In this document: positions 1 through 64,000 of the stretch, one piece after another
How positions within the stretch are numbered: position 1 is the first letter of the stretch
How the letters are laid out: the number at the start of each line of letters is the position of its first letter
Origin: Hymenobacter volaticus
Lineage (GTDB): Bacteria > Bacteroidota > Bacteroidia > Cytophagales > Hymenobacteraceae
Assembly (NCBI RefSeq): GCF_022921055.1
Contig: NZ_CP095061.1
Location: 3,511,501 to 3,575,500, forward strand
Length of the DNA stretch: 64,000 bases
Reading direction: 5' to 3'
Position numbers and translations under genes: made by a program
Notes under the pieces: model-generated
The model's database searches: none
The model's input: the letters and a program-made list of their open reading frames with translations, nothing else
What the model was told of the DNA's origin: nothing

Positions 1-529
1 TGAATAGTACAAGAGCAAAATACTAATTAGCACATCGAACAAAGCGCTCTACCCTTAGTATTTAGCCCACTTATTATGCCTTCTGCTTATTATTATGTTT
101 GATGAAGATGGATTGGTCATTTTCATAGAAGGTAATCCAACTATGAACTCATTGAAGAATGATCTTGCATCACTTATACAAGGAAGCAGAGGACACATTT
201 ACCATAAATAGCATCCTATTTGCTTTTCATGATCTATAAGTTTACTAGACAGCATCACCTATTAATGCTTAATCAAGCTGAGTGCTTATAACTTTATTAG
301 CATAGCAGGTATACTGTAATTGCAGTTGACTTATAGACAGCCAATAATTAGACAAGTAGTAATTTAAACATAGACTATAATTTAGTTTGTGATGCTGTCA
401 AAATTTACATTTAACTATCCCAGTAAAATATACTAAAAACATGATTCCATGCGACTTACTTTTACATCAATAAATCATCGACAATAAATGGTTTGCAAAA
501 TCATATCACAAAACCTAGCGAGTAGCTCT
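1..529. other. AT-rich gene-poor left edge
   Basis: This stretch is clearly AT-rich and holds no long reading frame. It lies downstream of the ATP-grasp gene that ends at 530 on the minus strand. The only plausible coding piece is a 38-residue frame at 95-211, listed separately. No hairpin with a T tract, repeat or RNA gene was recognised. Confidence 0.5.
95..211 (+). CDS. 38-residue ORF or gene fragment, unknown
   Basis: A short frame begins ATG at 95 and reads MFDEDGLVIFIEGN, then a lysine/serine-rich end, stopping at TAG 209-211. Its composition looks protein-like, unlike the surrounding AT-rich sequence. It may be the tail of a decayed gene, because another short frame (ATG at 76) ends just where this one starts. 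No family is recognised. It could equally be chance. Confidence 0.2.
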   Translation: MFDEDGLVIFIEGNPTMNSLKNDLASLIQGSRGHIYHK

Positions 530-1702
530 TTATAAAATAATGTGCGGTACAAACTCCGATAAATTTGTAATGAACCCGGAATCACGGCGGAACCCAATGG
601 CGCTGGCAGCACCAGCCCAGAATACTCCGGCTTGGTAGCGGCGCCCTTCAGCATCTTTTGGAAATTCAGCGAAGCGTTGGCGCACTTGGGGCTGATGAGA
701 AAAATCACCCTCTACAGCTTGTCCAGTACGTCCATCAGTTACTTCCATTACATTTTGGCCTTCTCTACCCAAGAGAGGCTTACGAACATAGTGGCCCGCC
801 AAATCTTGCAGAGAAGCTTCGAGTAGCAAAGGATGATGCGGAAAATTTTGCCACAACCACGCCAGAATACCTTTGCTTTGAAATAGAAGCGTATAGGGTG
901 GATTAGCAATAACTAGGTCACGGCTTTGCAGTAGTTGAGTAAGGTCCGCGGTCAGTTCGGGTTCTTCGTCGGCCAAGATTTCCCATGGCACGAGTTTAAA
1001 CAGAAAGCTAAAGCGCTGCCAGTTATCGGGCGCGGTTTCTGCCCATGCGCCTCGCTCCTCCCCCTGCACCGATATCTGCATGGCGTCAACTGAGCAAATA
1101 TGCACCAACTCGAAGCCAGCTTCCGTGGCGGCTTCAGCCACTACGGCGCAATTGGCAGCATCCTCGTCGCTGTCGGGAAGGTGAACGAGCAGAAGCGTAG
1201 GCTCTAAATCACTGTTGAGCTCTAGCCATTGTGCTAGCTGGTGTTGCAGACCCTCGAAGAGGCCGTTTACTTGCCGGTCGTCCTCGGCTTGGCCGGCTGC
1301 TACTAAGCTCGCCCATTGCACCACGGCGGTTTCGGGTAGGCTGGTGGCAGTGTCGGCATTAAACTCGATTAGCTTGGGGCCATCCGGAGTATCAGCCAGA
1401 TCGAAGCGGCCATATAGATGCCAATGCCGGTCGTCGTTCCAGGAGTGACGGACGGCAGCCCAAAGGTTTTCAGGAATAGCGAGCAGGCGCAGCAAATCGT
1501 CGGGAATAGAATCGGGGATGGACTGCACCATCATATCATAGAGTGAATCAGCGGCTTGCAGCAGAGCATCGGCAGTAGCTTCAGGCAGTTGCAGCGCTTC
1601 ACGAGCCACATAGTTCTGGCAAGCATCTTCGATGGCCCAATCCCAACCAAGGCCGCGCACGGCAGGACTGACATCGCCAGAAAGTGGCAGCAGCTTTATC
1701 AT
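530..1702 (-). CDS. glutathionylspermidine synthase-like ATP-grasp protein (YgiC type)
   Basis: A 390-residue protein of the glutathionylspermidine synthase C-terminal ATP-grasp family, the group that includes E. coli YgiC and YjfC. Members ligate an amine to a carboxyl group using ATP, but the substrate of the YgiC branch is unknown. The sequence shows the N-terminal WDW element, the nucleotide-binding stretch GRFDLADTPDGPKLIEFNAD and a late KPLLGREGQN segment that would contact the phosphates. Length fits the short, stand-alone YgiC form without the amidase domain. It is cytoplasmic, with no signal peptide. It sits 126 bp downstream of a lipoprotein gene on the same strand, a pairing also seen for ygiB-ygiC in enterobacteria, so the two probably form an operon. 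Family confident; reaction not. Confidence 0.85.
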   Translation of the reverse strand: MIKLLPLSGDVSPAVRGLGWDWAIEDACQNYVAREALQLPEATADALLQAADSLYDMMVQSIPDSIPDDLLRLLAIPENLWAAVRHSWNDDRHWHLYGRFDLADTPDGPKLIEFNADTATSLPETAVVQWASLVAAGQAEDDRQVNGLFEGLQHQLAQWLELNSDLEPTLLLVHLPDSDEDAANCAVVAEAATEAGFELVHICSVDAMQISVQGEERGAWAETAPDNWQRFSFLFKLVPWEILADEEPELTADLTQLLQSRDLVIANPPYTLLFQSKGILAWLWQNFPHHPLLLEASLQDLAGHYVRKPLLGREGQNVMEVTDGRTGQAVEGDFSHQPQVRQRFAEFPKDAEGRRYQAGVFWAGAASAIGFRRDSGFITNLSEFVPHIIL

Positions 1703-1828
1703 CTCTAGTAAAGGAGCAAATTAGTAACGAGGAGAAAAGCGCGAAAAGCAAAGAATAAGGCTTAGCACTACAGCTGAGTGCATTATTGCTATGTTCACTC
1801 CTAACGCATAACAAATAACGTTTAGCTA

Positions 1829-2533
1829 TTACCCACCAAACCCGCCGAACCCTCGGCTACTCGCACGGCTGCCGAAGCCCGAGCTACGCCCGGAAGGTGC
1901 CGTGCTGCGCACACTGCTCCGGCCGAAGCCAGTAGTGCGCGTGACGCTGGTACTAGGCCGGATACCTGCCGAAGGCGATGTGCGGCTACCTCCAAAACCT
2001 CGCCCAAAAAAGCCCCGGCCCTGGCCGCGCTCTTGCGCGACACGGCTGCGCCAACCGTTGTTTTGCTGAATAATGCCCGGATTGGCGTAGGCGCCAACAT
2101 TGGGGGTCAGAAAACGACCGGCCATGTAACCAATACCGCCCCACATCAAAATATCCATCATGCCAGTGCCGCCAGCACGGTTTTCAGGATACGCACGGCT
2201 GTAGTCCTGCATTTGTTTCTGCAAAGCTTGGCCTTGTAGCGTATCGACTTTACCGTCGAAGTGCTTGAGCACGGCGGCAACCTGCTCTTTGCCAGCGGGC
2301 CGCTCGGCCGTAATTTTCCATTGGCCAGGTTGCACCTCCGTCATTTCGGTGATGACGCCTTCCGAATACGAATCAGAACTGGTATTACCACTGGTCCATT
2401 CGCCATCCGCAGTGCCGGTTTGCGAGTCGGAATTACTGGAACAGGCAGGCAGACCAACACCTAAACTGGCCGCCGCGGCAACCATCAGTACGTTGCGACG
2501 CCAGTCGCCAAGGCGGAAGTACGGTTTATTCAT
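1829..2533 (-). CDS. UPF0323-like Gly/Ser/Arg-rich lipoprotein
   Basis: A 234-residue predicted lipoprotein. The N-terminus has basic residues, a hydrophobic run and a lipobox-like LPAC with the cysteine near residue 31. A middle part carries a short conserved globular segment (KITAERPAGKEQV) and a hydrophobic Gly-rich segment (WGGIGYMAGRFL). The last ~80 residues are low-complexity Ser/Gly/Arg/Phe repeats ending GFGGFGG. This layout (lipobox, small domain, glycine hinge, RS/FG-rich tail) matches the UPF0323 lipoprotein family known from epsilonproteobacteria and is analogous to YgiB. Function is unknown. Its place directly upstream of the ATP-grasp gene suggests it is the partner or substrate of that enzyme (inference). 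Confidence 0.75.
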   Translation of the reverse strand: MNKPYFRLGDWRRNVLMVAAAASLGVGLPACSSNSDSQTGTADGEWTSGNTSSDSYSEGVITEMTEVQPGQWKITAERPAGKEQVAAVLKHFDGKVDTLQGQALQKQMQDYSRAYPENRAGGTGMMDILMWGGIGYMAGRFLTPNVGAYANPGIIQQNNGWRSRVAQERGQGRGFFGRGFGGSRTSPSAGIRPSTSVTRTTGFGRSSVRSTAPSGRSSGFGSRASSRGFGGFGG

Positions 2534-2861
2534 GGCTGGGGATGCTTGTTGCAGGTTGGTTTTAGTGGTACTAACGAGAGATACAGAAAATTAAGTCAAG
2601 CAATTGAAGCTTACCGACCAATTCCTCTGTGAACCTTGAAGTAAAGGTATTTTAAAAGAAAAAGCCGAGTACTGCAAGCCCTGTGACATGATGTCCCGGT
2701 TGTATCGGCTTTGGCGCAATTGTTAAGATTTGTTACTTAATCGCACCCTCGTTGATTTTATTACACTCCTTAAATCAGATTTCTTAACTAAGGCTTTCCG
2801 CCGCTACATATCGTGCACTATCAAACACGAGTGTATTTGCTCCTTGTCTGAGCAAGCGCCG

Positions 2862-2905
2862 AAAACCAAGAGCCCACAGTTAGATAGCCGCGGGCTCTTG
2901 GTTTT
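2862..2905. terminator. bidirectional hairpin terminator
   Basis: Perfect 14-bp inverted repeat (2862-2875 with 2892-2905), core AACCAAGAGCCC, 16-nt loop, A-rich on one flank and T-rich on the other. It lies just downstream of the AraC gene that ends at 2915 on the minus strand. Confidence 0.75.
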
Positions 2906-2914
2906 CTATTTCTT

Positions 2915-3724
2915 TTAAATTTTAGATGGGGCCAACCCGTACATTTTCTTGAAAGCGAAAGAGAAATGCGAGAGGTCTTCGAAGCCTAGTTCCAGATATA
3001 CCTCTGAAGGAGCTTTGCCCTTCTCTTTGATCAGATAATAGGCCTCTTGTAAGCGTCTTTGTTGCAGCCAGCGGCTAGGCGACAGCTGGAATATCTTTTC
3101 GAAATCTCGCTTGAAGGTGGCTAGACTGCGGCCCGTCAAATAAGCAAACCGTTTCAATTCCACTTTAAAATGGAAGTTTCGGTTCATAAACGCTTCCAAG
3201 TCGAGTTTGCCGGGCTCGGAGAAGTCAAACAACACGTCTTTTAACTTCGGATTGGATTTGAGTAACAGCATAACAGCTTCTCGCAGCTTCAACGACAGTA
3301 AGCCCTCATTGCCGGGCTCGGCCAGTTGCTCGTAGGGCCTCAATGAATCAAGGTAGCTTTTGTAGAGTTGGTTAGGAGCTAGCTCCACGGTGGCCTCGCC
3401 GGGAGGTAAATGCTTGTCGGCGTGGTAGCCATATTCCAGGCTGATACTGCGCAACGTTTCTTGGTCCAGCGAAACAGACAAGGACTTGAACTCGCCGTTC
3501 TCGGGTGGGCGCTTCTCAAACTTAAGCAGGTGGTTGCGCTTGATGAAGCGGATGGAGCCTTCTTTAAAGGTATGTTGCTGGTTGCCGTCGTTGGTGATGA
3601 GCGTGCCAGCTATCTGAAAGCTAAGAACATGCTCCGGTACAAATTGCTCGCCCTCCCTGCTTCTACTGAAGTAGCAGGAATACAGTATTGGCGGGCGTTT
3701 CTGGTTTTCTTTTTGGATAAGCAT
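2915..3724 (-). CDS. AraC family transcriptional regulator
   Basis: A 269-residue regulator if translation starts at the methionine at 3724 (MLIQKENQK); an in-frame ATG 24 bases upstream gives 277. The C-terminal ~100 residues form the AraC/XylS double helix-turn-helix: first helices around FKVELKRFAYLTGRSLATFK and second around SEVYLELGFEDLSHFSFAFK, with the family FKKMYGLAPSK ending. The N-terminal half looks like an AraC-type ligand-binding cupin (short beta segments, ITNDGNQQHTFKEGS). It lies downstream of an SDR oxidoreductase gene on the same strand but is separated from it by two strong hairpins, so it is probably transcribed separately. Control of the SDR gene is a guess from adjacency. 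Confidence 0.85.
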   Translation of the reverse strand: MLIQKENQKRPPILYSCYFSRSREGEQFVPEHVLSFQIAGTLITNDGNQQHTFKEGSIRFIKRNHLLKFEKRPPENGEFKSLSVSLDQETLRSISLEYGYHADKHLPPGEATVELAPNQLYKSYLDSLRPYEQLAEPGNEGLLSLKLREAVMLLLKSNPKLKDVLFDFSEPGKLDLEAFMNRNFHFKVELKRFAYLTGRSLATFKRDFEKIFQLSPSRWLQQRRLQEAYYLIKEKGKAPSEVYLELGFEDLSHFSFAFKKMYGLAPSKI

Positions 3725-3902
3725 TTCGATGCTACGTATAAATAACAAGGCCGCAGCAGGCTCGGCCCAACAAGTCTAGGCACATTCCCAAACCACCAGC
3801 TCAATTTGGTTCAGGCGTTGCACTTCTGTTGTGGCAAAAACTGATGCTGGACAGAATTACGGACAGCTGCTGGCAGCAGGCTAGGCGCTTGGTGCAGTCT
3901 TC

Positions 3903-3977
3903 ATTGCCTGTAGCGTAGTGCAAGGTAGCCGCACTGTTGGTAACAGTGCGGCTACCTTGCACTACGCTACAGGCAAT
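3903..3977. repeat. perfect 36-bp inverted repeat
   Basis: Positions 3903-3938 are the exact reverse complement of 3942-3977, separated by the 3-nt loop GGT. There is no T tract on either side. As RNA from either strand this would form a very stable hairpin. It lies between the SDR and AraC genes, where a terminator is expected, but the length and perfection exceed every other hairpin in the window. Confidence 0.95.
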
Positions 3978-4022
3978 AATTTACCGGATGTCTAGATAAA
4001 TCTCTGGTAATCAGCAACGCTT

Positions 4023-4077
4023 GCTTACTCGGCTTGTAAGTACTCTAGCTAGAAGCACTGTACTTACTCAAGTAAGC
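4023..4077. terminator. stem-loop downstream of the SDR gene
   Basis: Nested inverted repeats: GCTTACT at 4023-4029 pairs with AGTAAGC at 4071-4077, and TAAGTAC at 4037-4043 pairs with GTACTTA at 4060-4066, with a small internal bulge. It is placed just past the stop of the SDR gene (ends 4092, minus strand), so it may terminate that transcript. Confidence 0.5.
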
Positions 4078-4091
4078 AGGATTCGGCTACA

Positions 4092-4967
4092 CTACTTTTT
4101 GATGTAGGTTTTGCCTAGTTCGGTTTCCAGGAAGTTTTCAGCCTCATCATGGTCGGTGGATACACTAACGGGCAACCACTGCTCGAACTCTGCTTGCCGG
4201 GTGGCGTCGGCGTGTTTCAGAAAGGCGACGGCTTCGCTGCCGAGCACGAGGTGCACAGGTGGCGCGGGATGTTCAACCAAAGCCAGCATCACCTGCGCAG
4301 CTTTGTCAGGGTCGCCCATCGGAACGAACTTGCCACTGGCAAAGAATTCGGCCCGCGAGTTAACCAAATCATACCCTTCTAAGGTGGGGGCATAGCTCAT
4401 AGAAGCGCCGGCCCAATCGGTGCGGAAGCCACCGGGTTCTACCGACGTGACGTAAATACCAAGCGGTGCTACTTCCTTAGCCAAGGCTTCGGTGAAACCA
4501 CTTAACCCAAATTTGGCGGCCTGATATATTGTAATGCCTGCACTGCCTACCCGGCCACCGATAGAGCTTATTTGCAGGATACGCCCCGAACGCTGCTTGC
4601 GTAAGTACGGTAGCACGGCGCGAGTCATGGCAATAGGGGCATACAAGTTGGTTTCCAATTGCGTGCGAACCTGTTCTTCGGTGTAGGCCTCAGCGGCTCC
4701 CGTGATGCCAAAACCTGCGTTGTTGACTACCACATCCAGACGGCCAAAGCGCGCTACGGCTGCAGCAACCGCCTCCTTGATCTGCGTTGAATTGTTGACG
4801 TCTAGCGCCAGGGGCAAAATCTGGCTGCCGTATTGAGCGACGAGCGGCGCCAGTTGCTCGGGATTACGAGCCGTAGCTGCTACTTGTCCGCCACTTGCCA
4901 ACACTGCTTCTGTTAAACTACGGCCCAAGCCGCGCGAGCTACCCGTGATAAACCATACGTTGTTCAT
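4092..4967 (-). CDS. short-chain dehydrogenase/reductase (SDR)
   Basis: A 291-residue classical SDR. Visible motifs in order: the NAD(P)-binding TGSSRGLGRS near the N-terminus, the NNAG segment around residue 88, the catalytic serine in ISSIGG and the YxxxK pair as YQAAKFG. An arginine after the glycine motif (TGSSRG) is compatible with NADPH use, but this is not decisive. The likely role is cytoplasmic oxidation or reduction of a small alcohol or carbonyl compound; the substrate cannot be read from sequence. The start ATG at 4967 places the Rossmann motif ten residues in, as usual. An AraC regulator lies downstream and may respond to the same compound. Confidence 0.9.
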   Translation of the reverse strand: MNNVWFITGSSRGLGRSLTEAVLASGGQVAATARNPEQLAPLVAQYGSQILPLALDVNNSTQIKEAVAAAVARFGRLDVVVNNAGFGITGAAEAYTEEQVRTQLETNLYAPIAMTRAVLPYLRKQRSGRILQISSIGGRVGSAGITIYQAAKFGLSGFTEALAKEVAPLGIYVTSVEPGGFRTDWAGASMSYAPTLEGYDLVNSRAEFFASGKFVPMGDPDKAAQVMLALVEHPAPPVHLVLGSEAVAFLKHADATRQAEFEQWLPVSVSTDHDEAENFLETELGKTYIKK

Positions 4968-5236
4968 GTCTTTTAGAGCTTTAAGTACATCACAAAGGTC
5001 CGGCTACAAACAGGCGGCTACTTTGTTGAAAAGCTCAAATATGGTTTGTTGAAAAGCTCAAGAAAAAGCGGTGGAGTTGTTGCACATTACTTAATGAGTA
5101 CACTGGCCTAAGCCAATCGGTCATTTTAGGATTTAGCAGCAAATGCACAGCTTTTATAAAGTACAAGCGTTGGCTCACCGTCAGCACCAGAGTTGGCATC
5201 CCATCTTCGGTGTGCTTTATTTCCTTCTATTCCCTC

Positions 5237-5935
5237 ATGGGTTTACTTGATTCCTTGGCCAAGCAAGTACTTAAACGTGCTACTATCACGCGCGTAGTAC
5301 CCATTGCTCGTCATACCTATCACCTCACGCTTCAAGGCCCTGACCTAGCCGATCTGAACTACACACCCGGCCAAACGCTGAACGTGTTCTTCGACTTAAG
5401 TGGTCCTGAAGCAGCGTTGCGTAAACGCACGTATTCTATCTGGCAGTACGATCCCGAAGCGCTAACTCTGGAACTGGCAGTGTGCACCTTCTCGAACGGC
5501 CCCGGCGCCCGGTGGGCTCAGCAATGCCGCCCCGGCGACGACGTGTATTTCAACGGTCCGGGGGGCAAGTTTGTGCTCGACACCACAGCTGCTAGCTATT
5601 GCCTGCTCGGTGATGTAGCCACGTTGTCGCACCTATATGCTTTGCGTCGTCAGATACCGCCGAACCAGACCGTTTTTAGCTTGGTGCATGTCCAGAGCCA
5701 AGACGACTGCTTTCCTGACCTTGATGGTAGTTATCCGCTGCACTTTGCCCTTGCCAACCACCTATCAGCACCCGAAGTATTAGCCGAAGTAGCGGCGCAA
5801 GGACTGCGTTCGGCAGCGGGGTGCATGTTTTATATCGGCGGTTCCCAGGCACTGTGCGTCGAAACGCATCAGTTGCTACGCAAGCAATGGCACGTACCAA
5901 CCGCTCAACTCAAAGCCAAGCCTTTCTGGAAATAG
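5237..5935 (+). CDS. siderophore-interacting-protein-like FAD-binding reductase
   Basis: A 232-residue protein starting at the ATG at 5237 (MGLLDSLAKQ); an upstream ATG would add nine residues. The first ~110 residues form an FAD-binding barrel, with the flavin motif RKRTYSIWQY and a second contact stretch NGPGARWAQQ. The C-terminal half is a NAD(P)-binding-like fold (YCLLGDVATLSHLYALRR). This is the layout of siderophore-interacting proteins / ferric-chelate reductases of the ViuB-YqjH group, cytoplasmic flavoenzymes that reduce ferric chelates. No siderophore or iron uptake gene lies nearby, so the iron role rests on the family only. A strong bidirectional hairpin follows. Confidence 0.75.
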   Translation: MGLLDSLAKQVLKRATITRVVPIARHTYHLTLQGPDLADLNYTPGQTLNVFFDLSGPEAALRKRTYSIWQYDPEALTLELAVCTFSNGPGARWAQQCRPGDDVYFNGPGGKFVLDTTAASYCLLGDVATLSHLYALRRQIPPNQTVFSLVHVQSQDDCFPDLDGSYPLHFALANHLSAPEVLAEVAAQGLRSAAGCMFYIGGSQALCVETHQLLRKQWHVPTAQLKAKPFWK

Positions 5936-5969
5936 AACATAAATGACGCCATGCATAACTGCGTCTGCA

Positions 5970-6010
5970 CAGCAAAGGCCAGCGAAACCTGCTTTCGCTG
6001 GCCTTTGCTG
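5970..6010. terminator. bidirectional hairpin terminator
   Basis: Perfect 18-bp inverted repeat (5970-5987 with 5993-6010), 5-nt loop. The arms run CAGCAAAGGCCAGCG then AAA, so each strand ends in a short T run. It sits between the plus-strand FAD reductase and the minus-strand DUF4270 remnant. Confidence 0.8.
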
Positions 6011-6035
6011 GTTGCGTATGGCGAACTGTGAGCTA

Positions 6036-6467
6036 CTATACGCGCGTCAGGTAGATACTAAAGCGAGGAGTGTTGACTGTGTGGTTGCTCCCTACTATCA
6101 CAACTTGCTCGGGAGAATTGAGGATGTGCGGAGCTAGCAAGATGCCGTTGTTGTCGATCTGCCGGTTCAGAACTCTGGTGCAGTACGAAGTCAAAGAAAA
6201 GTCATAAGTACCTTGGTCGAGGTTGGTGCCAGCCGGTTGACTACGGTTGTTGGATGCTGTAATCTGCGTGCCATCTGCTATGGTGAGCAGCCCTCTATTT
6301 TGGTTGCCGCGCCCGGCTAGGTATAGCGTGAGGCTAGAAGGGGGTGGGAAATACCGGTTTTCGGCGGCCGACACAGTTTCCTGCGTCATAACGGCCGAAT
6401 TCACGACACGAGTACCGCTGAACTCATTTATATCTAGCAAGTGCGGAATCTCCACTTTCATTTGCAA
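6036..6467 (-). pseudogene. truncated DUF4270 lipoprotein remnant
   Basis: About 142 residues resembling the C-terminal third of the Bacteroidota DUF4270 outer-membrane lipoproteins: a strand around QMKVEIPHLLDINEF, a middle hairpin GTYDFSLTSYCTRVLNRQ and the typical ending VIVGSNHTVNTPRFSIYLTR. Full-length members are around 400 residues or more with a signal peptide. Here the frame stays open only about 23 codons upstream of the first methionine and meets a stop near 6536, with no lipobox and no N-terminal part. The next gene, murI, ends at 6675, so there is no room for the rest. I read it as a 5'-deleted remnant. Confidence 0.6.
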
Positions 6468-6674
6468 GCCTAATTCCTCTGTATGAACGCCTCGGCAAAA
6501 GTACAGGCACTTGGCACAGCTTGCAGATAAGTGGCCAGGCTACCCAACGAACTGCCATTGCGCACGGCCTGCAATTACTAGAAGTGTTGGCTGCCCCCGG
6601 CCATCGACAAGCCTCTTACGGCTAAGAGTGGCTAGTAAAGGTCTTTGGCGTCGAGCTATTAGCAGTTCCTATCG

Positions 6675-7490
6675 TTATTCCCACAGCGGATAATGCTCTA
6701 AGTGCACTTCTTGCTCAAAGAAAATGCGCGTGCTTTCTTCAAACGAACGGGTGAAGTCAGAAACGTAAAAATGGTGAGCCGGGGGCTGCGAACCGGGTAA
6801 GGCCGCTAACTGGTTTTCATCTAGGTATTTTTTGACGTGGGCAGCTACCACATCCGAAGCGTCCAGCACCTCTACTTTGTCTTGGTAGTACTCGGCAATC
6901 TGCTTTTTTATCAACGGGTAATGCGTACAGGCCAGCACCAGTGCCTCAATACCGTCTAGGGCGGAATTAGTGAGGTAGGAGCGAATAATGCTGTCCGATA
7001 TGGTATTCGCAAAAAACCCTTCCTCGATCATAGGCGCCAGCAGCGGTGTGGCCAAGCTTTGCAGTTGCACACCGGCATCCAAGTCGTCTATCTTTTTGCG
7101 ATATACGTTGCTGTTTACGGTTTGCTTGGTGCCAATCAGGCCCACGGTACGGCCAGCATAAGCAGCCCCCACATGCGCCACAATCGGGTCGATAACATTG
7201 AGTACGCGTGCTTTAGAGCCGACATATTCGCGCACCAGTTCGTAAGCGGCCGCCGATGCTGAATTGCAAGCAATAAGGATGACCTTACACTGCTGTTTAA
7301 GCAGTAAGTCACAGATTTTCACTGAGTATGCTTGAATGGCAGCCGTGGATTTGTCGCCGTACGGCAGGTGGGCTGTGTCGCCAAAATACACGAGCCGCTC
7401 GTGGGGCAACTCCCGGGCTACGGCGCGCGCCACCGTAAGCCCGCCAATACCACTGTCGAATACGCCGATGGGCCGGGTAGTGAGGTTCAT
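6675..7490 (-). CDS. murI: glutamate racemase
   Basis: A 271-residue glutamate racemase, which interconverts L- and D-glutamate for peptidoglycan. The signature residues are present: the N-terminal VFDSGIGGL with the catalytic aspartate, the first catalytic cysteine in ACNSASAAA, the second cysteine in LACTHYPLI with its adjacent histidine, and the GDTAHLPYG loop. Length and motif spacing are normal. The ATG at 7490 gives MNLTTRPIGVFDSG, a standard start. It is transcribed away from the small gene at 7663. Cytoplasmic enzyme, very confident. Confidence 0.97.
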   Translation of the reverse strand: MNLTTRPIGVFDSGIGGLTVARAVARELPHERLVYFGDTAHLPYGDKSTAAIQAYSVKICDLLLKQQCKVILIACNSASAAAYELVREYVGSKARVLNVIDPIVAHVGAAYAGRTVGLIGTKQTVNSNVYRKKIDDLDAGVQLQSLATPLLAPMIEEGFFANTISDSIIRSYLTNSALDGIEALVLACTHYPLIKKQIAEYYQDKVEVLDASDVVAAHVKKYLDENQLAALPGSQPPAHHFYVSDFTRSFEESTRIFFEQEVHLEHYPLWE

Positions 7491-7662
7491 TATAAGGGTG
7501 ACTTATGAAGAGGAATGAGGAAGTAGGCCGTTAACGACGCTACTGTTAAGCTTAAAGAATTGTTACGCCCGCAAAGTTGTCGTTTTCTAATAACTCACGC
7601 TGAATTCATCCTTTTTGCTTGAATATTAATTGTTAATTGCCCGCTGAAAATTCATTGATTCT

Positions 7663-7896
7663 ATGAGCATCATTCTGGCAGAAATCGACCACGCCTTGGC
7701 GGCCTTCGATTCCACCCAAGGCCGCCCGGTTGCTATTGAATTAGGCGAACGAAAGTACACTCAGCTTATCCTAGATGTGGCGCATCTACACGCCGCCGGT
7801 GGTGACTTGACGCATAATACAGGCCGCCCCCTGGCTTACAGAGGGCTTGAAATTCTGCGTGATGATATTCACATAGATCGAGTACGAGTTATATAA
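7663..7896 (+). CDS. small hypothetical protein, 77 residues
   Basis: An acidic to neutral 77-residue protein starting MSIILAEIDHALAAFDS, without signal peptide, membrane span or cysteines. Codon use and GC match the neighbouring real genes. It stands alone on the plus strand between the divergent murI gene and the histidine kinase. No family is recognised. The C-terminal part (RGLEILRDDIHIDRVRVI) could form a short strand-helix-strand fold. Likely a real gene of unknown function. Confidence 0.55.
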   Translation: MSIILAEIDHALAAFDSTQGRPVAIELGERKYTQLILDVAHLHAAGGDLTHNTGRPLAYRGLEILRDDIHIDRVRVI

Positions 7897-8130
7897 ATCA
7901 TCCCCTGTATTTACGCAGTTAGCTTAACATTAACTTCCTCAAACAGTAGTATTTATAGTAATCCATTCCTAGCATATTACCACTTCAACTGTACTAGTGC
8001 TTACAATCTTCCTGATGAGCTTACTGGAACTCAAGGACTAATGAAAATTTAATTTTTATTAGCTTAGAGTATAGTAACCGTCTCGATAGAACAGCAAAAA
8101 GTTAAACTTGCACTCTGTCTTATAAGTGTA

Positions 8131-8152
8131 TAAAGTTGGCTTGCTAACTTTA
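8131..8152. promoter_or_regulatory. 22-bp imperfect palindrome upstream of the histidine kinase
   Basis: Pattern TAAAGTT-n-GC-nn-GC-n-AACTTTA at 8131-8152, immediately followed by TATAATTA and 28 bp before the kinase start codon at 8181. The position fits an operator or a promoter-overlapping site. No regulator is proposed. Confidence 0.35.
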
Positions 8153-8180
8153 TAATTAAGGATAATGTGCAATCAGTGCT

Positions 8181-11100
8181 ATGGAAGAAGCAGGTGTTCA
8201 TACGTTTTCAATAAATGCACAGACGTGGCCGCAGAAGCAGGCCGAATCCTCTTTGACAATTACCCACGCCCCTGAGCAATTAACGCAGGCCCTTGAAATG
8301 GTGCAATCTGCTTTCACAGCGGTTGCGCTACTAGATGAGCAAGGGCAACTTACTTGGGTGAATGAAGGCTTCAGTACGCTAACTAGCACTACAGCCTATA
8401 AGCTCCTAAGACAACCTCTCTGGGCTGTATTACCCCCCGAACCTAGCAGCACTGCCCCAGCCCTCAACCCTTTGGAATGCTTGGCTTCTCTGTCAGCGTT
8501 CCAATACGAGGGCTTAGCGCGGGACGGCAAAAACCCCGCCCGCTGGATACACATAAAGTTACAACCTGCCCCCTCGCCTACCCCGGAAGGCCGAGCCTAT
8601 TTTTTTGCGTTTCTAGAAGACATCACCAGCAAAAAACAAGCTGAAGCCGCTACCGCAGCCCACGAAGCCCAACTACGCTACCTCAACGAACAGGTGCCGG
8701 GCGTGCTGTTTCAGTGGCGGGCCAACCACGACGGCACATCCCGCCTCACCTTTATCAGCAGTACTGCGCAGGAAATCTTCGGTTTTCTGCCTACGCAGCT
8801 TGATGAGATAAAGGAGGTGGTTCACCCCGATGATAAGAAGGCATGGGATAAGTTTCTTTCTCCTTCTGACAACAAAGCCAGTATAAATACTTTTGAAGGG
8901 CGCTTCTTGGTCCCCGACCAATCCTTGCGCTGGTGCAGTGGCAAATACCAAGCCTCTGTGCGCGACGCGGAAGGAATTTTGTATAGTGGCATCCTGCTTG
9001 ACGAAACGCCGTTGCGAACAGCCGAAGAAGCCATTCAAGACAACGAGCACCGGTGGCTTTTGGCCATCGAGCGTTTTGGTGACGGAGGCTGGGAATTCAA
9101 CTACCAGACCGGAGACGACTACTTCTCGAATGCTTATCGGGCGATGCTCGGGTATCCCGACGAAGATTTTCCGGAAGGCTTGCATGCTTGGCACAACCAT
9201 GTGCATCCCGACGACATAGCGGCCAGTACAGAGGCCTCAGATGCTTATCTGCGCGGTGATGTGCCTATATATTCGGTGGAGCGCCGCTTGTTGTGCCGCA
9301 ACGGCGAGTACAAGTGGGTGCTGACTCGTGGCCTTGTTACCAAATATGATCCGGATGGCAAACCGCTCATCATGACCGGAATGCACACCGATATTTCTGA
9401 AATCAAGAAGGCCAACATAGCCATTGAAGCCACAACACGGCGCTTATCAACCACCATTGCCAACTTTCAAGAAGGCATTTTGCTGGAGGATGAAAACCGT
9501 CGAGTGGTACTAGCAAACGAGGCTTTCTGCCGCATGCTGAACCTAGACAAGAAACCCGAGCAATTGGTTGGGGTCGAAACTATGTCGTTGGTAGCAGCCA
9601 AAGCAGCAACTACAACGGAACCAAACTGGCTGATTGGAAGAGACGGCGAGCGGTTGAAGCAGAACGCTATAATTGGCGAACTACTCCCGCGTAAAAACGG
9701 CCAAGTATTTCAGCGCGACTTTATTCCGATTTACAGCAACAATGCCTCACTAGGTTACCTCTGGAAGTTTCAGGACGTTACCGAACAGAAAGACGCGGAG
9801 GAAGCCCTGAAACGGCGGGAAGAAAAGTATCGGCGCATCATCGAACAAATGAAGTTGGGTTTGGTGGAAACCGACCTCGCCGATGAAGTGGTGTATGTCA
9901 ATCAGGTTTTCTGCGACACGCTAGGCATATCCACCACCGAAATGGTTACCCAGGATTTCCTGCGGCCACTGCTGACGCAGGAAACTTCGCAGGTGGCGCG
10001 CGAGGGGGAAGATGCTTACGAACTGTCGGCACGCAGCCAGGACGGCAGCCAGAAGTGGCTGCAGGTCAGCCGGGCTCCGGTATATGACGACGACAAGCAG
10101 ATTATCGGCACTATCCGCATCACACTCGATATCACGCACCAGAAAGAACTGGAAAACAAGCTACGCAAGGCCAAGGAGCAAGCCGAGGAATCGTCTAAGG
10201 CAAAAGAGCTGTTTTTGGCTAATATGAGCCACGAGATTCGCACGCCCATGAACGCCATTCTGGGCATGAGCCAGCTCCTAGCCAAAACCCCGCTCCGCCC
10301 CGACCAGGACGACTACCTACAGGCCATTGCTACCTCGGGTGAAAACCTGCTGGTCATCATCAACGACATTCTGGATCTTTCCAAAATCGAAGCCGGCCAA
10401 CTACAGGTCGAAAAAATTGGTTTTGATGCTAGCCAGTTGATGGCGCAGATCGAGAAAACGCTGCTGTATAAGGCGGAAGAGAAAGGCTTGTCTTTCATAA
10501 CGGAAGTTTCGCCTGAGTTGCCACAAGTGTTGCTCGGCGACCCCTACCGTCTCACGCAGGTGCTCTTAAATTTGGCAGGCAATGCCATCAAGTTCACGGA
10601 GAGAGGCTGCGTTTCTATTTCCTGCGAGCTTATCAGCCACGCGGCCGACTCAGCGGAAATCAAGTTTACGGTGGCTGACACGGGTATTGGTATCGACCCG
10701 GCCTATCTGCACAATATCTTCAAAGAATTCAGCCAGGAAGATTCTTCCGTCACCCGGAAGTTCGGCGGTACTGGTCTGGGCTTGAGTATCAGCAAAAGCT
10801 TGGTGAGCTTGATGGGTGGTGAATTGCAGATCACAAGCGAAAAAAACAAGGGCACGGCCAGCACCTTTTCACTCTTTCTGGTGGAGGGGGCAGAAACCGA
10901 TATGCCACGCAAGGAAGTAGCTGATCATCGGTTCCGTGAAAAGCTGCGGGGCAAAGAAGTGTTGTTGGTGGAGGACAACAAGTTCAACCGTCAAATTGCC
11001 AAAGCGTTGCTGACCAACGCGCACATCAACGTAGCCGAGGCTGAAAACGGGGCCCTAGCCGTAGAAATGGCTCGAACCCATCAGTACGATCTGATTTTGA

Positions 11101-11735
11101 TGGATGTACAGATGCCCATAATGAATGGGTTGGAAGCCACCAGTGTATTGCGTCAGGAATTGGCCCTTACCACGCCAATCATTGCCCTAACGGCCAATGC
11201 CATCAAGGGCGAGCGGGAAAAATGCATAGCGGCCGGCATGAACGACTACTTGGCCAAACCGTTTCAGGAAGATGAACTGCTGAACTTGATTGGGGACTGG
11301 GTGCTAGACACGCCCCAACAAGACTTAAACATCCCACGAGCCGCACCGGCAGCAATAGTCACCAATCTGCCCCCAGCCCTCTACAAGCTCGACCTCTTAT
11401 ACCAGATTGGGCAGGGCGACGAGGATTTTGTGGTACTCATGCTCGAATCCTTTATCGAGAGTTGCGAGGAAGCAGTGCACGACCTAGGTGAAGCGCTCCG
11501 CACCCAAGATGCCAAGCTGCTGCGGGCCACTACGCACAAGCTCAAGCCTAGCCTCGACCACCTGCACATGCACCAGTTGCTTCCGCTTGTAGAGCACTTA
11601 GACCAGTGGCATGCTCCGTTCGATGCAGAGTTGTTACCGCCTCTTATCGAAGAGGTTGTAACGCTACTTCAGCAAGTAATCATGCAGATGAATAGTGACC
11701 GTCTGGATAAGGTTGCCAAACAGCAGGCACCCTAA
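8181..11735 (+). CDS. hybrid sensor histidine kinase with five PAS domains, REC and Hpt
   Basis: An 1184-residue soluble hybrid kinase with no predicted membrane span. In order: PAS domains near residues 35-150, 170-275, 285-400 (with HPDD motifs typical of PAS_3), 415-535 and 545-655; HisKA with the phospho-accepting His684 in MSHEIRTPMN; HATPase with N box NLAGNAIKF, G1 DTGIGI and G2 GGTGLGLS; a receiver with phospho-acceptor Asp975 in LILMDVQMPIMNG; and a C-terminal Hpt domain with His1119 in THKLKPS. This is an ArcB/BarA-like multistep phosphorelay in one chain. A PAS array without membrane segments suggests sensing of cytosolic redox, light or metabolites. No response regulator with an output domain lies nearby, so its target is elsewhere. 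Confidence 0.95.
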   Translation: MEEAGVHTFSINAQTWPQKQAESSLTITHAPEQLTQALEMVQSAFTAVALLDEQGQLTWVNEGFSTLTSTTAYKLLRQPLWAVLPPEPSSTAPALNPLECLASLSAFQYEGLARDGKNPARWIHIKLQPAPSPTPEGRAYFFAFLEDITSKKQAEAATAAHEAQLRYLNEQVPGVLFQWRANHDGTSRLTFISSTAQEIFGFLPTQLDEIKEVVHPDDKKAWDKFLSPSDNKASINTFEGRFLVPDQSLRWCSGKYQASVRDAEGILYSGILLDETPLRTAEEAIQDNEHRWLLAIERFGDGGWEFNYQTGDDYFSNAYRAMLGYPDEDFPEGLHAWHNHVHPDDIAASTEASDAYLRGDVPIYSVERRLLCRNGEYKWVLTRGLVTKYDPDGKPLIMTGMHTDISEIKKANIAIEATTRRLSTTIANFQEGILLEDENRRVVLANEAFCRMLNLDKKPEQLVGVETMSLVAAKAATTTEPNWLIGRDGERLKQNAIIGELLPRKNGQVFQRDFIPIYSNNASLGYLWKFQDVTEQKDAEEALKRREEKYRRIIEQMKLGLVETDLADEVVYVNQVFCDTLGISTTEMVTQDFLRPLLTQETSQVAREGEDAYELSARSQDGSQKWLQVSRAPVYDDDKQIIGTIRITLDITHQKELENKLRKAKEQAEESSKAKELFLANMSHEIRTPMNAILGMSQLLAKTPLRPDQDDYLQAIATSGENLLVIINDILDLSKIEAGQLQVEKIGFDASQLMAQIEKTLLYKAEEKGLSFITEVSPELPQVLLGDPYRLTQVLLNLAGNAIKFTERGCVSISCELISHAADSAEIKFTVADTGIGIDPAYLHNIFKEFSQEDSSVTRKFGGTGLGLSISKSLVSLMGGELQITSEKNKGTASTFSLFLVEGAETDMPRKEVADHRFREKLRGKEVLLVEDNKFNRQIAKALLTNAHINVAEAENGALAVEMARTHQYDLILMDVQMPIMNGLEATSVLRQELALTTPIIALTANAIKGEREKCIAAGMNDYLAKPFQEDELLNLIGDWVLDTPQQDLNIPRAAPAAIVTNLPPALYKLDLLYQIGQGDEDFVVLMLESFIESCEEAVHDLGEALRTQDAKLLRATTHKLKPSLDHLHMHQLLPLVEHLDQWHAPFDAELLPPLIEEVVTLLQQVIMQMNSDRLDKVAKQQAP

Positions 11736-11821
11736 TTCGTTGCAAGCTTGCAGTAAACTACACTAAACAAGAAGCAGAAAGCCCGCACAAAATACTGTGG
11801 GGGGGTGCTAGCCCCAACAAA

Positions 11822-12045
11822 CTAGAGGAATGCCTTCTTGTTGTGCCGGTTGGTTTTCTCGTGATAGTCCTTCGTGAACTCGTAAAACTGGAATGGATTG
11901 ACATTACCACGTTCTACTTTCCAGAACAAGAAGTACTAAAATAGGGTACTCACGCATGAAGAAATCGAAAAGCCGCTCAGTTTGATAGTCGATCCAAACG
12001 AACTCCTGCTGTATAGCTGGCAAAACGTATTTGCGCTATTGAATA
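11822..12045 (-). pseudogene. broken gene remnant, unknown family
   Basis: Two overlapping minus-strand frames read as one protein with a frame change near 11935. The upstream part reads KYVLPAIQQEFVWIDYQTER then LFDFFMREYP; the downstream part reads FWKVERGNVNPFQFYEFTKD and ends KTNRHNKKAFL followed by TAG at 11822-11824. Both pieces have protein-like composition while the other frames are full of stops. Joining them needs a net change of one removed or two added bases, unlike the single missing bases elsewhere in the window. No start codon is visible. Family not recognised. Confidence 0.45.
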
Positions 12046-12317
12046 GCTGTGATAGCAGCTGTAATGGTGATGGCAGTTTGGTAAGCTATATAGTATGGTC
12101 ACATAAGATACTGAGACGTGAGTAACTATGCTATACAGGTAATCAACTACTATGCGAAAGCAGATTTAAAGCTACCTCAACCTACAATGTATTAACTAGC
12201 CTCCATTAAGGCATTTATATACACTATAAGCCCGACACTTGCGGGCATGATAAAGCCTCCAACTAAGATCGACAACCTCATTCTTTCGAGTACATACCAG
12301 ACTTTGGTAAAGAATCC

Positions 12318-12381
12318 CCCGCATAAGCAATTTCAACTGGACCTCCTAACCAGCCCACTCTACCAATTGAGCTGAGGGCGC
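12318..12381 (-). other. tRNA-like remnant
   Basis: The minus strand contains a tRNA 5'-half signature: a 7-nt acceptor-like segment, CA, then the D-arm consensus GCTCAATTGGTAGAGT, followed by a helix-forming segment with a loop containing TTAGG. The T arm and 3' acceptor do not pair, and the anticodon loop comes out at 8 nt. I read this as a decayed tRNA gene rather than a working one. Confidence 0.3.
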
Positions 12382-12424
12382 AGGCTGTATTCGTATATCT
12401 GGTATGCTCATGGCAATGGTCTCA

Positions 12425-12586
12425 TTAGCGTTGCCGACTTAGCTCCCGCTGCACCTCAACCGCCTCCTCTTCACCCCATCTGATCATTAGCATATGGGTG
12501 CACACGAATAGGAACAGCCCCGAAAGGAGCAGCGGAACGAGCGGCTGCTGATATTCGATTGCTGCTTTTGCGTAAAGGGTAGCACA
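12425..12586 (-). CDS. small membrane protein fragment
   Basis: An open minus-strand frame of about 53 codons reads ATLYAKAAIEYQQPLVPLLL followed by SGLFLFVCTHMLMIRWGEEE and a charged tail ending ELSRQR. It has one clear hydrophobic segment with a charged C-terminus. No ATG lies at the start of the open stretch; a nearby ATG (12585 region) is in another frame, so a frameshift or non-ATG start would be needed. Unknown family. It may be the surviving end of a broken gene. Confidence 0.35.
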   Translation of the reverse strand, partial: CATLYAKAAIEYQQPLVPLLLSGLFLFVCTHMLMIRWGEEEAVEVQRELSRQR

Positions 12587-12638
12587 TCAGGGTGCCTCTG
12601 AAAAAAATCCCGACGCCGCTTTCTTGGAACCATATGAC

Positions 12639-12731
12639 ATGAAGCGCAACCGAAAACTTAAGACTACCAAGACCACGGTCAAAGTCAAAACCAACTACAC
12701 CAGCATAAAAACCACCGTCTCGAAAGACTAG
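12639..12731 (+). CDS. 30-residue very basic peptide ORF
   Basis: ATG at 12639 opens a 30-codon frame ending TAG 12729-12731. The product starts MKRNRKLKTTKTTVKVKTNY and is almost entirely Lys, Arg, Thr, Val and Ser, with no acidic residue until the last position. Alternating Lys/Thr resembles small nucleic-acid-binding or cell-surface peptides, but no family is recognised. The gene is too short to judge by length. Confidence 0.35.
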   Translation: MKRNRKLKTTKTTVKVKTNYTSIKTTVSKD

Positions 12732-12825
12732 GCGGATTTTCCTTTAATTCCAACTACCTACTACTTCTTTCGTAGCCGGGTAGCCCGGTAGGTCCGTACC
12801 TTGGTTGGCAGATAGCCCCGGCGCT

Positions 12826-13101
12826 TCACTGATTTCTGGGAGTTGGGCGCAGAATTGCGTACCGGGGATAGTAGTTTCGAGGTGCCGGGGGTAGGGAGTC
12901 CGTTGAAATAGTGGTTGTGTGCCCGTTGGAATCTGTTACGGGTTGCGTAGAAACTTCCGGCTTAGCAATAGCCGCAGCCGGTACACTGTAAGCCGTACGT
13001 CTATTTGCTGGTGAGGAGATAATAGTCTCTGTCTGGGTGACGCAAGCAGTAGAGGATACCAGCAAACTTATCGACAATGCCAAGATAACAGCTATTTTCA
13101 T
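12826..13101 (-). CDS. small hypothetical lipoprotein
   Basis: A 91-residue protein starting at the ATG at 13101 (MKIAVILALSISLLVSSTAC), giving a classic lipoprotein signal with the lipobox cysteine at residue 20; an upstream ATG would add seven residues. The mature part is Thr/Ser/Pro-rich and ends RYAILRPTPRNQ, with no recognised domain. Probably an outer-membrane lipoprotein of unknown role. It stands alone at the right end of a GC-normal patch before the AT-rich strip. Confidence 0.6.
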   Translation of the reverse strand: MKIAVILALSISLLVSSTACVTQTETIISSPANRRTAYSVPAAAIAKPEVSTQPVTDSNGHTTTISTDSLPPAPRNYYPRYAILRPTPRNQ

Positions 13102-13410
13102 GGACAAAGGGTATGGATTCAATACAAGTATAACCCCTTATAAGCGCCCATAATAGAGGTTTAGTCATAAGCACCAATATAGCTAATATATTATTGGATA
13201 AATGATGTACACTATGCCAATAGCTTGAGCAAATTGTGCTTGTGTGGTGATAGCCAGTGTTAACTAGTGTTTTAACACTCATTTCATTAATAAGATTAAA
13301 CTGATTATATTTTACTATTAAATCATATAGTTGATAAAGATTGCTAATTTTTTTACCCTTACCTTAATTTATTTAGCTTTTTTTCACAGTAATAACATCA
13401 CTGATAAGCA

Positions 13411-13763
13411 ATGGCCTTCGTTGTATTAGCATTAAATCAGTTAGTGATATTCTTTGCAACCTACTACGCTACCAAAATAGTAAACCGCAGGTCCGAGCGA
13501 AAAATCCTACAATTACTAGCAAGTACAATCCATTAAAAGCTGCAACATTAATTTCTATAGTTCTGCCTCTTCTAGTTCTTAGTGTGGGCTTAATATGGCA
13601 CTTAGCCGCTAGGTGGCATCAGCTTATTCTAGACCTTATCTTTATCGCTTTGAACGGAGTAATACCTCAGGTAATTAAAATGTTTTTACCCACTGTTACC
13701 TACGACAATCTATTTTTATCTCAGTTGTTTAACTACTTATTTATCAGTGCAGCCTTGGCGTAG
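13411..13763 (+). pseudogene. small multi-pass membrane protein gene with a one-base frameshift
   Basis: ATG at 13411 opens MAFVVLALNQLVIFFATYYA, a membrane segment, then a basic stretch NRRSERK. The frame then ends at 13536, but a second frame takes over at the A5 run 13500-13504 and reads NPTITSKYNPLKAATLISIV followed by two more hydrophobic segments, ending LFNYLFISAALA before TAG 13761-13763. Adding one A to the run gives a continuous 117-residue protein with three to four membrane segments. No family is recognised. Its end overlaps the convergent lipoprotein remnant by 31 bases. Confidence 0.4.
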
Positions 13764-14151
13764 TGTTCATCTATAAATGCGTTCCTGCTCTCAATAAAGG
13801 CATTAGTATTCATTCGGGTAAATTTGCCGAAGTGACTTATTGTGAGTGTATCCTTGCTTTTTACCGATGCTTTACAAAACTCTAACGTAGTGTTAAAACT
13901 TGTGCATCCGTGCCGCAGAGTTAACGTGTCACCATCTTCGTTAAGATAAGCTCTATGCTATTGATAATAAGCTCTTAAAATAGCTGATCACCTATTTTAG
14001 GTATGATAAGATCATATGGTGGCAATCCAGAACTGGTGCCTTCCTTTTTAACATTGTGCCACGCACCTTTCAATTCCGATTCGGAAGCACCCTGCCTTTT
14101 GTTGCAGCTAAAGGTTATGATTAAGCGCAATAACAATGTGGTACGCTTCAT
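13733..14151 (-). pseudogene. broken lipoprotein gene
   Basis: From ATG at 14151 the minus strand reads MKRTTLLLRLIITFSCNKRQ, a short lipoprotein signal with cysteine at 16, then ESELKGAWHNVKKEG and stops at 13975. Adding one base to the four-base homopolymer at 13977-13980 brings a downstream frame into register, which reads AYLNEDGDTLTLRHGCTSFN and continues to a stop at 13733. One in-frame TAG remains between the halves. The GAWH and NEDGDTLTL elements resemble small lipocalin-like lipoproteins (weak). Either a decayed gene or one damaged by sequence errors. Confidence 0.5.
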
Positions 14152-14265
14152 ATGCTTGGTTAATGCTTTGCAATTCTGGACTAGTGTAAGAGGGCTAGAA
14201 ATGGTATTACCTTTGCAACTTCAATGCTATGTTCATCCTTTTCATTTTGACATTTACCAGCCTCT

Positions 14266-14697
14266 TCATTTAATTTTTTTATTCCTAATCTTTAATTGTA
14301 TCTGATTATAGTTTATAATTTCATCAATACTTCTATACTGCCTTGCTCTGATTTTATAAAGTTCTTCTACTCTATTGTTGACAACAACCTCATTAACGAT
14401 TCCATCGATAAATCGTTAATTGCTTTTGCGGTTTTAATATCATTTTCAGATTCATTATAATAAACAATAATTCATTTTGGCAAACAAACTTGTTTAAGTA
14501 TTTATTAAAATAATTACTAAGCTTAGCACACGACTCTACGTGGATATCCTAACTATTTCTGGATGACAATAAAACTTTCCTTATACCTAGAATATTATCT
14601 GTAATTACGTTCTTAGCAATATTGTGTGTGCTTAAGAGATAAGCAAGATACATACTACCATTTATCACTTCCAATATGATGGAACACAATCACTAAT
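14266..14697 (-). pseudogene. broken gene, unknown family
   Basis: Three successive minus-strand frames form one protein-like reading: ILEVINGSMYLAYLLSTHNI and onward to an in-frame TAG; then DIHVESCAKLSNYFNKYLNK; then, after a one-base shift, YYNESENDIKTAKAINDLSM; then, after another one-base shift, VEELYKIRARQYRSIDEIIN, ending IRNKKIK and TGA at 14266. Both shifts are cured by adding one base. The product would be helical, charged and about 145 residues. No family is recognised. It lies upstream of the broken lipoprotein gene on the same strand, so the two may once have been an operon. Confidence 0.45.
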
Positions 14698-15026
14698 TAG
14701 ACGACTAGAAATGTAGATTACCCTATTGAGTAATCAATCGTTGAATCTAGAGGTGTTATTATGTGTTTAATGTGGTGCTAGCATTACTCACAGACTTGTC
14801 AACTACAGATTGTGGTTACTTAGGCTAGGACGTGTTATAGAGTATCTTTGTGGTAAGCACTGCTACCGTTCTGAGTGTTGCCCATATAAAATACAATTTA
14901 TCTGTGAGATTGATTGTGTATTTAAATTCATTAAACATGTATATATTTTTACCTATGTTTCATATACACGGTATTTACACGCACTTGAAAACAGCTTAAC
15001 CACGCTGGAAACGCATATTATTTTCA
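14698..15026. other. AT-rich intergenic region upstream of the ABC-F gene
   Basis: Very AT-rich, with no long gene. A 37-codon minus-strand frame starting MFNEFKYTINLTDKLYFIWA (about 14829-14942) looks faintly protein-like and may be another remnant. The promoter of the ABC-F gene must lie here, but no clear TAnnTTTG match was found. Confidence 0.35.
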
Positions 15027-16924
15027 ATGAATCTACTTTCTGCTGAGAACCTTTCGAAGAACTATGCCGACCGGTGGCTTTTCCGGGAATTGAATTTTGG
15101 TCTGTCGCAGGGCCAACGTGTGGGCTTAGTGGGCATCAATGGCTCTGGTAAAACCACATTGCTACGCATTCTAGCTGGCATTGAGCCACCAGACACAGGC
15201 AGCCTGAGCACCCGCAAAGACACTCGCGTGGCCTTCCTGGGCCAGCAGCCGGTGTTCGATGAAACACTGACGGTGGAGGAAACCATCTTTGCCAGCCAAA
15301 ACGATACGCTAGCTGCTATTCGCGACTACGAGCATGTAGTGAACGACCCGAACCACAAGCCTGCCGACTTGCAACGGGTAATGGAGCTAATGGACTCGTA
15401 CAACGCCTGGGACTATGAGTCGCAGGTGCAGCAGATTTTGGGCAAGCTGGGTATTCTTGGTGAATTGCTACAGCGTAATGTGAGCAAGCTTTCGGGTGGG
15501 CAGCGCAAGCGCGTGGCCTTGGCCCGGGTGCTGATTGAAGAGCCCGATGTACTGATTCTCGATGAGCCGACCAACCATCTGGACCTTGCCACTATTGAGT
15601 GGTTAGAAAACCGGTTGGCCTCTCCTTCTCTTACTCTGTTGATGGTTACTCACGACCGATACTTTTTGGATCGGGTGGCCAACGAAATTGTGGAGCTCGA
15701 CCAGGGCCGGGTGCACCGCTACCAGGGCAACTACGCTTACTTCGTGGAGAAGAAAGCCGAGCGCGAGCAGATGGAAACTGTTGAAGTGGAAAAAGCCCGT
15801 AACCTGCTCCGCAAGGAGTTGGAGTGGATGCGTCGCCAGCCTCAGGCCCGCGGTACCAAGCAGAAAGCCCGCATTGACGCTTTCTATGAAACGCAGGAAA
15901 AGGCCAAGACCAAGCTCAAAGGCCCCGAAATGGAGCTGTCGGTGAAAACCACTCGCCAAGGTGGCAAAATCATCGAGGTAGAGCACCTAAGCAAGAAGTT
16001 CGGCGACAAAGTAGTGCTCGACGACTTCAGCTACGTATTCAAGAAAAAGGACCGGATTGGCTTAGTGGGCCCCAATGGCGCGGGCAAAACCACGCTGCTC
16101 AACATGCTCACCAAGCAACTGGCCCCGACTCAGGTATTGTCGATGCTGGTCAAACTACGGTATTCGGCTATTATACCCAAACTGAACTGACCTTCGACCC
16201 CACGCAGCGCGTTATCGACATTGTGAAGGAGGTGGCTGAGGTGATAGAAATGGCCGATGGTAGCATAGTAACGGCTTCGCAATTTCTGCAGCACTTTCAG
16301 TTTCCGCCGGCCCAGCAGTACACGCTGGTTAGCAAGCTAAGCGGGGGCGAAAAGCGCCGGCTACAGCTGTTGCGGGTGCTCATCAAGAACCCCAACTTCC
16401 TGATTCTTGACGAGCCAACCAACGACCTCGACATCATCACGCTCAACATTCTGGAAGACTTCTTGCTCCAGTTTGCGGGCTGTTTGATTATCGTGTCGCA
16501 CGACCGGTACTTTATGGACGCGCTGGTGGAGCAAGTGTTTGCCCTGGAGCCAGGCGGCAAAATCCGCCAGTTCCCCGGCAACTACACCGACTACCGCGAG
16601 TGGCTGCAAGAGCAACCCGCCAACACTGGTGCCCGCGACGCCGAGAAAGCGCTGAAGTCGGTAAACCAAACTACCGCTCCGGCCCCTGCACCAGCGGCTG
16701 CCTCAGCTAAGCGTAAGGCTAGCTTTGCTGAGAAGAAGGAGTATGAAACCTTGGAGAAAGAGCTAGAGCAACTAGAAGTTCTCAAGCAGCAACTCATAGA
16801 GAAGCTGAACTCGGGTACCGGCTCCCACACCGAACTAGCTGACTGGGCTGCTCAACTCAAGCGCACTGACGCCGAGTTGGACACCAAAGGCGAACGATGG
16901 CTAGAGCTAGCCGATTTCGTGTAA
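15027..16924 (+). pseudogene. ABC-F family ATPase (Uup-like), frameshifted
   Basis: A two-domain ABC-F ATPase read in two frames. Part one (15027 to 16190) holds ABC1 with Walker A GINGSGKTT, signature LSGGQRKR, Walker B LILDEPTNHLD, a charged linker and the second Walker A GPNGAGKTT. Part two (open from about 16127 to 16924) continues GQTTVFGYYTQTELTFDPTQ, then signature LSGGEKRR, Walker B LILDEPTNDLD and a C-terminal coiled coil. The join is at CCCC 16123-16126; one more C restores a 632-residue protein of normal length. ABC-F proteins of the Uup/EttA type bind ribosomes or branched DNA and are not transporters. As written, the protein would end 26 residues after the second Walker A and lack the second signature. 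Likely a sequence error in an intact gene. Confidence 0.9.
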
Positions 16925-16953
16925 AGCTCTTATTACTAACTGTTCCTAACAAG

Positions 16954-16996
16954 AAACGACAAGCGGCCCTGGTAGTACCAGGGCCGCTTGTCGTTT
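16954..16996. terminator. hairpin terminator after the ABC-F gene
   Basis: Perfect 21-bp inverted repeat (16954-16974 with 16976-16996), core CAAGCGGCCCTGG, ending in TTT on the plus strand and AAA at its start. It lies 30 bp past the ABC-F stop. Confidence 0.85.
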
Positions 16997-17606
16997 ATGC
17001 GGTATCACCGACATAACCATTAAAGGCAAGCTTCACCTTTTAGGGTATATAACCTAGCTAAGAGCATTTGTACTGGAACGCTGTTCAGCTTATGTGTAGT
17101 GAACCAAGGCCTTTTGACTTTAGCGGCGACATTGCTTAGCGAAGACCGCAAATAACATTTTGGCATTTGTGCAAAAACCTGTGCTAGCAAGACAATAAAA
17201 GACTTGTTGCTTAAGCGACAATTTCACGTAGTCATGCCACCAGTACCAAGCAGCCTGATACGCCTCAAATAGCTTTTCGGCTTGTGCAGTAGGTGTACTG
17301 GTGGTGGTACACCTTGCGTTGAGAGGTTCTTTTCGAGAACACGCAGGCCATTTTGGGGCTTGCATTTAGCGGATAAGGCGCAAATATTTAGGCAGTACCC
17401 GTTGCTTGCTTTGGTCGTTTTCAGGGCTCTTGTTCCTTGCATTATAGCAGGATATGTTAGGCACCAACTTGGTAATAAAACCTGAGTCATCAACGAAACC
17501 AAGCTATTTCCGATATGCCGACCTACGCTGCATAAGTCGTCCCTGCAATTGGCTTCTACTTGCTTTTTCTGTTCTTCCTTCTTCCCACCAACTTACCCCT
17601 ACCACC
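16997..17606. other. 610-bp intergenic region
   Basis: No convincing gene. Two minus-strand frames (17120-17365 and 17224-17502) overlap each other and have no recognisable domain. The in-frame extension of the GH16 gene back to 17454 lacks signal-peptide character and is judged untranslated. The GH16 promoter should lie in the right half, but no TAnnTTTG match was found. Confidence 0.4.
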
Positions 17607-19046
17607 ATGAAAACCACTTTACGCTCTTTACTTAGTGCCGCTGCCTTTGCGCTGCTAAGTCATGTTGCTGCACAAGCTCAAACCTACCAGCTCGTCTGGG
17701 CCGATGAGTTTAATGGTAGCATCAGCCCCGATTGGCAGTTCGAAACGGGTGGCGGCGGCTGGGGCAACAACGAGAAGCAATATTACCAAGCGGCTAATGC
17801 TTCGGTTGCTAATGGCAACTTACTGATTACGGCCCGAAAGCAAACCGTTGGGGGCATGCCGTACACTTCATCCCGCATGATTACGAAAGGCCGCAAAGAA
17901 TTCACCTACGGCAAAATCGAAGCCCGCATGAAACTGCCGCTTGGTCAAGGCTTGTGGCCGGCGTTCTGGATGCTGGGTGGCAATATCAGCACGGTGAGTT
18001 GGCCAGCCTGCGGCGAAATTGACGTGATGGAGCACATCAACTCGGAAAACAAGATTTACGGCACGCCGCACTGGGACAGCAATGGTCACGCCGAGTACGG
18101 CGGCAGCGTAGTGACTACGCCCCAGGATTACCATGTATACACCGTAGAATGGGATGCCAGCTCTATCCGTTGGTTTCTGGACGGCACGCAGTACCACGTA
18201 ATGAGCATCCTCAACAACACGGGCAGCACCGAGGAATTTCACCGGCCATTTTTCTTGCTTTTGAACCTAGCAGTGGCCGGTAACTGGCCTGGTCAAACAG
18301 TAGACGAGAGTAAGCTTCCGGCTACTATGTATGTCGATTACGTGCGGGTTTACCAGAAAACCGGCACGACAACACCGACGCCAACCGCAACCCAAATTCA
18401 GGCAGAGAGCTATGGTTCCATGAATGGGGTGCAATTGGAAAACTGTGCCGACACAGGCGGCGGACAGAACGTAGCCTACATCGACGCCGCCGATTGGATG
18501 GCGTACAACAACGTAAACTTCCCCACTTCAGGCAACTACACCATCGAATACCGCGTGGCCAGCCCGAGTGGCAGCCGCTTATCAGCCGACCTCAACGCTG
18601 GAACCACTCAACTCGGCACCGTGACCATTCCTGCTACGGGCGGCTGGCAAAACTGGACCACTGTTTCACATACTGTGTACGTGAATGCCGGAACTTACAA
18701 TTTCGGTGTGTATGCGCAGGCTGGTGGCTGGAACTTCAACTGGTTGCGGATCACCAAGCAAAGCACGGCGCTTGTTGCGCAAAGCACTAGCACCCAAATC
18801 ACGGATCCAACCAAGGCGAGCAGTCTATCACTGTATCCTAATCCGGTGTCAGATCGGCTCACCGTTAGTGGGCTTTCGGATGACGCCAGCCAAGTCAGCA
18901 TCCTCGATATGCAAGGCCAGCAAGTCTGGAGCGGCCACTACACCGGCAAAGCCCTAGACATTTCGAAGCTGCAGCCAGGGCTTTACACTTTGGTGATTAT
19001 AGGCACCGACCAGAAGAAGCAGGTCACTAAATTCAGCAAGCAATAA
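17607..19046 (+). CDS. secreted GH16 beta-glucanase with CBM6 and T9SS sorting tail
   Basis: A 479-residue exported enzyme. Start chosen at the ATG at 17607 because it opens a clean signal peptide (MKTTLRSLLSAAAFALLSHV, cut after AQAQ). The GH16 domain (about 25-255) has the catalytic motif GEIDVMEH, whose two glutamates act as nucleophile and acid/base, and the substrate-cleft GGGGWGNNEKQYY element. This is a laminarinase-type beta-1,3(4)-glucanase. A family 6 carbohydrate-binding module follows (about 260-390, IQAESYGSMNG to FNWLRITK), then a C-terminal type A sorting domain (SLYPNPVSDRLTVSGL to the end) for secretion by the type IX system. It is 7 kb from the Sus-type locus but probably serves the same substrate. 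Confidence 0.93.
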   Translation: MKTTLRSLLSAAAFALLSHVAAQAQTYQLVWADEFNGSISPDWQFETGGGGWGNNEKQYYQAANASVANGNLLITARKQTVGGMPYTSSRMITKGRKEFTYGKIEARMKLPLGQGLWPAFWMLGGNISTVSWPACGEIDVMEHINSENKIYGTPHWDSNGHAEYGGSVVTTPQDYHVYTVEWDASSIRWFLDGTQYHVMSILNNTGSTEEFHRPFFLLLNLAVAGNWPGQTVDESKLPATMYVDYVRVYQKTGTTTPTPTATQIQAESYGSMNGVQLENCADTGGGQNVAYIDAADWMAYNNVNFPTSGNYTIEYRVASPSGSRLSADLNAGTTQLGTVTIPATGGWQNWTTVSHTVYVNAGTYNFGVYAQAGGWNFNWLRITKQSTALVAQSTSTQITDPTKASSLSLYPNPVSDRLTVSGLSDDASQVSILDMQGQQVWSGHYTGKALDISKLQPGLYTLVIIGTDQKKQVTKFSKQ

Positions 19047-19065
19047 ACGTGACGCTTATTGTTCT

Positions 19066-19110
19066 CTCACAACAAAGGCCAGCCGATTATCGGCTGGCCT
19101 TTGTTGTGAG
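19066..19110. terminator. bidirectional hairpin terminator
   Basis: Perfect 22-bp inverted repeat (19066-19087 with 19089-19110) with a single-base loop, core AACAAAGGCCAGCCG. It separates the plus-strand GH16 gene from the convergent lipoprotein gene that ends at 19123. Confidence 0.85.
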
Positions 19111-19122
19111 CTTGTTGACGTT

Positions 19123-19968
19123 TCACTTGGCTTCAACAGCTAGGTTCACTGGTCTTCCCTGCTGTACACCAACTTTTTGCACGAAATCAAATGTAACGGA
19201 ATGGCCGGCTAGGGCAGCTACCACCTGGAGCAGATTGGCCGCATCGGTGCGGGGAAAGCACACGTAGCCTCGCGTGTGTTGGCCTGGCTCTAAGGTGGTA
19301 GTGCGGAGCAGCCGATATTCAAGGCTCTGCTTTATTTCGAAAAGTTTGTCGGCTTGCACAGCATGTAGCTCGTACTGCTCAGCGAAGTAGGCGCTTACTT
19401 GGCGGTGGCGCTGCTCGCGCTCCTGCACCTGTACTTCGGTTTCTTTCTTCTTGCTAGGATTGTTTTCTGCTAGGTTGCTTACGGTTGTGAACAGCTCCCA
19501 CAAACTCACTTTCGTGGCTAGATCAGTTTCTTCAGCCAAGCGCGTGGCTAACTGTGCCAGTCGTAGCTCGGGGTTGATGGCGGCTACGCGCGTCGGAAAG
19601 TTCGTAGCGGGAGCTACCGAAGCCATTGGCGTTGTGGCGATAGGCAAGTAGTAGAAAGTTTCGGGTGCTACCACTACGCTTCTGCTGGATACGTTGCGCA
19701 CGTCAGCCTCAAATACTAGTTCCTGCTGCTCGTAGCGAACAAAACCCAACCGCACCACTACACTATCAGCAATTGGTTTGTCGCTTCGAGCGTAACCGGT
19801 GGGCCACAATCCACTGGGCCGGCTGAGCTTCGTGGTCATGAAATAAGATGGGCTGCAGCCGGCAAGCAATAACCCGCATGTCACGCTGCCAACACCTAAA
19901 CGAATCGTTGCAATAGTTTTGAGCACAAACGAAATATCGAGATGGGTGCTAGTTAGAACAGAAGCCAT
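19123..19968 (-). CDS. lipoprotein of unknown function, tandem copy A
   Basis: A 281-residue predicted lipoprotein if it starts at the ATG at 19968; the lipobox is LLLAGC. The mature part begins SPSYFMTTKLSRP and has a beta-rich domain with LGFVRYEQQELVFEADVRNV and VVVAPETFYYLP, then a charged helical region with a KKKETE stretch and a QEREQRHRQVSAYFAEQ coiled coil, then RGYVCFPRTDAANLLQVV and a C-terminal SVTFDF strand. The same blocks occur in the same order in the next gene upstream, so the pair arose by tandem duplication. No named family is recognised. An outer-membrane or periplasmic scaffold or binding role is possible but unsupported. Confidence 0.7.
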   Translation of the reverse strand: MASVLTSTHLDISFVLKTIATIRLGVGSVTCGLLLAGCSPSYFMTTKLSRPSGLWPTGYARSDKPIADSVVVRLGFVRYEQQELVFEADVRNVSSRSVVVAPETFYYLPIATTPMASVAPATNFPTRVAAINPELRLAQLATRLAEETDLATKVSLWELFTTVSNLAENNPSKKKETEVQVQEREQRHRQVSAYFAEQYELHAVQADKLFEIKQSLEYRLLRTTTLEPGQHTRGYVCFPRTDAANLLQVVAALAGHSVTFDFVQKVGVQQGRPVNLAVEAK

Positions 19969-20071
19969 AAACTCTGAGATTCTGTACTTCTGCATTGGAA
20001 ACAAGGACTCTTGATTACTTTTTACAAGACGCAAAGAGCTAATTGCTTGCTCCTTACTTGTCTGCTATTCA

Positions 20072-20845
20072 CTAATGCGCTAGTGAGGTGGCTACTGCAG
20101 AGGTATTTCGTTGCGAGCCTGATTGCTGCGTGAAGTCAAAAGTGACAGGCCGCTCGTTGAAGAAGATCACAACCCGCAACCGCCGGGCCGTATCGGTGCG
20201 GGGGAAATACACGTAGCCTCGCGCGTACTCACCGGGCTTAACCTTGGTTTTGCGCAACGCCACTGCCTGTATAGCGTGCTGCTGAGAGTAGAGATTATCA
20301 GCCTGCTGAGCGTGCTGCTCCCGCTGCTCGTCGAAGAAAGCCTCGGTGTTCTCATGGCGCTCCTGGCGTTCAGCCATCTGCTCCTCGGTTTCTTTCTTCT
20401 TGATACTCGATATATCTTCCGCCACGTTCGCTGCGGCAGACAAAATCTCAAACCAGCTGACTTTCTCCGCTTTTGCTGCCTCTTTTTCAAGACGAGTTGC
20501 TAGCTGCTTTAAGTGGAGCTCGGGGTCGATGGCCGTTACCCGGGGCTGCAGCGCCATTGCGGCAGTAGCCGATGCCGTATCGACGGGCGCATAGAAAAAT
20601 GTTTCTGGCGCTACCAGAACGGGCCGGCTAGAGTCGTTGCCGATTTCCACCTCGAACACGAGTTCTGTTGGCTCATAGCGCACGAAGCCCACTTGCACTT
20701 CCACACTGTCGGGGTGGTAGCTAAGACTCGTGGAATGACCATTTATACCGGGCCCATTTACTTGGGCAGGCGCCATAGTCAAAAAGGAAGTGGAACCGCA
20801 GCTTGTTAGTCCTGCTAGGCAACCTACTAGTATAAATTGACGCAT
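20072..20845 (-). CDS. lipoprotein of unknown function, tandem copy B
   Basis: A 257-residue paralogue of the preceding gene. Signal MRQFILVGCLAGLTSC has the lipobox cysteine at 16. Matching blocks are VGFVRYEPTELVFEVEIGND, VLVAPETFFYAPV, the KKKETE charged turn, a glutamine/glutamate-rich coiled coil, and RGYVYFPRTDTARRLRVV ending in PVTFDFTQQ. The copies are clearly diverged, so the duplication is not recent. Same strand, about 100 bp from copy A, so probably one transcript. Function unknown. Confidence 0.75.
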   Translation of the reverse strand: MRQFILVGCLAGLTSCGSTSFLTMAPAQVNGPGINGHSTSLSYHPDSVEVQVGFVRYEPTELVFEVEIGNDSSRPVLVAPETFFYAPVDTASATAAMALQPRVTAIDPELHLKQLATRLEKEAAKAEKVSWFEILSAAANVAEDISSIKKKETEEQMAERQERHENTEAFFDEQREQHAQQADNLYSQQHAIQAVALRKTKVKPGEYARGYVYFPRTDTARRLRVVIFFNERPVTFDFTQQSGSQRNTSAVATSLAH

Positions 20846-20925
20846 AATGCCTCTGTATAACTGTTTCGTCTAGTTAACAGGGGCAACAATCTCGCCAATG
20901 GTTGTATAGCCAACGCGTTTCTTCT

Positions 20926-21270
20926 CTACAGCTCTTCCGGCAAATGGAAGCTGCCAGTAGCATCGGCGGCAAAAGGCCAGTGGCGTCGAATAGCCGCCAT
21001 CGGAACCGGGCCAAAGATGTGCGCGAAATGCTCCTGCCGGCTTTCCACCCACTCCCACTCTACCCGTGCGCCCGCGGTAGCAAGGGATTGTTCGTCCCAC
21101 TCCAGCAATACTAGATCCGTACGGCGCGCATAGTAGCGGCGCGCGGTTTCTATAATCTGACCGCGCTCGGAACTGTGAATGAAACCTTCGGCCGCTAAGT
21201 CGGCGCTGGCGAAGAAGCCTGTTTGCTGGGCATTTTGCCAGTCAAGTGACTCAGCTATGCGGTAGAGCAT
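20926..21270 (-). CDS. DUF952 family protein
   Basis: A 114-residue protein of the DUF952 family. The characteristic N-terminal pattern is present: YRIAESLDWQNAQQTGFF, then SLA-like SADLAAEGFIHSS, a tyrosine pair in ARRYYARR, and LVLLEWDEQSL. The C-terminal part has HIFGPVPMAAI, also typical. The family is small, cytoplasmic and distantly related in fold to ADP-ribosyl-transferring proteins, but its reaction is not established. Length is normal. Confidence 0.85.
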   Translation of the reverse strand: MLYRIAESLDWQNAQQTGFFASADLAAEGFIHSSERGQIIETARRYYARRTDLVLLEWDEQSLATAGARVEWEWVESRQEHFAHIFGPVPMAAIRRHWPFAADATGSFHLPEEL

Positions 21271-21280
21271 ATACTAATGA

Positions 21281-21327
21281 TTGAACAACTAAATGACTAT
21301 TAAGCTAACAGCCATTTAGTTGTTCAA
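21281..21327. terminator. hairpin terminator
   Basis: Perfect 15-bp inverted repeat (21281-21295 with 21313-21327), arm TTGAACAACTAAATG. It lies downstream of the minus-strand gene that ends at 21344. Confidence 0.6.
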
Positions 21328-21343
21328 CTATTCAATCGTTGAA

Positions 21344-21736
21344 TTACTTACTGGCTTTCCACAGCTCTTGCTGCACGGCTTTGCCAACGGTGAGCACAAT
21401 GCGCGTTGGGTTAGGCACCAGCGTGATGCGAGCTTCCTTGCCCGGATATTTCTCTGAATCAACCCACACACCTTCTTTAGGCGAGGGCGTGCCACCGATG
21501 CTTGAGGGCAGATAAGCCGTGGGCAGCAGCACGTCGGTGTCGGAGTTGAGGTCGGTGTGCACTTTATCGAGTGCAGCTTCCAGATAAGCCCCATACTCTT
21601 CATTGAAATCGTCTTCCAGATCGTGCAATTCTTCTTCTACATCGTCGTAGCGAGCATCGTCGTACTTCATGTCGTGTAGCACTTGCTTTTTCTCGATCAG
21701 GGTAACGAGGGCGCTGTTTAGCTCTTCCAAATTCAT
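21344..21736 (-). CDS. hypothetical acidic helical protein
   Basis: A 130-residue protein starting at the ATG at 21736 (MNLEELNSALVTLIEKK); the frame runs 26 codons further upstream without protein-like character. The first ~65 residues are an acidic amphipathic helix pair (VEEELHDLEDDFNEEYGAYL), probably a helical hairpin. The second half is a small beta domain (SIGGTPSPKEGVWVDSEKYP, then ARITLVPNPTRIVLTVG). Cytoplasmic, no named family. I regard it as a real conserved-looking gene of unknown function. Confidence 0.65.
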   Translation of the reverse strand: MNLEELNSALVTLIEKKQVLHDMKYDDARYDDVEEELHDLEDDFNEEYGAYLEAALDKVHTDLNSDTDVLLPTAYLPSSIGGTPSPKEGVWVDSEKYPGKEARITLVPNPTRIVLTVGKAVQQELWKASK

Positions 21737-22011
21737 AAGCGTAAGGCAATAGGTTAAGTAACAAAGGTGGTGAGCTTTTGCTGATTTCTGTGCAGTGCCC
21801 CTTTCCCACCACAATTTTACGAAGAATAGTGCAAGGTTATGGCAGAGAGTAGGGGCCGGTTATTAAAGTTTAAGGCCTTTTTGTTGTGCTTGCTTTAGCA
21901 GAGGTGTTGGTAAGGCATACTACTCTTACCCAGTAATTACCTGTTCTTCTGTCAATCTCTATCAAAGCATTATTTTTACCGGCATCTATCTACCCATCCC
22001 CACCCACTATT

Positions 22012-23145
22012 ATGCAGACCATGACCTCCCCGGCCGTACAGGCCCACTCCGCGCAGGATTTCCTGCCCCTGAACGGCACCGACTACATCGAATTCTACGT
22101 CGGTAATGCCAAGCAATCCGCATACTTCTATCAAGCTGCGTTCGGCTTCGAGTTGGTAGCCTATGCTGGCCCCGAAACTGGGGTGCGCGACCGGGCCAGC
22201 TATGTGCTGCAGCAAAATAAAATCCGGTTCGTCCTGACAACCTCCCTACTCCCCGACTCTGACATCACGCGGCACGTGGCCCAGCACGGCGACGGGGTAA
22301 AGGTGATGGCGCTGTGGGTAGACGATGCCCGTCGCTCGTTCGAGGAAACCACTAAACGCGGTGCAAAAGTCGCCTTCGAACCTTACACGCTTGAGGATGA
22401 ACACGGCTCGGTAACCCTGGCTGGAATCTACACCTACGGCGAAACTGTACACACTTTTGTTGAGCGCAGCAACTATAGCGGCCCTTTCCTGCCTGGTTTT
22501 GTGGCGCGCACCAGCAAGGTGCCGCAGGGCACACCAGTCGGCTTGCAGTTTGTGGATCACTGCGTGGGCAATGTTGGATGGGGCGAGATGAACCAATGGG
22601 TGAAGTTCTACGAAGTCGTAATGGGCTTCAAACTCCTCATCACCTTCGACGACGACGACATCAGCACGGAATACTCAGCTTTGATGAGCAAGGTGGTAAG
22701 TAATGGCAATGGCTTCGTGAAATTTCCCATCAACGAGCCCGCCGAAGGCAAAAAGAAAAGCCAAATCGAAGAATATTTGGATTTCTACCATTCGCCTGGC
22801 GTGCAGCACATGGCCCTCATTACCCACGACATTCGTTCTACCGTTTCGGAGTTGCGGCGACGTGGCGTGGAGTTCTTAACGGTGCCTTCTTCCTACTATG
22901 ATGATCTGTTGGACCGCGTCGGCCACATCGACGAGGACCTAGACAGCGTGCGCGACCTGAACCTGCTCGTGGACCGTGACGAAGAAGGCTACCTACTTCA
23001 AATCTTCACCAAACCCGTAGAGGACCGGCCCACTGTGTTCTTCGAAATCATTCAGCGCAAAGGTGCCAAGAGCTTTGGCAAAGGCAATTTCAAAGCGCTG
23101 TTCGAAGCCATTGAGCGGGAGCAAGGTTTGCGTGGCAACTTGTAA
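22012..23145 (+). CDS. hppD: 4-hydroxyphenylpyruvate dioxygenase
   Basis: A 377-residue Fe(II) dioxygenase that converts 4-hydroxyphenylpyruvate to homogentisate in tyrosine breakdown. Two vicinal-oxygen-chelate domains are visible. The iron ligands are His in FVDHCVGNV, His in GVQHMALIT and Glu in VFFEIIQRKGA near the C-terminus, which also has the gating helix segment FKALFEAIEREQ. Length is normal for the bacterial enzyme. Start at 22012; the ATG nine bases later is an alternative. No homogentisate dioxygenase or other tyrosine-catabolic gene is adjacent, and a terminator follows at once, so it is a single-gene unit here. Confidence 0.97.
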   Translation: MQTMTSPAVQAHSAQDFLPLNGTDYIEFYVGNAKQSAYFYQAAFGFELVAYAGPETGVRDRASYVLQQNKIRFVLTTSLLPDSDITRHVAQHGDGVKVMALWVDDARRSFEETTKRGAKVAFEPYTLEDEHGSVTLAGIYTYGETVHTFVERSNYSGPFLPGFVARTSKVPQGTPVGLQFVDHCVGNVGWGEMNQWVKFYEVVMGFKLLITFDDDDISTEYSALMSKVVSNGNGFVKFPINEPAEGKKKSQIEEYLDFYHSPGVQHMALITHDIRSTVSELRRRGVEFLTVPSSYYDDLLDRVGHIDEDLDSVRDLNLLVDRDEEGYLLQIFTKPVEDRPTVFFEIIQRKGAKSFGKGNFKALFEAIEREQGLRGNL

Positions 23146-23189
23146 GCAACTCATGTAGCATACTAATGGTGTAGTGACCATAACTTAAA

Positions 23190-23239
23190 AAGCGACCGGC
23201 ACTGTTGGAAAAGGAGTTTTTCAACAGTGCCGGTCGCTT
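23190..23239. terminator. hairpin terminator after hppD
   Basis: Perfect 18-bp inverted repeat (23190-23207 with 23222-23239), core AGCGACCGGCACTGTTG, followed by CTTTG. It lies 44 bp past the hppD stop. Confidence 0.8.
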
Positions 23240-23581
23240 CTTTGCGTCAGATGCGCACCAACAACCTGTATAGTTTTGCGCTTTTACTATACGCCATCAC
23301 CTTGTAAACAATGGATGAATAATGCATTTGGCTTGACGGCTGAAATATAAATTTGAAGCAAAGTTTATCTTTTATTAAGGCGCACTTGTGACGCAACGTC
23401 TAGCTTACTAGTGTTTAGACCTTTGACAGTCAGCTTTGTGGCAGGTATTATTTTCAGAAAAACAATGATCCAATAAAGGCAAGTAGGCTGTTATGCTTGA
23501 AGGGGCTTACCTATTTTTTCATGCAAACCTCTTTTCTTTACTGCCGTACCATTGCCTCTCCCTCAACTCAGCTTATCCTCT

Positions 23582-25318
23582 ATGGCTCTGACCTCCGCAG
23601 TTCTACAAAAAATAGATACTTGGCTCAACGGTAATTACGACACCGCTACCAAAGACGAAATTCGTCAGCTACAGTCCCAAAATCAGGAAGACTTCTTGTC
23701 TGATGCCTTTTACCGCGACTTGGAGTTCGGTACGGGCGGACTGCGCGGCGTGATGGGTGCCGGCTCCAACCGCATGAACCGCTACACGCTAGGCATGGCT
23801 ACTCAGGGTCTGTGCAACTATTTGCTACAGCAGTTCGCCGGCCAGGAAATCAAGGTGGCCGTAGCTCACGATTCGCGTAATAACAGCAAGGAATTCGCGC
23901 GCATTGCAGCCGATATTTTCTCGGCCAATGGCATTACGGTTTATCTATTTGAGGCTTTGCGCCCCACGCCAGAACTGTCGTTTACTATTCGGGAACTTGG
24001 CTGCCAGAGCGGTTGCGTCGTTACGGCATCACACAACCCCAAGGAGTACAACGGCTTCAAAGTATACTGGAATGATGGCGCTCAAGTGGTAGCGCCCCAT
24101 GACAAAAACATTATCCGGGAAGTGGAGGCCATCCACTCCGTAGATGAAGTGAAGTTCCAAGCCGACGAGTCGAAAGTGCACCTCATTGGGGCCGATATCG
24201 ACGCCAAGTACTTGGCTAAGGTTAAAGAGCTAAGCATCAATCCGGCAGCTATCCAGCGCCAGCACGATCTTAAAATTGTGTACACGCCCATCCACGGAAC
24301 GGGCATTACGCTGGTACCGCAGGCATTGGCTCAGTTGGGCTTTACCAACGTACACATTGTAGAACAGCAAGCCACACCAGACGGCAATTTCCCAACGGTT
24401 CTTTCGCCTAACCCCGAGGAGAAAGTAGCCATGCAAATGGCCCTCGACCAAGCCAAGGAGTTGGATGCCGACATCATCTTGGCCACCGACCCTGATGCTG
24501 ACCGGGTGGGTATGGCCGTGAAAAACACGGCTGGCGAATGGGTGCTCGTAAACGGCAACCAAACCGCTGCCTTACTGACCTATTATCTGCTCTCGGCCCG
24601 CAAGCAAGCCGGCAAGATGACCGACAAAGACTTCATCGTCTACACCATCGTAACCAGTGAAGTGCTCGGCGACATTGCCAATTCGTACGGCGTAAAGTCC
24701 TACCAAACCCTGACAGGCTTTAAATACATTGCGGGCCTGATTCGCGAGTTGGAAGGCAAAGAAACCTATATCGGTGGTGGCGAGGAAAGCTATGGCTTCA
24801 TGATCGGGGATTTCGTGCGCGATAAGGATGCTATATCCGCTTGTGCTATGGTAGCCGAAATGGCGGCCGTAGCCAAGGACAATGGTCGCACCCTCTACGA
24901 GGAAATGACCCAGATGTACGCCACCTATGGCTTGTACCGCGAAAACCTGATTTCGCTCACTAAGAAAGGCCAGCGCGGTGCCGAAGAAATTCAGGAGATG
25001 ATGCGTGACCTGCGGGCCAATCCACCGGCCACTATTGCCGGCTCAGAAGTAGTGGAGCTGCGCGACTACCAAACTGGCCAAATTCGAGACCTGCGTACTG
25101 GCCAAGAGAAGCCTACGGGCCTCGAAGCCAGCAATGTGCTGCAATTCATCACCGCCGACGGCAGCAAAATCTCGGCCCGTCCGTCCGGTACCGAGCCAAA
25201 AATCAAGTTCTACTTCAGCATGAAGGCACCGTTGTCTGCCGCCGCCGATTTCGAGAAGGTGGAGCAGCAACTCAACGAACGAATCACGGCCATTATCGAG
25301 GATCTGCAGCTGAAATAA
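23582..25318 (+). CDS. phosphoglucomutase / phosphomannomutase (PGM2-type)
   Basis: A 578-residue alpha-D-phosphohexomutase starting at the ATG at 23582 (MALTSAVLQKIDTWL); an upstream ATG adds ten non-conserved residues. The phosphoserine loop is TASHNPKEYNG, the magnesium loop DPDADRVG, the sugar-specificity loop GGGEESYG and the phosphate-binding loop RPSGTEPKIKFY. Length and motif spacing fit the PGM2/phosphopentomutase-like branch common in Bacteroidota. It interconverts hexose 1- and 6-phosphates in the cytoplasm, feeding glycogen and cell-wall sugar nucleotides. The glucose released by the neighbouring glucanase locus would enter the same pool. Confidence 0.95.
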   Translation: MALTSAVLQKIDTWLNGNYDTATKDEIRQLQSQNQEDFLSDAFYRDLEFGTGGLRGVMGAGSNRMNRYTLGMATQGLCNYLLQQFAGQEIKVAVAHDSRNNSKEFARIAADIFSANGITVYLFEALRPTPELSFTIRELGCQSGCVVTASHNPKEYNGFKVYWNDGAQVVAPHDKNIIREVEAIHSVDEVKFQADESKVHLIGADIDAKYLAKVKELSINPAAIQRQHDLKIVYTPIHGTGITLVPQALAQLGFTNVHIVEQQATPDGNFPTVLSPNPEEKVAMQMALDQAKELDADIILATDPDADRVGMAVKNTAGEWVLVNGNQTAALLTYYLLSARKQAGKMTDKDFIVYTIVTSEVLGDIANSYGVKSYQTLTGFKYIAGLIRELEGKETYIGGGEESYGFMIGDFVRDKDAISACAMVAEMAAVAKDNGRTLYEEMTQMYATYGLYRENLISLTKKGQRGAEEIQEMMRDLRANPPATIAGSEVVELRDYQTGQIRDLRTGQEKPTGLEASNVLQFITADGSKISARPSGTEPKIKFYFSMKAPLSAAADFEKVEQQLNERITAIIEDLQLK

Positions 25319-25385
25319 GCTTTACGTGTATGAATAGCTTATCTCAATGAGCTTTCACATGGTAAGTTTCTCATCCTAAGCGCAT

Positions 25386-25423
25386 AGAAAAGCTCCAACT
25401 GCTAACGTGGTTGGGGCTTTTCT
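25386..25423 (+). terminator. hairpin terminator after the phosphohexomutase gene
   Basis: Inverted repeat 25386-25399 with 25410-25423 (AGAAAAGCTCCAAC against GTTGGGGCTTTTCT), one G-U pair, ending in a T run. Confidence 0.7.
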
Positions 25424-25630
25424 GTACTTAAAAAGATCAAGTCGTGCGCATTGCTTTCTTTGAGCCAATTGTGTCCTGATTTATTTATTGTTTATTAACT
25501 GCTGGATTGGTGTAGGGCCCCTAGTCTAGTAGAAGGTACAGACCAAGAAAGTGCAGTTGATTTGTGTGTACTAAGCGTACGCAGAAGGGTCCAATAGTTA
25601 ATTTCCAGTTGCTGAACCCTGTTTTGCTGC

Positions 25631-25661
25631 TTGCATTTACTGGTTAACGCTTCTAGATTTG
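25631..25661 (+). promoter_or_regulatory. Bacteroidota-type promoter for the GH5 gene
   Basis: TTGC at 25631-25634, a 19-nt spacer and TAGATTTG at 25654-25661 match the TTG/TTTG-N19-TAnnTTTG consensus recognised by the primary sigma factor of Bacteroidota. It would give a leader of about 205 nt before the GH5 start at 25875. Confidence 0.55.
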
Positions 25662-25874
25662 GTTTAGGTTATTATTGTATAACGGCTGTCTGCTGCGCTT
25701 ACGCTTAGGTGCGCTCCGCTCCTGCTACCAACAGATCCAGTCATTCCTACTCAGCTGTGCTTAGGCTCGAAATGCGCTAAGTCTTGCCTAGCTGAAATCC
25801 GAACGAAGTGAGTTGAACAGAATCAACCCTTTTGCTTCGCGCTGCTTGTAGTTTCCCTCCTCCATCTTTCTATT

Positions 25875-27740
25875 ATGAGTAAGCTGATAGTTTCCGGCGT
25901 GAACGTACGGCAGGTTTTGAGCATGCTGTTGCTTTTGTGTTGCAGTTGGAACCCAATGGTTTCTGGTGTGGCGGCCCAATCACTGAGCATGCTACGCGCC
26001 GATGGCCCAACCATTTTGGACGCTAACAACCGCCCAGTAGTATTGCGTGGAATAAACGTTGGCGGTTGGCTTCTGCAAGAAAGCTACATCCTTGAAACCG
26101 ACTCGCTTAACTCGCAATGGCGCATACAACAAGCTATGCTGCGCACCATGCCAGAAGCGGCCGTAGAGGACTTTTACCGCCAGTACCGAGCTAACTATAT
26201 CACGAAGGCAGACATTGATTTCATTGCCAAGCAAGGCTTCAACTGCGTGCGCCTACCGTTTCATTACGACTTATTCTTGACAGCTCAGCAGCGCCGAGCC
26301 CGCACCAAGGCCTTGCAAAACCCTAAGAACGTGGAAGGCTACGTGCAAGCTCTTAGCACGTGGTACGACCAAAATCAGCTATTCACTGACCCGAAAGCCC
26401 TCGACGGTTTCCGCATCATCGATGATGTACTGAATTGGTGCGCAGCCAACAAGCTCTACGTCATCTTGGATTTACACGCCGCGCCTGGAGGTCAAGGTGC
26501 CGACCGCAACATCAGCGACTGTCTGGTACCACTAGACCTTTGGAAGCGCCGCGACGCTAAAGGTCGCCTGATTTATCAGGACCTGACCGTGCGTCTGTGG
26601 GAGAAACTATCGGCCCGCTACAAAGCCGATGCGCGCGTGGCCATGTACGACCTCATTAATGAGCCCAATGGCATGACCACTGCCAACGGCCTCACTGGCA
26701 ACAATTCAGAGCTGAACGTGCTCTATAGCCGACTCATAGATGCCGTACGAAAACAAGGTGACCAGCACCTGTTAATGCTGGAAGGCAACGGATACGGCAA
26801 CGAGTACACCAACCTTTCGCCCGACAAGCTACAGAGCAAAGACAAACGTAACCTGGTGTACAATGCGCATCGCTACTGGTGCCCAAACGACTCGCAAACC
26901 GGCGACCCAAATCCACTACAGATCAATCTTATTCATAACCTAGTTGCCTTCCGCGACCAATGGAAAGTGCCCGTGTGGGTGGGCGAAACGGGCGAAAATT
27001 CCAACGAATGGTTTTCGGCGGCCGTGCAGGAACTGAATGCCCGTAACATTGGGTGGTGCCACTGGACCCTAAAACGCGTAGCGGGCCCGACTAGCTTATT
27101 GCGCGTGCCCGCTTACGGCAGCATACTCACGGCAGAGGGCCGCACGGCCTTGCTGCGCAACAGTTTATTTAGCAACTGTACCATTAATAAAGATGTCATA
27201 GCAGCCCTCACGCAGCCGACTGTGGCGCAACCGTTCACTACGCATACGCTACCCGGCACCATTCAGGCTGCGGATTATGACTTGGGCCGCAACGGCACTG
27301 CGTACTTCGATGAATATGCGGCCCGCACCGATTTCACCAAGCATACTCCACACAACCAAGGTCGCGCCTACCGCAACGACGGGGTAGATATCGAAGCAAT
27401 TACGGATGCGGCTTCCAATGGCTTTGCCGTGGGCCATACCACTGCTGGCGAATGGCTTAACTACACCGTAACTATTCCTAAAGCAGGCACTTTTGCTGTA
27501 CAAGCACGTCTCGTAAATACGACAAAGGAACCGACAAAACTTTCTTTAAAGCTAGATAGTAAGGAAGTTGTAACGACCATTACCGCGGCTTCAAGCGACA
27601 CGTGGCAAACTGTGTCGGGTGGAACGGTGACTTTACCCGCCGGAAAGCACATCCTGCAACTGTATGTGGAGCAGCCGGGAGCCGTAATCAGTTGGCTTCA
27701 GTTTACGGTGCCGGGCAAAGCCGCCCAAGGAGGCCAATAG
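25875..27740 (+). CDS. exported GH5 beta-glucanase with CBM6-like module
   Basis: A 621-residue exported glycosidase with signal peptide (MSKLIVSGVNVRQVLSMLLL, cut near VAAQ). The GH5 domain (about 40-440) starts LRGINVGGWLLQESYI, has the acid/base glutamate in YDLINEPNG and the nucleophile glutamate in VWVGETGENS. The overall pattern is closest to exo-beta-1,3-glucanase-like GH5 enzymes. The C-terminal ~140 residues form a CBM6-type module (IQAADYDLGRNGTAYFDEYA to SWLQFTVPG). No T9SS tail is seen, so it is probably periplasmic or outer-surface by another route. It opens the sugar locus and is 39 bp upstream of the DISM receptor, so the two are likely cotranscribed. Confidence 0.9.
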   Translation: MSKLIVSGVNVRQVLSMLLLLCCSWNPMVSGVAAQSLSMLRADGPTILDANNRPVVLRGINVGGWLLQESYILETDSLNSQWRIQQAMLRTMPEAAVEDFYRQYRANYITKADIDFIAKQGFNCVRLPFHYDLFLTAQQRRARTKALQNPKNVEGYVQALSTWYDQNQLFTDPKALDGFRIIDDVLNWCAANKLYVILDLHAAPGGQGADRNISDCLVPLDLWKRRDAKGRLIYQDLTVRLWEKLSARYKADARVAMYDLINEPNGMTTANGLTGNNSELNVLYSRLIDAVRKQGDQHLLMLEGNGYGNEYTNLSPDKLQSKDKRNLVYNAHRYWCPNDSQTGDPNPLQINLIHNLVAFRDQWKVPVWVGETGENSNEWFSAAVQELNARNIGWCHWTLKRVAGPTSLLRVPAYGSILTAEGRTALLRNSLFSNCTINKDVIAALTQPTVAQPFTTHTLPGTIQAADYDLGRNGTAYFDEYAARTDFTKHTPHNQGRAYRNDGVDIEAITDAASNGFAVGHTTAGEWLNYTVTIPKAGTFAVQARLVNTTKEPTKLSLKLDSKEVVTTITAASSDTWQTVSGGTVTLPAGKHILQLYVEQPGAVISWLQFTVPGKAAQGGQ

Positions 27741-27779
27741 TATTTACTAGTGCGGGACTTTCTTTATCTTAGAATTCCC

Positions 27780-29798
27780 ATGCCCTGCCCTATCAATTCC
27801 CCCAAACTTTGCAGCCTGACTTATGTCTGGCGCTGGCTGTGGCTTTCGGCCATAGTTCTTCTTCCTGCCACCTCTAGCATTGGTGCGCCCTTCCTTGGTC
27901 CCGAGCAGCCTCTGCAAGTAGAGGCCACCCGCGCTGAGCTCTTCATTGAGCCTTATAACTATAGTGTATTAGAAGATTCCACTGGGCGTCTAACACTGCA
28001 CGATGTCCAGTTGGCCAAGCATGCAACGCGCTTCGTCCTTGGGTCCCGCACTGCTACCAATATGGAGCATCCGGGTTCAACCTATTGGCTGCGCCTTAAT
28101 GTATTAGCTATCGGCCCGCAGCCGCAGCACTGGTACCTGGAACTGTTCGACTCTCACCTCAACAACATCATTTTCTACCCCGATGCTAGCAGTGAGCGGG
28201 GTGAGGTGCATACCGGCGCCGATTGGCCGTTCACGTCGAGACCGTATAGCTACAAAAACTACTTGATGCGTCTGCCGCTCAGCTCAAACCAAGTGCAGAC
28301 GTACTACTTACGGCTTCAGTCTGGTAGTAAGACTAGTTTTTTGTCCCGATTACGCACCGAGCAGGGTATTACCGAGCACTTCCAGACCGAATATGGGTTG
28401 TTGGGTGGCTTCTATGGCATCCTGCTGATTATGGTGGTGTACAACTTCTGCCTGTTCTTTTTCACTGGCGAGCAAACGTATTTGCGCTACGTGGGATACG
28501 TGCTGAGTTGCAGCCTCGTGTTTTTGTCAGAAGACGGATTAGGATTTCAGTATTTGTGGCCTAAGTATCCGTGGCTCAACAAAGTGGTGGAGGTAGGTTC
28601 GCCGCCACTGCTGCTGCTGACATTCGGCTATTATGCGCGCCAGTTTTTGGACACGGCGCAGCGCCTGCCGCAGTATGACCGTTGGTTGCGGACTGTAATT
28701 TTGCTTACCGTAGTGGTATTGATGCTTGATGCTCTGTGGTGGAAATCAGACATAGGTATTTGGTTATACACATTGCCGTACGGTATGCTGTTTTACGCGG
28801 CCCTGCGAGTATGGCAACGTGGGTTCCAGCCGGCACGCTTCATTCTGCTTTCTCACTCCTTAGTAGCCGTTAGCGTGCTATTTCTGCTATTGCGGAAGCT
28901 CGGAATCAATACGTTCACAAATACCTACACGGTGTATAGCATGAATGCGGCCTTCGTGCTGGAAGTGGTGGTACTTTCCTATGCGTTAGGCAGCAAAATC
29001 AAAACGATTCAGGAATCAACGTTGCGGGCGCAACACCGTTTGGTGAAGCAGTTGCGCAAAAAACAACACGTGCAGGAACAACTTGTCGAACAGCTTCGCC
29101 AGAACGAGGAGTTGAAAGATCAGTTGAACTCCGAGTTGGAAAAATTGGTGGCGCAGCGCACGCAGGAGCTGCAGCAGCAAGGCGAAACTATTGCGGCCCA
29201 AAATCGGGAACTGTTGCAAGCCAATGGGCTGCTAGCACTGCAGTCAGCGGCCATCGAAAAGCTGAATACTGATTTGCAGTTGGATTTGCAAAAGGCCCAA
29301 ACAGCCAGGGTACTTTCGCAGGAAGTGGACTTCGGCGAGTTCAGTCAGATCTACCCCGACAAGGATGCCTGCTTGACCTACCTTGCTGACTTGAAATGGG
29401 CGCACGGCTACCACTGCCGCAAGTGTGGCCACGACAACTACTGCGAAGGACGAGAGCCTCATTCGCGCCGTTGTACCCGCTGCCGTTACGTGGAATCGGC
29501 TACTGCTTACACACTGTTGCAGAAGTGTAAGTTCTCTATCGTCAAGGCATTTTATGCGGTGTTTTTGTTGCATACGCACAAAGGCAACTATTCAGCTCAA
29601 GAGCTTTCACGGGTACTGGATTTGCGCCGGGCTACGTGTTGGAGCTTCAGCCAGAAGGTAGGTGATGCTATTCGCCGGCAGGTTGCTGAACATCCAGAAG
29701 ATGAAAGCTGGACCCGTTTGCTACTAGATGACTCCGGCAACGAAAGCGATGAGAGCAGCGACGAAACAGCCACCTTGGCAACCGGAACTTCACACTAG
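27780..29798 (+). CDS. 7TMR-DISM receptor fused to IS1595-type transposase zinc ribbon and HTH
   Basis: A 672-residue membrane protein (ATG at 27780; one ATG 30 bases upstream). In order: signal peptide, extracytoplasmic 7TMR-DISM sensor domain (about 45-190, FIEPYNYSVLEDSTG, YWLRLNV), seven-helix 7TMR-DISM membrane domain (about 200-400), long Gln/Glu coiled coil (about 410-515), then a zinc ribbon with two CxxC pairs (Cys546/549 in CRKCGHDNY, Cys565/568 in CTRCRY) and a helical region LQKCKFSIVKAFYAVFLLHT to RATCWSFSQKVGDAIRR. The last two parts match the N-terminal DNA-binding half of IS1595/ISXO2 transposases, with no DDE nuclease. The tail is acidic (DDSGNESDESSDE). DISM domains bind carbohydrates or other ligands, so I infer a membrane-bound sensor that touches DNA and controls the adjacent SusC/SusD genes. 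The function is inference; the domains are plain. Confidence 0.88.
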   Translation: MPCPINSPKLCSLTYVWRWLWLSAIVLLPATSSIGAPFLGPEQPLQVEATRAELFIEPYNYSVLEDSTGRLTLHDVQLAKHATRFVLGSRTATNMEHPGSTYWLRLNVLAIGPQPQHWYLELFDSHLNNIIFYPDASSERGEVHTGADWPFTSRPYSYKNYLMRLPLSSNQVQTYYLRLQSGSKTSFLSRLRTEQGITEHFQTEYGLLGGFYGILLIMVVYNFCLFFFTGEQTYLRYVGYVLSCSLVFLSEDGLGFQYLWPKYPWLNKVVEVGSPPLLLLTFGYYARQFLDTAQRLPQYDRWLRTVILLTVVVLMLDALWWKSDIGIWLYTLPYGMLFYAALRVWQRGFQPARFILLSHSLVAVSVLFLLLRKLGINTFTNTYTVYSMNAAFVLEVVVLSYALGSKIKTIQESTLRAQHRLVKQLRKKQHVQEQLVEQLRQNEELKDQLNSELEKLVAQRTQELQQQGETIAAQNRELLQANGLLALQSAAIEKLNTDLQLDLQKAQTARVLSQEVDFGEFSQIYPDKDACLTYLADLKWAHGYHCRKCGHDNYCEGREPHSRRCTRCRYVESATAYTLLQKCKFSIVKAFYAVFLLHTHKGNYSAQELSRVLDLRRATCWSFSQKVGDAIRRQVAEHPEDESWTRLLLDDSGNESDESSDETATLATGTSH

Positions 29799-30488
29799 CA
29801 GAGCGGCTAATCCTATCGAGTTAAGAACTCGAAAAAAAGTGGACAAAATCTTCATTTTTTTACTTGTTTTTTACCCGTCAGTTATCTCTCACCCAGATGT
29901 GACATTCAAGAGCAATTGACGTAGAAAGCGCCTGTAAAGTGGGTGACGTAAGCGTACAAAGTTTTTTGCTACGTAAGCGAAAACGCCCTTTGCAAACGTT
30001 TGGGGCGGGGTTTCCGCTTGATTTTTAAAAATAAGGTCGGGTATATTTGGGCATCCTATCGCTCTTATGTTCTGCCCCACCTATTCCTCCTCTAGCTGTG
30101 TTGTGAGTAAGCACTCACCCCAGTTACACCCATTCTACGTTTTGCTCTTATCTCGCTTGATTGCACAAAGCAAACAAGTCCCGGTTTCTACTGGCTCACC
30201 TAGCACGTTCACCAGCCTAGGATTTGCTTTGTGTAGCAACCGCCTTGCACTCCCAGTTGCTACTGTTTTTCAGCAGTACTCGAACTGCGAGAAAGTACTC
30301 CCCCTTTTTCCTTTCTGAGCTACACCTGACTGATGCGTGGCTGCATTGGCCCGGAGGCTTGCTGTCCTGGCAGCCTGGTAAGGGTATGCTCGTTGCGCTC
30401 TATCTGATTTAATTCTTTTTACGGCTGGCTTTTGCTTTCAGCGGGGAAAGCTAGCGCTATTCAATTCCCACACTTTTCTCCATCACAT
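29799..30488 (+). promoter_or_regulatory. regulatory region and long leader upstream of susC-like gene
   Basis: About 690 bp without a convincing gene. It holds two copies of ACGTAAGCG (29946-29954 and 29971-29979, 25 bp apart), then a promoter match: TTGA at 30018-30021, 20-nt spacer, TATATTTG at 30042-30049. Transcription from there would give a leader of roughly 430 nt before the SusC start at 30489, unusually long. No known riboswitch fold was recognised. Confidence 0.5.
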
Positions 30489-33400
30489 ATGAATCGTACT
30501 CAATACTCGTATTTGGGATTACGGCGCGCAGTACCATTGGCAGCCTGCGGGCTGTTAACGCTATCCGCATCTTTTGCGGAAGCGCGAAACGCCGCTTCCG
30601 TCTCACCTCTCACCACTGTGGCTGACGTTCCGGTGTCGGGCCGCGTAACGGGAGAAAACGGCGACCCTTTGCCAGGGGTTACTATCATCGTGAAAGGCAC
30701 CACACAGGGTATAACCACCAACGCTGATGGTGGCTTCGCGCTCAACGCCCCAGAAGGTTCTACGTTGATATTCAGTTACGTAGGTTTCAGCCGCAAAGAA
30801 GTAACGATTTCGGGCGCTACTACCAGCTTGAATGTTAGTCTGATAGAAGACACCCGAGCCCTGAGCGAGGTAGTAGTAGTAGGCTATGGTACGCAGGAAA
30901 GGGGCAGCGTAACAGGAGCTATTTCATCTGTTGGCTCCGCTGATATCGTGCGGCAGCCGGTACCTGATGCAACGCAGGCTATTCAAGGCAAGGTTTCGGG
31001 CGTAACTATCACCTCAAATGGGGGCGCTCCTGGCGGGGCAGCGGGCACTTCGGTGCGTGTGCGTGGCATTACCTCAGCAGGCTTCAACTCGCCCTTGTAT
31101 GTAGTCGATGGTTTCCCACTGCCGGCTGCTACAGATGGCAACGGCAACGCTACCAACACCGAGCTTACCAACATCAGTCCGAATGACATCGAGACAATTG
31201 ACGTTCTGAAAGATGCTTCAGCCACAGCTATTTACGGGGTACGGGCTGCAAACGGGGTAATTATTATTACCACTAAGCGGGGTAAAGCTGGTCGGACATC
31301 AATCAATTTTGATGCCTACCGGGGCGTGCAAACCGTGGCTCGTAGACTAGACCTGCTCAATGCTGAAGAGTACGCGACTATTAACAATGAAGCCCGTATT
31401 GCGGCCGGACAGCCCATTGCGCTCGAGAAGCTGCGCAATCCTTCTGCACTAGGCGAGGGCACCGATTGGCAGGACCTACTATTCCGCCGAGCCAAGATTC
31501 AGAACTATTCACTTTCTGCAACTGGCGGTAGCGAGAAAGCACAATATGCCCTTTCAGGCACTTACTACCAGCAAGACGGCATTCTCCTCGGTTCTCAATT
31601 CGAACGCTTTACTCTGCGCGCTAATGGCGATGTTCGATTGGGTCGGATTTTTAAAGTAGGTAACAGCATCGCGCTTACTCACTTGAGCGACCGGCAGGTT
31701 CCGACTAATAACGGCGAGTACGGTACGGTGCAACAATTGCTTCGGATGCCGCCTACAGTGCAACCCTACCGGCCCGATGGCTTTTACTATCAGCCCAATA
31801 ACGATGCAGATAACTTTACCGAGGAAAACCCACTTGCTACTGCTCAGCGCGTCGACCAAAAATACACTCGCAACCGAGCCCTCACAACGTTCTACGCCGA
31901 ATTAGAGCCCCTCAAAGGGTTACGCTTCCGCACCAATGTTGGGGCTGACTTCATCTTTGACAATAATAACGCTTTCGCACCCAAGGCACCAGAACTAGAG
32001 GGGTACACTACCCGTCCTACGTACCTGATTGCCAATGCATCGGCTTCGTCGAGCTATGCGCCAACGTACTTGATCGAAAACACAGCGAGCTACGACCATC
32101 TTTTCGACGAAAAGCACCAAGTAACGCTATTGCTTGGTCAGTCAGCTCAGCAGTTCAATTTCAGCAACGTCGTAGCTTCTCGGTCAAATTATACCCGCAA
32201 TGACCTTCGGACCATCAACTCGGGTCCTATTAACACACTGCTAGCCAACGGAGGTACTATCGATACGCCTCGGCGCTTGGCCAGCTACTTTAGCCGTGTT
32301 AACTACGAATTTGCGGGCAAGTATATCTTCCAAGCCACGGCCCGCTACGACGGTTCATCTCGTTTTCAATCAGGTGAGAAATTTGGCTTCTTCCCTGGTG
32401 TATCGGCTGGCTGGCGCATCTCAGAAGAAGATTTCCTCAAAGGCAACAGCGTAGTAAGCAACCTCAAAGTGCGGGCTGGCTACGGGCAGGTTGGTAACGA
32501 GCTCAACGCTGGCCGTTATGCTTACCTGTACTCCGTTAACTTCGGTATCACTTATCCGCTTGGTGACGGTACCCTTCAGCCGGGTGGCGCGCCAACTCGA
32601 TTGGCTAACCCCAACCTCCGTTGGGAGAAAAACGAGCAGACGAACATTGGTATTGATGCTGGATTCCTCGAAAATCGCTTCGAAGCTAGCCTTGACCTTT
32701 ATAGCCGCAACTCGCCTAACCTGATTGCCGGCGTGCCACCTTCCCTGGTATCGGGTACGTACGAATCTGTGGCTACTAACGCTGCTAGTGCTTACAACCG
32801 CGGCTTAGACTTCTCGATTACCTCCCACAACTTTACAGGAGCCAATCAATCACTGGACTGGTCGACGACGCTGAACTTGTCGGCATATAAGACCCGTTTG
32901 GTATCTCTTGGCGCTGGCATTCCTTACAACGGACAAGGTTCTTTGAGCGGCACTATTGTGCGTTATGATGAAGGCTACGCCTTCGGCTCCTTCTATGGCC
33001 TCATTGCCGACGGCTTGATTCAGACGCAGGAAGAACTGACGACTTTGAATACCGGAGCAAACGTGAACAACCCAAAGAACGACTTGTATTATCAGCGGCA
33101 AGCAACAGCCCCTGGCGACATCAAGTTCCGCGACCTGAACGGTGATGGTACTATTACCGACGCCGACCGCACATTCATTGGCAATCCGAACCCCAACTTC
33201 ACCTTCGGCATCACCAATACCCTGAGCTATAAAAACTTTGATTTAAGTTTCTTCATTCAGGGCGTACAGGGGAATGATGTGTATAACCTCAACCGCTATA
33301 TCACGGAGAATGCTCTCTATGGTACTACCAACGGCACTACTCGCATCCTGAACCGCTGGACTGGCCCCGGTACCAGCAACGATGTACCCCGTGCCATTGT

Positions 33401-33674
33401 GGGTGACCCCAACGGTAACCTACGGGTATCAACTCACTACATTGAAGATGGCTCCTATGTGCGCCTCAAGAACCTAACGTTTGGCTACACGTTGCCACGC
33501 ACCCTGATGAGTCGCATTTCAGCTAATCAGGTGCGGGTGTACTTCACGGCCCAAAACCTACTGACGCTGACCAAATACACCGGTTATGACCCAGAAGTAA
33601 GTGCTAGCGGCGTCGACCAGGGCATTTATCCGCAGGCGCGTGTATTCATGGGCGGCATCAACATTGGGTTCTAA
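30489..33674 (+). CDS. SusC/RagA-type TonB-dependent outer-membrane transporter
   Basis: A 1061-residue outer-membrane importer starting at the ATG at 30489. After the signal peptide comes a CarboxypepD_reg-like domain (VSGRVTGENGDPLPGVTIIV), then the SusC plug with the TonB-proximal VVVGYGTQERGSVTGAISSV, the RVRGITSAGFNSPLYVVDGF element and the IDVLKDASATAIYGVRAANG signature, then a 22-strand barrel ending YPQARVFMGGINIGF. It imports oligosaccharides delivered by its SusD partner, powered by TonB-ExbBD. It lacks an N-terminal secretin/STN signalling domain, so control through an anti-sigma factor is unlikely. It is followed by susD with 26 bp between them. Substrate inferred from the linked GH16, GH5 and GH30 enzymes: beta-glucan oligosaccharides. 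Confidence 0.97.
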   Translation: MNRTQYSYLGLRRAVPLAACGLLTLSASFAEARNAASVSPLTTVADVPVSGRVTGENGDPLPGVTIIVKGTTQGITTNADGGFALNAPEGSTLIFSYVGFSRKEVTISGATTSLNVSLIEDTRALSEVVVVGYGTQERGSVTGAISSVGSADIVRQPVPDATQAIQGKVSGVTITSNGGAPGGAAGTSVRVRGITSAGFNSPLYVVDGFPLPAATDGNGNATNTELTNISPNDIETIDVLKDASATAIYGVRAANGVIIITTKRGKAGRTSINFDAYRGVQTVARRLDLLNAEEYATINNEARIAAGQPIALEKLRNPSALGEGTDWQDLLFRRAKIQNYSLSATGGSEKAQYALSGTYYQQDGILLGSQFERFTLRANGDVRLGRIFKVGNSIALTHLSDRQVPTNNGEYGTVQQLLRMPPTVQPYRPDGFYYQPNNDADNFTEENPLATAQRVDQKYTRNRALTTFYAELEPLKGLRFRTNVGADFIFDNNNAFAPKAPELEGYTTRPTYLIANASASSSYAPTYLIENTASYDHLFDEKHQVTLLLGQSAQQFNFSNVVASRSNYTRNDLRTINSGPINTLLANGGTIDTPRRLASYFSRVNYEFAGKYIFQATARYDGSSRFQSGEKFGFFPGVSAGWRISEEDFLKGNSVVSNLKVRAGYGQVGNELNAGRYAYLYSVNFGITYPLGDGTLQPGGAPTRLANPNLRWEKNEQTNIGIDAGFLENRFEASLDLYSRNSPNLIAGVPPSLVSGTYESVATNAASAYNRGLDFSITSHNFTGANQSLDWSTTLNLSAYKTRLVSLGAGIPYNGQGSLSGTIVRYDEGYAFGSFYGLIADGLIQTQEELTTLNTGANVNNPKNDLYYQRQATAPGDIKFRDLNGDGTITDADRTFIGNPNPNFTFGITNTLSYKNFDLSFFIQGVQGNDVYNLNRYITENALYGTTNGTTRILNRWTGPGTSNDVPRAIVGDPNGNLRVSTHYIEDGSYVRLKNLTFGYTLPRTLMSRISANQVRVYFTAQNLLTLTKYTGYDPEVSASGVDQGIYPQARVFMGGINIGF

Positions 33675-33700
33675 TCTTTATAATTCACATCCACTTAGTC

Positions 33701-35251
33701 ATGACTATCTCTAAATTCACCTGTAGCACCGCCTTCCTCTTAACATTGGGGTTGCTGACAGGTTGCTCCGAAGATTTTCTAGAAGAAGCGCCTGCTGACC
33801 AAATAACGGACGCTAACTTCTACCAGACGGAAACCGACGCTGTTCAGGCTACTACGGCTATCTACGGCGAACTCAACAAAGAAGGCCAGTACAATATGGC
33901 CATGTGGGCCTTTGATATGTGGGCTGATATTTCTAGCACTGGCGCCGACGACGGCAACGATGGCAAGGAGTACAAGCAGCTTGAGGCTTTTAGCATCCCA
34001 ACCACAAACGATGTAGCCAACCGTCTTTGGGGTGGCTCGTTCGTGGGCATTCAGCGAGCCAACATCGTCATCCAGAAGGTTCCAGGCATTCAGAACATCG
34101 ATCCCACTGTTCAGAAACGTTGCATAGGCGAAGCGCAATTTTTACGGGCCAAATACTACTTCGATTTAGTACGAGCTTACGGCGATGTACCCTTGTTTAC
34201 AGCGCCGCCCACTAGCCCGGCAGCCGTTAATATTCCGCGTACCCCAGTTGCGGAAGTGTACAAGCAGATCGAGCAGGATTTAATTGATGCCTTTGGCAAC
34301 CTGCAACCCGCCTACACCGCAAATGCCGATCTAGGTCGGGCTACCAAGTGGGCCGCAGCCGGCCTTCTAGCCAAAGTCTATATCACCGAAGGCAAGAAAA
34401 CCGAAGCCGCCCAATGGGCACGTGAGGTGATCAATAACTCGGGCAAGACCATGTGGGCTAATTACGCTGACAACTTCAAGGTTGAGAACGAAAACAGAAA
34501 CGATAAAGAGTCTTTGTTTGAAGTCCAGTTCGTGAACGGCCGCAATCCCGCCGATAACCCATACATTCGGAACACGGTCGGCTCAGCCATGAACGAGTTC
34601 TTCGGACCTCGTGGTGCCAACCAGACGCCTGGTAGCGGTTACGGCTTCAACATCCCGGACCCTGACTTTGTGGATGGTTACGAGGCCGGCGATACACGCA
34701 AAGCGGCGACCATCTTCGTGCCCGGCGATGTATTCCCAGACGGCGCCAAGCAGTCGGCAAAAGCCACCGGTTCCAAACTGGGATACAACGTCAAGAAGTG
34801 GTTTGTTGGCAAGGTGAACACCCAAATTTGGGATTCGGGCCTGAACGTGCCCACAATGCGTCTGGCTGAGGTATACCTGATTTTAGCAGAAGCAGTAGGC
34901 CCAACGGCAGAAGGACGAGAGGCAATTAACAAGGTGCGCCGTCGCTCTTTTGGGCTCCCTATCAACACGGCGTCTGCTGCTCGCGACCTGACGACGACTA
35001 ACCCTACCGAATTTACGGAAGCAGTGTTTCGGGAGCGCAAGTACGAGTTAGCTTTTGAGTTTGACCGCTGGTTTGACCTTAAGCGCCGCGGCAATGCCTA
35101 CACCATTCAGCGCATGACAGAACAGGCCGCATTGCTGAAAGGCTACGAATCCAGTCCGCACGGCATTCCTACGGAAAATAATTTGCTGTTGCCCATTCCG
35201 CAATCGGAAATCGATGCCAACCCAGGGCTGGTTCAGAATCCAGGCTACTAA
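33701..35251 (+). CDS. SusD/RagB-type surface glycan-binding lipoprotein
   Basis: A 516-residue SusD homologue. The lipoprotein signal ends LLTGCSEDFLEEAPADQITD, with the lipobox cysteine near residue 23 and the typical LE-P-D-TD-NF opening of the mature protein. The N-terminal TPR-like helices include QFLRAKYYFDLVRAYGDVPL, a hallmark of the family, and the C-terminal part has AVFRERKYELAFEFDRWFDL and LLPIPQSEIDANPGLVQNPGY. It caps the SusC barrel and captures glycan at the cell surface. It is cotranscribed with SusC upstream and the PKD lipoprotein downstream. Confidence 0.97.
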   Translation: MTISKFTCSTAFLLTLGLLTGCSEDFLEEAPADQITDANFYQTETDAVQATTAIYGELNKEGQYNMAMWAFDMWADISSTGADDGNDGKEYKQLEAFSIPTTNDVANRLWGGSFVGIQRANIVIQKVPGIQNIDPTVQKRCIGEAQFLRAKYYFDLVRAYGDVPLFTAPPTSPAAVNIPRTPVAEVYKQIEQDLIDAFGNLQPAYTANADLGRATKWAAAGLLAKVYITEGKKTEAAQWAREVINNSGKTMWANYADNFKVENENRNDKESLFEVQFVNGRNPADNPYIRNTVGSAMNEFFGPRGANQTPGSGYGFNIPDPDFVDGYEAGDTRKAATIFVPGDVFPDGAKQSAKATGSKLGYNVKKWFVGKVNTQIWDSGLNVPTMRLAEVYLILAEAVGPTAEGREAINKVRRRSFGLPINTASAARDLTTTNPTEFTEAVFRERKYELAFEFDRWFDLKRRGNAYTIQRMTEQAALLKGYESSPHGIPTENNLLLPIPQSEIDANPGLVQNPGY

Positions 35252-35283
35252 CGGCTTTGTGCAACGACTTCAACCTGACATTT

Positions 35284-36084
35284 ATGAAAAATACGTGGAA
35301 TAAAGCGGCAATCTGGGTGCTAATGAGCAGTTCAGTACTTGTTGCTTCTTGCGATAAAGAAGATCAAGGAGAGCTGAAAGGGCCTTTACCTACGGCTAGC
35401 TTTACTGTTTCGGCTGTTAAAACGGTGGGGCTCACCAATGAAGTCACTTTCACCAGCACTAGTACTGATGCTTTTCTGTACAAGTGGGATTTTGGCGATG
35501 GTACAACTGGAACGGGTCAGACCATAACTCATAAGTATCAACGGGGTGGCACCGTTCAAGCGCAGCTTACTGCGGCCGGGCCCAGAGGATATACTGTTTC
35601 TGACAAGCAGGATGTGGCACTCCCCGAAATTGCTACCATTGTAAAGCAGTTGTTGACGGGTGGATCAACTAAAACCTGGAAGTTTGATAATGCTGCTGAA
35701 GCACCTATTATCGTCGGAACCGAAGGGAATCCGGGGCAGTACTACGCGGGTGGACCTGCCAATGGCCTGCCTACCTGTCAGTCCGATGATGAATATACTT
35801 TCACGGCAGCTAATGTTCTCACCTACGATGCCAAGGCTGGGACGTTGGTAGCTCCGGCTCAAAGCTGCGAGGCGCCGCGCTCTGGTACTTCAGACTTTAC
35901 GTTCGGACCAGCTACTGGCCAGGGATATGCCATGCTTGAGCTGAAACGAGCTGGCTCTTTTATCGGTGTGACTGACGTACCCGATCAAACTTACCGCATC
36001 ATCGACATCAGCGCAACAAAGATGGTGCTGCGGGCTGGCAAACCTGGAGGCACGGTATTTCAATACAAGATGATTGCCAAGTAG
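35284..36084 (+). CDS. PKD-domain surface lipoprotein, probable glycan-binding protein
   Basis: A 266-residue lipoprotein from the ATG at 35284 (signal ending VLVASC, cysteine near 23). A PKD domain follows (TASFTVSAVKTVGLTNEVTF, YKWDFGDGTTGTG, THKYQRGG). The remaining ~150 residues are a beta-rich domain with KTWKFDNAAEAPIIVG and RIIDISATKMVLRAGKPGG, resembling the C-terminal domains found with surface glycan-binding proteins and GH16 modules in SusC/D loci. It takes the usual SusE/F-like position, 33 bp after susD. It probably holds the polysaccharide at the cell surface while the GH16 lipoprotein cuts it. Confidence 0.8.
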   Translation: MKNTWNKAAIWVLMSSSVLVASCDKEDQGELKGPLPTASFTVSAVKTVGLTNEVTFTSTSTDAFLYKWDFGDGTTGTGQTITHKYQRGGTVQAQLTAAGPRGYTVSDKQDVALPEIATIVKQLLTGGSTKTWKFDNAAEAPIIVGTEGNPGQYYAGGPANGLPTCQSDDEYTFTAANVLTYDAKAGTLVAPAQSCEAPRSGTSDFTFGPATGQGYAMLELKRAGSFIGVTDVPDQTYRIIDISATKMVLRAGKPGGTVFQYKMIAK

Positions 36085-36185
36085 CGGGTAGGTGGTAGCA
36101 CTAGTTTAAATTGGTGAATGACGTTCACCTTTATGCTAGTTGCCTACTTATACTCCTCATCCTAACTCGTGAAAGCTCCTACTTT

Positions 36186-37052
36186 ATGAATTCACACCCC
36201 ATGTTTGGGCTACTGCAGAACAAGAATAGGGCTAGCATCTTGCTGGCCCTAACCTTATTTGCTTGCACCGAATCCAAGACTAAGAACATTCCCGCTCCCA
36301 TTCCTACCGTGCCTGCCGTTAATGAGGAGGCGCGCGACTACAGCCAGTATACCACACTGGCGTGGAGCGACGAGTTCGATGCTGGCCCTCTCGATCCAAA
36401 CAAATGGGTGTATGAGTTAGGCGGTGGCGGCTGGGGCAACAACGAGTTGCAGACCTACACCAACTCTGCCGATAACGTAACCGTGACGGGTGGTAACCTT
36501 GTAATACAGGCTCTGCGGCAAGCGGGCAGTAACGCCTACACCTCGGGCCGCCTGATTACCAAGGGCAAGCAAAGCTTCCAATACGGGCGCATCGACGTGC
36601 GGGCCAAAGTGCCCAAAGGCAAAGGGGTGTGGCCCGCTATCTGGATGCTAGGTTCTGATATCGACCAGAACAACTGGCCCCGCTGCGGCGAAATCGACAT
36701 TATGGAGTTGCGTGGCAGCCGCCCGAAAGAGTTGCTATCCACCATGCACTTCGGTAATAGTCCCGCCGAGCACGCTTACAAGGGCACTACGCAAGTGCAG
36801 TCCAATGAGCTTTCCAACGACTTCCACATCTTCTCGGTGGTGCGCAGCAAAAACCAGCTCCGTTTCTTTCTGGATGGGCAGCAGTACTACACCTTCGCGA
36901 GCAGCGACGCCAGCCCTTACCCCTTCAACAACCCGTTTTTTGTTGTGCTAAACCTTGCTATCGGCGGCGACTTTGACGGCAACCCCGATGCCACTACGGT
37001 GTTGCCTCAGCAGATGCAAGTGGATTACGTGCGCTATTATCAGTACAAGTAA
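36186..37052 (+). CDS. GH16 beta-glucanase lipoprotein
   Basis: A 288-residue enzyme from the ATG at 36186; the signal ends LALTLFAC, a probable lipobox, which would anchor it to the cell surface. The single GH16 domain starts TLAWSDEFDAGPLDPNKWVY and carries the catalytic GEIDIMEL motif with both glutamates, GGGGWGNNELQTYT in the cleft and a C-terminal MQVDYVRYYQYK strand. It is a laminarinase-type endo-beta-1,3-glucanase, related to the secreted one at 17.6 kb but without CBM6 and sorting tail. It is the fourth gene of the SusC/D transcript and probably makes the first cuts in surface-bound glucan. Confidence 0.93.
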   Translation: MNSHPMFGLLQNKNRASILLALTLFACTESKTKNIPAPIPTVPAVNEEARDYSQYTTLAWSDEFDAGPLDPNKWVYELGGGGWGNNELQTYTNSADNVTVTGGNLVIQALRQAGSNAYTSGRLITKGKQSFQYGRIDVRAKVPKGKGVWPAIWMLGSDIDQNNWPRCGEIDIMELRGSRPKELLSTMHFGNSPAEHAYKGTTQVQSNELSNDFHIFSVVRSKNQLRFFLDGQQYYTFASSDASPYPFNNPFFVVLNLAIGGDFDGNPDATTVLPQQMQVDYVRYYQYK

Positions 37053-37252
37053 GTAGCTGTTTACCAGAGGCTACAGTAGTATAAGCCACCAAAGCAGTTC
37101 CTGTTAGACAATAAGTAGCGCAACGCCAGTGCCAATGGTACGGGCAGTCATGAAATCTACTTATTAACCACCAATTTCTTGTAACTCAGCTACTACTCTG
37201 GCTCCTGTATTGGGGTTCAGCTTGCTTTTCATGCACTTTTCATACGACTTAT

Positions 37253-37750
37253 ATGGGCCGTCAAAAACAGTTTTTTCGGTTGTCGGCTGCCGAGCATCAG
37301 GAGGTGCAGCACTACCTGCAGCAAGAGCAGTTGGTGCGTCGGCAAATCAACCGAGCGCAGATGCTGCTCGACTGGCATGTGGGCTACTCAGCCACTGAAA
37401 CCGCTCAACGCTTAGCCATGACCGAAGGTCGGGTATATGCGTTGCGGCGGGCATACCAGCGCCAGGGACTTACTTCTTACCTCAACACGCATCCGCAGGG
37501 AGGAGCCCCCACCAAGCTTACGCCCACCGTGGAAGCCGCTTTACTCGCTCTGCTTTCCCGCCGCAATGCCGACTCGGCCCGCTACTGGACGCTGCGTCAG
37601 TTGGCAAACTACTTGGTGGAAAAAGGCCATGCTAAATCGATTTGTCCGGTTACGGTGAGCAAGGCGCTACAACGACTCCAGACGCTTCTTGTCTCTTCCG
37701 ACTCCGGCAATGAGGTGGCGCAGCCGTCCTACCCCGGTGAGCACAACTGA
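37253..37750 (+). CDS. HTH-only protein of IS630-transposase type, no nuclease domain
   Basis: A 165-residue protein starting MGRQKQFFRLSAAEHQEV. It has two helix-turn-helix units in the order seen in IS630/Tc1-like transposases: the first around LLDWHVGYSATETAQRLAMT with VYALRRAYQRQGL, then the GGAPTKLTP linker, then a winged helix RYWTLRQLANYLVEKGH to PVTVSKALQRL. The DDE catalytic domain is absent, and only 48 bp separate the stop from the next gene, so nothing is hidden by a frameshift. The tail SSDSGNEVAQP recalls the DDSGNESDE tail of the DISM fusion 8 kb upstream. It lies between the GH16 and GH30 genes, so I infer a domesticated transcription factor of the sugar locus. Confidence 0.8.
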   Translation: MGRQKQFFRLSAAEHQEVQHYLQQEQLVRRQINRAQMLLDWHVGYSATETAQRLAMTEGRVYALRRAYQRQGLTSYLNTHPQGGAPTKLTPTVEAALLALLSRRNADSARYWTLRQLANYLVEKGHAKSICPVTVSKALQRLQTLLVSSDSGNEVAQPSYPGEHN

Positions 37751-37795
37751 GAGGTCACGAGTTGCTCTCTTCCTTAGGTTTATGACTCTTCATTC

Positions 37796-39268
37796 ATGAT
37801 GCTTCCCTCTCGAACAGCCTTCCTCACGCTGCTGGCTGGTATTCTTGTCACTTCAGTTCAGGCCCAGAAAGCCGCTCCTACCGCCAAGCCTTATTCTGCA
37901 GTTGGTAAGCAGGTGCAAGTGTATACCACCGCCAACAACACGGCGCTACACCTGACTGCTACCGACAAACTCACTTTCAAGGAAGTAGGCCAACCTTTGG
38001 AAACGCAGCCCACCGTTTTTGTCGACCCCAACCACACTTTTCAAACAATGCTCGGCATTGGCGGCGCCATGACCGATGCCGCTGCCGAAACGTTTGACAA
38101 ACTGCCTAAAGCTCAGCAGCAAGAGTTTTTGCAGGCCTACTACAGCCCTACCGCAGGTATTGGCTACACGCTGGCCCGCACCAGTATCCACAGCACCGAC
38201 TTTTCCAGCGGCAGCTACACCTACGTGGCCGACAATGATAAGGCCTTGAAAACCTTCAGCGTTAAGCACGACCAGCAGTATCGGATTCCGTTTATCAAGC
38301 AGGCACAAGCGGCAGCAGGCGGCAAGCTGACAATGTACGTGAGTCCGTGGAGCCCGCCCGCTTGGATGAAAGACACCAAGAACATGCTGCAAGGCGGTAA
38401 GTTACTGCCGGAGTTCCGCCAAACTTGGGCCGACTATTATGTTAAGTTCATTCAGGCCTACGAGCAGCAAGGCATTCCTATCTGGGGTCTGACAGTGCAA
38501 AATGAGCCCATGGCCAAGCAAAAGTGGGAGTCGTGCTTATTCACCGCGGAAGACGAGCGGGACTTCGTCAAAGGATACCTCGGTCCTACGTTGAAAAAAG
38601 CGGGTTTCAGCAGCAAGAAGCTAATCGGATGGGACCACAACCGTGACCTGATGTACCAACGGGCCAGCACCTTGTTCGATGATCCCGAAGCCAGCCAATA
38701 CTATTGGGGCTTAGGCTTTCACTGGTACGAAACGTGGACCGGCTCCGCTATGCAGTTCGACAACCTGCGCCGCGTGCACGAGACCTACCCTACTAAAAAC
38801 CTGATTTTCACTGAGGGGTGCGTCGAGAACTTTCAGTTCAGCGGCATCAACGACTGGAAGCTCGGCGAACGGTATGGTAACTCGATGATCAACGACTTCA
38901 ACGCCGGCACCGTAGCCTGGACCGACTGGAACGTGCTGCTCGACGAGACAGGCGGCCCCAACCACGTCGGCAACTTTTGCTACGCCCCCATCATTGGCGA
39001 CACCAAGAGCGGCAAGTTGCTTTACACCAACGCTTACTACTACATCGGCCACTTCTCGAAATTCATCCGACCCGGTGCCAAGCGCATTGCCACTGCCGCT
39101 AGCCGCGACGTACTACAATCCACCGCCTTCCTCAACACCGATGGCAAAGTGGCGGTGGTAGTTATGAATAGCACCGACCAAGAGCAGCCTTTTCAGCTCT
39201 GGATTAAAGGGCAAGCCGCCGCTGCCAGTAGCCGCCCGCATTCCATCATGACGATGGTGATAAATTAG
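37796..39268 (+). CDS. exported GH30 glycosidase (beta-1,6-glucanase / glucosylceramidase family)
   Basis: A 490-residue exported enzyme with signal peptide (cut after SVQA). GH30 landmarks are the N-terminal GIGGAMTDAAAETFDKLP, the ARTSIHSTDFSSGSYTY stretch, the acid/base glutamate in LTVQNEPMAKQKWESC, and the nucleophile glutamate in IFTEGCVE. A small C-terminal beta domain follows (FLNTDGKVAVVVMNSTDQEQ). Bacteroidota GH30 subfamily 1/3 enzymes linked to laminarin loci are typically endo-beta-1,6-glucanases, which would remove the branches of laminarin or fungal glucan. It is the last gene of the locus, 45 bp after the HTH gene, and is followed by a terminator. Confidence 0.92.
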   Translation: MMLPSRTAFLTLLAGILVTSVQAQKAAPTAKPYSAVGKQVQVYTTANNTALHLTATDKLTFKEVGQPLETQPTVFVDPNHTFQTMLGIGGAMTDAAAETFDKLPKAQQQEFLQAYYSPTAGIGYTLARTSIHSTDFSSGSYTYVADNDKALKTFSVKHDQQYRIPFIKQAQAAAGGKLTMYVSPWSPPAWMKDTKNMLQGGKLLPEFRQTWADYYVKFIQAYEQQGIPIWGLTVQNEPMAKQKWESCLFTAEDERDFVKGYLGPTLKKAGFSSKKLIGWDHNRDLMYQRASTLFDDPEASQYYWGLGFHWYETWTGSAMQFDNLRRVHETYPTKNLIFTEGCVENFQFSGINDWKLGERYGNSMINDFNAGTVAWTDWNVLLDETGGPNHVGNFCYAPIIGDTKSGKLLYTNAYYYIGHFSKFIRPGAKRIATAASRDVLQSTAFLNTDGKVAVVVMNSTDQEQPFQLWIKGQAAAASSRPHSIMTMVIN

Positions 39269-39292
39269 CTGGACAACTTTCAGCTCTTAACG

Positions 39293-39327
39293 AAAGGCCT
39301 AACTACTCACGTAGCTAGGCCTTTTTT
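39293..39327. terminator. bidirectional terminator between GH30 and UbiB-like genes
   Basis: Stem AAAGGCCTA (39293-39301) with TAGGCCTTT (39316-39324), an inner CTAC/GTAG extension and a T6 run on the plus strand. It overlaps the stop of the convergent kinase gene. Confidence 0.8.
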
Positions 39328-41020
39328 ATTGCTCGCGCTGCTCTCGCTTCGAACCTAGTATAAACAGAATCAGCAGCAGAAACGCGGCCACGCCCAGGCT
39401 GTACCACGTCACGACCGGTAAACCGCGGTAGTAAGGCATTTGGCCGGCTGGGTACGTTCCCAACAAGCTCAACCCCGCAAACAAAATCATGGCTACGGCC
39501 ACTGCCGCTAGAATGGCCCGGCTCACCAGTTGATCCGCCTTGCGCAACAACAACAAGTAGCCGCTCAACTCGACGCGCACGCGCAAGTCGCCGCGCGAAA
39601 TCTTGCGCACGATTTGGCGAATGTCGGCGGGCAGTGTTTGGATCAGGGCTAATAACTGCGTACCGGTATATTCGGCTTCGCTGAGGATATTTTCGGCGGA
39701 GTATTGTTCGGCCACGATGCGCGCTCCGTATGGCCGCACAAACTCGAACGTGTTGAAGCGCGGGTGCAGCACCTTCCCAATGCCTTCCAGTATCACAAGC
39801 GCCCTTAGAATTAGGAACACGGCGCCGGGCACTTGCAGCTTGTACGTATAAATAACGCTTTGCAATGCCTCAGCCAAATCCGACATGCTCATGTCCTTAA
39901 CGTCGAGGCTAGCGAAATCTTCAATTAGCTCGCTCAGCGAAGCCTCGAAGGCGCGCATATCCTGAATGTCGGAAGTAATGGCCAGACGCCGGAAGCTCAG
40001 AGCCATGCCCCGCGGGTCTTGCCGGGCCATTCCGATGAACACCCCCGCAAAAGCGTACTTCTGCTGCTTGCTCATCTTGCCCACCATTCCGAAGTCGATG
40101 AGCACCAGCGTACCATCGGGACGCACCAGCACGTTGCCGGGGTGTGGGTCGGCGTGGAACATACCGAACTCGAATATCTGCGTCAGGTAGATATCCATGC
40201 CGGTTTCAGCTACTTTTTCTGGACTCAGGCCCCATTCCAGTAGCTGCGGCTTGTCGGTGATTTTGCAGCCGCTCACAAACTCAATCACCAAAATCCGGGA
40301 CGTGCTGATGTCGCGGTACGGTTTGGGAATATAGAAGGTCTCGTAAGTGGCGTAGAGCGAGCGGAACTGCTCCATGCTGCGGGCCTCGGAGGTGTAGTCC
40401 AGCTCTTTGGTCATGCTTCGCTCGAAGGCATCTACCACGTCCTGTGGGTTGCTTAGGCCTTGTTTGCGCAGAAAATTGCCCGTGAGCCGCACTAATTCGT
40501 GCAGCAAGGCTAGGTCGGAGCGTACTTTCTCCTGCACGCCCGGCCGCTGCACTTTCACAACCACTTCCTCGCCCGATAGCAGCCGCGCGCGGTGCACCTG
40601 CCCAATACTGGCAGAGCCCAATGGTACATTATCAAACTCGGAAAACACTTCATCGAGCGGATGCCCCATCTCCCGCTCAATAATGTCTTTGGCAACTTGC
40701 ACATCGAAGGGCGGCACGTTGCTTTGCAATTTCTCAAACTCGTCGATCAGTGGCTGGGGCAGCAAGTCGGCACGGTTGCTCATGGCCTGCGCCAGCTTAA
40801 TAAAAGTAGGCCCCAGCTCCTCGATAATCATCCGAATCCGCTGCCAGCGCGTGGTTTCAAACACGGCCTGCTCCCCTTCCTGCCACGAAATTCGCCGGCT
40901 TTTTGGCACCAGCCGTCGCAAAGGCGTGCTGGTTACAGCATCCTCGAAGCCGTAGCGGATAAGCACCTCTGCTACCTGCCGGATACGGGTCAGGTTGGAA
41001 ATCGTGTTTTTAAACATCAA
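39326..41020 (-). CDS. ABC1/AarF/UbiB family atypical kinase
   Basis: A 564-residue member of the AarF/ABC1/UbiB protein kinase-like family. Seen in order: the N-terminal KLAQAMSNR element that replaces the usual KxGQ motif, the alanine-rich nucleotide loop replaced by GSASIGQVHRA, the catalytic HADPHPGN loop and the metal-binding IDFGMVG. Two hydrophobic segments near the C-terminus (AVAVAMILFAGLSLLG and YSLGVAAFLLLILFILG) would anchor it in the inner membrane. Family members act as ATPases in isoprenoid quinone biosynthesis or lipid homeostasis. No menaquinone gene is adjacent except menC 7 kb away, so the role in quinone metabolism is by family only. Confidence 0.92.
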   Translation of the reverse strand: MMFKNTISNLTRIRQVAEVLIRYGFEDAVTSTPLRRLVPKSRRISWQEGEQAVFETTRWQRIRMIIEELGPTFIKLAQAMSNRADLLPQPLIDEFEKLQSNVPPFDVQVAKDIIEREMGHPLDEVFSEFDNVPLGSASIGQVHRARLLSGEEVVVKVQRPGVQEKVRSDLALLHELVRLTGNFLRKQGLSNPQDVVDAFERSMTKELDYTSEARSMEQFRSLYATYETFYIPKPYRDISTSRILVIEFVSGCKITDKPQLLEWGLSPEKVAETGMDIYLTQIFEFGMFHADPHPGNVLVRPDGTLVLIDFGMVGKMSKQQKYAFAGVFIGMARQDPRGMALSFRRLAITSDIQDMRAFEASLSELIEDFASLDVKDMSMSDLAEALQSVIYTYKLQVPGAVFLILRALVILEGIGKVLHPRFNTFEFVRPYGARIVAEQYSAENILSEAEYTGTQLLALIQTLPADIRQIVRKISRGDLRVRVELSGYLLLLRKADQLVSRAILAAVAVAMILFAGLSLLGTYPAGQMPYYRGLPVVTWYSLGVAAFLLLILFILGSKREQREQ

Positions 41021-41318
41021 GCATTAGATAAACGGGCTGTCGAATAACTCAACAATTCCGACAAGATTCAATTTGCCGCTCGTACTACGCGGCATTGTTT
41101 TGTAGTTTCATATGCTTGACGCAAGCTAACAGCAACATCGAAAAACCTTTTAGCTGCTTTATCGCCAACGCGAATTCTTTCTGGTTCAGAAACCGTAAGA
41201 AGCCAGCTTTGGTGCAAACAGTCATTGCTACAACCGGCGCTGTATTAGGCATATTTCTGCTTCACTCGGCATGGCTGGCAAAGTGCAACTCCTATCAACA
41301 TCTGTGATTGAAATACAG

Positions 41319-41352
41319 AAAACCCCGTTCGGGCAATCCGAACGGGGTTTTT
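41319..41352. terminator. hairpin terminator
   Basis: Perfect 14-bp stem (41319-41332 with 41338-41351), arm AAAACCCCGTTCGG, 5-nt loop, T5 after it on the plus strand and A-rich on the other side. It is placed 20 bp past the restored end of the phasin-like gene at 41372. Confidence 0.85.
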
Positions 41353-41371
41353 CAATGTTTACACCACTAGC

Positions 41372-41937
41372 CTACGACAAAGTACTGCCGGTGCTAGACG
41401 TGTTATCATTAGGCGAAATGGCCTTCTTGGCGGCTTCTATTTTAGCTTTGTCTTCTTTGCTGTTGGGGCTGCTTTTGCTGCCTGCACTTTTAACTTTACC
41501 TGCTGAGCTAGTAGCAGGCGTAGTTACCGTTTTCTTGGCAGCGGCAGTTCTACCCTCCGAGCTGCTAACGTTAGTAACCCTAACCGGGGAATTGACAGTT
41601 GGCTTGCTAGCCTTTGATGAGGCGGTTTTGGGGCATCGGCCTTCGGCTCAGCAGCCTTGCTGCCCCCTTTCACAGTCCGCTTCAGTTCTTCCACGTCAGA
41701 GTTAGGGGCTACCCCTACGCTTTTCATCACGCGCGAAGCAATGCTCTGAACTTGCTTTTCCAGTTCCTTGCGCTTGGTTTCGCCGTTTTGCTTCAGCTCG
41801 TCCATGATTTTGGCTCCTTCCTGCTCCGACAGCTTGCTTTCTTGCACCAGCGTATCAATGGTTTTTTGCACCCGATCGGTGGTGAGGGAAACGAAGCCAA
41901 CGCCCGCATTGATGAACTTCTTAAACAAATCTTCCAT
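41372..41937 (-). CDS. phasin-like coiled-coil protein with Lys/Ala/Ser-rich tail, frameshifted
   Basis: The N-terminal ~105 residues are a helical phasin-like domain (MEDLFKKFINAGVGFVSLTT, VQESKLSEQEGAKIMDELKQ), as in polyhydroxyalkanoate granule-associated and related stress proteins. As written the frame ends at 41524 with a tail unlike the family (PPHQRLASQLSIP). One more T at TTTT 41626-41629 opens a frame reading TASSKASKPTVNSP, then RTAAAKKTVTTPATSSAG and on to TAG at 41372, a 188-residue protein with the basic Ala/Lys/Thr tail typical of PhaF-like proteins. That tail also ends just before a terminator, which supports the restored version. No PHA synthase is in the window. Confidence 0.75.
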
Positions 41938-42198
41938 AAAACTGAGTGATTAAAAGAGAGTGAGAGAAGTAAAAAAGGCCTTGCGGACTCGCTGGCCGAG
42001 AAAAATAGTATGCAAGCCTACCATCTGCTACAAACCTACAAAATGGCAGCTACATAGTTGATGGTGAAGACAAGATATTCATTGGCAATTGGCTTCTAAA
42101 GGCAAAATCATTGTCTCGCAGCTCTCGATCCTATCTTTTCTTTAGCGTTCCACTTTTCTCTTGACTGAATACTCAGTGGCTTTGCTAGCCATTTTATT

Positions 42199-43122
42199 CT
42201 ACCGCTGGGCAGGCCTCTGAGTTGCCCAAATGCCCCGAGTAAATTCACCGACTTGATTAAGCGCTTGCCGAGCTTCTGGCACAAACCGCCAAAACAAATG
42301 CCACCAATGCACTAGCCCATTAAACACTTGCAACGTGATGGGCACGCCAGTTGATTGGGCTTTTTGGCTGAAGCGCACCACATCATCATGCAACACTTCG
42401 GCATCGGAAATCTGGATTAGCAGTGGCGGTAAGCCGTGCAACTTACCCTGACCGGGTGAAACCAACGGGTGCGTATGCGACGTTTCTGCAGCGTAGAGGC
42501 TGCCCCACGTCTGCATTTCGAGGGCTTCGAGCACCCGTGCTTCCTCGTAGCAAGCCTGGCGCTGCACTCCGCTAGGCATTGCCAAATCAATCCAGGGGGA
42601 TAGACCAATGGCTGCGGCGGGCAGTGCTACTCCGGCGTCGCGCAGGTGCAGGAGCAGCGCCAACCCAAGGCCCCCTCCTGCCGAATCACCGGCTATCATG
42701 ATGTCTTGGGCCTGATAGCCCTCGTTCAACAGCCAGTCGTACGCCAAGCGAGCGTCTTCGAGTGCAGCCGGAAACGGATATTCTGGAGCCTTGCGGTAAT
42801 TGATAGCCAGCGTGTTTAGCTGGCAGCTTTCCGCCAAGGCCCCTACCAAGGCTCGGTGCGTGTTTAAAGAGCCGATTACGTAGCCGCCCCCATGCAAATA
42901 CAGCAACACCCGCTTTGGATGGGCGCCAGCGGGCCGAAGCCACTCGGCAGCCATTCCTTCCACATCGGCATCCTCTAGAAATACATTCCAAGGCACGAAT
43001 TGAAAAAGGGCAGCCGCTTCCACAACCAGCCGGATAGCGGACAGTTGAGGTCGGTGGCGGGCTATTGGACCTGTAGCGGCAGTCAGAAACTGCTTGAGCA
43101 ACAAATGCTGAGAAGACGGCAT
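42199..43122 (-). CDS. alpha/beta hydrolase, hormone-sensitive-lipase family esterase
   Basis: A 307-residue esterase. The oxyanion-hole motif HGGGYVIGS, the nucleophile elbow GDSAGGGLGLA with the catalytic serine, the aspartate region QISDAEVLHDDV and the histidine in NGLVHWWHLF define the HSL (family IV) fold. There is no signal peptide, so it is likely cytoplasmic and acts on short acyl esters. The start at 43122 gives a lid region before HGGG of the usual length. It stands alone on the minus strand. Confidence 0.9.
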   Translation of the reverse strand: MPSSQHLLLKQFLTAATGPIARHRPQLSAIRLVVEAAALFQFVPWNVFLEDADVEGMAAEWLRPAGAHPKRVLLYLHGGGYVIGSLNTHRALVGALAESCQLNTLAINYRKAPEYPFPAALEDARLAYDWLLNEGYQAQDIMIAGDSAGGGLGLALLLHLRDAGVALPAAAIGLSPWIDLAMPSGVQRQACYEEARVLEALEMQTWGSLYAAETSHTHPLVSPGQGKLHGLPPLLIQISDAEVLHDDVVRFSQKAQSTGVPITLQVFNGLVHWWHLFWRFVPEARQALNQVGEFTRGIWATQRPAQR

Positions 43123-43625
43123 TGCGAGAGCAAACGTGGGAATTTAGGCGGGGAGCAGGGCAGCAACAGCGGCACGAAGCCGAAGAAAGTGCATCGCATA
43201 TTAAATACGCAGAGCAGCAATGGTAAGATACTGATTTAGCTGAAGTTTGCTTGAAAATTACCAGTTGCGCTTTCGTTTTGCAGATCTAGCTGATCTATAG
43301 AACACCAACTCGGTAATGAAAGCAGTTGAAACCGATAGCTCCAACTCATAACGTACTACACGCGTCCCAAAGCACATTATAACACGCCAAATAGGATACT
43401 CACGCAACACCTAAACTGTAGAATAATGAGATTAAATAGAAATAAGACGCAAATTGCACGATCAACTACCATCCAACAACTTGCCAACGCAGGTTAAACT
43501 CAGTAGCTGATTGGCGATTATTCGCCGACTAAAAATACACGCCCTCCTGCGCTTTTCATTCCTGCCCTCTTATTGCCAGCTTGCTTAGCATTTACTTGGT
43601 GCTCAGCCACTAATACACCTTTCGC
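43123..43625. other. 503-bp intergenic region
   Basis: Divergent region between the esterase (minus) and the GH26-like gene (plus), so promoters for both should lie here. It becomes AT-rich toward the right. No gene, repeat or clear TAnnTTTG promoter match was found. Confidence 0.4.
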
Positions 43626-45322
43626 ATGAACAATAGAATTGCTTTTTACATTCTAATCATATTCTTTCTTGTTCTTTCTGTTGTAATAGGCTTTAAATAC
43701 TTTAAGTCATCTTCAATCAGAAACGTAGCAAACACAGAAAGTAAGAGTGAGTTTGCAGAACCAGTAATTGGCATCTATACGCGCAATGGGAATAGCAGTA
43801 TTGAAGACGCAAATAATTTCCAACACTTCGCAATTAATATAACTGAGCAAACAAGTGATGAAGTAATTCAGCAAGCACTTGCTAGTTTATCTTCCACAAA
43901 ATCAAATTTAATCACGATAAAAACATTAGGATCTAATCAGGAGAACATTCTACAAAAATTCGTTGATGGTAATTTTGACGCGAAAGTTAAAACCATTTGC
44001 AATTCGCTAACAGAAGCCAAGCAGCCCGTTTATTTACGTTGGAATCCAGAGATGGAAGTCCCCGTGACGCTTTATCCTTGGCAATTTCAATCCTCCGCAC
44101 TTTATAGTGAAGCCTTTCGGCGATTTGCGAAGTTAAGCAAGCAGTTATTGCCTAACGCCAAAGTTGTTTGGGGCCAGCAGGCTACCCAGGAACAGAAGAA
44201 TACTGGCCGGGCAATGACGTTGTTGATTTAATAAGTATAACCATCAATGGTAAGTCTGAACTTCAGGCAACTGGCTATCCACGCACCAAGGATATGACCG
44301 TTTTGCTTAAGCGGAAAATCCATAGAACTCGGTTCATGGATAAGCCAATTCTGATTCTAGGAACTGAAGACCCGAGCACAAATACGCAGGCTAAAGAATT
44401 TTTACCAGTTGCAATCAAGGATATTGAACGCGAGCAGGCCACTATTTATTCAACAATAGCTTCTGACTCATCTAGCTCAGGGCCCGTTGCCAGCAGAACC
44501 ACCAAGCCAGTGATAGGGGTTTATGACCCCAAACAATTACTACTTACAGCCGAACCAGTAAAAGTTGAGCATTTATTTATTGACCTTGGCAATGTTGAAG
44601 ATGGGCTTTTTGCAAAAGAATTTACAGCTATTACAGCGCGCAAGCATGATGTAATTTTAACGGTTGAGCCTTGGAAAGATAAAAACTATAAGAAGGGAGA
44701 TAATGTATTATTGAACACGATAAACGGCACCTACGATCCTATATTCAAAAAGCTTTATTCTGTATTATCCGGCACTAAGCAAACTGTATATCTTAGGTTT
44801 GCTCACGAAATGGAAATACCTATTGAACGCTATCCATGGCAAAGCCAAGATCCGGTGGTTTACAGCAAAGCTTTCAGGCATTTCATGAGCTATAGTTCAC
44901 CTAAACTAAAAAACGTTAAGCGCATATGGGGGCCAGCTGGCGACCGGGGTTCTATTGAGTGGTGGCCAGGTGGCGACGTAGTAGATTATATTAGTGTAGC
45001 TATTTATGGCTTACCCGATAAAAATATAACTGACCCAAAAAAGCAAGAGTCTTTTAGCACAATTTATGCCCGCAAACATCACCGTATGCTATTTGCGCGC
45101 AAACCTATCTTTGTAACTGAATTTGGTGTAAAAGGCCCGGAAGATTTGCAAATGAAATGGTTAGACGATGCGGCTAACGTAATTAATACGCATCCAGAAA
45201 TTGTAGGAGCTTGTTATTTTAATTTAGCGGACAATCCGAAAGCATGGGGCCAAATAGCGGCGCCTGATTGGAGCATCAATAGAAATACATTTATTTCTTT
45301 CACCAAAGAATTAAATCCCTAG
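43626..45322 (+). pseudogene. tandem GH26-like glycosidase, membrane-anchored, frameshifted
   Basis: Two overlapping frames (43626-44231 and 44168-45322) read as one 565-residue protein after adding one G to GGGG 44170-44173, which turns WGQQA into WGPAGYPGTEEYWPG. An N-terminal anchor (IAFYILIIFFLVLSVVIG) precedes two homologous GH26 (beta-mannanase-like) domains. Domain 2 has the expected AHEMEIPIERYPW with the acid/base glutamate, WGPAGDRGSIEWWPGGDVVD and the nucleophile glutamate in IFVTEFGVKG. Domain 1 has NPEMEVPVTLYPW, losing the histidine, and ILGTEDPSTN in the nucleophile region, so it may be a non-catalytic copy. GC is lower than in the neighbours. Such enzymes often serve exopolysaccharide processing; no synthase gene lies beside it. 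Confidence 0.75.
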
Positions 45323-45377
45323 CAGTACTTGCATCAGCATTATTAGCGCATAGATGCATAAAATGCAGTTATGTGCC

Positions 45378-46532
45378 TTATTCTTTTCCCCCAATATTGT
45401 GGCCTTTGTAGCCGCGAATGGCAATAGGAATCCAGCCTAGGATGGGAATGAAGAAGGTGATGGTGAATGGATTGCGCCACACCATGCGAAGCCATGCGCC
45501 GGGCTTATCGAGCTTCATTTTGAAGTCGCGGCGGCCTTCGTGCACGTAGAGGCGCTCGAACTCCCGAAACAGGGCCGGCCAGGCAATAGGCAAGAAAAAA
45601 GGGAAGTAGCGCCAATTCTCTTTCATGCGCTGCCATAAGTCGCGCCACCGGTAAGGGCGCTGGCCATACTTCGCCACGGCAGCATCCATTTCAGTTTGCA
45701 TGAGCTGACGCACTTTCTCGGAAAGCGCCGTGTAATCCTCGCGGGTGAGGTCGGCGGGGTCCTTGTCGATCATTTCGTAGGGCCGAATGCGCGAGCCGAG
45801 CACGTACGAGAGCTGAGCGGGATAAGCCATGTAAAACGACCAGGGCTGCAGCAGCACCAGCAACACAATGGGACCCATTGGGATAAACGGAATGCCTATT
45901 TTCTTGCTCAGCTTATTGAGCCACTCCCAACTGTACGCGTAGGGGTTGAGGTATTCGCCGTTGATGGTATAAAACGGCATGATGTCGGTGCGGTGATTTA
46001 CGCTGTGGCGCACCATGCTGCTGGCCAAGCGCTGCAACTTATACTTGTTGTTGAACCCTTTACCAATGCCCGGCACGCCTTCGGGATACAGCATCAGGTT
46101 GTGATCCTGATAGTACATCATCGTTTCGAAGTTGAGCGTGGTGGCATCGACGCAACCGCACTTCTTCCAGAAATCCTTGACCTGGAAAGGATTCATGAGC
46201 GTGGACTGCGAGAGCAGCGGCGCCGAAAGCGGCCGAGGCAACCCCCGTTGTCCTGGCAAAATGCGCCACATGTGGGCCAGTGCCACCATGGCATCCCAAG
46301 GGAAAGCCATGCCGGAGTGGTTGGAAGCGAAAATGAGGGGCCGCTCGGGATTATTGCGCTCCGGGAAGTTCTCGAACCCAATTAGGCGCGAGCGAAACCA
46401 CACCCTGTCGAGCAGTTGCAGAATATTACGGTCGAGTGTCTCGACGAAATCTGCCCGAAAATAATCAGAGTAAATGTGCTGGTTGGCCTGGATAGAGGGC
46501 GGCGGCGACGGCAGCACAGGGGGCGTGGGCAT
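45378..46532 (-). CDS. PlsC-type acyltransferase family protein
   Basis: A 384-residue membrane-associated acyltransferase. The acyl-transfer motif appears as NHSGMAFPWDAM (a long variant of HX4D), followed by the YPEGVPGIGKGF region that matches the family glycerol-phosphate-binding FPEG motif, and the PIMP-like PFYTINGEY segment. A C-terminal hydrophobic stretch (FTITFFIPILGWIPIAI) may anchor it. It probably transfers an acyl chain to a lysophospholipid or aminolipid head at the inner membrane; the acceptor cannot be read. It lies 147 bp downstream of the protease gene on the same strand. Confidence 0.8.
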   Translation of the reverse strand: MPTPPVLPSPPPSIQANQHIYSDYFRADFVETLDRNILQLLDRVWFRSRLIGFENFPERNNPERPLIFASNHSGMAFPWDAMVALAHMWRILPGQRGLPRPLSAPLLSQSTLMNPFQVKDFWKKCGCVDATTLNFETMMYYQDHNLMLYPEGVPGIGKGFNNKYKLQRLASSMVRHSVNHRTDIMPFYTINGEYLNPYAYSWEWLNKLSKKIGIPFIPMGPIVLLVLLQPWSFYMAYPAQLSYVLGSRIRPYEMIDKDPADLTREDYTALSEKVRQLMQTEMDAAVAKYGQRPYRWRDLWQRMKENWRYFPFFLPIAWPALFREFERLYVHEGRRDFKMKLDKPGAWLRMVWRNPFTITFFIPILGWIPIAIRGYKGHNIGGKE

Positions 46533-46678
46533 TGGGTGGAATTGGCAGAGTAAAGCGTGAACAAAGAGCGCCGCTAGGACCAGCTTCTAATGTAGGAATT
46601 TTAGAGGCCGGTTCAATACTACCAATTTTCGCAGGGCATAGCCCTGCTTTCTCAACCATATAATTAGGGCTTTCCGTC

Positions 46679-48052
46679 CTAAATCTGGCGTTTCAGGCGA
46701 ATAAAGGCCGAAACGAGCTGGCCGTCGCGCTGCAACAGCAGGAAAAGCGTTTTGCCGTCGCCGGAGTGGAAAATGCGGCTGATTTGGGTGAGATTCATAC
46801 TCTTAACGGGAATGAGATTGATAGACACCAATTCATCGTCGGGTTGCAGGCCCGCTTCCACTGCTGGCGAGTTGGGTTCCAGGCGCAGCACAAAATAGCG
46901 GTGGTAATCGGGCCCAGATGCTAGCAATTCCAGGCCGCACATATCGTGCTCGAAAGGGTCCCGAAACAAGGAATTTGGCCGTAGCCAGAGTGTATTGTGG
47001 GTATAGTCAATTACTACTTCAAACCGCTTCAGCAACTCAAAGCCCACGTTGCCGTTGCGCGGCACTTCCACGCGCAAGGCCCCATTGTCGGCGTCGGGAA
47101 AGGATGTAAGCGGGGAGTTGAGTCGGTAGCGCCCAAGCTGCATGCTTTGCACCCGACCCAAATATCCGTTGATGGCCCCACTGAGGCCCCGCCCTAGCTG
47201 CGCCCGTAGCCGCTTGATAGGCACTCGCATACGCGAATCGGAGGAGGTTTCCAGCGACAACGCATGCCCGGCGCCTGTATCGAGCACCAGCTTGAGGGGC
47301 AGGGACAGCGAATCGGTGATGTTTACGGGCACGTTGAGATACGACTTACGGCCTTCTATGTCGAGGGGAAGCTGGGTCCAGCGGCGGCCTCGCGGCGGCT
47401 CATAGGTGGCCGGTGCATGAAACCATAGCTGCACTGCCGTGGGCTCTATCTGCACCACAAAGCTGTTGAAGACATCGTAACCGAGTATGCCATGCACGGG
47501 CAGGCCCACGTAGCCCGAGAGGTTGAGCACATCGGAAGAGAGCACCAAAAAGGACAAGGTGGGGGCTACCACGCCGGGCATCGTGACGTTGACACTGTCG
47601 GAAAAGAAGGCTTCTAAAGGCTTTTCCTGCCCGGCCCCCATTACGTTGTAGTTGGCGCCTCGTCGCAGCTTGAGGGGCTCAATAAGCGTAGGATCGGTGA
47701 TAAGCGAAATCCCCACGCCCGAATCGAGCAGGAAATTGTAGGGGCCTTGGCCGTTGAGGTGGGCCTGTACGATGATGAGGTTGCGTTGAAATTCGAACGG
47801 CATCCGAATTTTTCGCTGCCCCGACTTTACGAAGCGAAAGGCCGGCTCTTCTTTGATGACACGGAGTTGTTGGGTCTCGGGCTGCGAGTGCGCAACAGTT
47901 GGTAATAGCCCTAGCATCAGCACCAACAACCTGCACCAGTGCCACCCCGGCCAGCAACGGCAGAACAACAGGGCAAGCGTACAAAACCAAGGGCAGACAT
48001 ATGAGGGCGGGGCGGGATGGGAAATATAGCCAAAAACCGCCTTTTTCGCCAT
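46679..48052 (-). CDS. retropepsin-like aspartyl protease with C-terminal PDZ domain
   Basis: A 457-residue exported protein. Start set at the ATG at 48052 (MAKKAVFGYISHP); a hydrophobic signal region follows and ends PTVAHSQ. Two pepsin-like halves each carry an active-site motif: FLLDSGVGISLI (DSG) and LVLDTGAGHALSLE (DTG). A PDZ domain closes the protein (FVLRLEPNSPAVEAGLQPDD to the end). This is the Bacteroidota aspartyl protease-PDZ architecture, probably periplasmic. The frame stays open upstream into menC only because a base appears to be missing in menC; that apparent 841-residue fusion is rejected. Confidence 0.85.
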   Translation of the reverse strand: MAKKAVFGYISHPAPPSYVCPWFCTLALLFCRCWPGWHWCRLLVLMLGLLPTVAHSQPETQQLRVIKEEPAFRFVKSGQRKIRMPFEFQRNLIIVQAHLNGQGPYNFLLDSGVGISLITDPTLIEPLKLRRGANYNVMGAGQEKPLEAFFSDSVNVTMPGVVAPTLSFLVLSSDVLNLSGYVGLPVHGILGYDVFNSFVVQIEPTAVQLWFHAPATYEPPRGRRWTQLPLDIEGRKSYLNVPVNITDSLSLPLKLVLDTGAGHALSLETSSDSRMRVPIKRLRAQLGRGLSGAINGYLGRVQSMQLGRYRLNSPLTSFPDADNGALRVEVPRNGNVGFELLKRFEVVIDYTHNTLWLRPNSLFRDPFEHDMCGLELLASGPDYHRYFVLRLEPNSPAVEAGLQPDDELVSINLIPVKSMNLTQISRIFHSGDGKTLFLLLQRDGQLVSAFIRLKRQI

Positions 48053-48086
48053 GGTTTTAAGAGCAGCATCAGCCCCCAGGCACACC

Positions 48087-49204
48087 TCAGCTTTGCCGTT
48101 GCCCTTCAAAGCTGCTCCCACCTCCGTCGTTAGACGCCGACAGTTCCCATTCGCCGTTGGGGTTGTAATGCAACTGCCCCCTTCGATGCGCAAGGGTGCC
48201 TGCAAGTTGTTGTGGTAGAGTTGTCCGGTGCCAAGGCCCTGCGGGAAATTCGGCAGAGCATACTCTCCGGCTAGTTGGCTGATGGCATTCAACCCCACAT
48301 TCGATTCCAGCGCCGAGGTCAGCCACCAGCTAATGCCCCAGTCTTCGGCCAGTTGCCACCACGAAGCCGCCGCGGCCAAACCACCGACTAGTGTGGGCTT
48401 GAGAATAATGTAGGCGGGCTGTACTTCCTCGAGCAAGGCTTCTTGCAGTGCGGGGTCAGTGATGCCAATCAGTTCTTCGTCCAGCGCTACTGGCACCGGC
48501 GAATGGCGGCACACTTCGGCCATAGCGGCCCACTGCCCGGCCGCCAGCGGCTGCTCTATCGAGTGCAGCTGAAACTGCGCCAGCTGTTCTAGCTTGGCCA
48601 TTGCCTCGGCCGGTGTAAAAGCCCCGTTGGCATCTACGCGCAGGGTGAGTTCAGTGGCACTTGCCTCCGCTCTGATTTCAGCTAAAAGCTGGAGTTCGGT
48701 GGCGAAATCGAGGCTGCCAATTTTCAGCTTTAGGCAGGAGTAGCCTTCTGTTAACTTCTTGCGAATCTGCTCCCGCATGAAGGCGGCATCCCCCATCCAA
48801 ACCAAGCCGTTGATGGGCACGCCGGCCTCACCGCGGCTGAACGGATTGTCGAAAAGCTGGCGTTGGCCGCCGTGGTGTAAGTCGAGCAGGGCCGTTTCGA
48901 GCCCGAAACGCAAGGCAGGCCACTCCAGTCCGACAAGGGACAGCACTTCTTCCGGGGCAACATCGGAGCTAAATTTCTGGCTGTTGAACTCGCTGCATAG
49001 TTGAACTACTCGGGCTTCAAAATTAGGGCCGTAATCGGGGCTGAGACCTGCTAGCGGGGCCGCTTCGCCTAAGCCGGTACTGCCGGGCTGCTGCGTGTCG
49101 GTGAGGTGCAGGTACCAGGCTACGTGCTCGGTGAGAGCTCCGCGCGAGGTACGGGCCGGGAAGTTGAAGCGCAAAACGCGCTGTGAATAGCGAAGCTGAA
49201 GCAT
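48087..49204 (-). CDS. menC: o-succinylbenzoate synthase (MenC), frameshifted near its end
   Basis: An enolase-superfamily dehydratase of menaquinone synthesis that makes o-succinylbenzoate. Catalytic residues are present: the LKLKIG lysine pair, metal ligands in RVDANGA and SIEQPL, ALDEEL, and the second lysine in ILKPTLVGG. The family ending GLGTGQLYHNN is followed by a frame change at CCCCC 48177-48181 (plus strand). One more C gives the expected GGQLHYNPNGEWEL and a stop at 48087, making 372 residues. As written the frame instead runs into the protease gene. There is no menaquinone neighbour, but the family match is strong; a dipeptide epimerase is the alternative within the superfamily. 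Confidence 0.87.
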
Positions 49205-49350
49205 GAGGCGATATTACGGCAGTCCGAGCAAACCGTTTGAGACTTGAGCGTACGTAGGCGGTGGCACAAGCCTGTTTTCCCGGCTAGAACCCGCTATTAC
49301 TACCCGTTTAACGTTGACAACAATCTGATGCCGCTAAAGTGAGCAGGCAT

Positions 49351-49390
49351 GAAAAAGCCGCTTCTGGAATGATTCCGGAAGCGGCTTTTC
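49351..49390. terminator. hairpin terminator after the KGG gene
   Basis: Stem GAAAAAGCCGCTTC with GAAGCGGCTTTTC across 49351-49390 (inner GGAAT/ATTCC extension, one unpaired base each side). It gives a T run in the minus direction, downstream of the gene that ends at 49430. Confidence 0.8.
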
Positions 49391-49429
49391 AAAGACCGTG
49401 GTTGGAAGCAGATCTTCTAGGACTCTTGC

Positions 49430-49684
49430 TTACGCTTTAGGAGTCGAAGTTTTACGCGTTGCCTGGCCGCCTTTACGACCGGCAGCGCGAGCTTCTTCGG
49501 CCGTGAAGCGGTGGCCGCGGCCACTCTCGTGCGAAGCGCGTCCGCCTTCACTTGCAATACGACGCTGCTGCTCGGGGTCCATGGCTGCAAAGCCCCGTGG
49601 GCGCTTTGGCTTAGACTCGGTGGTGGCAGCTTTCGACTTAGCAGCAGGACGTGATACTGGGGTGGATTGAAGGTTGTTTTGCAT
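49430..49684 (-). CDS. KGG-motif stress-induced small protein
   Basis: An 84-residue hydrophilic protein with the stress-induced KGG pattern: GFAAMDPEQQRRIASEGG, then ASHESGRGHRFTAEEA and RAAGRKGGQ. The N-terminal part is Lys/Ala/Ser-rich and disordered. Family members (GsiB/ConJ-like) accumulate under desiccation, salt or starvation stress and may act as hydrophilins. Codon use fits the genome and a terminator follows. Good family match, role by analogy. Confidence 0.85.
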   Translation of the reverse strand: MQNNLQSTPVSRPAAKSKAATTESKPKRPRGFAAMDPEQQRRIASEGGRASHESGRGHRFTAEEARAAGRKGGQATRKTSTPKA

Positions 49685-49960
49685 AGTCGTATTGGTTGTG
49701 GAAAAGGAATGGCTAAGTAGTTGCTTTGTGTAAGCAAGAAACGCAGGCCCTTGACTTTGGGCTAATTAAAACCAATAAGAAATGCGGGAAGGGGTATAAA
49801 ATACCGCTTTTTACGGAGGAGCTTGCGCGATATACAACACAGTCTTTGCGTAAAATACGGAGGAGCTTGCGGCCTCAACTGCAGTTTGTCACGGGTCCAG
49901 TCAAAACCTGAACCAGAGAAATATAGTTATTTGCCAAGGCTTTCCTTTCTCCTAGCTGCT

Positions 49961-51268
49961 ATGTCGTCATCTCCTCTCTCCTTTGCCCCTGCACCGCCAA
50001 CGACTGCCGGTTCCTCTCTAGCGCAGCGTTTTCGGGAGGTGCGCGAACGCACCGAACTGCTGTGCGCCCCGCTGCTGCCCGAAGACACCGTAGTGCAGCC
50101 CATGCTCGACGTGAGCCCCCCGAAGTGGCATTTGGCCCACGTTACCTGGTTTTGGGAAACGTTTCTACTGAAAGAACACCTGCCCGGCTACACGGTATTT
50201 CATCCCGACTACGCCTTTCTGTTCAACTCGTACTACAACTCGCTTGGCTCCCGCGTGAACCGGGCCGACCGAGGCACCATTTCGCGCCCCGCGTTGGCCG
50301 ATGTGTATGCTTACCGCGCCCACGTAGACGAGCATATGCCGCAACTTTTGGCCTTAGCCGACACGTTGCCGTCCGCCTTTCACGAGGTGTTTGAGCTCGG
50401 ACTACAGCACGAACAACAACACCAGGAACTGCTGGCCACCGACATTAAATACATTCTTAGTACGAGTCCGCTGGCACCAGCTTACTTTAGGAAGGACACT
50501 GAGGCTGCTTCGCGTGTTGCGGAAGCTCCTAAAGCCACTTGGCTGCCAGTACCGGGTGGCATTTCGCGCATCGGCTACGAAGGCACTGGGTTCTGCTTCG
50601 ATAACGAGTTGAATGCTCACGAGGTGCTGACTACTGACTTTGAAATCCAGAACCGCTTGGTGACCAACGGCGAATACCTGGAGTTTGTGAAGGCTGGTGG
50701 CTACCAGGATTTCCGGCACTGGCTAGGCGAAGGCTGGGACTTGGTACAAAGCATGGGCTGGGAAGCGCCACTGTACTGGGTGCAGAAAGACGACCAGTGG
50801 CACCGCTTCACGCACCGCGGTCTGCAGCCCGTAAATCTGGCGGCTCCGGTTACGCACGTGAGCTTCTACGAGGCGCAGGCGTATGCCACTTGGGCTGGTG
50901 CGCGCTTGCTCACCGAACAGCAATGGGAAGTAGCGGCCCGGCACTTCCTGGCTTCTCCTGTAGGCGGCACTTTCCTTGAAAGTAACCTGCTCGACCCCCA
51001 GCCTTTGCCCCCCGATGCCGACCCCAACCGGTGTCACCAATTGCTTGGCGATGCTTGGGAATGGACGTATTCGGCCTACCACCCTTACCCGGGCTACAAC
51101 CGGGCGCCGGGCGCGCTCGGCGAGTACAATGGCAAATTCATGGTCAACCAGTTGGTGCTGCGCGGCGGCTCTTGCGCCACTCCCATCAGCCACATTCGTC
51201 TCACCTATCGTAATTTCTTTCACGCCGACAAACGCTGGCAGTTTACCGGCATCCGTCTGGCCAGATAG
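49961..51268 (+). CDS. egtB: ergothioneine biosynthesis protein EgtB
   Basis: A 435-residue non-heme iron sulfoxide synthase that joins trimethylhistidine (hercynine) to a thiol with oxygen. Start set at the ATG at 49961 (MSSSPLSFAPAPPTT); the longer upstream frame is not protein-like. The N-terminal DinB-like domain supplies the iron ligands: HLAHVTWFWETF and HEQQHQELL, the family HX3HXE pattern. The C-terminal formylglycine-generating-enzyme-like domain has LVTNGEYLEFVKAGGYQDF, ALWE-type SPVG and GGSCATPISHIRLTYRNFF. It is 74 bp upstream of egtD, so the two form a two-gene ergothioneine operon. Confidence 0.95.
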   Translation: MSSSPLSFAPAPPTTAGSSLAQRFREVRERTELLCAPLLPEDTVVQPMLDVSPPKWHLAHVTWFWETFLLKEHLPGYTVFHPDYAFLFNSYYNSLGSRVNRADRGTISRPALADVYAYRAHVDEHMPQLLALADTLPSAFHEVFELGLQHEQQHQELLATDIKYILSTSPLAPAYFRKDTEAASRVAEAPKATWLPVPGGISRIGYEGTGFCFDNELNAHEVLTTDFEIQNRLVTNGEYLEFVKAGGYQDFRHWLGEGWDLVQSMGWEAPLYWVQKDDQWHRFTHRGLQPVNLAAPVTHVSFYEAQAYATWAGARLLTEQQWEVAARHFLASPVGGTFLESNLLDPQPLPPDADPNRCHQLLGDAWEWTYSAYHPYPGYNRAPGALGEYNGKFMVNQLVLRGGSCATPISHIRLTYRNFFHADKRWQFTGIRLAR

Positions 51269-51342
51269 GTCTGCAAGCGCGCTGATTGTTTGCTGGGCGC
51301 GCATTTGCCATTGTTTTTCTACTTCTAGTTTGCGTGTTGACT

Positions 51343-52386
51343 ATGCCCTCTTCCTCTGCCTCGGCACCTTCTGCTTCCACACTTGATTTTGCCGCTTCCC
51401 TGGGTTCTGAACTGTCATCAGAAACACAAAACCAGGAATTAGAAACCTTGAAGCGCCACGTAGCCGAGGGGTTACAACGCCCGCAAAAAACGTTGTCGTC
51501 GATGTATTTCTACGACGACGAGGGCAGCCGCCTGTTTCAGCAGATTATGGCGCTTCCCGAGTACTATCCTACTCGCACCGAGTTCCAGCTTTTCACCCGG
51601 CACCAAGCTGCTTTGGCTATGGCTTTGCGTCCCACGGCAACGCAGGAGCCTTTTTTTCTGCTAGAATTAGGTGCTGGCGACGGTCTAAAAACCAAAATTC
51701 TGCTTCGTCATCTCCTCGAAACTAACGCGGCGTTCACCTACGTGCCCGTCGACATTTCCGGCGCTGCCCTCGATGGTTTAACTGCCAGCCTCAGCGAGGA
51801 ACTGCCCGAACTGCGCGTGGAGCCCATCGTGGCCGACTATTCGGAAGCTTTGCGCTTGATGGCAGCTCGGCCGGGCCGCAAAGTGGTGCTGTTCTTGGGC
51901 TCCAACATCGGCAACTTCTTACCCACCGACCGCCTCGCGTTCTTGCGCACCCTAGCGGCTCCACTTAGCCCCAACGACCGGCTCCTTATCGGCTTCGACT
52001 TGCAGAAAGACCCGCGTATCATCCGGGCGGCATACGACGACACGCAGGGCGTAACAGCCGCCTTCAACCTGAATCTACTCGCGCGCCTCAACCGGGAGCT
52101 AGGCGCCGATTTCGACCTCGCGCACTGGCAGCACTACACCGACTATGACCCACTGGCTGGCACGGTACGCTCGTTTTTGGTTAGCCCCCGCGCCCAAGCC
52201 GTGCATGTCAGTGCTCTCAACCAGACTTTCGAGTTTGCTGCCTGGGAAACCATTCACACCGAGAATTCCTACAAGTTCACGGCTCCGCAAATCAAGGTGC
52301 TAGCTGCTGAAGCTGGCCTCACCGTCACAGATTTCTTCACCGACGAGCAAGACTACTTTGCCGACGTAGTGCTTCGCCCCGCCTGA
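51343..52386 (+). CDS. egtD: L-histidine N-alpha-methyltransferase EgtD
   Basis: A 347-residue SAM-dependent enzyme that trimethylates histidine to hercynine, the first step of ergothioneine synthesis. Start at the ATG at 51343. Family signatures: SSMYFYDDEGSRLFQQIMAL, PEYYPTRTE near the substrate pocket, the SAM-binding LELGAGDGLKTKIL, VPVDISGAAL, and FLGSNIGNF. The C-terminal IHTENSYKFT is also conserved. It follows egtB on the same strand and is closed by a strong terminator. Cytoplasmic. Confidence 0.95.
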   Translation: MPSSSASAPSASTLDFAASLGSELSSETQNQELETLKRHVAEGLQRPQKTLSSMYFYDDEGSRLFQQIMALPEYYPTRTEFQLFTRHQAALAMALRPTATQEPFFLLELGAGDGLKTKILLRHLLETNAAFTYVPVDISGAALDGLTASLSEELPELRVEPIVADYSEALRLMAARPGRKVVLFLGSNIGNFLPTDRLAFLRTLAAPLSPNDRLLIGFDLQKDPRIIRAAYDDTQGVTAAFNLNLLARLNRELGADFDLAHWQHYTDYDPLAGTVRSFLVSPRAQAVHVSALNQTFEFAAWETIHTENSYKFTAPQIKVLAAEAGLTVTDFFTDEQDYFADVVLRPA

Positions 52387-52536
52387 TAACCGGCAGCTAC
52401 TATTGGGCATTGTTTGTGCCGATGATGACGAGCGCAAAGCAACCTTTGCTCAAGTTACTGCCTGCTCCATGGTGGCAGCAGTGTATGTTTTAGGGATAAG
52501 CTTGCGGTAAGAGGCTGGACAAACCATATAGGCGTG

Positions 52537-52587
52537 CAAGGCCAAGGTATTTCAAAGCGCCTTGCTTTCTGAAATACCTTGGCCTTG
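52537..52587. terminator. hairpin terminator after egtD
   Basis: Perfect 18-bp inverted repeat (52537-52554 with 52570-52587), arm CAAGGCCAAGGTATTTCA, 15-nt loop. It is located 151 bp past egtD. It also covers the first possible start codon of the next gene, which argues for the later start at 52644. Confidence 0.75.
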
Positions 52588-52643
52588 TGAAAGGCCGCCT
52601 AGTTTGGCTACCTTTTCAGTTGTTTTTCCTGCTCTACCTCATG

Positions 52644-53729
52644 TCACTTATTAGCCTTGCCTCTGGTTACGGCAATTTTCTGTCGGCATCCGAAGTCACT
52701 TCCCGCGTAGTAAATCTGCTGCACGTGGGCCGCTTGCCCGTAAGTCCGGTAGAGGGGTTATTGGCACTGCGCGAAGCACTGGCGACCAACTACCATCAGC
52801 AGGAGGGCCCACCCATAACGCCGGCGAATATTGTTGTTACGCCTGGCACCAAGGCGGCACTGTTTGCTCTACTGAACGCAGTGCTACATCCCGGCGACGA
52901 AGTGCTGCTGCCCACCCCCAATTGGTTTGGTTTCTGGGAATTAGCAGAACGTGCTGGTGGCGTGGTACGCGAACTGCCCTTAAACAACGCCGACAACTAC
53001 GCACTGACTCCCGAGGTTTTGCAGGCCGCTATCACCCCAAAAACACGGGTGATAATTTTCACGAACCCCAACAATCCAACGGGCCGCATCTACCGGCGTA
53101 CCGAGGTTGAAGCTCTGCTAGCCGTCACGCGTCAGTACCCACAGCTTTTTGTGCTGTCCGACGAGATTTACGACGGTATTTGCTTTGCGTCTGAGCCAGT
53201 GCCTTCCCTTCTTTCTTTCCCCGACCCCAACGGTCAGCACCTAGTGGTAAATGGCTTTTCCAAGTCGTTGACGCTGCTGGGCTGGAACATTGGGTACCTT
53301 GTGGCGCCGCCTGCGGTGGCGCGGGCTTGTGCCCGGCAACAATTTGCTACCGGTGGTGCCGTGGCCGTACCTAGCCAGATAGCAGCCCTGGCGGCCACCG
53401 AGGCCCGCTCAACCATCACCACCACCCTGCAACAACAGCTGCTCCCAAACCGGCAGCGCCTGCTCGACTTTCTGACTACGCTACCAGGGGCCTTACCGCA
53501 TTTGCCGGGTGGCACTTACTACGCCTTCCCCGATCTGCGCTCCTTCCTCGCGCCAGGTCTAGCACCCGCCGATGCCTCCGGGCAATTGGTGACGAAACTA
53601 AAAACCGCCGGCGTTGTCGTGGTGGACGGCGCAACCTGCGGGGCGCCTGGCTTTGCTCGGTTGTCGTATGCTGTACCGGCAGCTGAACTAACGGAAGCTA
53701 TTCGTAGGCTTACGACTGTTCTTCGGTAA
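52644..53729 (+). CDS. PLP-dependent aminotransferase, class I/II
   Basis: A 361-residue fold-type I PLP enzyme. I chose the ATG at 52644 (MSLISLASGYGNFLSASEVT) because the earlier start at 52587 lies inside a terminator and adds a hydrophobic non-family stretch. Seen: SPVEGLLALREALA, TPGTKAALFALLNAV for phosphate binding, the aromatic NWFGFWELA, TNPNNPTGRIY, the LSDEIYDGICF aspartate that contacts PLP and the Schiff-base lysine in NGFSKSLTLLGWNIGY. It resembles aspartate/aromatic aminotransferases with a short N-terminus. Closeness to egtBD suggests a possible EgtE-like C-S lyase, but the intervening terminator and general sequence make an ordinary aminotransferase more likely. Confidence 0.8.
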   Translation, partial: SLISLASGYGNFLSASEVTSRVVNLLHVGRLPVSPVEGLLALREALATNYHQQEGPPITPANIVVTPGTKAALFALLNAVLHPGDEVLLPTPNWFGFWELAERAGGVVRELPLNNADNYALTPEVLQAAITPKTRVIIFTNPNNPTGRIYRRTEVEALLAVTRQYPQLFVLSDEIYDGICFASEPVPSLLSFPDPNGQHLVVNGFSKSLTLLGWNIGYLVAPPAVARACARQQFATGGAVAVPSQIAALAATEARSTITTTLQQQLLPNRQRLLDFLTTLPGALPHLPGGTYYAFPDLRSFLAPGLAPADASGQLVTKLKTAGVVVVDGATCGAPGFARLSYAVPAAELTEAIRRLTTVLR

Positions 53730-53826
53730 AAGCACAGCCCAAGCGATAAGCGGCAGGCGCCCGACGAGAACACCAGTTGCTGGCGGCAACTAGGCTACCT
53801 TTGCGGAATTCTTTCGTTTTGTAGTC

Positions 53827-55194
53827 ATGTCGCTCACTGCCCTCCGCCCTCACCTCAAACCCCTTCTTTTACTGGCCTATCCGGTTGTGCTCAGCCAACT
53901 AGGGCACGTGCTGGTCAACGTCTGCGACTCCGTAGTGGTCGGGCAGACGGGGAAGGTGCCGCTGGCCGCCGTAGGAGTTGGGGTAAGTGTGAGCACCGTA
54001 GTCATGATTTTCGGGCTTGGGTTGTCGATGGGCATCACGCCCCTGGTGGCAGCCGCCAATGGAAAACGCGACGTGCAACAACTCGGCCGTTTGCTGGTAG
54101 CCGGGGTGTGGTTGAGTACCCTGGCGGGGCTCGTGCTTGCCGTGGCCGGCACTGGTGTTGCGTCTCTCTTAAAATACCTAGGGCAAACCACCGAAGTAGT
54201 AGCCTTGGCCGCCCCTTGGGTACGGATTATGTTTTTGTCTTTCCTACCGCTCATGATATTCCAGGGCTTCAAGCAATTCGCCGAAGGCTTAGGACTCACA
54301 CGGCAGGCCATGTACTTATCGGTTTTGGCCAACATCGTCAACGCCGGACTTTGCGTTGTGCTGGTGTTTGGCAAGTTCGGAATTCCAGGCTTTGGCATGA
54401 TTGGCTCAGCCTGGGCTACGTTACTGGCCCGTATCCTGATGGCGGTGCTTATGGGGGCGTACGTGTTGCGGGCGGCCCGCTTGCGTCCCTACCGAGAGGC
54501 GGTGCAGTCGTGGCTGCGGCCCAACGGCGCCACCCTGAAACGCTTGGTGGGCATTGGAGCGCCCATTGGCTTCCAGATGATGTTTGAAATGGGCGCTTTT
54601 AGCTTCTCCCACATCATGATTGGTTGGCTGGGCGTCACGCCGCAAGCGGCTCACCAAATTGCCATCAATGTGGCGTCGGTCACGTACATGGCCGCCAGTG
54701 GCATTGCGGCGGCGGCCACCATTCGGGTAGGCAATCTGCGGGGCCTAGGCGATGCCCACGGTGCCCGGCAGGCTGGCCTGGCAGCGTATCTGCTGGCTTT
54801 TCTGTTTATGGCTACTATGGGGTTGCTGCTGGTAGCGGCCCGCCACTACGTGCCGCACCTCTACAACCACGACCCCGCCGTGGTGGCTCAAGCAGCCACG
54901 CTGCTGCTTATTGCCGCTGCTTTCCAGGTGTCTGATGGTTTGCAAGTAGTTGGGCTTGGCGCTTTACGGGGCCTCGAAGACGTGAAAGTACCTTCCCTAG
55001 TAGCCCTGTTGTCTTACTGGGTTGTGGCACTCCCGCTGGGCTACGGACTGGGGTTTGGGCTGAAAATGGGAAGCATCGGCGTGTGGCTGGGCTTGCTCAC
55101 AGGCCTAACGCTGGTAGCCGGTGTACTGCTTTGGCGCTTCCGGCAGCATAGCATCGTTCCTACCCCACCAGCCGCCGTACTCGCGGGCCACTAA
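53827..55194 (+). CDS. MATE family multidrug efflux transporter
   Basis: A 455-residue inner-membrane exporter with about 12 hydrophobic segments in two halves. MATE landmarks: the N-terminal AYPVVLSQLGHVLVNVCDSV, GKVPLAAVGVGVSV, and LGLSMGITPLVAAANGKRDV in the first half; GAPIGFQMMFEMGAFSFSHI, GVTPQAAHQIAINVASVTYM and IRVGNLRGLGDAHGARQAGL in the second. It belongs to the NorM-like branch, which exports cationic drugs in exchange for sodium or protons. It is 97 bp after the aminotransferase gene on the same strand. No regulator lies nearby. Confidence 0.95.
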   Translation: MSLTALRPHLKPLLLLAYPVVLSQLGHVLVNVCDSVVVGQTGKVPLAAVGVGVSVSTVVMIFGLGLSMGITPLVAAANGKRDVQQLGRLLVAGVWLSTLAGLVLAVAGTGVASLLKYLGQTTEVVALAAPWVRIMFLSFLPLMIFQGFKQFAEGLGLTRQAMYLSVLANIVNAGLCVVLVFGKFGIPGFGMIGSAWATLLARILMAVLMGAYVLRAARLRPYREAVQSWLRPNGATLKRLVGIGAPIGFQMMFEMGAFSFSHIMIGWLGVTPQAAHQIAINVASVTYMAASGIAAAATIRVGNLRGLGDAHGARQAGLAAYLLAFLFMATMGLLLVAARHYVPHLYNHDPAVVAQAATLLLIAAAFQVSDGLQVVGLGALRGLEDVKVPSLVALLSYWVVALPLGYGLGFGLKMGSIGVWLGLLTGLTLVAGVLLWRFRQHSIVPTPPAAVLAGH

Positions 55195-55334
55195 ATCTCG
55201 GCTAACGCCTCACGTTATTTTGGCTACTCTTTTGTGGGTGTATGCCGAGCTTCGGGAACAAGACGTTATGAGTTTGATGTAGCAAGCAAAGCCATTAGTA
55301 TTTCTACGCAGTTGTTCATCGTTTATCTTTGATA

Positions 55335-55886
55335 ATGACTTTTTTCTCGTTTCTCCTGCTTCTGCTTTCTCAGAATCCAACGGCTCCGAAGCCCGCTCAA
55401 GCAACTCCTGCCAAAGAAACCATAGCCTGGTCAGCGCAACGCCCCCTCACCTGGACCGACTTCAAAAGCAAGCCCATGCCTGCCGACCGTCTGGCGGCCC
55501 TCACGTCCGGCAACATCGACGTGCAGGTAGGTTGTACCGATTTTGTGTTTAGCTCCAGCGTCAAAGCGGTATTTCTGCCGCAAGAGTCGTGGGTGCGCGA
55601 TGCCGCCAAGGCCACACCGACCTTGCTGCGCCACGAGCAACTCCATTTCGACATCACGGAACTGCACGCCCGCATGCTGCGGCAAAAACTAAGCTTGGTA
55701 AAGCTGAATTGCCAGCACCTTAACCCGGCTTTCAACAACCTCACAAGAGCAGCATTTTCGGCTTGGCAACGCGAGGAAGCGCGCTACGACCAAGAAACCA
55801 ACCATGGCCTCAACGCCGATAAGCAGAAGTTCTGGGAAGCGCAGGTACAAGTGCGCCTCACCCAACTCGTTGCCTTCGCCCAGTAA
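55335..55886 (+). CDS. DUF922 family putative zinc-dependent protease
   Basis: A 183-residue exported protein starting at the ATG at 55335 (MTFFSFLLLLLSQ), with a short signal sequence. It shows the DUF922 hallmarks: the WSAQRPLTWTDFKSKP opening, TLLRHEQLHFDITELHAR (HExxH-like HEQLHFD, with the second histidine and aspartate as possible metal ligands) and an Arg/Asp-rich EEARYDQETNHGLN near the end. The family is described as putative Zn-dependent periplasmic peptidases; activity is unproven. Confidence 0.85.
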   Translation: MTFFSFLLLLLSQNPTAPKPAQATPAKETIAWSAQRPLTWTDFKSKPMPADRLAALTSGNIDVQVGCTDFVFSSSVKAVFLPQESWVRDAAKATPTLLRHEQLHFDITELHARMLRQKLSLVKLNCQHLNPAFNNLTRAAFSAWQREEARYDQETNHGLNADKQKFWEAQVQVRLTQLVAFAQ

Positions 55887-55948
55887 CTATATCATGGCGC
55901 CACCACTGGAACAGCTTCTGAGTGCGCCGCGCCACAACCCTGTTATCT

Positions 55949-56290
55949 ATGTCTTCTACTATCACTTGGGCTGATTTCGAACGAGTTGACCTGCGGGTAG
56001 GCACCATCTTGGAAGCTCGCGAGTTTCGGGAGGCACGCCGTCCTGCCTATCAGCTACTCGTCGACTTAGGTCCCGAAATAGGCCAGAAACGCTCTAGTGC
56101 GCAGATTACGCGCCACTACCAGCCCGCCGACCTGATAGGGCGGCAAGTGCTGTGCGTCGTCAATTTCCCGTCCAAGCAAATCGGCAAGTTCATGTCGGAA
56201 GTGCTGGTAACGGGTGCCGCCGACGCGCAAGGCGACATTGTGCTGGCTACGCTAGCTAGCCCGGTTCCTAATGGCAGCCGGTTGATATAA
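55949..56290 (+). CDS. csaA: tRNA-binding protein CsaA
   Basis: A 113-residue protein starting at the ATG at 55949 (MSSTITWADFERVDLRVG). The whole chain is a tRNA-binding OB fold: the opening VDLRVGTILEAREF, the RPAYQLLVDLG strand, SSAQITRHYQPADLIGRQVL and VVNFPSKQIGKFMSEVL, ending with the dimer tail. It matches CsaA, described in Bacillus as a chaperone-like secretion factor and structurally as a dimeric tRNA-binding protein. Length and motifs are normal, and a terminator follows. Confidence 0.93.
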   Translation: MSSTITWADFERVDLRVGTILEAREFREARRPAYQLLVDLGPEIGQKRSSAQITRHYQPADLIGRQVLCVVNFPSKQIGKFMSEVLVTGAADAQGDIVLATLASPVPNGSRLI

Positions 56291-56294
56291 CGCA

Positions 56295-56337
56295 AAAAGC
56301 GGAGTTGCTGTGTTCTGTGCACAGCAACTCCGCTTTT
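56295..56337. terminator. bidirectional hairpin terminator
   Basis: Perfect 18-bp inverted repeat (56295-56312 with 56320-56337), arm AAAAGCGGAGTTGCTGTG. It separates csaA from the convergent DUF4296 gene. Confidence 0.85.
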
Positions 56338-56353
56338 CACTAAGTCGTTAAGC

Positions 56354-56743
56354 TTACTTTGGGGCACCAAGTTTTGCTTGACGCGCGGCCAAGGTGTCGA
56401 GCACAGTACCGTAAATATCGTCGAGGTCTTTGCCGTGGCTGGCGTAGTAGCGGAAGCTTCGCTGAAACAGCGAATCATTTATGTCCCGACGCCAGAAAAT
56501 GTCTTTTTGCTGTTGCAGGTAAAGCGCCCGGGCCGAATCAGGCGAAAGGCGCGAGGTTTCCACCCGTGCTTCCAGCAAATGCAAATCGGCTAATACGCTC
56601 ACGAGTTGCTGGCGGGGCATAAGGGGCTGGGGCGGCGGCACATCATCTTGGCGTTGGCAGCCGAACAGCGTCCCGGCAAGCAGTAGGCTAAACCTGAACG
56701 AGTAAGCACGAAATAGCAAGTTTTTCACGGCGCAAAAATACAA
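56354..56743 (-). CDS. DUF4296 lipoprotein
   Basis: A 129-residue lipoprotein of the Bacteroidota DUF4296 family. The signal ends LLLAGTLFGC, with the cysteine near residue 29. The domain begins PLMPRQQLVSVLADLHLLEA and contains the family pattern IFWRRDINDSLFQRSFRYYA and HGKDLDDIYGTVLDTL. Members are small helical periplasmic or outer-membrane lipoproteins of unknown function. Length is normal. Confidence 0.88.
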   Translation of the reverse strand: MYFCAVKNLLFRAYSFRFSLLLAGTLFGCQRQDDVPPPQPLMPRQQLVSVLADLHLLEARVETSRLSPDSARALYLQQQKDIFWRRDINDSLFQRSFRYYASHGKDLDDIYGTVLDTLAARQAKLGAPK

Positions 56744-56859
56744 TTTCCTTGGGGCTTCGCTGTTGATTCCTATGGCTTCCTATGAATTCTCGCGGTTTCC
56801 TCCGGGTTTTCCTTTCATACGAGTGCCAACCCTAACGCGATTCACGTAGTTTAGCTTAT

Positions 56860-57762
56860 ATGAACTCCCCTACTCCCACTCCGTTTCAGTTGCTTGTACG
56901 CAAGCTTCGGCAGGTGGAAATCCGGATGCTGAAGGCAGTGGATGCGCAATTGCAAGGCAATTTTCATTCCGTGTTTAAAGGAACAGGGCTCGAATTTGAT
57001 GATGTTCGCCTTTACCAATATGGCGACGAGGTGCGGGCCATTGACTGGGCAGTATCCAGCAAAGGCCACGGTACATTCATTAAAACGTACAAGGAAGAGC
57101 GGGAACAGCAAGTGCTGCTACTTTTCGACGTGAGTGGGTCTCAACAAGTGGGCGCGGCCAACCGCCGCAAGCTAGATGTCGGCCGGGAAATTTGTGGAAT
57201 CCTTGCCTTGGCAGCTGCCCGGCAAGACGCGCAGCTCGGTCTGCTGGCTTTTTCCGATCAGAAAGAGCTGTATATGCCGCCCGGTAAAGGCGTGCGCCAC
57301 GCGTATGCCCTCATCAAGCAGTTGTTCAATTTAGAGCCCAAGTCCAAGCAGACGGCCGTGGGAGCCGGCATCAAACAGGCCCTAGGGCTGCTGAAACGGC
57401 GCAGTATCATCCTCCTGATTTCCGACTTCATTGACACTGCCTACGAGCGGGAACTCACCATGCTGGCCCGCAAGCACGATCTGGTAGTGGTGCAATTGCT
57501 TGACCAGCGCGAGCGGGAATTTCCGCCCCTCGGCATTGTACCCCTCTTCGACCAGGAATCGGGCCGCACCGTCTGGACCAATACGTCGTCGGCGGGTTTT
57601 CGGGCCCGCTACCGCGCCACCTACGAGCAAAACCGCTCGCAGATCGGGCAGATCTGCCGCCGGCACCGCACCGAATACCTTTCCATTGCCACCGATGCCG
57701 ACTACGTTCCTCAACTTATCCGGCTGTTTCGGCGGCGCAACTTGCGGGCAGGGCGTGGGTAA
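56860..57762 (+). CDS. DUF58 protein of a MoxR/Bat-type operon
   Basis: A 300-residue cytoplasmic DUF58 protein. Seen: the N-terminal FQLLVRKLRQVEIRMLKAV, the core DDVRLYQYGDEVRAIDWAVS, the vWA-like metal site LFDVSGSQQ and the RSIILLISDFID strand. DUF58 proteins sit between a MoxR AAA+ chaperone and the Bat membrane vWA proteins in the aerotolerance operon of Bacteroidota. Here the MoxR gene is not upstream, so the operon is incomplete or dispersed. The next gene overlaps its stop codon. Confidence 0.93.
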   Translation: MNSPTPTPFQLLVRKLRQVEIRMLKAVDAQLQGNFHSVFKGTGLEFDDVRLYQYGDEVRAIDWAVSSKGHGTFIKTYKEEREQQVLLLFDVSGSQQVGAANRRKLDVGREICGILALAAARQDAQLGLLAFSDQKELYMPPGKGVRHAYALIKQLFNLEPKSKQTAVGAGIKQALGLLKRRSIILLISDFIDTAYERELTMLARKHDLVVVQLLDQREREFPPLGIVPLFDQESGRTVWTNTSSAGFRARYRATYEQNRSQIGQICRRHRTEYLSIATDADYVPQLIRLFRRRNLRAGRG

Positions 57763-58710
57763 AATCAACCGGGTTTTGAAAGATGGTTCACTGCAAACCC
57801 ACACGCGCCGTTGGGTGGCAAGTCTGTGCCTGTTGTTTTTGCCGTACCTGGTTGCGGCGCAGGACCAAGCGGGTCCTCCCCGGGCCGGTTCTTGCAGCCT
57901 TCGGTTCGGGTTGGTGAAATCGTCGATTACGAGCTTAGCTACAGTCACGCGCCAGGGTTGAACGTTATTTTCCCTGATTCCACGGCCAACTACGCCCCTT
58001 TCGAGTTCGTGGGCAAAACCTTTCGCCCCACTCGCACCCGCCGGGGCCGTAGCCTCGATGAAACGGTGTACCACTTGCGCACCTTCTCTCTAGACTCTGT
58101 GCAACGGCTGGCGTTGCCCGTCACCGTCTTGCGCGGCCGCGATACGCTGACCGTCCCGACCACGGTGGCTGCAGTACGGCTGGAACGGGTGGTGCCACCG
58201 TTGGCAACAGGTGCGGTGCCCATATTGCGACAAAACACAACGCTGCTGCCCGTCGAGCCCACCTTCAACTATCCGTATTGGCTAGCGGGTTTCGGCATCC
58301 TGGTATTGCTGTTGGGCGGCGTGGCATTAGGTTTCGGACGCCGTTGGCGGCAACGATACCAGTTGTACAAGTTGCGCAAGAATCACGTTTACTTTCTGGC
58401 GCAATATGCGCGCCACGTCGAGCGGTTCACGCTTAGCCGCTCGCTCACCAATATGGAGCGCGCCATTACGCTCTGGAAAAATTACCTCACCACCCTCGAA
58501 AACAACGTCATCAATAGCCTTACCACCCGCGAAATTGTAGCTTACTACGACAATGATGCCGATGTAAGCTTGGCTTTGCGCCTCGCCGACCGGGTTATTT
58601 ACGGCAATCGTTTCACCGAAGACGAAGTAGAAACCGACCTTGCCTTTGGTCTCTTGCGCGACTTCGCCCAACGTCGGTTCGAGTTAGAGCAAGCACGACT
58701 TGCGAAGTAA
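57755..58710 (+). CDS. Bat-operon exported membrane protein, frameshifted
   Basis: An apparent 299-residue frame at 57811-58710 has an N-terminus of no family type. In the adjacent frame, a GTG at 57755 (overlapping the DUF58 stop) opens a clear signal peptide, RRWVASLCLLFLPYLVAAQD. Adding one C at CCCC 57878-57881 joins them: GPPPGRFLQPSVRVGEIVDY then the body. The restored protein has 318 residues: signal, beta-sandwich domain (VYHLRTFSLDSVQRLALPVT), one membrane helix (YWLAGFGILVLLLGGVAL) and a cytoplasmic helical domain. It is the middle gene between DUF58 and the vWA protein, the usual place of BatD-like partners. Confidence 0.75.
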
Positions 58711-58830
58711 AACGGTTGTCTTGCCAGACTATCCTTGGGTGCGTGAAGTGCCGACAATATCAGATGTACGTTAACATTGCACCAACAACCTCTCAGGGCA
58801 CCTTCTTGTCCTTGAATTAATCACCTGTAA

Positions 58831-59877
58831 ATGCAGCTTTGGCAACAGATTATTGGCCCCATGGTAGATAGCCTGCGCTATGCCACGCTAGCCAGTTATG
58901 CCTGGGAGATGCCGCGGTTGCTGTTTCTGATTGCGGGCATTCCGCTGTTGTTTGTGGCGCGCTGGCTGCTGGCGTACCGACGGCGTAGCAAGCTAGGCGT
59001 AGCTTTCGTGCAGGGCCAGGTCCGCCGCGACTGGAGCGCGGGGCTACGCTTTATTCCGGATGTGGTACTGGCTTTGAGTATGGCCTTTGGTGTTGTGGCG
59101 CTGGCCCGTCCACAGCGCACCGACGAACGAGTAGTGCAGTTGGGTGAGGGCATTGATATTGTGCTCGTGCTCGACGTATCGGGCTCGATGGAACTCGGCG
59201 ACTTGCGCCCGAACCGTTTGGAGGCGGCCAAACGCATGGCCCATGAGTTTGTGGATGGCCGCTCCGGCGACCGGCTCGGACTGGTGGTTTTCGCGGGCGA
59301 CGCCTATTCCCTTGCCCCGCTTACCACCGATTATGAACTGCTGCGCGAAAGTATCGACGGCCTGAAGCTCGGCATGATTGCCAACGACGGCACGGCCATT
59401 GGCACCGCCCTCGGCGTAGCCACTAACCGTCTGCGCGACTCGCATAGCCGCACGCGGGTCTGTATTTTGCTCTCCGACGGTGAAAACACCGCCGGCAGCC
59501 TTGATCCACTTACGGCGGCTCAACTAGCCCATGCTTACGGCATGAAAATCTATACCATCGGGCTGGGGCAAGATGGCGTGGTACCTTTCGGTACCGATGG
59601 CTTTGGCCGCACCAACTACGTCAATACCCGCCTCGATGAAACCACAATGCGCCAAATTGCTGAAGCCGCGGAAGGCCAGTTTTTCCGCGCCACCGACAAC
59701 GCTGCGCTCCGCCAAGTATTCCAGCGCATCAATCGCTACGAGAAATCAGAAATCAAGCAGACCCGTTTCCGTAATACTCGGGACTATTACCGCATCTATT
59801 TGTTTTGGTGTGTAGGCTTGTGGCTGCTCTGGCTCGGGCTGAAAAACACGTTTCTTACCAACGCTTTAGAGGATTAG
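58831..59877 (+). CDS. BatA-type membrane protein with von Willebrand A domain
   Basis: A 348-residue inner-membrane protein. Two N-terminal helices (LLFLIAGIPLLFVARWLLAY, FIPDVVLALSMAFGVVALAR) precede a vWA domain with an intact metal-ion-dependent adhesion site: DVSGSMELG, threonine in NDGTAIGTA and aspartate in LLSDGENTAG. A C-terminal helix (IYLFWCVGLWLLWLGL) follows. This is the BatA architecture of the Bacteroidota Bat operon, implicated in stress and aerotolerance and thought to act with MoxR. It is the third gene after DUF58 and the frameshifted membrane protein. Confidence 0.92.
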   Translation: MQLWQQIIGPMVDSLRYATLASYAWEMPRLLFLIAGIPLLFVARWLLAYRRRSKLGVAFVQGQVRRDWSAGLRFIPDVVLALSMAFGVVALARPQRTDERVVQLGEGIDIVLVLDVSGSMELGDLRPNRLEAAKRMAHEFVDGRSGDRLGLVVFAGDAYSLAPLTTDYELLRESIDGLKLGMIANDGTAIGTALGVATNRLRDSHSRTRVCILLSDGENTAGSLDPLTAAQLAHAYGMKIYTIGLGQDGVVPFGTDGFGRTNYVNTRLDETTMRQIAEAAEGQFFRATDNAALRQVFQRINRYEKSEIKQTRFRNTRDYYRIYLFWCVGLWLLWLGLKNTFLTNALED

Positions 59878-59932
59878 ACAACTTCTTGCGCTGCTTTCCT
59901 CGTCAGCAGCGCAAGGTTGATTTTACTACCGA

Positions 59933-60601
59933 ATGTCCATATCCAGCCAAATTCAGTTCTTCGAAAGTCAATTAGCAGGCACCAACTGCCGCCTAGTCAC
60001 CGTCACGAAAACGCACCCAGTGGAGCGCTTGCAAGAAGCCTACGACGCTGGCGCGCGGCTTTTTGGGGAAAACAAAGTTCAGGAAATGGCCGCTAAGCAG
60101 CCCGAGTTGCCTGCCGATATCGAGTGGCACCTCATTGGGCATTTGCAAACTAACAAGGTCAAATACATAGCTCCGTTCGTGCACACCATCCAGAGCGTGG
60201 ACAGCTTAAAACTGCTGCTGGAGATGGAAAAGCAGGCAGCCAAGCACAACCGCGTCATCAACGGGCTACTTCAGTTTCATATTGCTGCGGAGGAAACCAA
60301 AACGGGCCTCACCCTTGCGGAAGCAGAGGAAATCTTGCAATCCGAAGCATACAAAAGTTTGCAGCACGTCCGCCTGACCGGGGTTATGGCCATTGCTACC
60401 AACACTCCTGACGAAACTCAGCTACGTCGGGAGTTCAGCGAGTTGAGCGGTTACTTCGAACTACTGAAATCTCGCTACTTCACTGGCAATGAGGCGTTCC
60501 GAGAAATATCGATGGGCATGAGTTCCGATTACCAGTTGGCTATTGCCGAAGGCAGCACGCTCATCCGCGTAGGCAGCGCTATTTTTGGCAGCAGAAACTA
60601 A
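59933..60601 (+). CDS. YggS-family PLP homeostasis protein
   Basis: A 222-residue single-domain PLP-binding protein. The Schiff-base lysine lies in LVTVTKTHPVERLQ, followed by the family signatures GENKVQEM, WHLIGHLQTNKVKYI, IQSVDSLKL, GLLQFHIAAEETKTG and the phosphate-binding SMGMSSDYQLAI with GSTLIRVGSAIFG at the end. It buffers pyridoxal phosphate and affects amino-acid pools; no catalysis is known. Length is slightly short at the N-terminus, as common in Bacteroidota. Confidence 0.95.
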   Translation: MSISSQIQFFESQLAGTNCRLVTVTKTHPVERLQEAYDAGARLFGENKVQEMAAKQPELPADIEWHLIGHLQTNKVKYIAPFVHTIQSVDSLKLLLEMEKQAAKHNRVINGLLQFHIAAEETKTGLTLAEAEEILQSEAYKSLQHVRLTGVMAIATNTPDETQLRREFSELSGYFELLKSRYFTGNEAFREISMGMSSDYQLAIAEGSTLIRVGSAIFGSRN

Positions 60602-60694
60602 CTGTTCTGCGGTTGAATGGCTTAAATGGTTGGCCGTTCAATTTCCTATTGGAAGCAGCATCAACAACCGTTTACCAATTCAACTCTTTCTTTC

Positions 60695-61072
60695 ATGACC
60701 GCACGAATTATTTTGCAGCTGGCAGCCCTGTTAGGCGCACTAGGCGTAGGTATTGGCGCTTTTGGGGCCCACGGCCTACGCCCGATGCTGGAGGCTTCCG
60801 GCCGCTTCGACACCTTTGAAACTGCCGTACGCTACCAGTTCTATCATGCCTTGGGCTTGCTGGCGGTGGGCATCTTACTACACGCACGCCCCGAATTGCG
60901 GCTCCTGAGCACTACGGCTTGGCTATGGCTAGGTGGCGTACTGCTATTTAGCGGTTCGCTTTACTTGCTGTGCTTCACTGGCATTACCAAGCTAGGTGCC
61001 GTAGCGCCCATAGGGGGTCTACTGCTCATTGCCGGTTGGATCACGCTGCTGCTAGCGGCCCGACAGGTATAA
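60695..61072 (+). CDS. DUF423 small membrane protein
   Basis: A 125-residue membrane protein from the ATG at 60695 (MTARIILQLAALLGALGVGI); an earlier ATG gives an unlikely 23-residue extension. Four hydrophobic helices and the family motifs GAFGAHGL, FETAVRYQFYHALGLL, FSGSLYLLCFTG and KLGAVAPIGGLLLIAGW match DUF423 (YwdK type). Inner-membrane protein of unknown function. A terminator follows. Confidence 0.93.
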   Translation: MTARIILQLAALLGALGVGIGAFGAHGLRPMLEASGRFDTFETAVRYQFYHALGLLAVGILLHARPELRLLSTTAWLWLGGVLLFSGSLYLLCFTGITKLGAVAPIGGLLLIAGWITLLLAARQV

Positions 61073-61171
61073 TCGTTATCATCCCGAAGTAGGAAGAATC
61101 TGAAAAGATTTTCAGTTTATCTGACTTGAATCCCTGGCGATGGAAAGACAGTGCTTGAGCATCCCACCAAC

Positions 61172-61208
61172 AAAAAGAGCGGCCCGCGTGTAGCGGGCCG
61201 CTCTTTTT
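61172..61208. terminator. bidirectional hairpin terminator
   Basis: Perfect 16-bp stem (61172-61187 with 61193-61208), AAAAAGAGCGGCCCGC, 5-nt loop, T-rich ends on both strands. It lies between DUF423 and the convergent DUF1573 gene. Confidence 0.9.
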
Positions 61209-61228
61209 ATGATAACAGGAAGAAAAGC

Positions 61229-61744
61229 TTACGACTTCTTCTTTGCTTTCATTTTGCTGTCGTCAACTTTCAGCTTGGTCTTGTCGCCAGCGGCGGCAGA
61301 CTCGGTTTTCTCGGCAGATACCGTGGAGGCTTCTTTCACTTCACCCACTACCGATACCATAGCATTACCGGCTGCCGAATTCGACTCAACCGTTAGCACT
61401 TTGTTCTGCATACCCATTTTGCCGGTTGTGTTGAAGTTGGCCGTGATGGTACCAGTTTTACCAGGCATCACTGGGTCTTTCGTCCACTCGGGCGTAGTGC
61501 AGCCGCAGCTCACCTGAATGTTGGAAATTACGAGGGGCTGAGTGCCTACGTTCTTGAATTTGAAGACGTGGGTTACTACCTCACCTTGCTTGGCGGAACC
61601 GAAGTCGTACTTCATTTCATCGAACTGGATCTGCGGACCAGCTGGCTTCACCTGGGCATTGGCAGGCTTTACGGCGGCCGTCTGGGCCTGGGCGCCGAAG
61701 CCAGCGCAAGCCAGCGACAGGGCAAGTACGAATGCTTTTTTCAT
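61229..61744 (-). CDS. exported DUF1573 protein
   Basis: A 171-residue exported protein from the ATG at 61744 (MKKAFVLALSLACAGFGAQA, signal peptide cut after AQAQ). A single DUF1573 (ASH-like immunoglobulin) domain shows DEMKYDFGSAKQGEVVTHVF, FKNVGTQPLVISNIQVSCGC and PGKTGTITANFNTTGKMG. The tail is Ala/Lys-rich. The family is common in Bacteroidota periplasm; function is unknown, with an interaction role likely. Confidence 0.93.
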   Translation of the reverse strand: MKKAFVLALSLACAGFGAQAQTAAVKPANAQVKPAGPQIQFDEMKYDFGSAKQGEVVTHVFKFKNVGTQPLVISNIQVSCGCTTPEWTKDPVMPGKTGTITANFNTTGKMGMQNKVLTVESNSAAGNAMVSVVGEVKEASTVSAEKTESAAAGDKTKLKVDDSKMKAKKKS

Positions 61745-61902
61745 GAGGTGGTACTGCATTATGAGTTGAGATAAACAAAAATACGTGTTTCAACGGGCGT
61801 GGCAAGTTGAATGCCAGCTTTCCTTATCGAGCCGATGCAAGTAATACAAAGATAGACATATAAGCCCCTGTGGATTGTTCCGGCTATAGCACATAAAATA
61901 AA

Positions 61903-61928
61903 CCGGGACAGGCAACTGCCTGTCCCGG
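61903..61928 (-). terminator. hairpin terminator
   Basis: Perfect 12-bp stem (61903-61914 with 61917-61928), CCGGGACAGGCA, 2-nt loop, followed on the minus strand by TTTATTTT. It is placed 29 bp past the stop of the gene that ends at 61957. Confidence 0.85.
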
Positions 61929-61956
61929 AACCATGCAAGCTAAAAGCACCAAATGC

Positions 61957-62619
61957 TTAGCTCTTGAATTCTTTGGAATAAGGAAATTGCCGGGAGGCCT
62001 TCCGCATGATGGTCGTCACGATGGTATTGGTGTCGCTGCCAAAGCCACGGGAAAGGCTTTTGTCATACTTCCACAGCAACTCGCCGGATTTACCGTCGTG
62101 AATATTAATCACAAGTTTGCCTGTATTCGTAGGGCCGCTGAATCCAACTGCCAAACTCAGGGCTACCGCTGCTCCGTTAGACATAGGCTGCGTGCTAGAA
62201 AAATCGCCTGATATAATGCCGTCAACACCCAGCAGCTTAGCTAATTGTTCAGGCGTCTGAGTGGCAAGCTGGGCGGGTGTAAGGCCACTTTGAGCTAATA
62301 ATGCGTTGGTACGCATAGGGTCTTGCACATCTACTGTTAAGTCGTTGGAAGCTTTTTGCTTCAGAAAGTACGAGTGCAGCGCTTGCTGGACATCCAAGCC
62401 TTCCCGCTGCTCCAAACGTGCTACCCCTTCAGGCCCACCATTTTTGGTTACTTCTTGCGGTCGGAGTTGTAGATGCGCGCTAAAGGGCATGATGGCCAAT
62501 ATCTTATGACTCTGAGCCAGAGTCCGAAAATTGGTATTCGTGTAAATCTCACGCGTTTGAGCCAATGTGGCGAGAGGCAAAAGCACAACCAGCAGCAGGG
62601 CGAATACTAGTTTGTTCAT
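61957..62619 (-). CDS. exported protein of unknown function, LpoB/TolB-like fold suspected
   Basis: A 220-residue exported protein with a clean signal peptide (MNKLVFALLLVVLLPLATLA, cut after LAQ). The mature part begins REIYTNTNFRTLAQSHKILA then IMPFSAHLQLRP, has a helical middle (GLDVQQALHSYFLKQKAS, LTPAQLATQTPEQLAKLLGV) and a beta region DGIISGDFSS to TGKLVINIHDGKSGELLWKY. The ILAIMPF strand, the helix holding a subunit name-like AKLLGVDGII and the GELLWKY hairpin recall the nucleotide-binding-like fold of TolB N-domain / LpoB / CsgG-type lipoproteins. This is a fold guess only. Soluble, probably periplasmic. Confidence 0.6.
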   Translation of the reverse strand: MNKLVFALLLVVLLPLATLAQTREIYTNTNFRTLAQSHKILAIMPFSAHLQLRPQEVTKNGGPEGVARLEQREGLDVQQALHSYFLKQKASNDLTVDVQDPMRTNALLAQSGLTPAQLATQTPEQLAKLLGVDGIISGDFSSTQPMSNGAAVALSLAVGFSGPTNTGKLVINIHDGKSGELLWKYDKSLSRGFGSDTNTIVTTIMRKASRQFPYSKEFKS

Positions 62620-62748
62620 AGGGCATTAGTTTGTAGGATGGAAGGATTGCTTTGGCTTCTACAATGAAACCGAACGCAAATAAACTAATATCGTGCCAAA
62701 CGAATATTACGTTCCCTCCTCTTTTTGCCCTGCAATGAAGCGCCTTAT

Positions 62749-64000
62749 TTATGCTTCAGGCTTCTCTGCTAATAGCTTCTGGTTGAAATTCAACAAAAAC
62801 AGTTTCTCCGATGCCCTTGTAATAGCTGTGTACAACCAGCGGGCAAACTCCGAATTCACCATATCCTCCTTCAAGAAACCATGGTCTACAAATACGGCTT
62901 GCCACTGCCCGCCCTGCGCTTTGTGGCAAGTGAGAGCGTAGGCAAACTTCACTTGTAGCGCGTTCAGGAACGGGTCTTTACGGAGCGCCGCGCTTTTATC
63001 GCGCTTGGTGGTAAGGTGTTCGTAGTCCTTGCCTACGGCTTCGTACAGCTCTTTGCTGCGGTCGGCAGGCAGGGCAGGGCTTTCGGTGTGCAGGGTATCA
63101 AGCAAGAGCTTGATTTCCATATCTGGCTCGTCGGGATAATCCACGAGGCGCACGCGGGCATCGGCAAATCGGAACCCAAATTCCTCGGTACGCCGGATGA
63201 TTTTAACTACCTGCACAAAGTCGCCGTTGGCCAGAAAGCCCATTTCCGAATCCTTGGGCAGCCAGAAATAGTTGTTGCGCACCACCATCAGGTAGTCGCC
63301 CGACTCTATCTCTTCTTCGGCTTCAAACAGCACCCGCCGAATCAGTTGGTTGTACTGGTTGGCATTTTTGTTGGAGCGGCAGATGATGGTTGTATTCTCG
63401 TGTCCAAAGTTTTTATAGGCCCAGCGCAAGCCGTCTTCCAGTTTGTCGCCGCCCATCTTAAACAGGTCGGGGTAACCGCCCGTCACGAACTGGATGTTGG
63501 GCTGCTCTTGCCGCAGTTCCTCGCGTAGCACCGTAGCGTTCATCAAAATCCCCGACTGCTCGGCCTGACGCATTACTTGCCGCAGCTCCACCCCGTCCAC
63601 AGTGGCTCGGAAGCGGTGCCGCAGTAACTCAGGGTCAAGGGCCGGGCTCAGTAGTTGGCCCACAGGCGGCAACTGCGCTGTATCGCCAATGAGCAACAAC
63701 CGGTTCGACGGCTTTTCAAACACGTAATTCATCAAATCGTCGAGCAGGCCGTTTTCTCCGAAAGCTTTTTCATCGGAAATCATCGAAGCCTCGTCCACGA
63801 TGAAAAGCGTGTCTTGGGCCCGATTGGGCTGGCGCTGAAACGAGAGCCCCTGGGAAGGGGTGCCGCTGGTTTGGCGGTAGATTTTCTTATGAATGGTGCT
63901 GGCTGGTACACCCGCATAGGCACTCATCACCTTGGCGGCGCGGCCGGTGGGTGCCATCAGCACGTATTTGCGGCCAAGCTTGTGCAGCCATTGTACCAGG
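62749..64000 (-). CDS. RecD-like ATP-dependent DNA helicase, C-terminal part (runs off window)
   Basis: The frame enters the window at 64000 and ends at 62749, giving about 417 residues of the C-terminal part of a superfamily 1B helicase. Motifs seen: APTGRAAKVMSAYAG (motif Ia), IVDEASMI (Walker B), IGDTAQLPPVG (motif III), the UvrD-like C-terminal ALTCHKAQGGQW and LYTAITRASEKL (motif VI). Walker A must lie beyond the edge. This fits the small Bacteroidota RecD-like/AAA_30 helicases rather than RecBCD-associated RecD, because no recB or recC is seen. Unwinds DNA in a 5'-3' direction by family. Confidence 0.9.
   Translation of the reverse strand, partial: LVQWLHKLGRKYVLMAPTGRAAKVMSAYAGVPASTIHKKIYRQTSGTPSQGLSFQRQPNRAQDTLFIVDEASMISDEKAFGENGLLDDLMNYVFEKPSNRLLLIGDTAQLPPVGQLLSPALDPELLRHRFRATVDGVELRQVMRQAEQSGILMNATVLREELRQEQPNIQFVTGGYPDLFKMGGDKLEDGLRWAYKNFGHENTTIICRSNKNANQYNQLIRRVLFEAEEEIESGDYLMVVRNNYFWLPKDSEMGFLANGDFVQVVKIIRRTEEFGFRFADARVRLVDYPDEPDMEIKLLLDTLHTESPALPADRSKELYEAVGKDYEHLTTKRDKSAALRKDPFLNALQVKFAYALTCHKAQGGQWQAVFVDHGFLKEDMVNSEFARWLYTAITRASEKLFLLNFNQKLLAEKPEA

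Follow-up and report, generated by a model that had tools for sequence, protein, structure and literature searches.

Polysaccharide utilisation loci are known to be regulated by SusR, by HTCS and by ECF sigma/anti-sigma pairs, and chitin use is governed by ChiS. The 7TMR-DISM receptor RetS carries histidine-kinase modules at its C-terminal end, and the regulator TldR descends from TnpB. Both membrane-bound one-component regulators and the reuse of transposon parts are already known. For the ChiS DNA-binding domain, architectures have been listed whose domains include 7TMR-DISM (PMC8092284). Helical linkers that join sensor and output domains, with rare links to HTH domains, are described in the signalling-helix paper (PMC1592074). 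TldR is presented as a transposon-derived, RNA-guided and phage-encoded regulator (PMC13418256), and a further source deals with the capture of HTH domains from transposases in eukaryotes (PMC12062965).

The window analysed here, a stretch of 64,000 nucleotides of the Hymenobacter volaticus genome, contains a polysaccharide utilisation locus with an adjacent susC/susD pair and GH5, GH16 and GH30 enzymes (Table 1). It also encodes a receptor whose sensor, membrane part and zinc ribbon/HTH part are united in one chain, according to Pfam and AlphaFold. We propose, with a probability of roughly three in four, that this protein is a single-chain, membrane-anchored one-component activator of glycan loci, which has an IS1595-derived DNA-binding end and uses an AAGYGTA site.

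Table 1. Features of the receptor locus, with window positions, strand and basis of assignment
Feature	Position	Strand	Basis
GH5 with CBM6, upstream gene	25875..27740	+	Pfam
Receptor/putative transcription-factor fusion gene, 672 aa	27780..29798	+	Pfam, NCBIfam, AlphaFold model
Probable signal peptide, residues ~1-36	27780..27887	+	hydrophobic stretch; model helix 11-27, low-confidence part of model
Periplasmic 7TMR-DISMED2 sensor, beta-sandwich, residues 45-193	27912..28358	+	
Seven membrane helices, 7TMR-DISM_7TM, residues 194-405	28359..28994	+	Pfam; model helices
Coiled-coil linker, residues 406-512	28995..29315	+	model helices 382-470, 474-479, 482-512; pLDDT <70 ~451-510
IS1595-derived zinc ribbon and three-helix DNA-binding module (predicted), residues 513-640	29316..29699	+	Pfam, NCBIfam, alignment with transposases
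T-rich box TTGTTTTTTA, conserved	29864..29873	+	81/95 intergenic regions
Proposed operator core AAGCGTA (predicted)	29950..29956	+	conserved word and spacing
-7 box TATATTTG of presumed susC promoter	30042..30049	+	92 bp from operator core
SusC-type TonB-dependent transporter	30432..33674	+	Pfam
SusD-type glycan-binding lipoprotein	33701..35251	+	Pfam
PKD-domain protein	35257..36084	+	Pfam
GH16 glucanase	36111..37052	+	Pfam
GH30 glycosidase	37796..39268	+	Pfam

The receptor gene, present as a single copy in the H. volaticus genome, has a longest reading frame that begins at GTG 27750. Its product was matched by the Pfam models 7TMR-DISMED2 (residues 62-187, E 9.7e-26), 7TMR-DISM_7TM (residues 205-405, E 1.6e-42) and Zn_ribbon_IS1595 (residues 527-570), the last with 26.0 bits and so barely above the cut-off of 25.4. 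An NCBIfam model of IS1595 transposases matched residues 583-638 (E 1.2e-5) with 25.2 bits, the whole-family cut-off of 75 bits lying well above this score. The AlphaFold model (mean pLDDT 82.7, pTM 0.60) begins with a helix, followed by a beta-sandwich (45-193) and seven helices from residue 194; the C-terminal part consists of a long broken helix (382-512; low confidence at 451-510) and then a ribbon with helices (518-637). The original prediction, which had described a DISM sensor, seven helices, a coiled coil and a zinc ribbon joined in one protein that lacks the DDE nuclease, is thus borne out by Pfam and the model, the catalytic domain PF12762 being absent from the Pfam matches up to E 10. 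Kinase, receiver or sigma-factor domains were likewise absent from the receptor's Pfam matches.

The architecture is conserved. Cysteines 546, 549, 565 and 568 are invariant across 31 diverse homologues, and the two CxxC pairs were present in 97 of 98 close receptors and in all 80 named loci, which are the best 80 of 549 confirmed and not a random draw (27 of them belong to Hymenobacter). Both the extracellular DISMED and the DISM 7TM models were found in 31/31 family members, and PF12760 in 29/31. Among close homologues the DNA-binding module is the best conserved part of the receptor, with a mean identity of 78% versus 52% for the sensor. In public records the homologues are mostly named '7TM diverse intracellular signaling domain-containing protein' or hypothetical, a few bear odd names (LadS, ATP synthase subunit, chromosome partitioning protein), and none of the names given in full describes the fusion.

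Direct comparison of residues 514-631 with the IS1595 transposase P0132 gave 48% identity (E 7e-35), and residues 520-631 are 51% identical to an ORF of a related genome (L141). P0132 was found by a protein search with this ORF, which returned 1077 matches; among the 120 listed, all except P0167 carry PF12760 and/or PF12762 as precomputed domains. In the alignment, the start methionine of most transposases falls at the end of the receptor coiled coil, near residue 510, and the receptors stop short of the DDE catalytic core. When 62 receptors were placed in a tree with 42 transposases, distant ones included, all 62 fell into one clade with support 100/100. Rooted on the most distant transposase, this clade is nested inside the transposases, beside five rows of another family of the order; the alignment comprises 142 columns and several branches are long, which makes the inner forks unsure. 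This tree omitted four receptor rows (L213, L154, L233, L146) and many transposase rows that were used in an earlier tree of 66 receptors and 44 transposases, where one branch separates off all receptors. With profile matches, 48% identity and trees in agreement, the homology of the C-terminal end to IS1595 N-terminal domains, a test set beforehand, was found as predicted. Since the receptors form one clade inside the IS1595 transposases as rooted, a single capture suffices, and one capture of the IS1595 DNA-binding half would be the simplest account of these sequences. A search of the H. volaticus genome for the IS1595 nuclease gave no match at E 1e-10. A recent IS insertion was also considered and is rejected in view of the receptor's presence in most genomes of the genus, its relatives in other genera and the single clade.

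The receptor is a member of a large, widespread family and not a local oddity. With a threshold of E 0.001, 108 of 120 genomes of the genus gave a match; four of these matches are weak, which leaves 104 genomes that carry the receptor, including G091, where it is split over contigs, and G093, where the ribbon is lost. In the order, 300/390 genomes matched at E 1e-6, often with the DISM half only; matches spanning query residues ~40 to 630-650 extend to at least eight more families, and single genomes have as many as three copies, the maximum that was scored. Across the phylum, with three candidates scored per genome, matches reaching the end of the module occurred in 11 of 395 genomes, all in the class of the window. 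Named relatives belong to Pedobacter, Chitinophaga, Mucilaginibacter, Arcticibacter, Olivibacter, Pseudarcicella and Flexithrix, and further ones to uncultured bacteria labelled Cytophagaceae and Flavobacteriales. At least seven genomes (G006, G027, G028, G081, G084, G105, G107) have in-frame stops inside the receptor match, and G028 and G105 also lack the element-promoter pair described below. In G093 (locus L139) the receptor ends after the coiled coil and no member of the SusC/SusD clusters adjoins it; the loss of ribbon and neighbours may be one deletion spanning both. A second receptor copy in G045 (L125) is 50% identical to that of the window, and its nearest neighbours include no SusC cluster member.

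According to the original prediction, the locus has no HTCS, ECF sigma/anti-sigma pair or SusR, and the Pfam scan of ten neighbouring ORFs, in which none of these was found, agrees. Between the GH16 and GH30 genes lies a 165-aa ORF with HTH_32/HTH_23 (37253-37750), possibly a fragment of another transposase. A conserved link to SusC/SusD, which had likewise been set as a test beforehand, was recovered at both levels of relatedness. In 93 of 98 close loci (that of the window and 97 others) a member of the SusC cluster follows the receptor at a distance of one to three ORFs, and SusD, the PKD protein, GH16, GH3 and GH5 recur as neighbours. From these enzyme families, the target is probably a beta-glucan such as laminarin. 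Thirteen genus matches are outside the context set (G006, G027, G028, G029, G081, G083, G084, G091, G096, G097, G102, G107, G109), among them six of the seven genomes with in-frame stops. In eight close loci (L116, L123, L131, L132, L133, L136, L137, L138) a gene of one further cluster lies upstream of the receptor on the opposite strand, and the one member of this cluster that was scanned is a PF06580 histidine kinase.

For the distant loci, a set that excludes four duplicates and the 27 loci from Hymenobacter, the next same-strand gene of at least 150 aa is SusC in 44/69 cases, versus 3/293 for other ORFs of the same loci (Fisher 6e-35; the loci come from related species and are not independent). 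SusC was called by a profile from the Hymenobacter cluster, by which distant SusC proteins may be missed, and ORFs were called mechanically, with a minimum of 80 aa and overlaps resolved by length, which may make some gene counts inaccurate. Chance adjacency is rare, since the 7.1 Mb genome of H. volaticus holds 48 SusD matches. For the other 25 of these 69 receptors, the next such gene is not SusC; GH30, GH81, GH16 or a pectate-lyase-like protein is found near some of them, and some distant receptors have no obvious sugar gene nearby (PriA adjoins L145, AcrB is near L153). Twenty distant loci were chosen by hand for diversity among the matches listed.

The intergenic regions behind the receptor share a promoter architecture. 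After three of the 98 receptors had been dropped, for which no same-strand SusC or GH3 occurred within 2.5 kb downstream, 95 regions were compared, and both TTGTTTTTTA (81/95) and AAGYGTA recur in them far above shuffles. AAGYGTA stands 92-93 bp before TAnnTTTG, which we take to be the -7 consensus of Bacteroidetes promoters, in 82/95 close loci, irrespective of whether SusC or GH3 follows; shuffles under a first-order model gave a mean of 0.02 loci for the close and 0.025 for the distant set. The distant set comprised 36 hand-picked loci outside Hymenobacter with SusC downstream, 27 of them from Pedobacter. In 23 of these, AAGYGTA lies 91-94 bp before TAnnTTT[AG], and AAGCGTAT is present in 33, with two copies 91-92 bp apart in 26. 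The T-rich box TTGTTTTTTA is mostly located 84-87 bp before AAGYGTA, and in Pedobacter the second AAGCGTAT copy takes about the same place. A spacing of ~80-81 bp was seen in a handful of loci and one of 70 bp in a single locus, each about one DNA turn less, although these cases are few.

Across the 98 loci of ~20 kb we counted 106 element-promoter pairs, all on the receptor strand, and none in the backwards control. They precede SusC (48), GH3 (31), GH5 (16), GH16 (5) or other genes (2), or have no near gene (4); in 12 of the 98 loci the pair is missing. Twenty loci (L060, L067, L077 and 17 others) have a second pair upstream, before GH5 in 14 and before GH16 in five, which suggests a predicted regulon of two operons. 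The whole H. volaticus genome contains one such pair only, at 29950-30049, at the susC promoter beside the receptor. Genus-wide, by hand count, the pair was matched in 99 of the 104 receptor-carrying genomes versus 6 of the 16 others (Fisher 1.6e-7), the latter being near the background set by the reversed pattern, which matches 36/120 genomes, also counted by hand. Among the 99 genomes, the match lies beside the receptor in 85, elsewhere in nine (G002, G038, G055, G079, G081, G084, G093, G108, G114) and has no listed place in five. The conserved element in receptor-carrying loci lends added support to a DNA-bound regulator. Nine distant loci in which SusC follows the receptor were picked by hand, and in seven of them (L146, L149-L151, L157-L159) the core, as defined by the words used, is absent within 900 bp; if these receptors work alike, they must use other sites, and the candidate site is defined by its conservation for part of the receptor family only.

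Other origins of the element were considered. Derivation of the operator from transposon ends was addressed by comparing the inverted ends of five related elements with three operator versions; a single strong case among the 15 comparisons, with 10 identical bases (reached in 11/2000 shuffles), was not significant after correction, and this origin was rejected. A global regulator acting through the element is less likely, as the spaced pattern occurs once in the genome and goes with the receptor.

For the receptor we envisage the following course, in which ligand, dimerisation, DNA binding and activation are what we infer. The RetS-like periplasmic beta-sandwich would sense a glycan fragment, here probably one from beta-glucan, and the change would be relayed inward through the seven helices and the coiled coil, probably in a dimer. 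On the cytoplasmic side, the zinc ribbon and HTH, presumably acquired in one event from an IS1595 transposase whose nuclease was left behind, might then bind AAGYGTA, and from this site, ~92 bp upstream of the -7 box, the receptor would activate susCD and nearby glycosidase operons. The DNA-binding end may work at the membrane or after proteolysis.

The same protein could instead be a repressor that sits on AAGYGTA without ligand and is released once sugar is sensed, and conservation of a site in the sequence data indeed says nothing about the direction of control. Repressor sites, however, usually overlap the promoter, whereas AAGYGTA is found well ahead of the -7 box, at a constant distance in most close loci, and the shorter spacings, about one DNA turn apart, would fit an activator that touches polymerase, few as they are; we regard repression as unlikely. 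Another transcription factor might occupy AAGYGTA, with the receptor acting via a partner protein and its zinc ribbon serving as a protein-interaction surface. Zinc ribbons can bind proteins, the receptor's own binding to the site is deduced from sequence, the gene of the PF06580 kinase cluster accompanies the receptor in eight close loci, and the window locus itself has the one HTH_32/HTH_23 ORF, which is perhaps a transposase remnant. Action via a partner protein appears quite improbable to us.

The stops in a minority of genomes might suggest that the fusion arose recently by accident, or through misannotation, and has no function, but this is already contradicted by conservation: the two CxxC pairs persist almost throughout the close receptors and in every named locus, the receptors form a single clade, and their DNA-binding part is the best conserved one. 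We consider this explanation practically negligible.

No description of the fusion was found in the open-licence literature of PubMed Central with a wording that was in part strict, which does not prove its absence from print, and the receptor family is apparently undescribed. It seems fairly likely that a 7TMR-DISM receptor captured the IS1595 DNA-binding half once and gave rise to a whole class, undescribed so far, of one-component regulators that span the membrane in Bacteroidia, with several copies in some genomes and many members dedicated to a neighbouring glycan locus, by which sugar would be read outside and promoter DNA contacted inside with no relay. If true, this would add a regulator class to the known controls of glycan loci in Bacteroidota, which may explain susCD pairs without a recognised regulator, and would show for bacteria that the DNA-binding domain of a transposase can be converted into a receptor-linked transcription factor. 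The proposal comes with a defined operator prediction and is therefore testable at once. A 7TM fold tethered to DNA also raises a mechanical question, namely how a membrane-bound protein would act from a site ~92 bp off the -7 box.

With the SusR, HTCS and ECF sigma regulators the receptor shares its position beside susCD and its presumed role; unlike in HTCS and ECF sigma/anti-sigma systems, neither a kinase nor a sigma-factor domain is found among its Pfam matches. Its sensor resembles that of RetS, whose periplasmic domain has been solved (3jyb/2xbz), but the chain ends in a transposase DNA-binding module. The ChiS family likewise combines a membrane sensor with a DNA-binding domain (a predicted one in our receptor) in one protein; the DNA-binding domain is a different one, and the ChiS passage makes no mention of SusCD (PMC8092284). 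TldR and the eukaryotic HTH captures have in common with the receptor that transposon DNA-recognition machinery is reused in another protein or role, and a bacterial membrane receptor is not mentioned in the respective excerpts (PMC13418256; PMC12062965). With the IS1595 transposases (PF12760 and PF12762), finally, the receptor shares the zinc ribbon and HTH, at 48-51% identity to the two full-module matches compared, whereas it has this module fused to a receptor part in place of a DDE domain.
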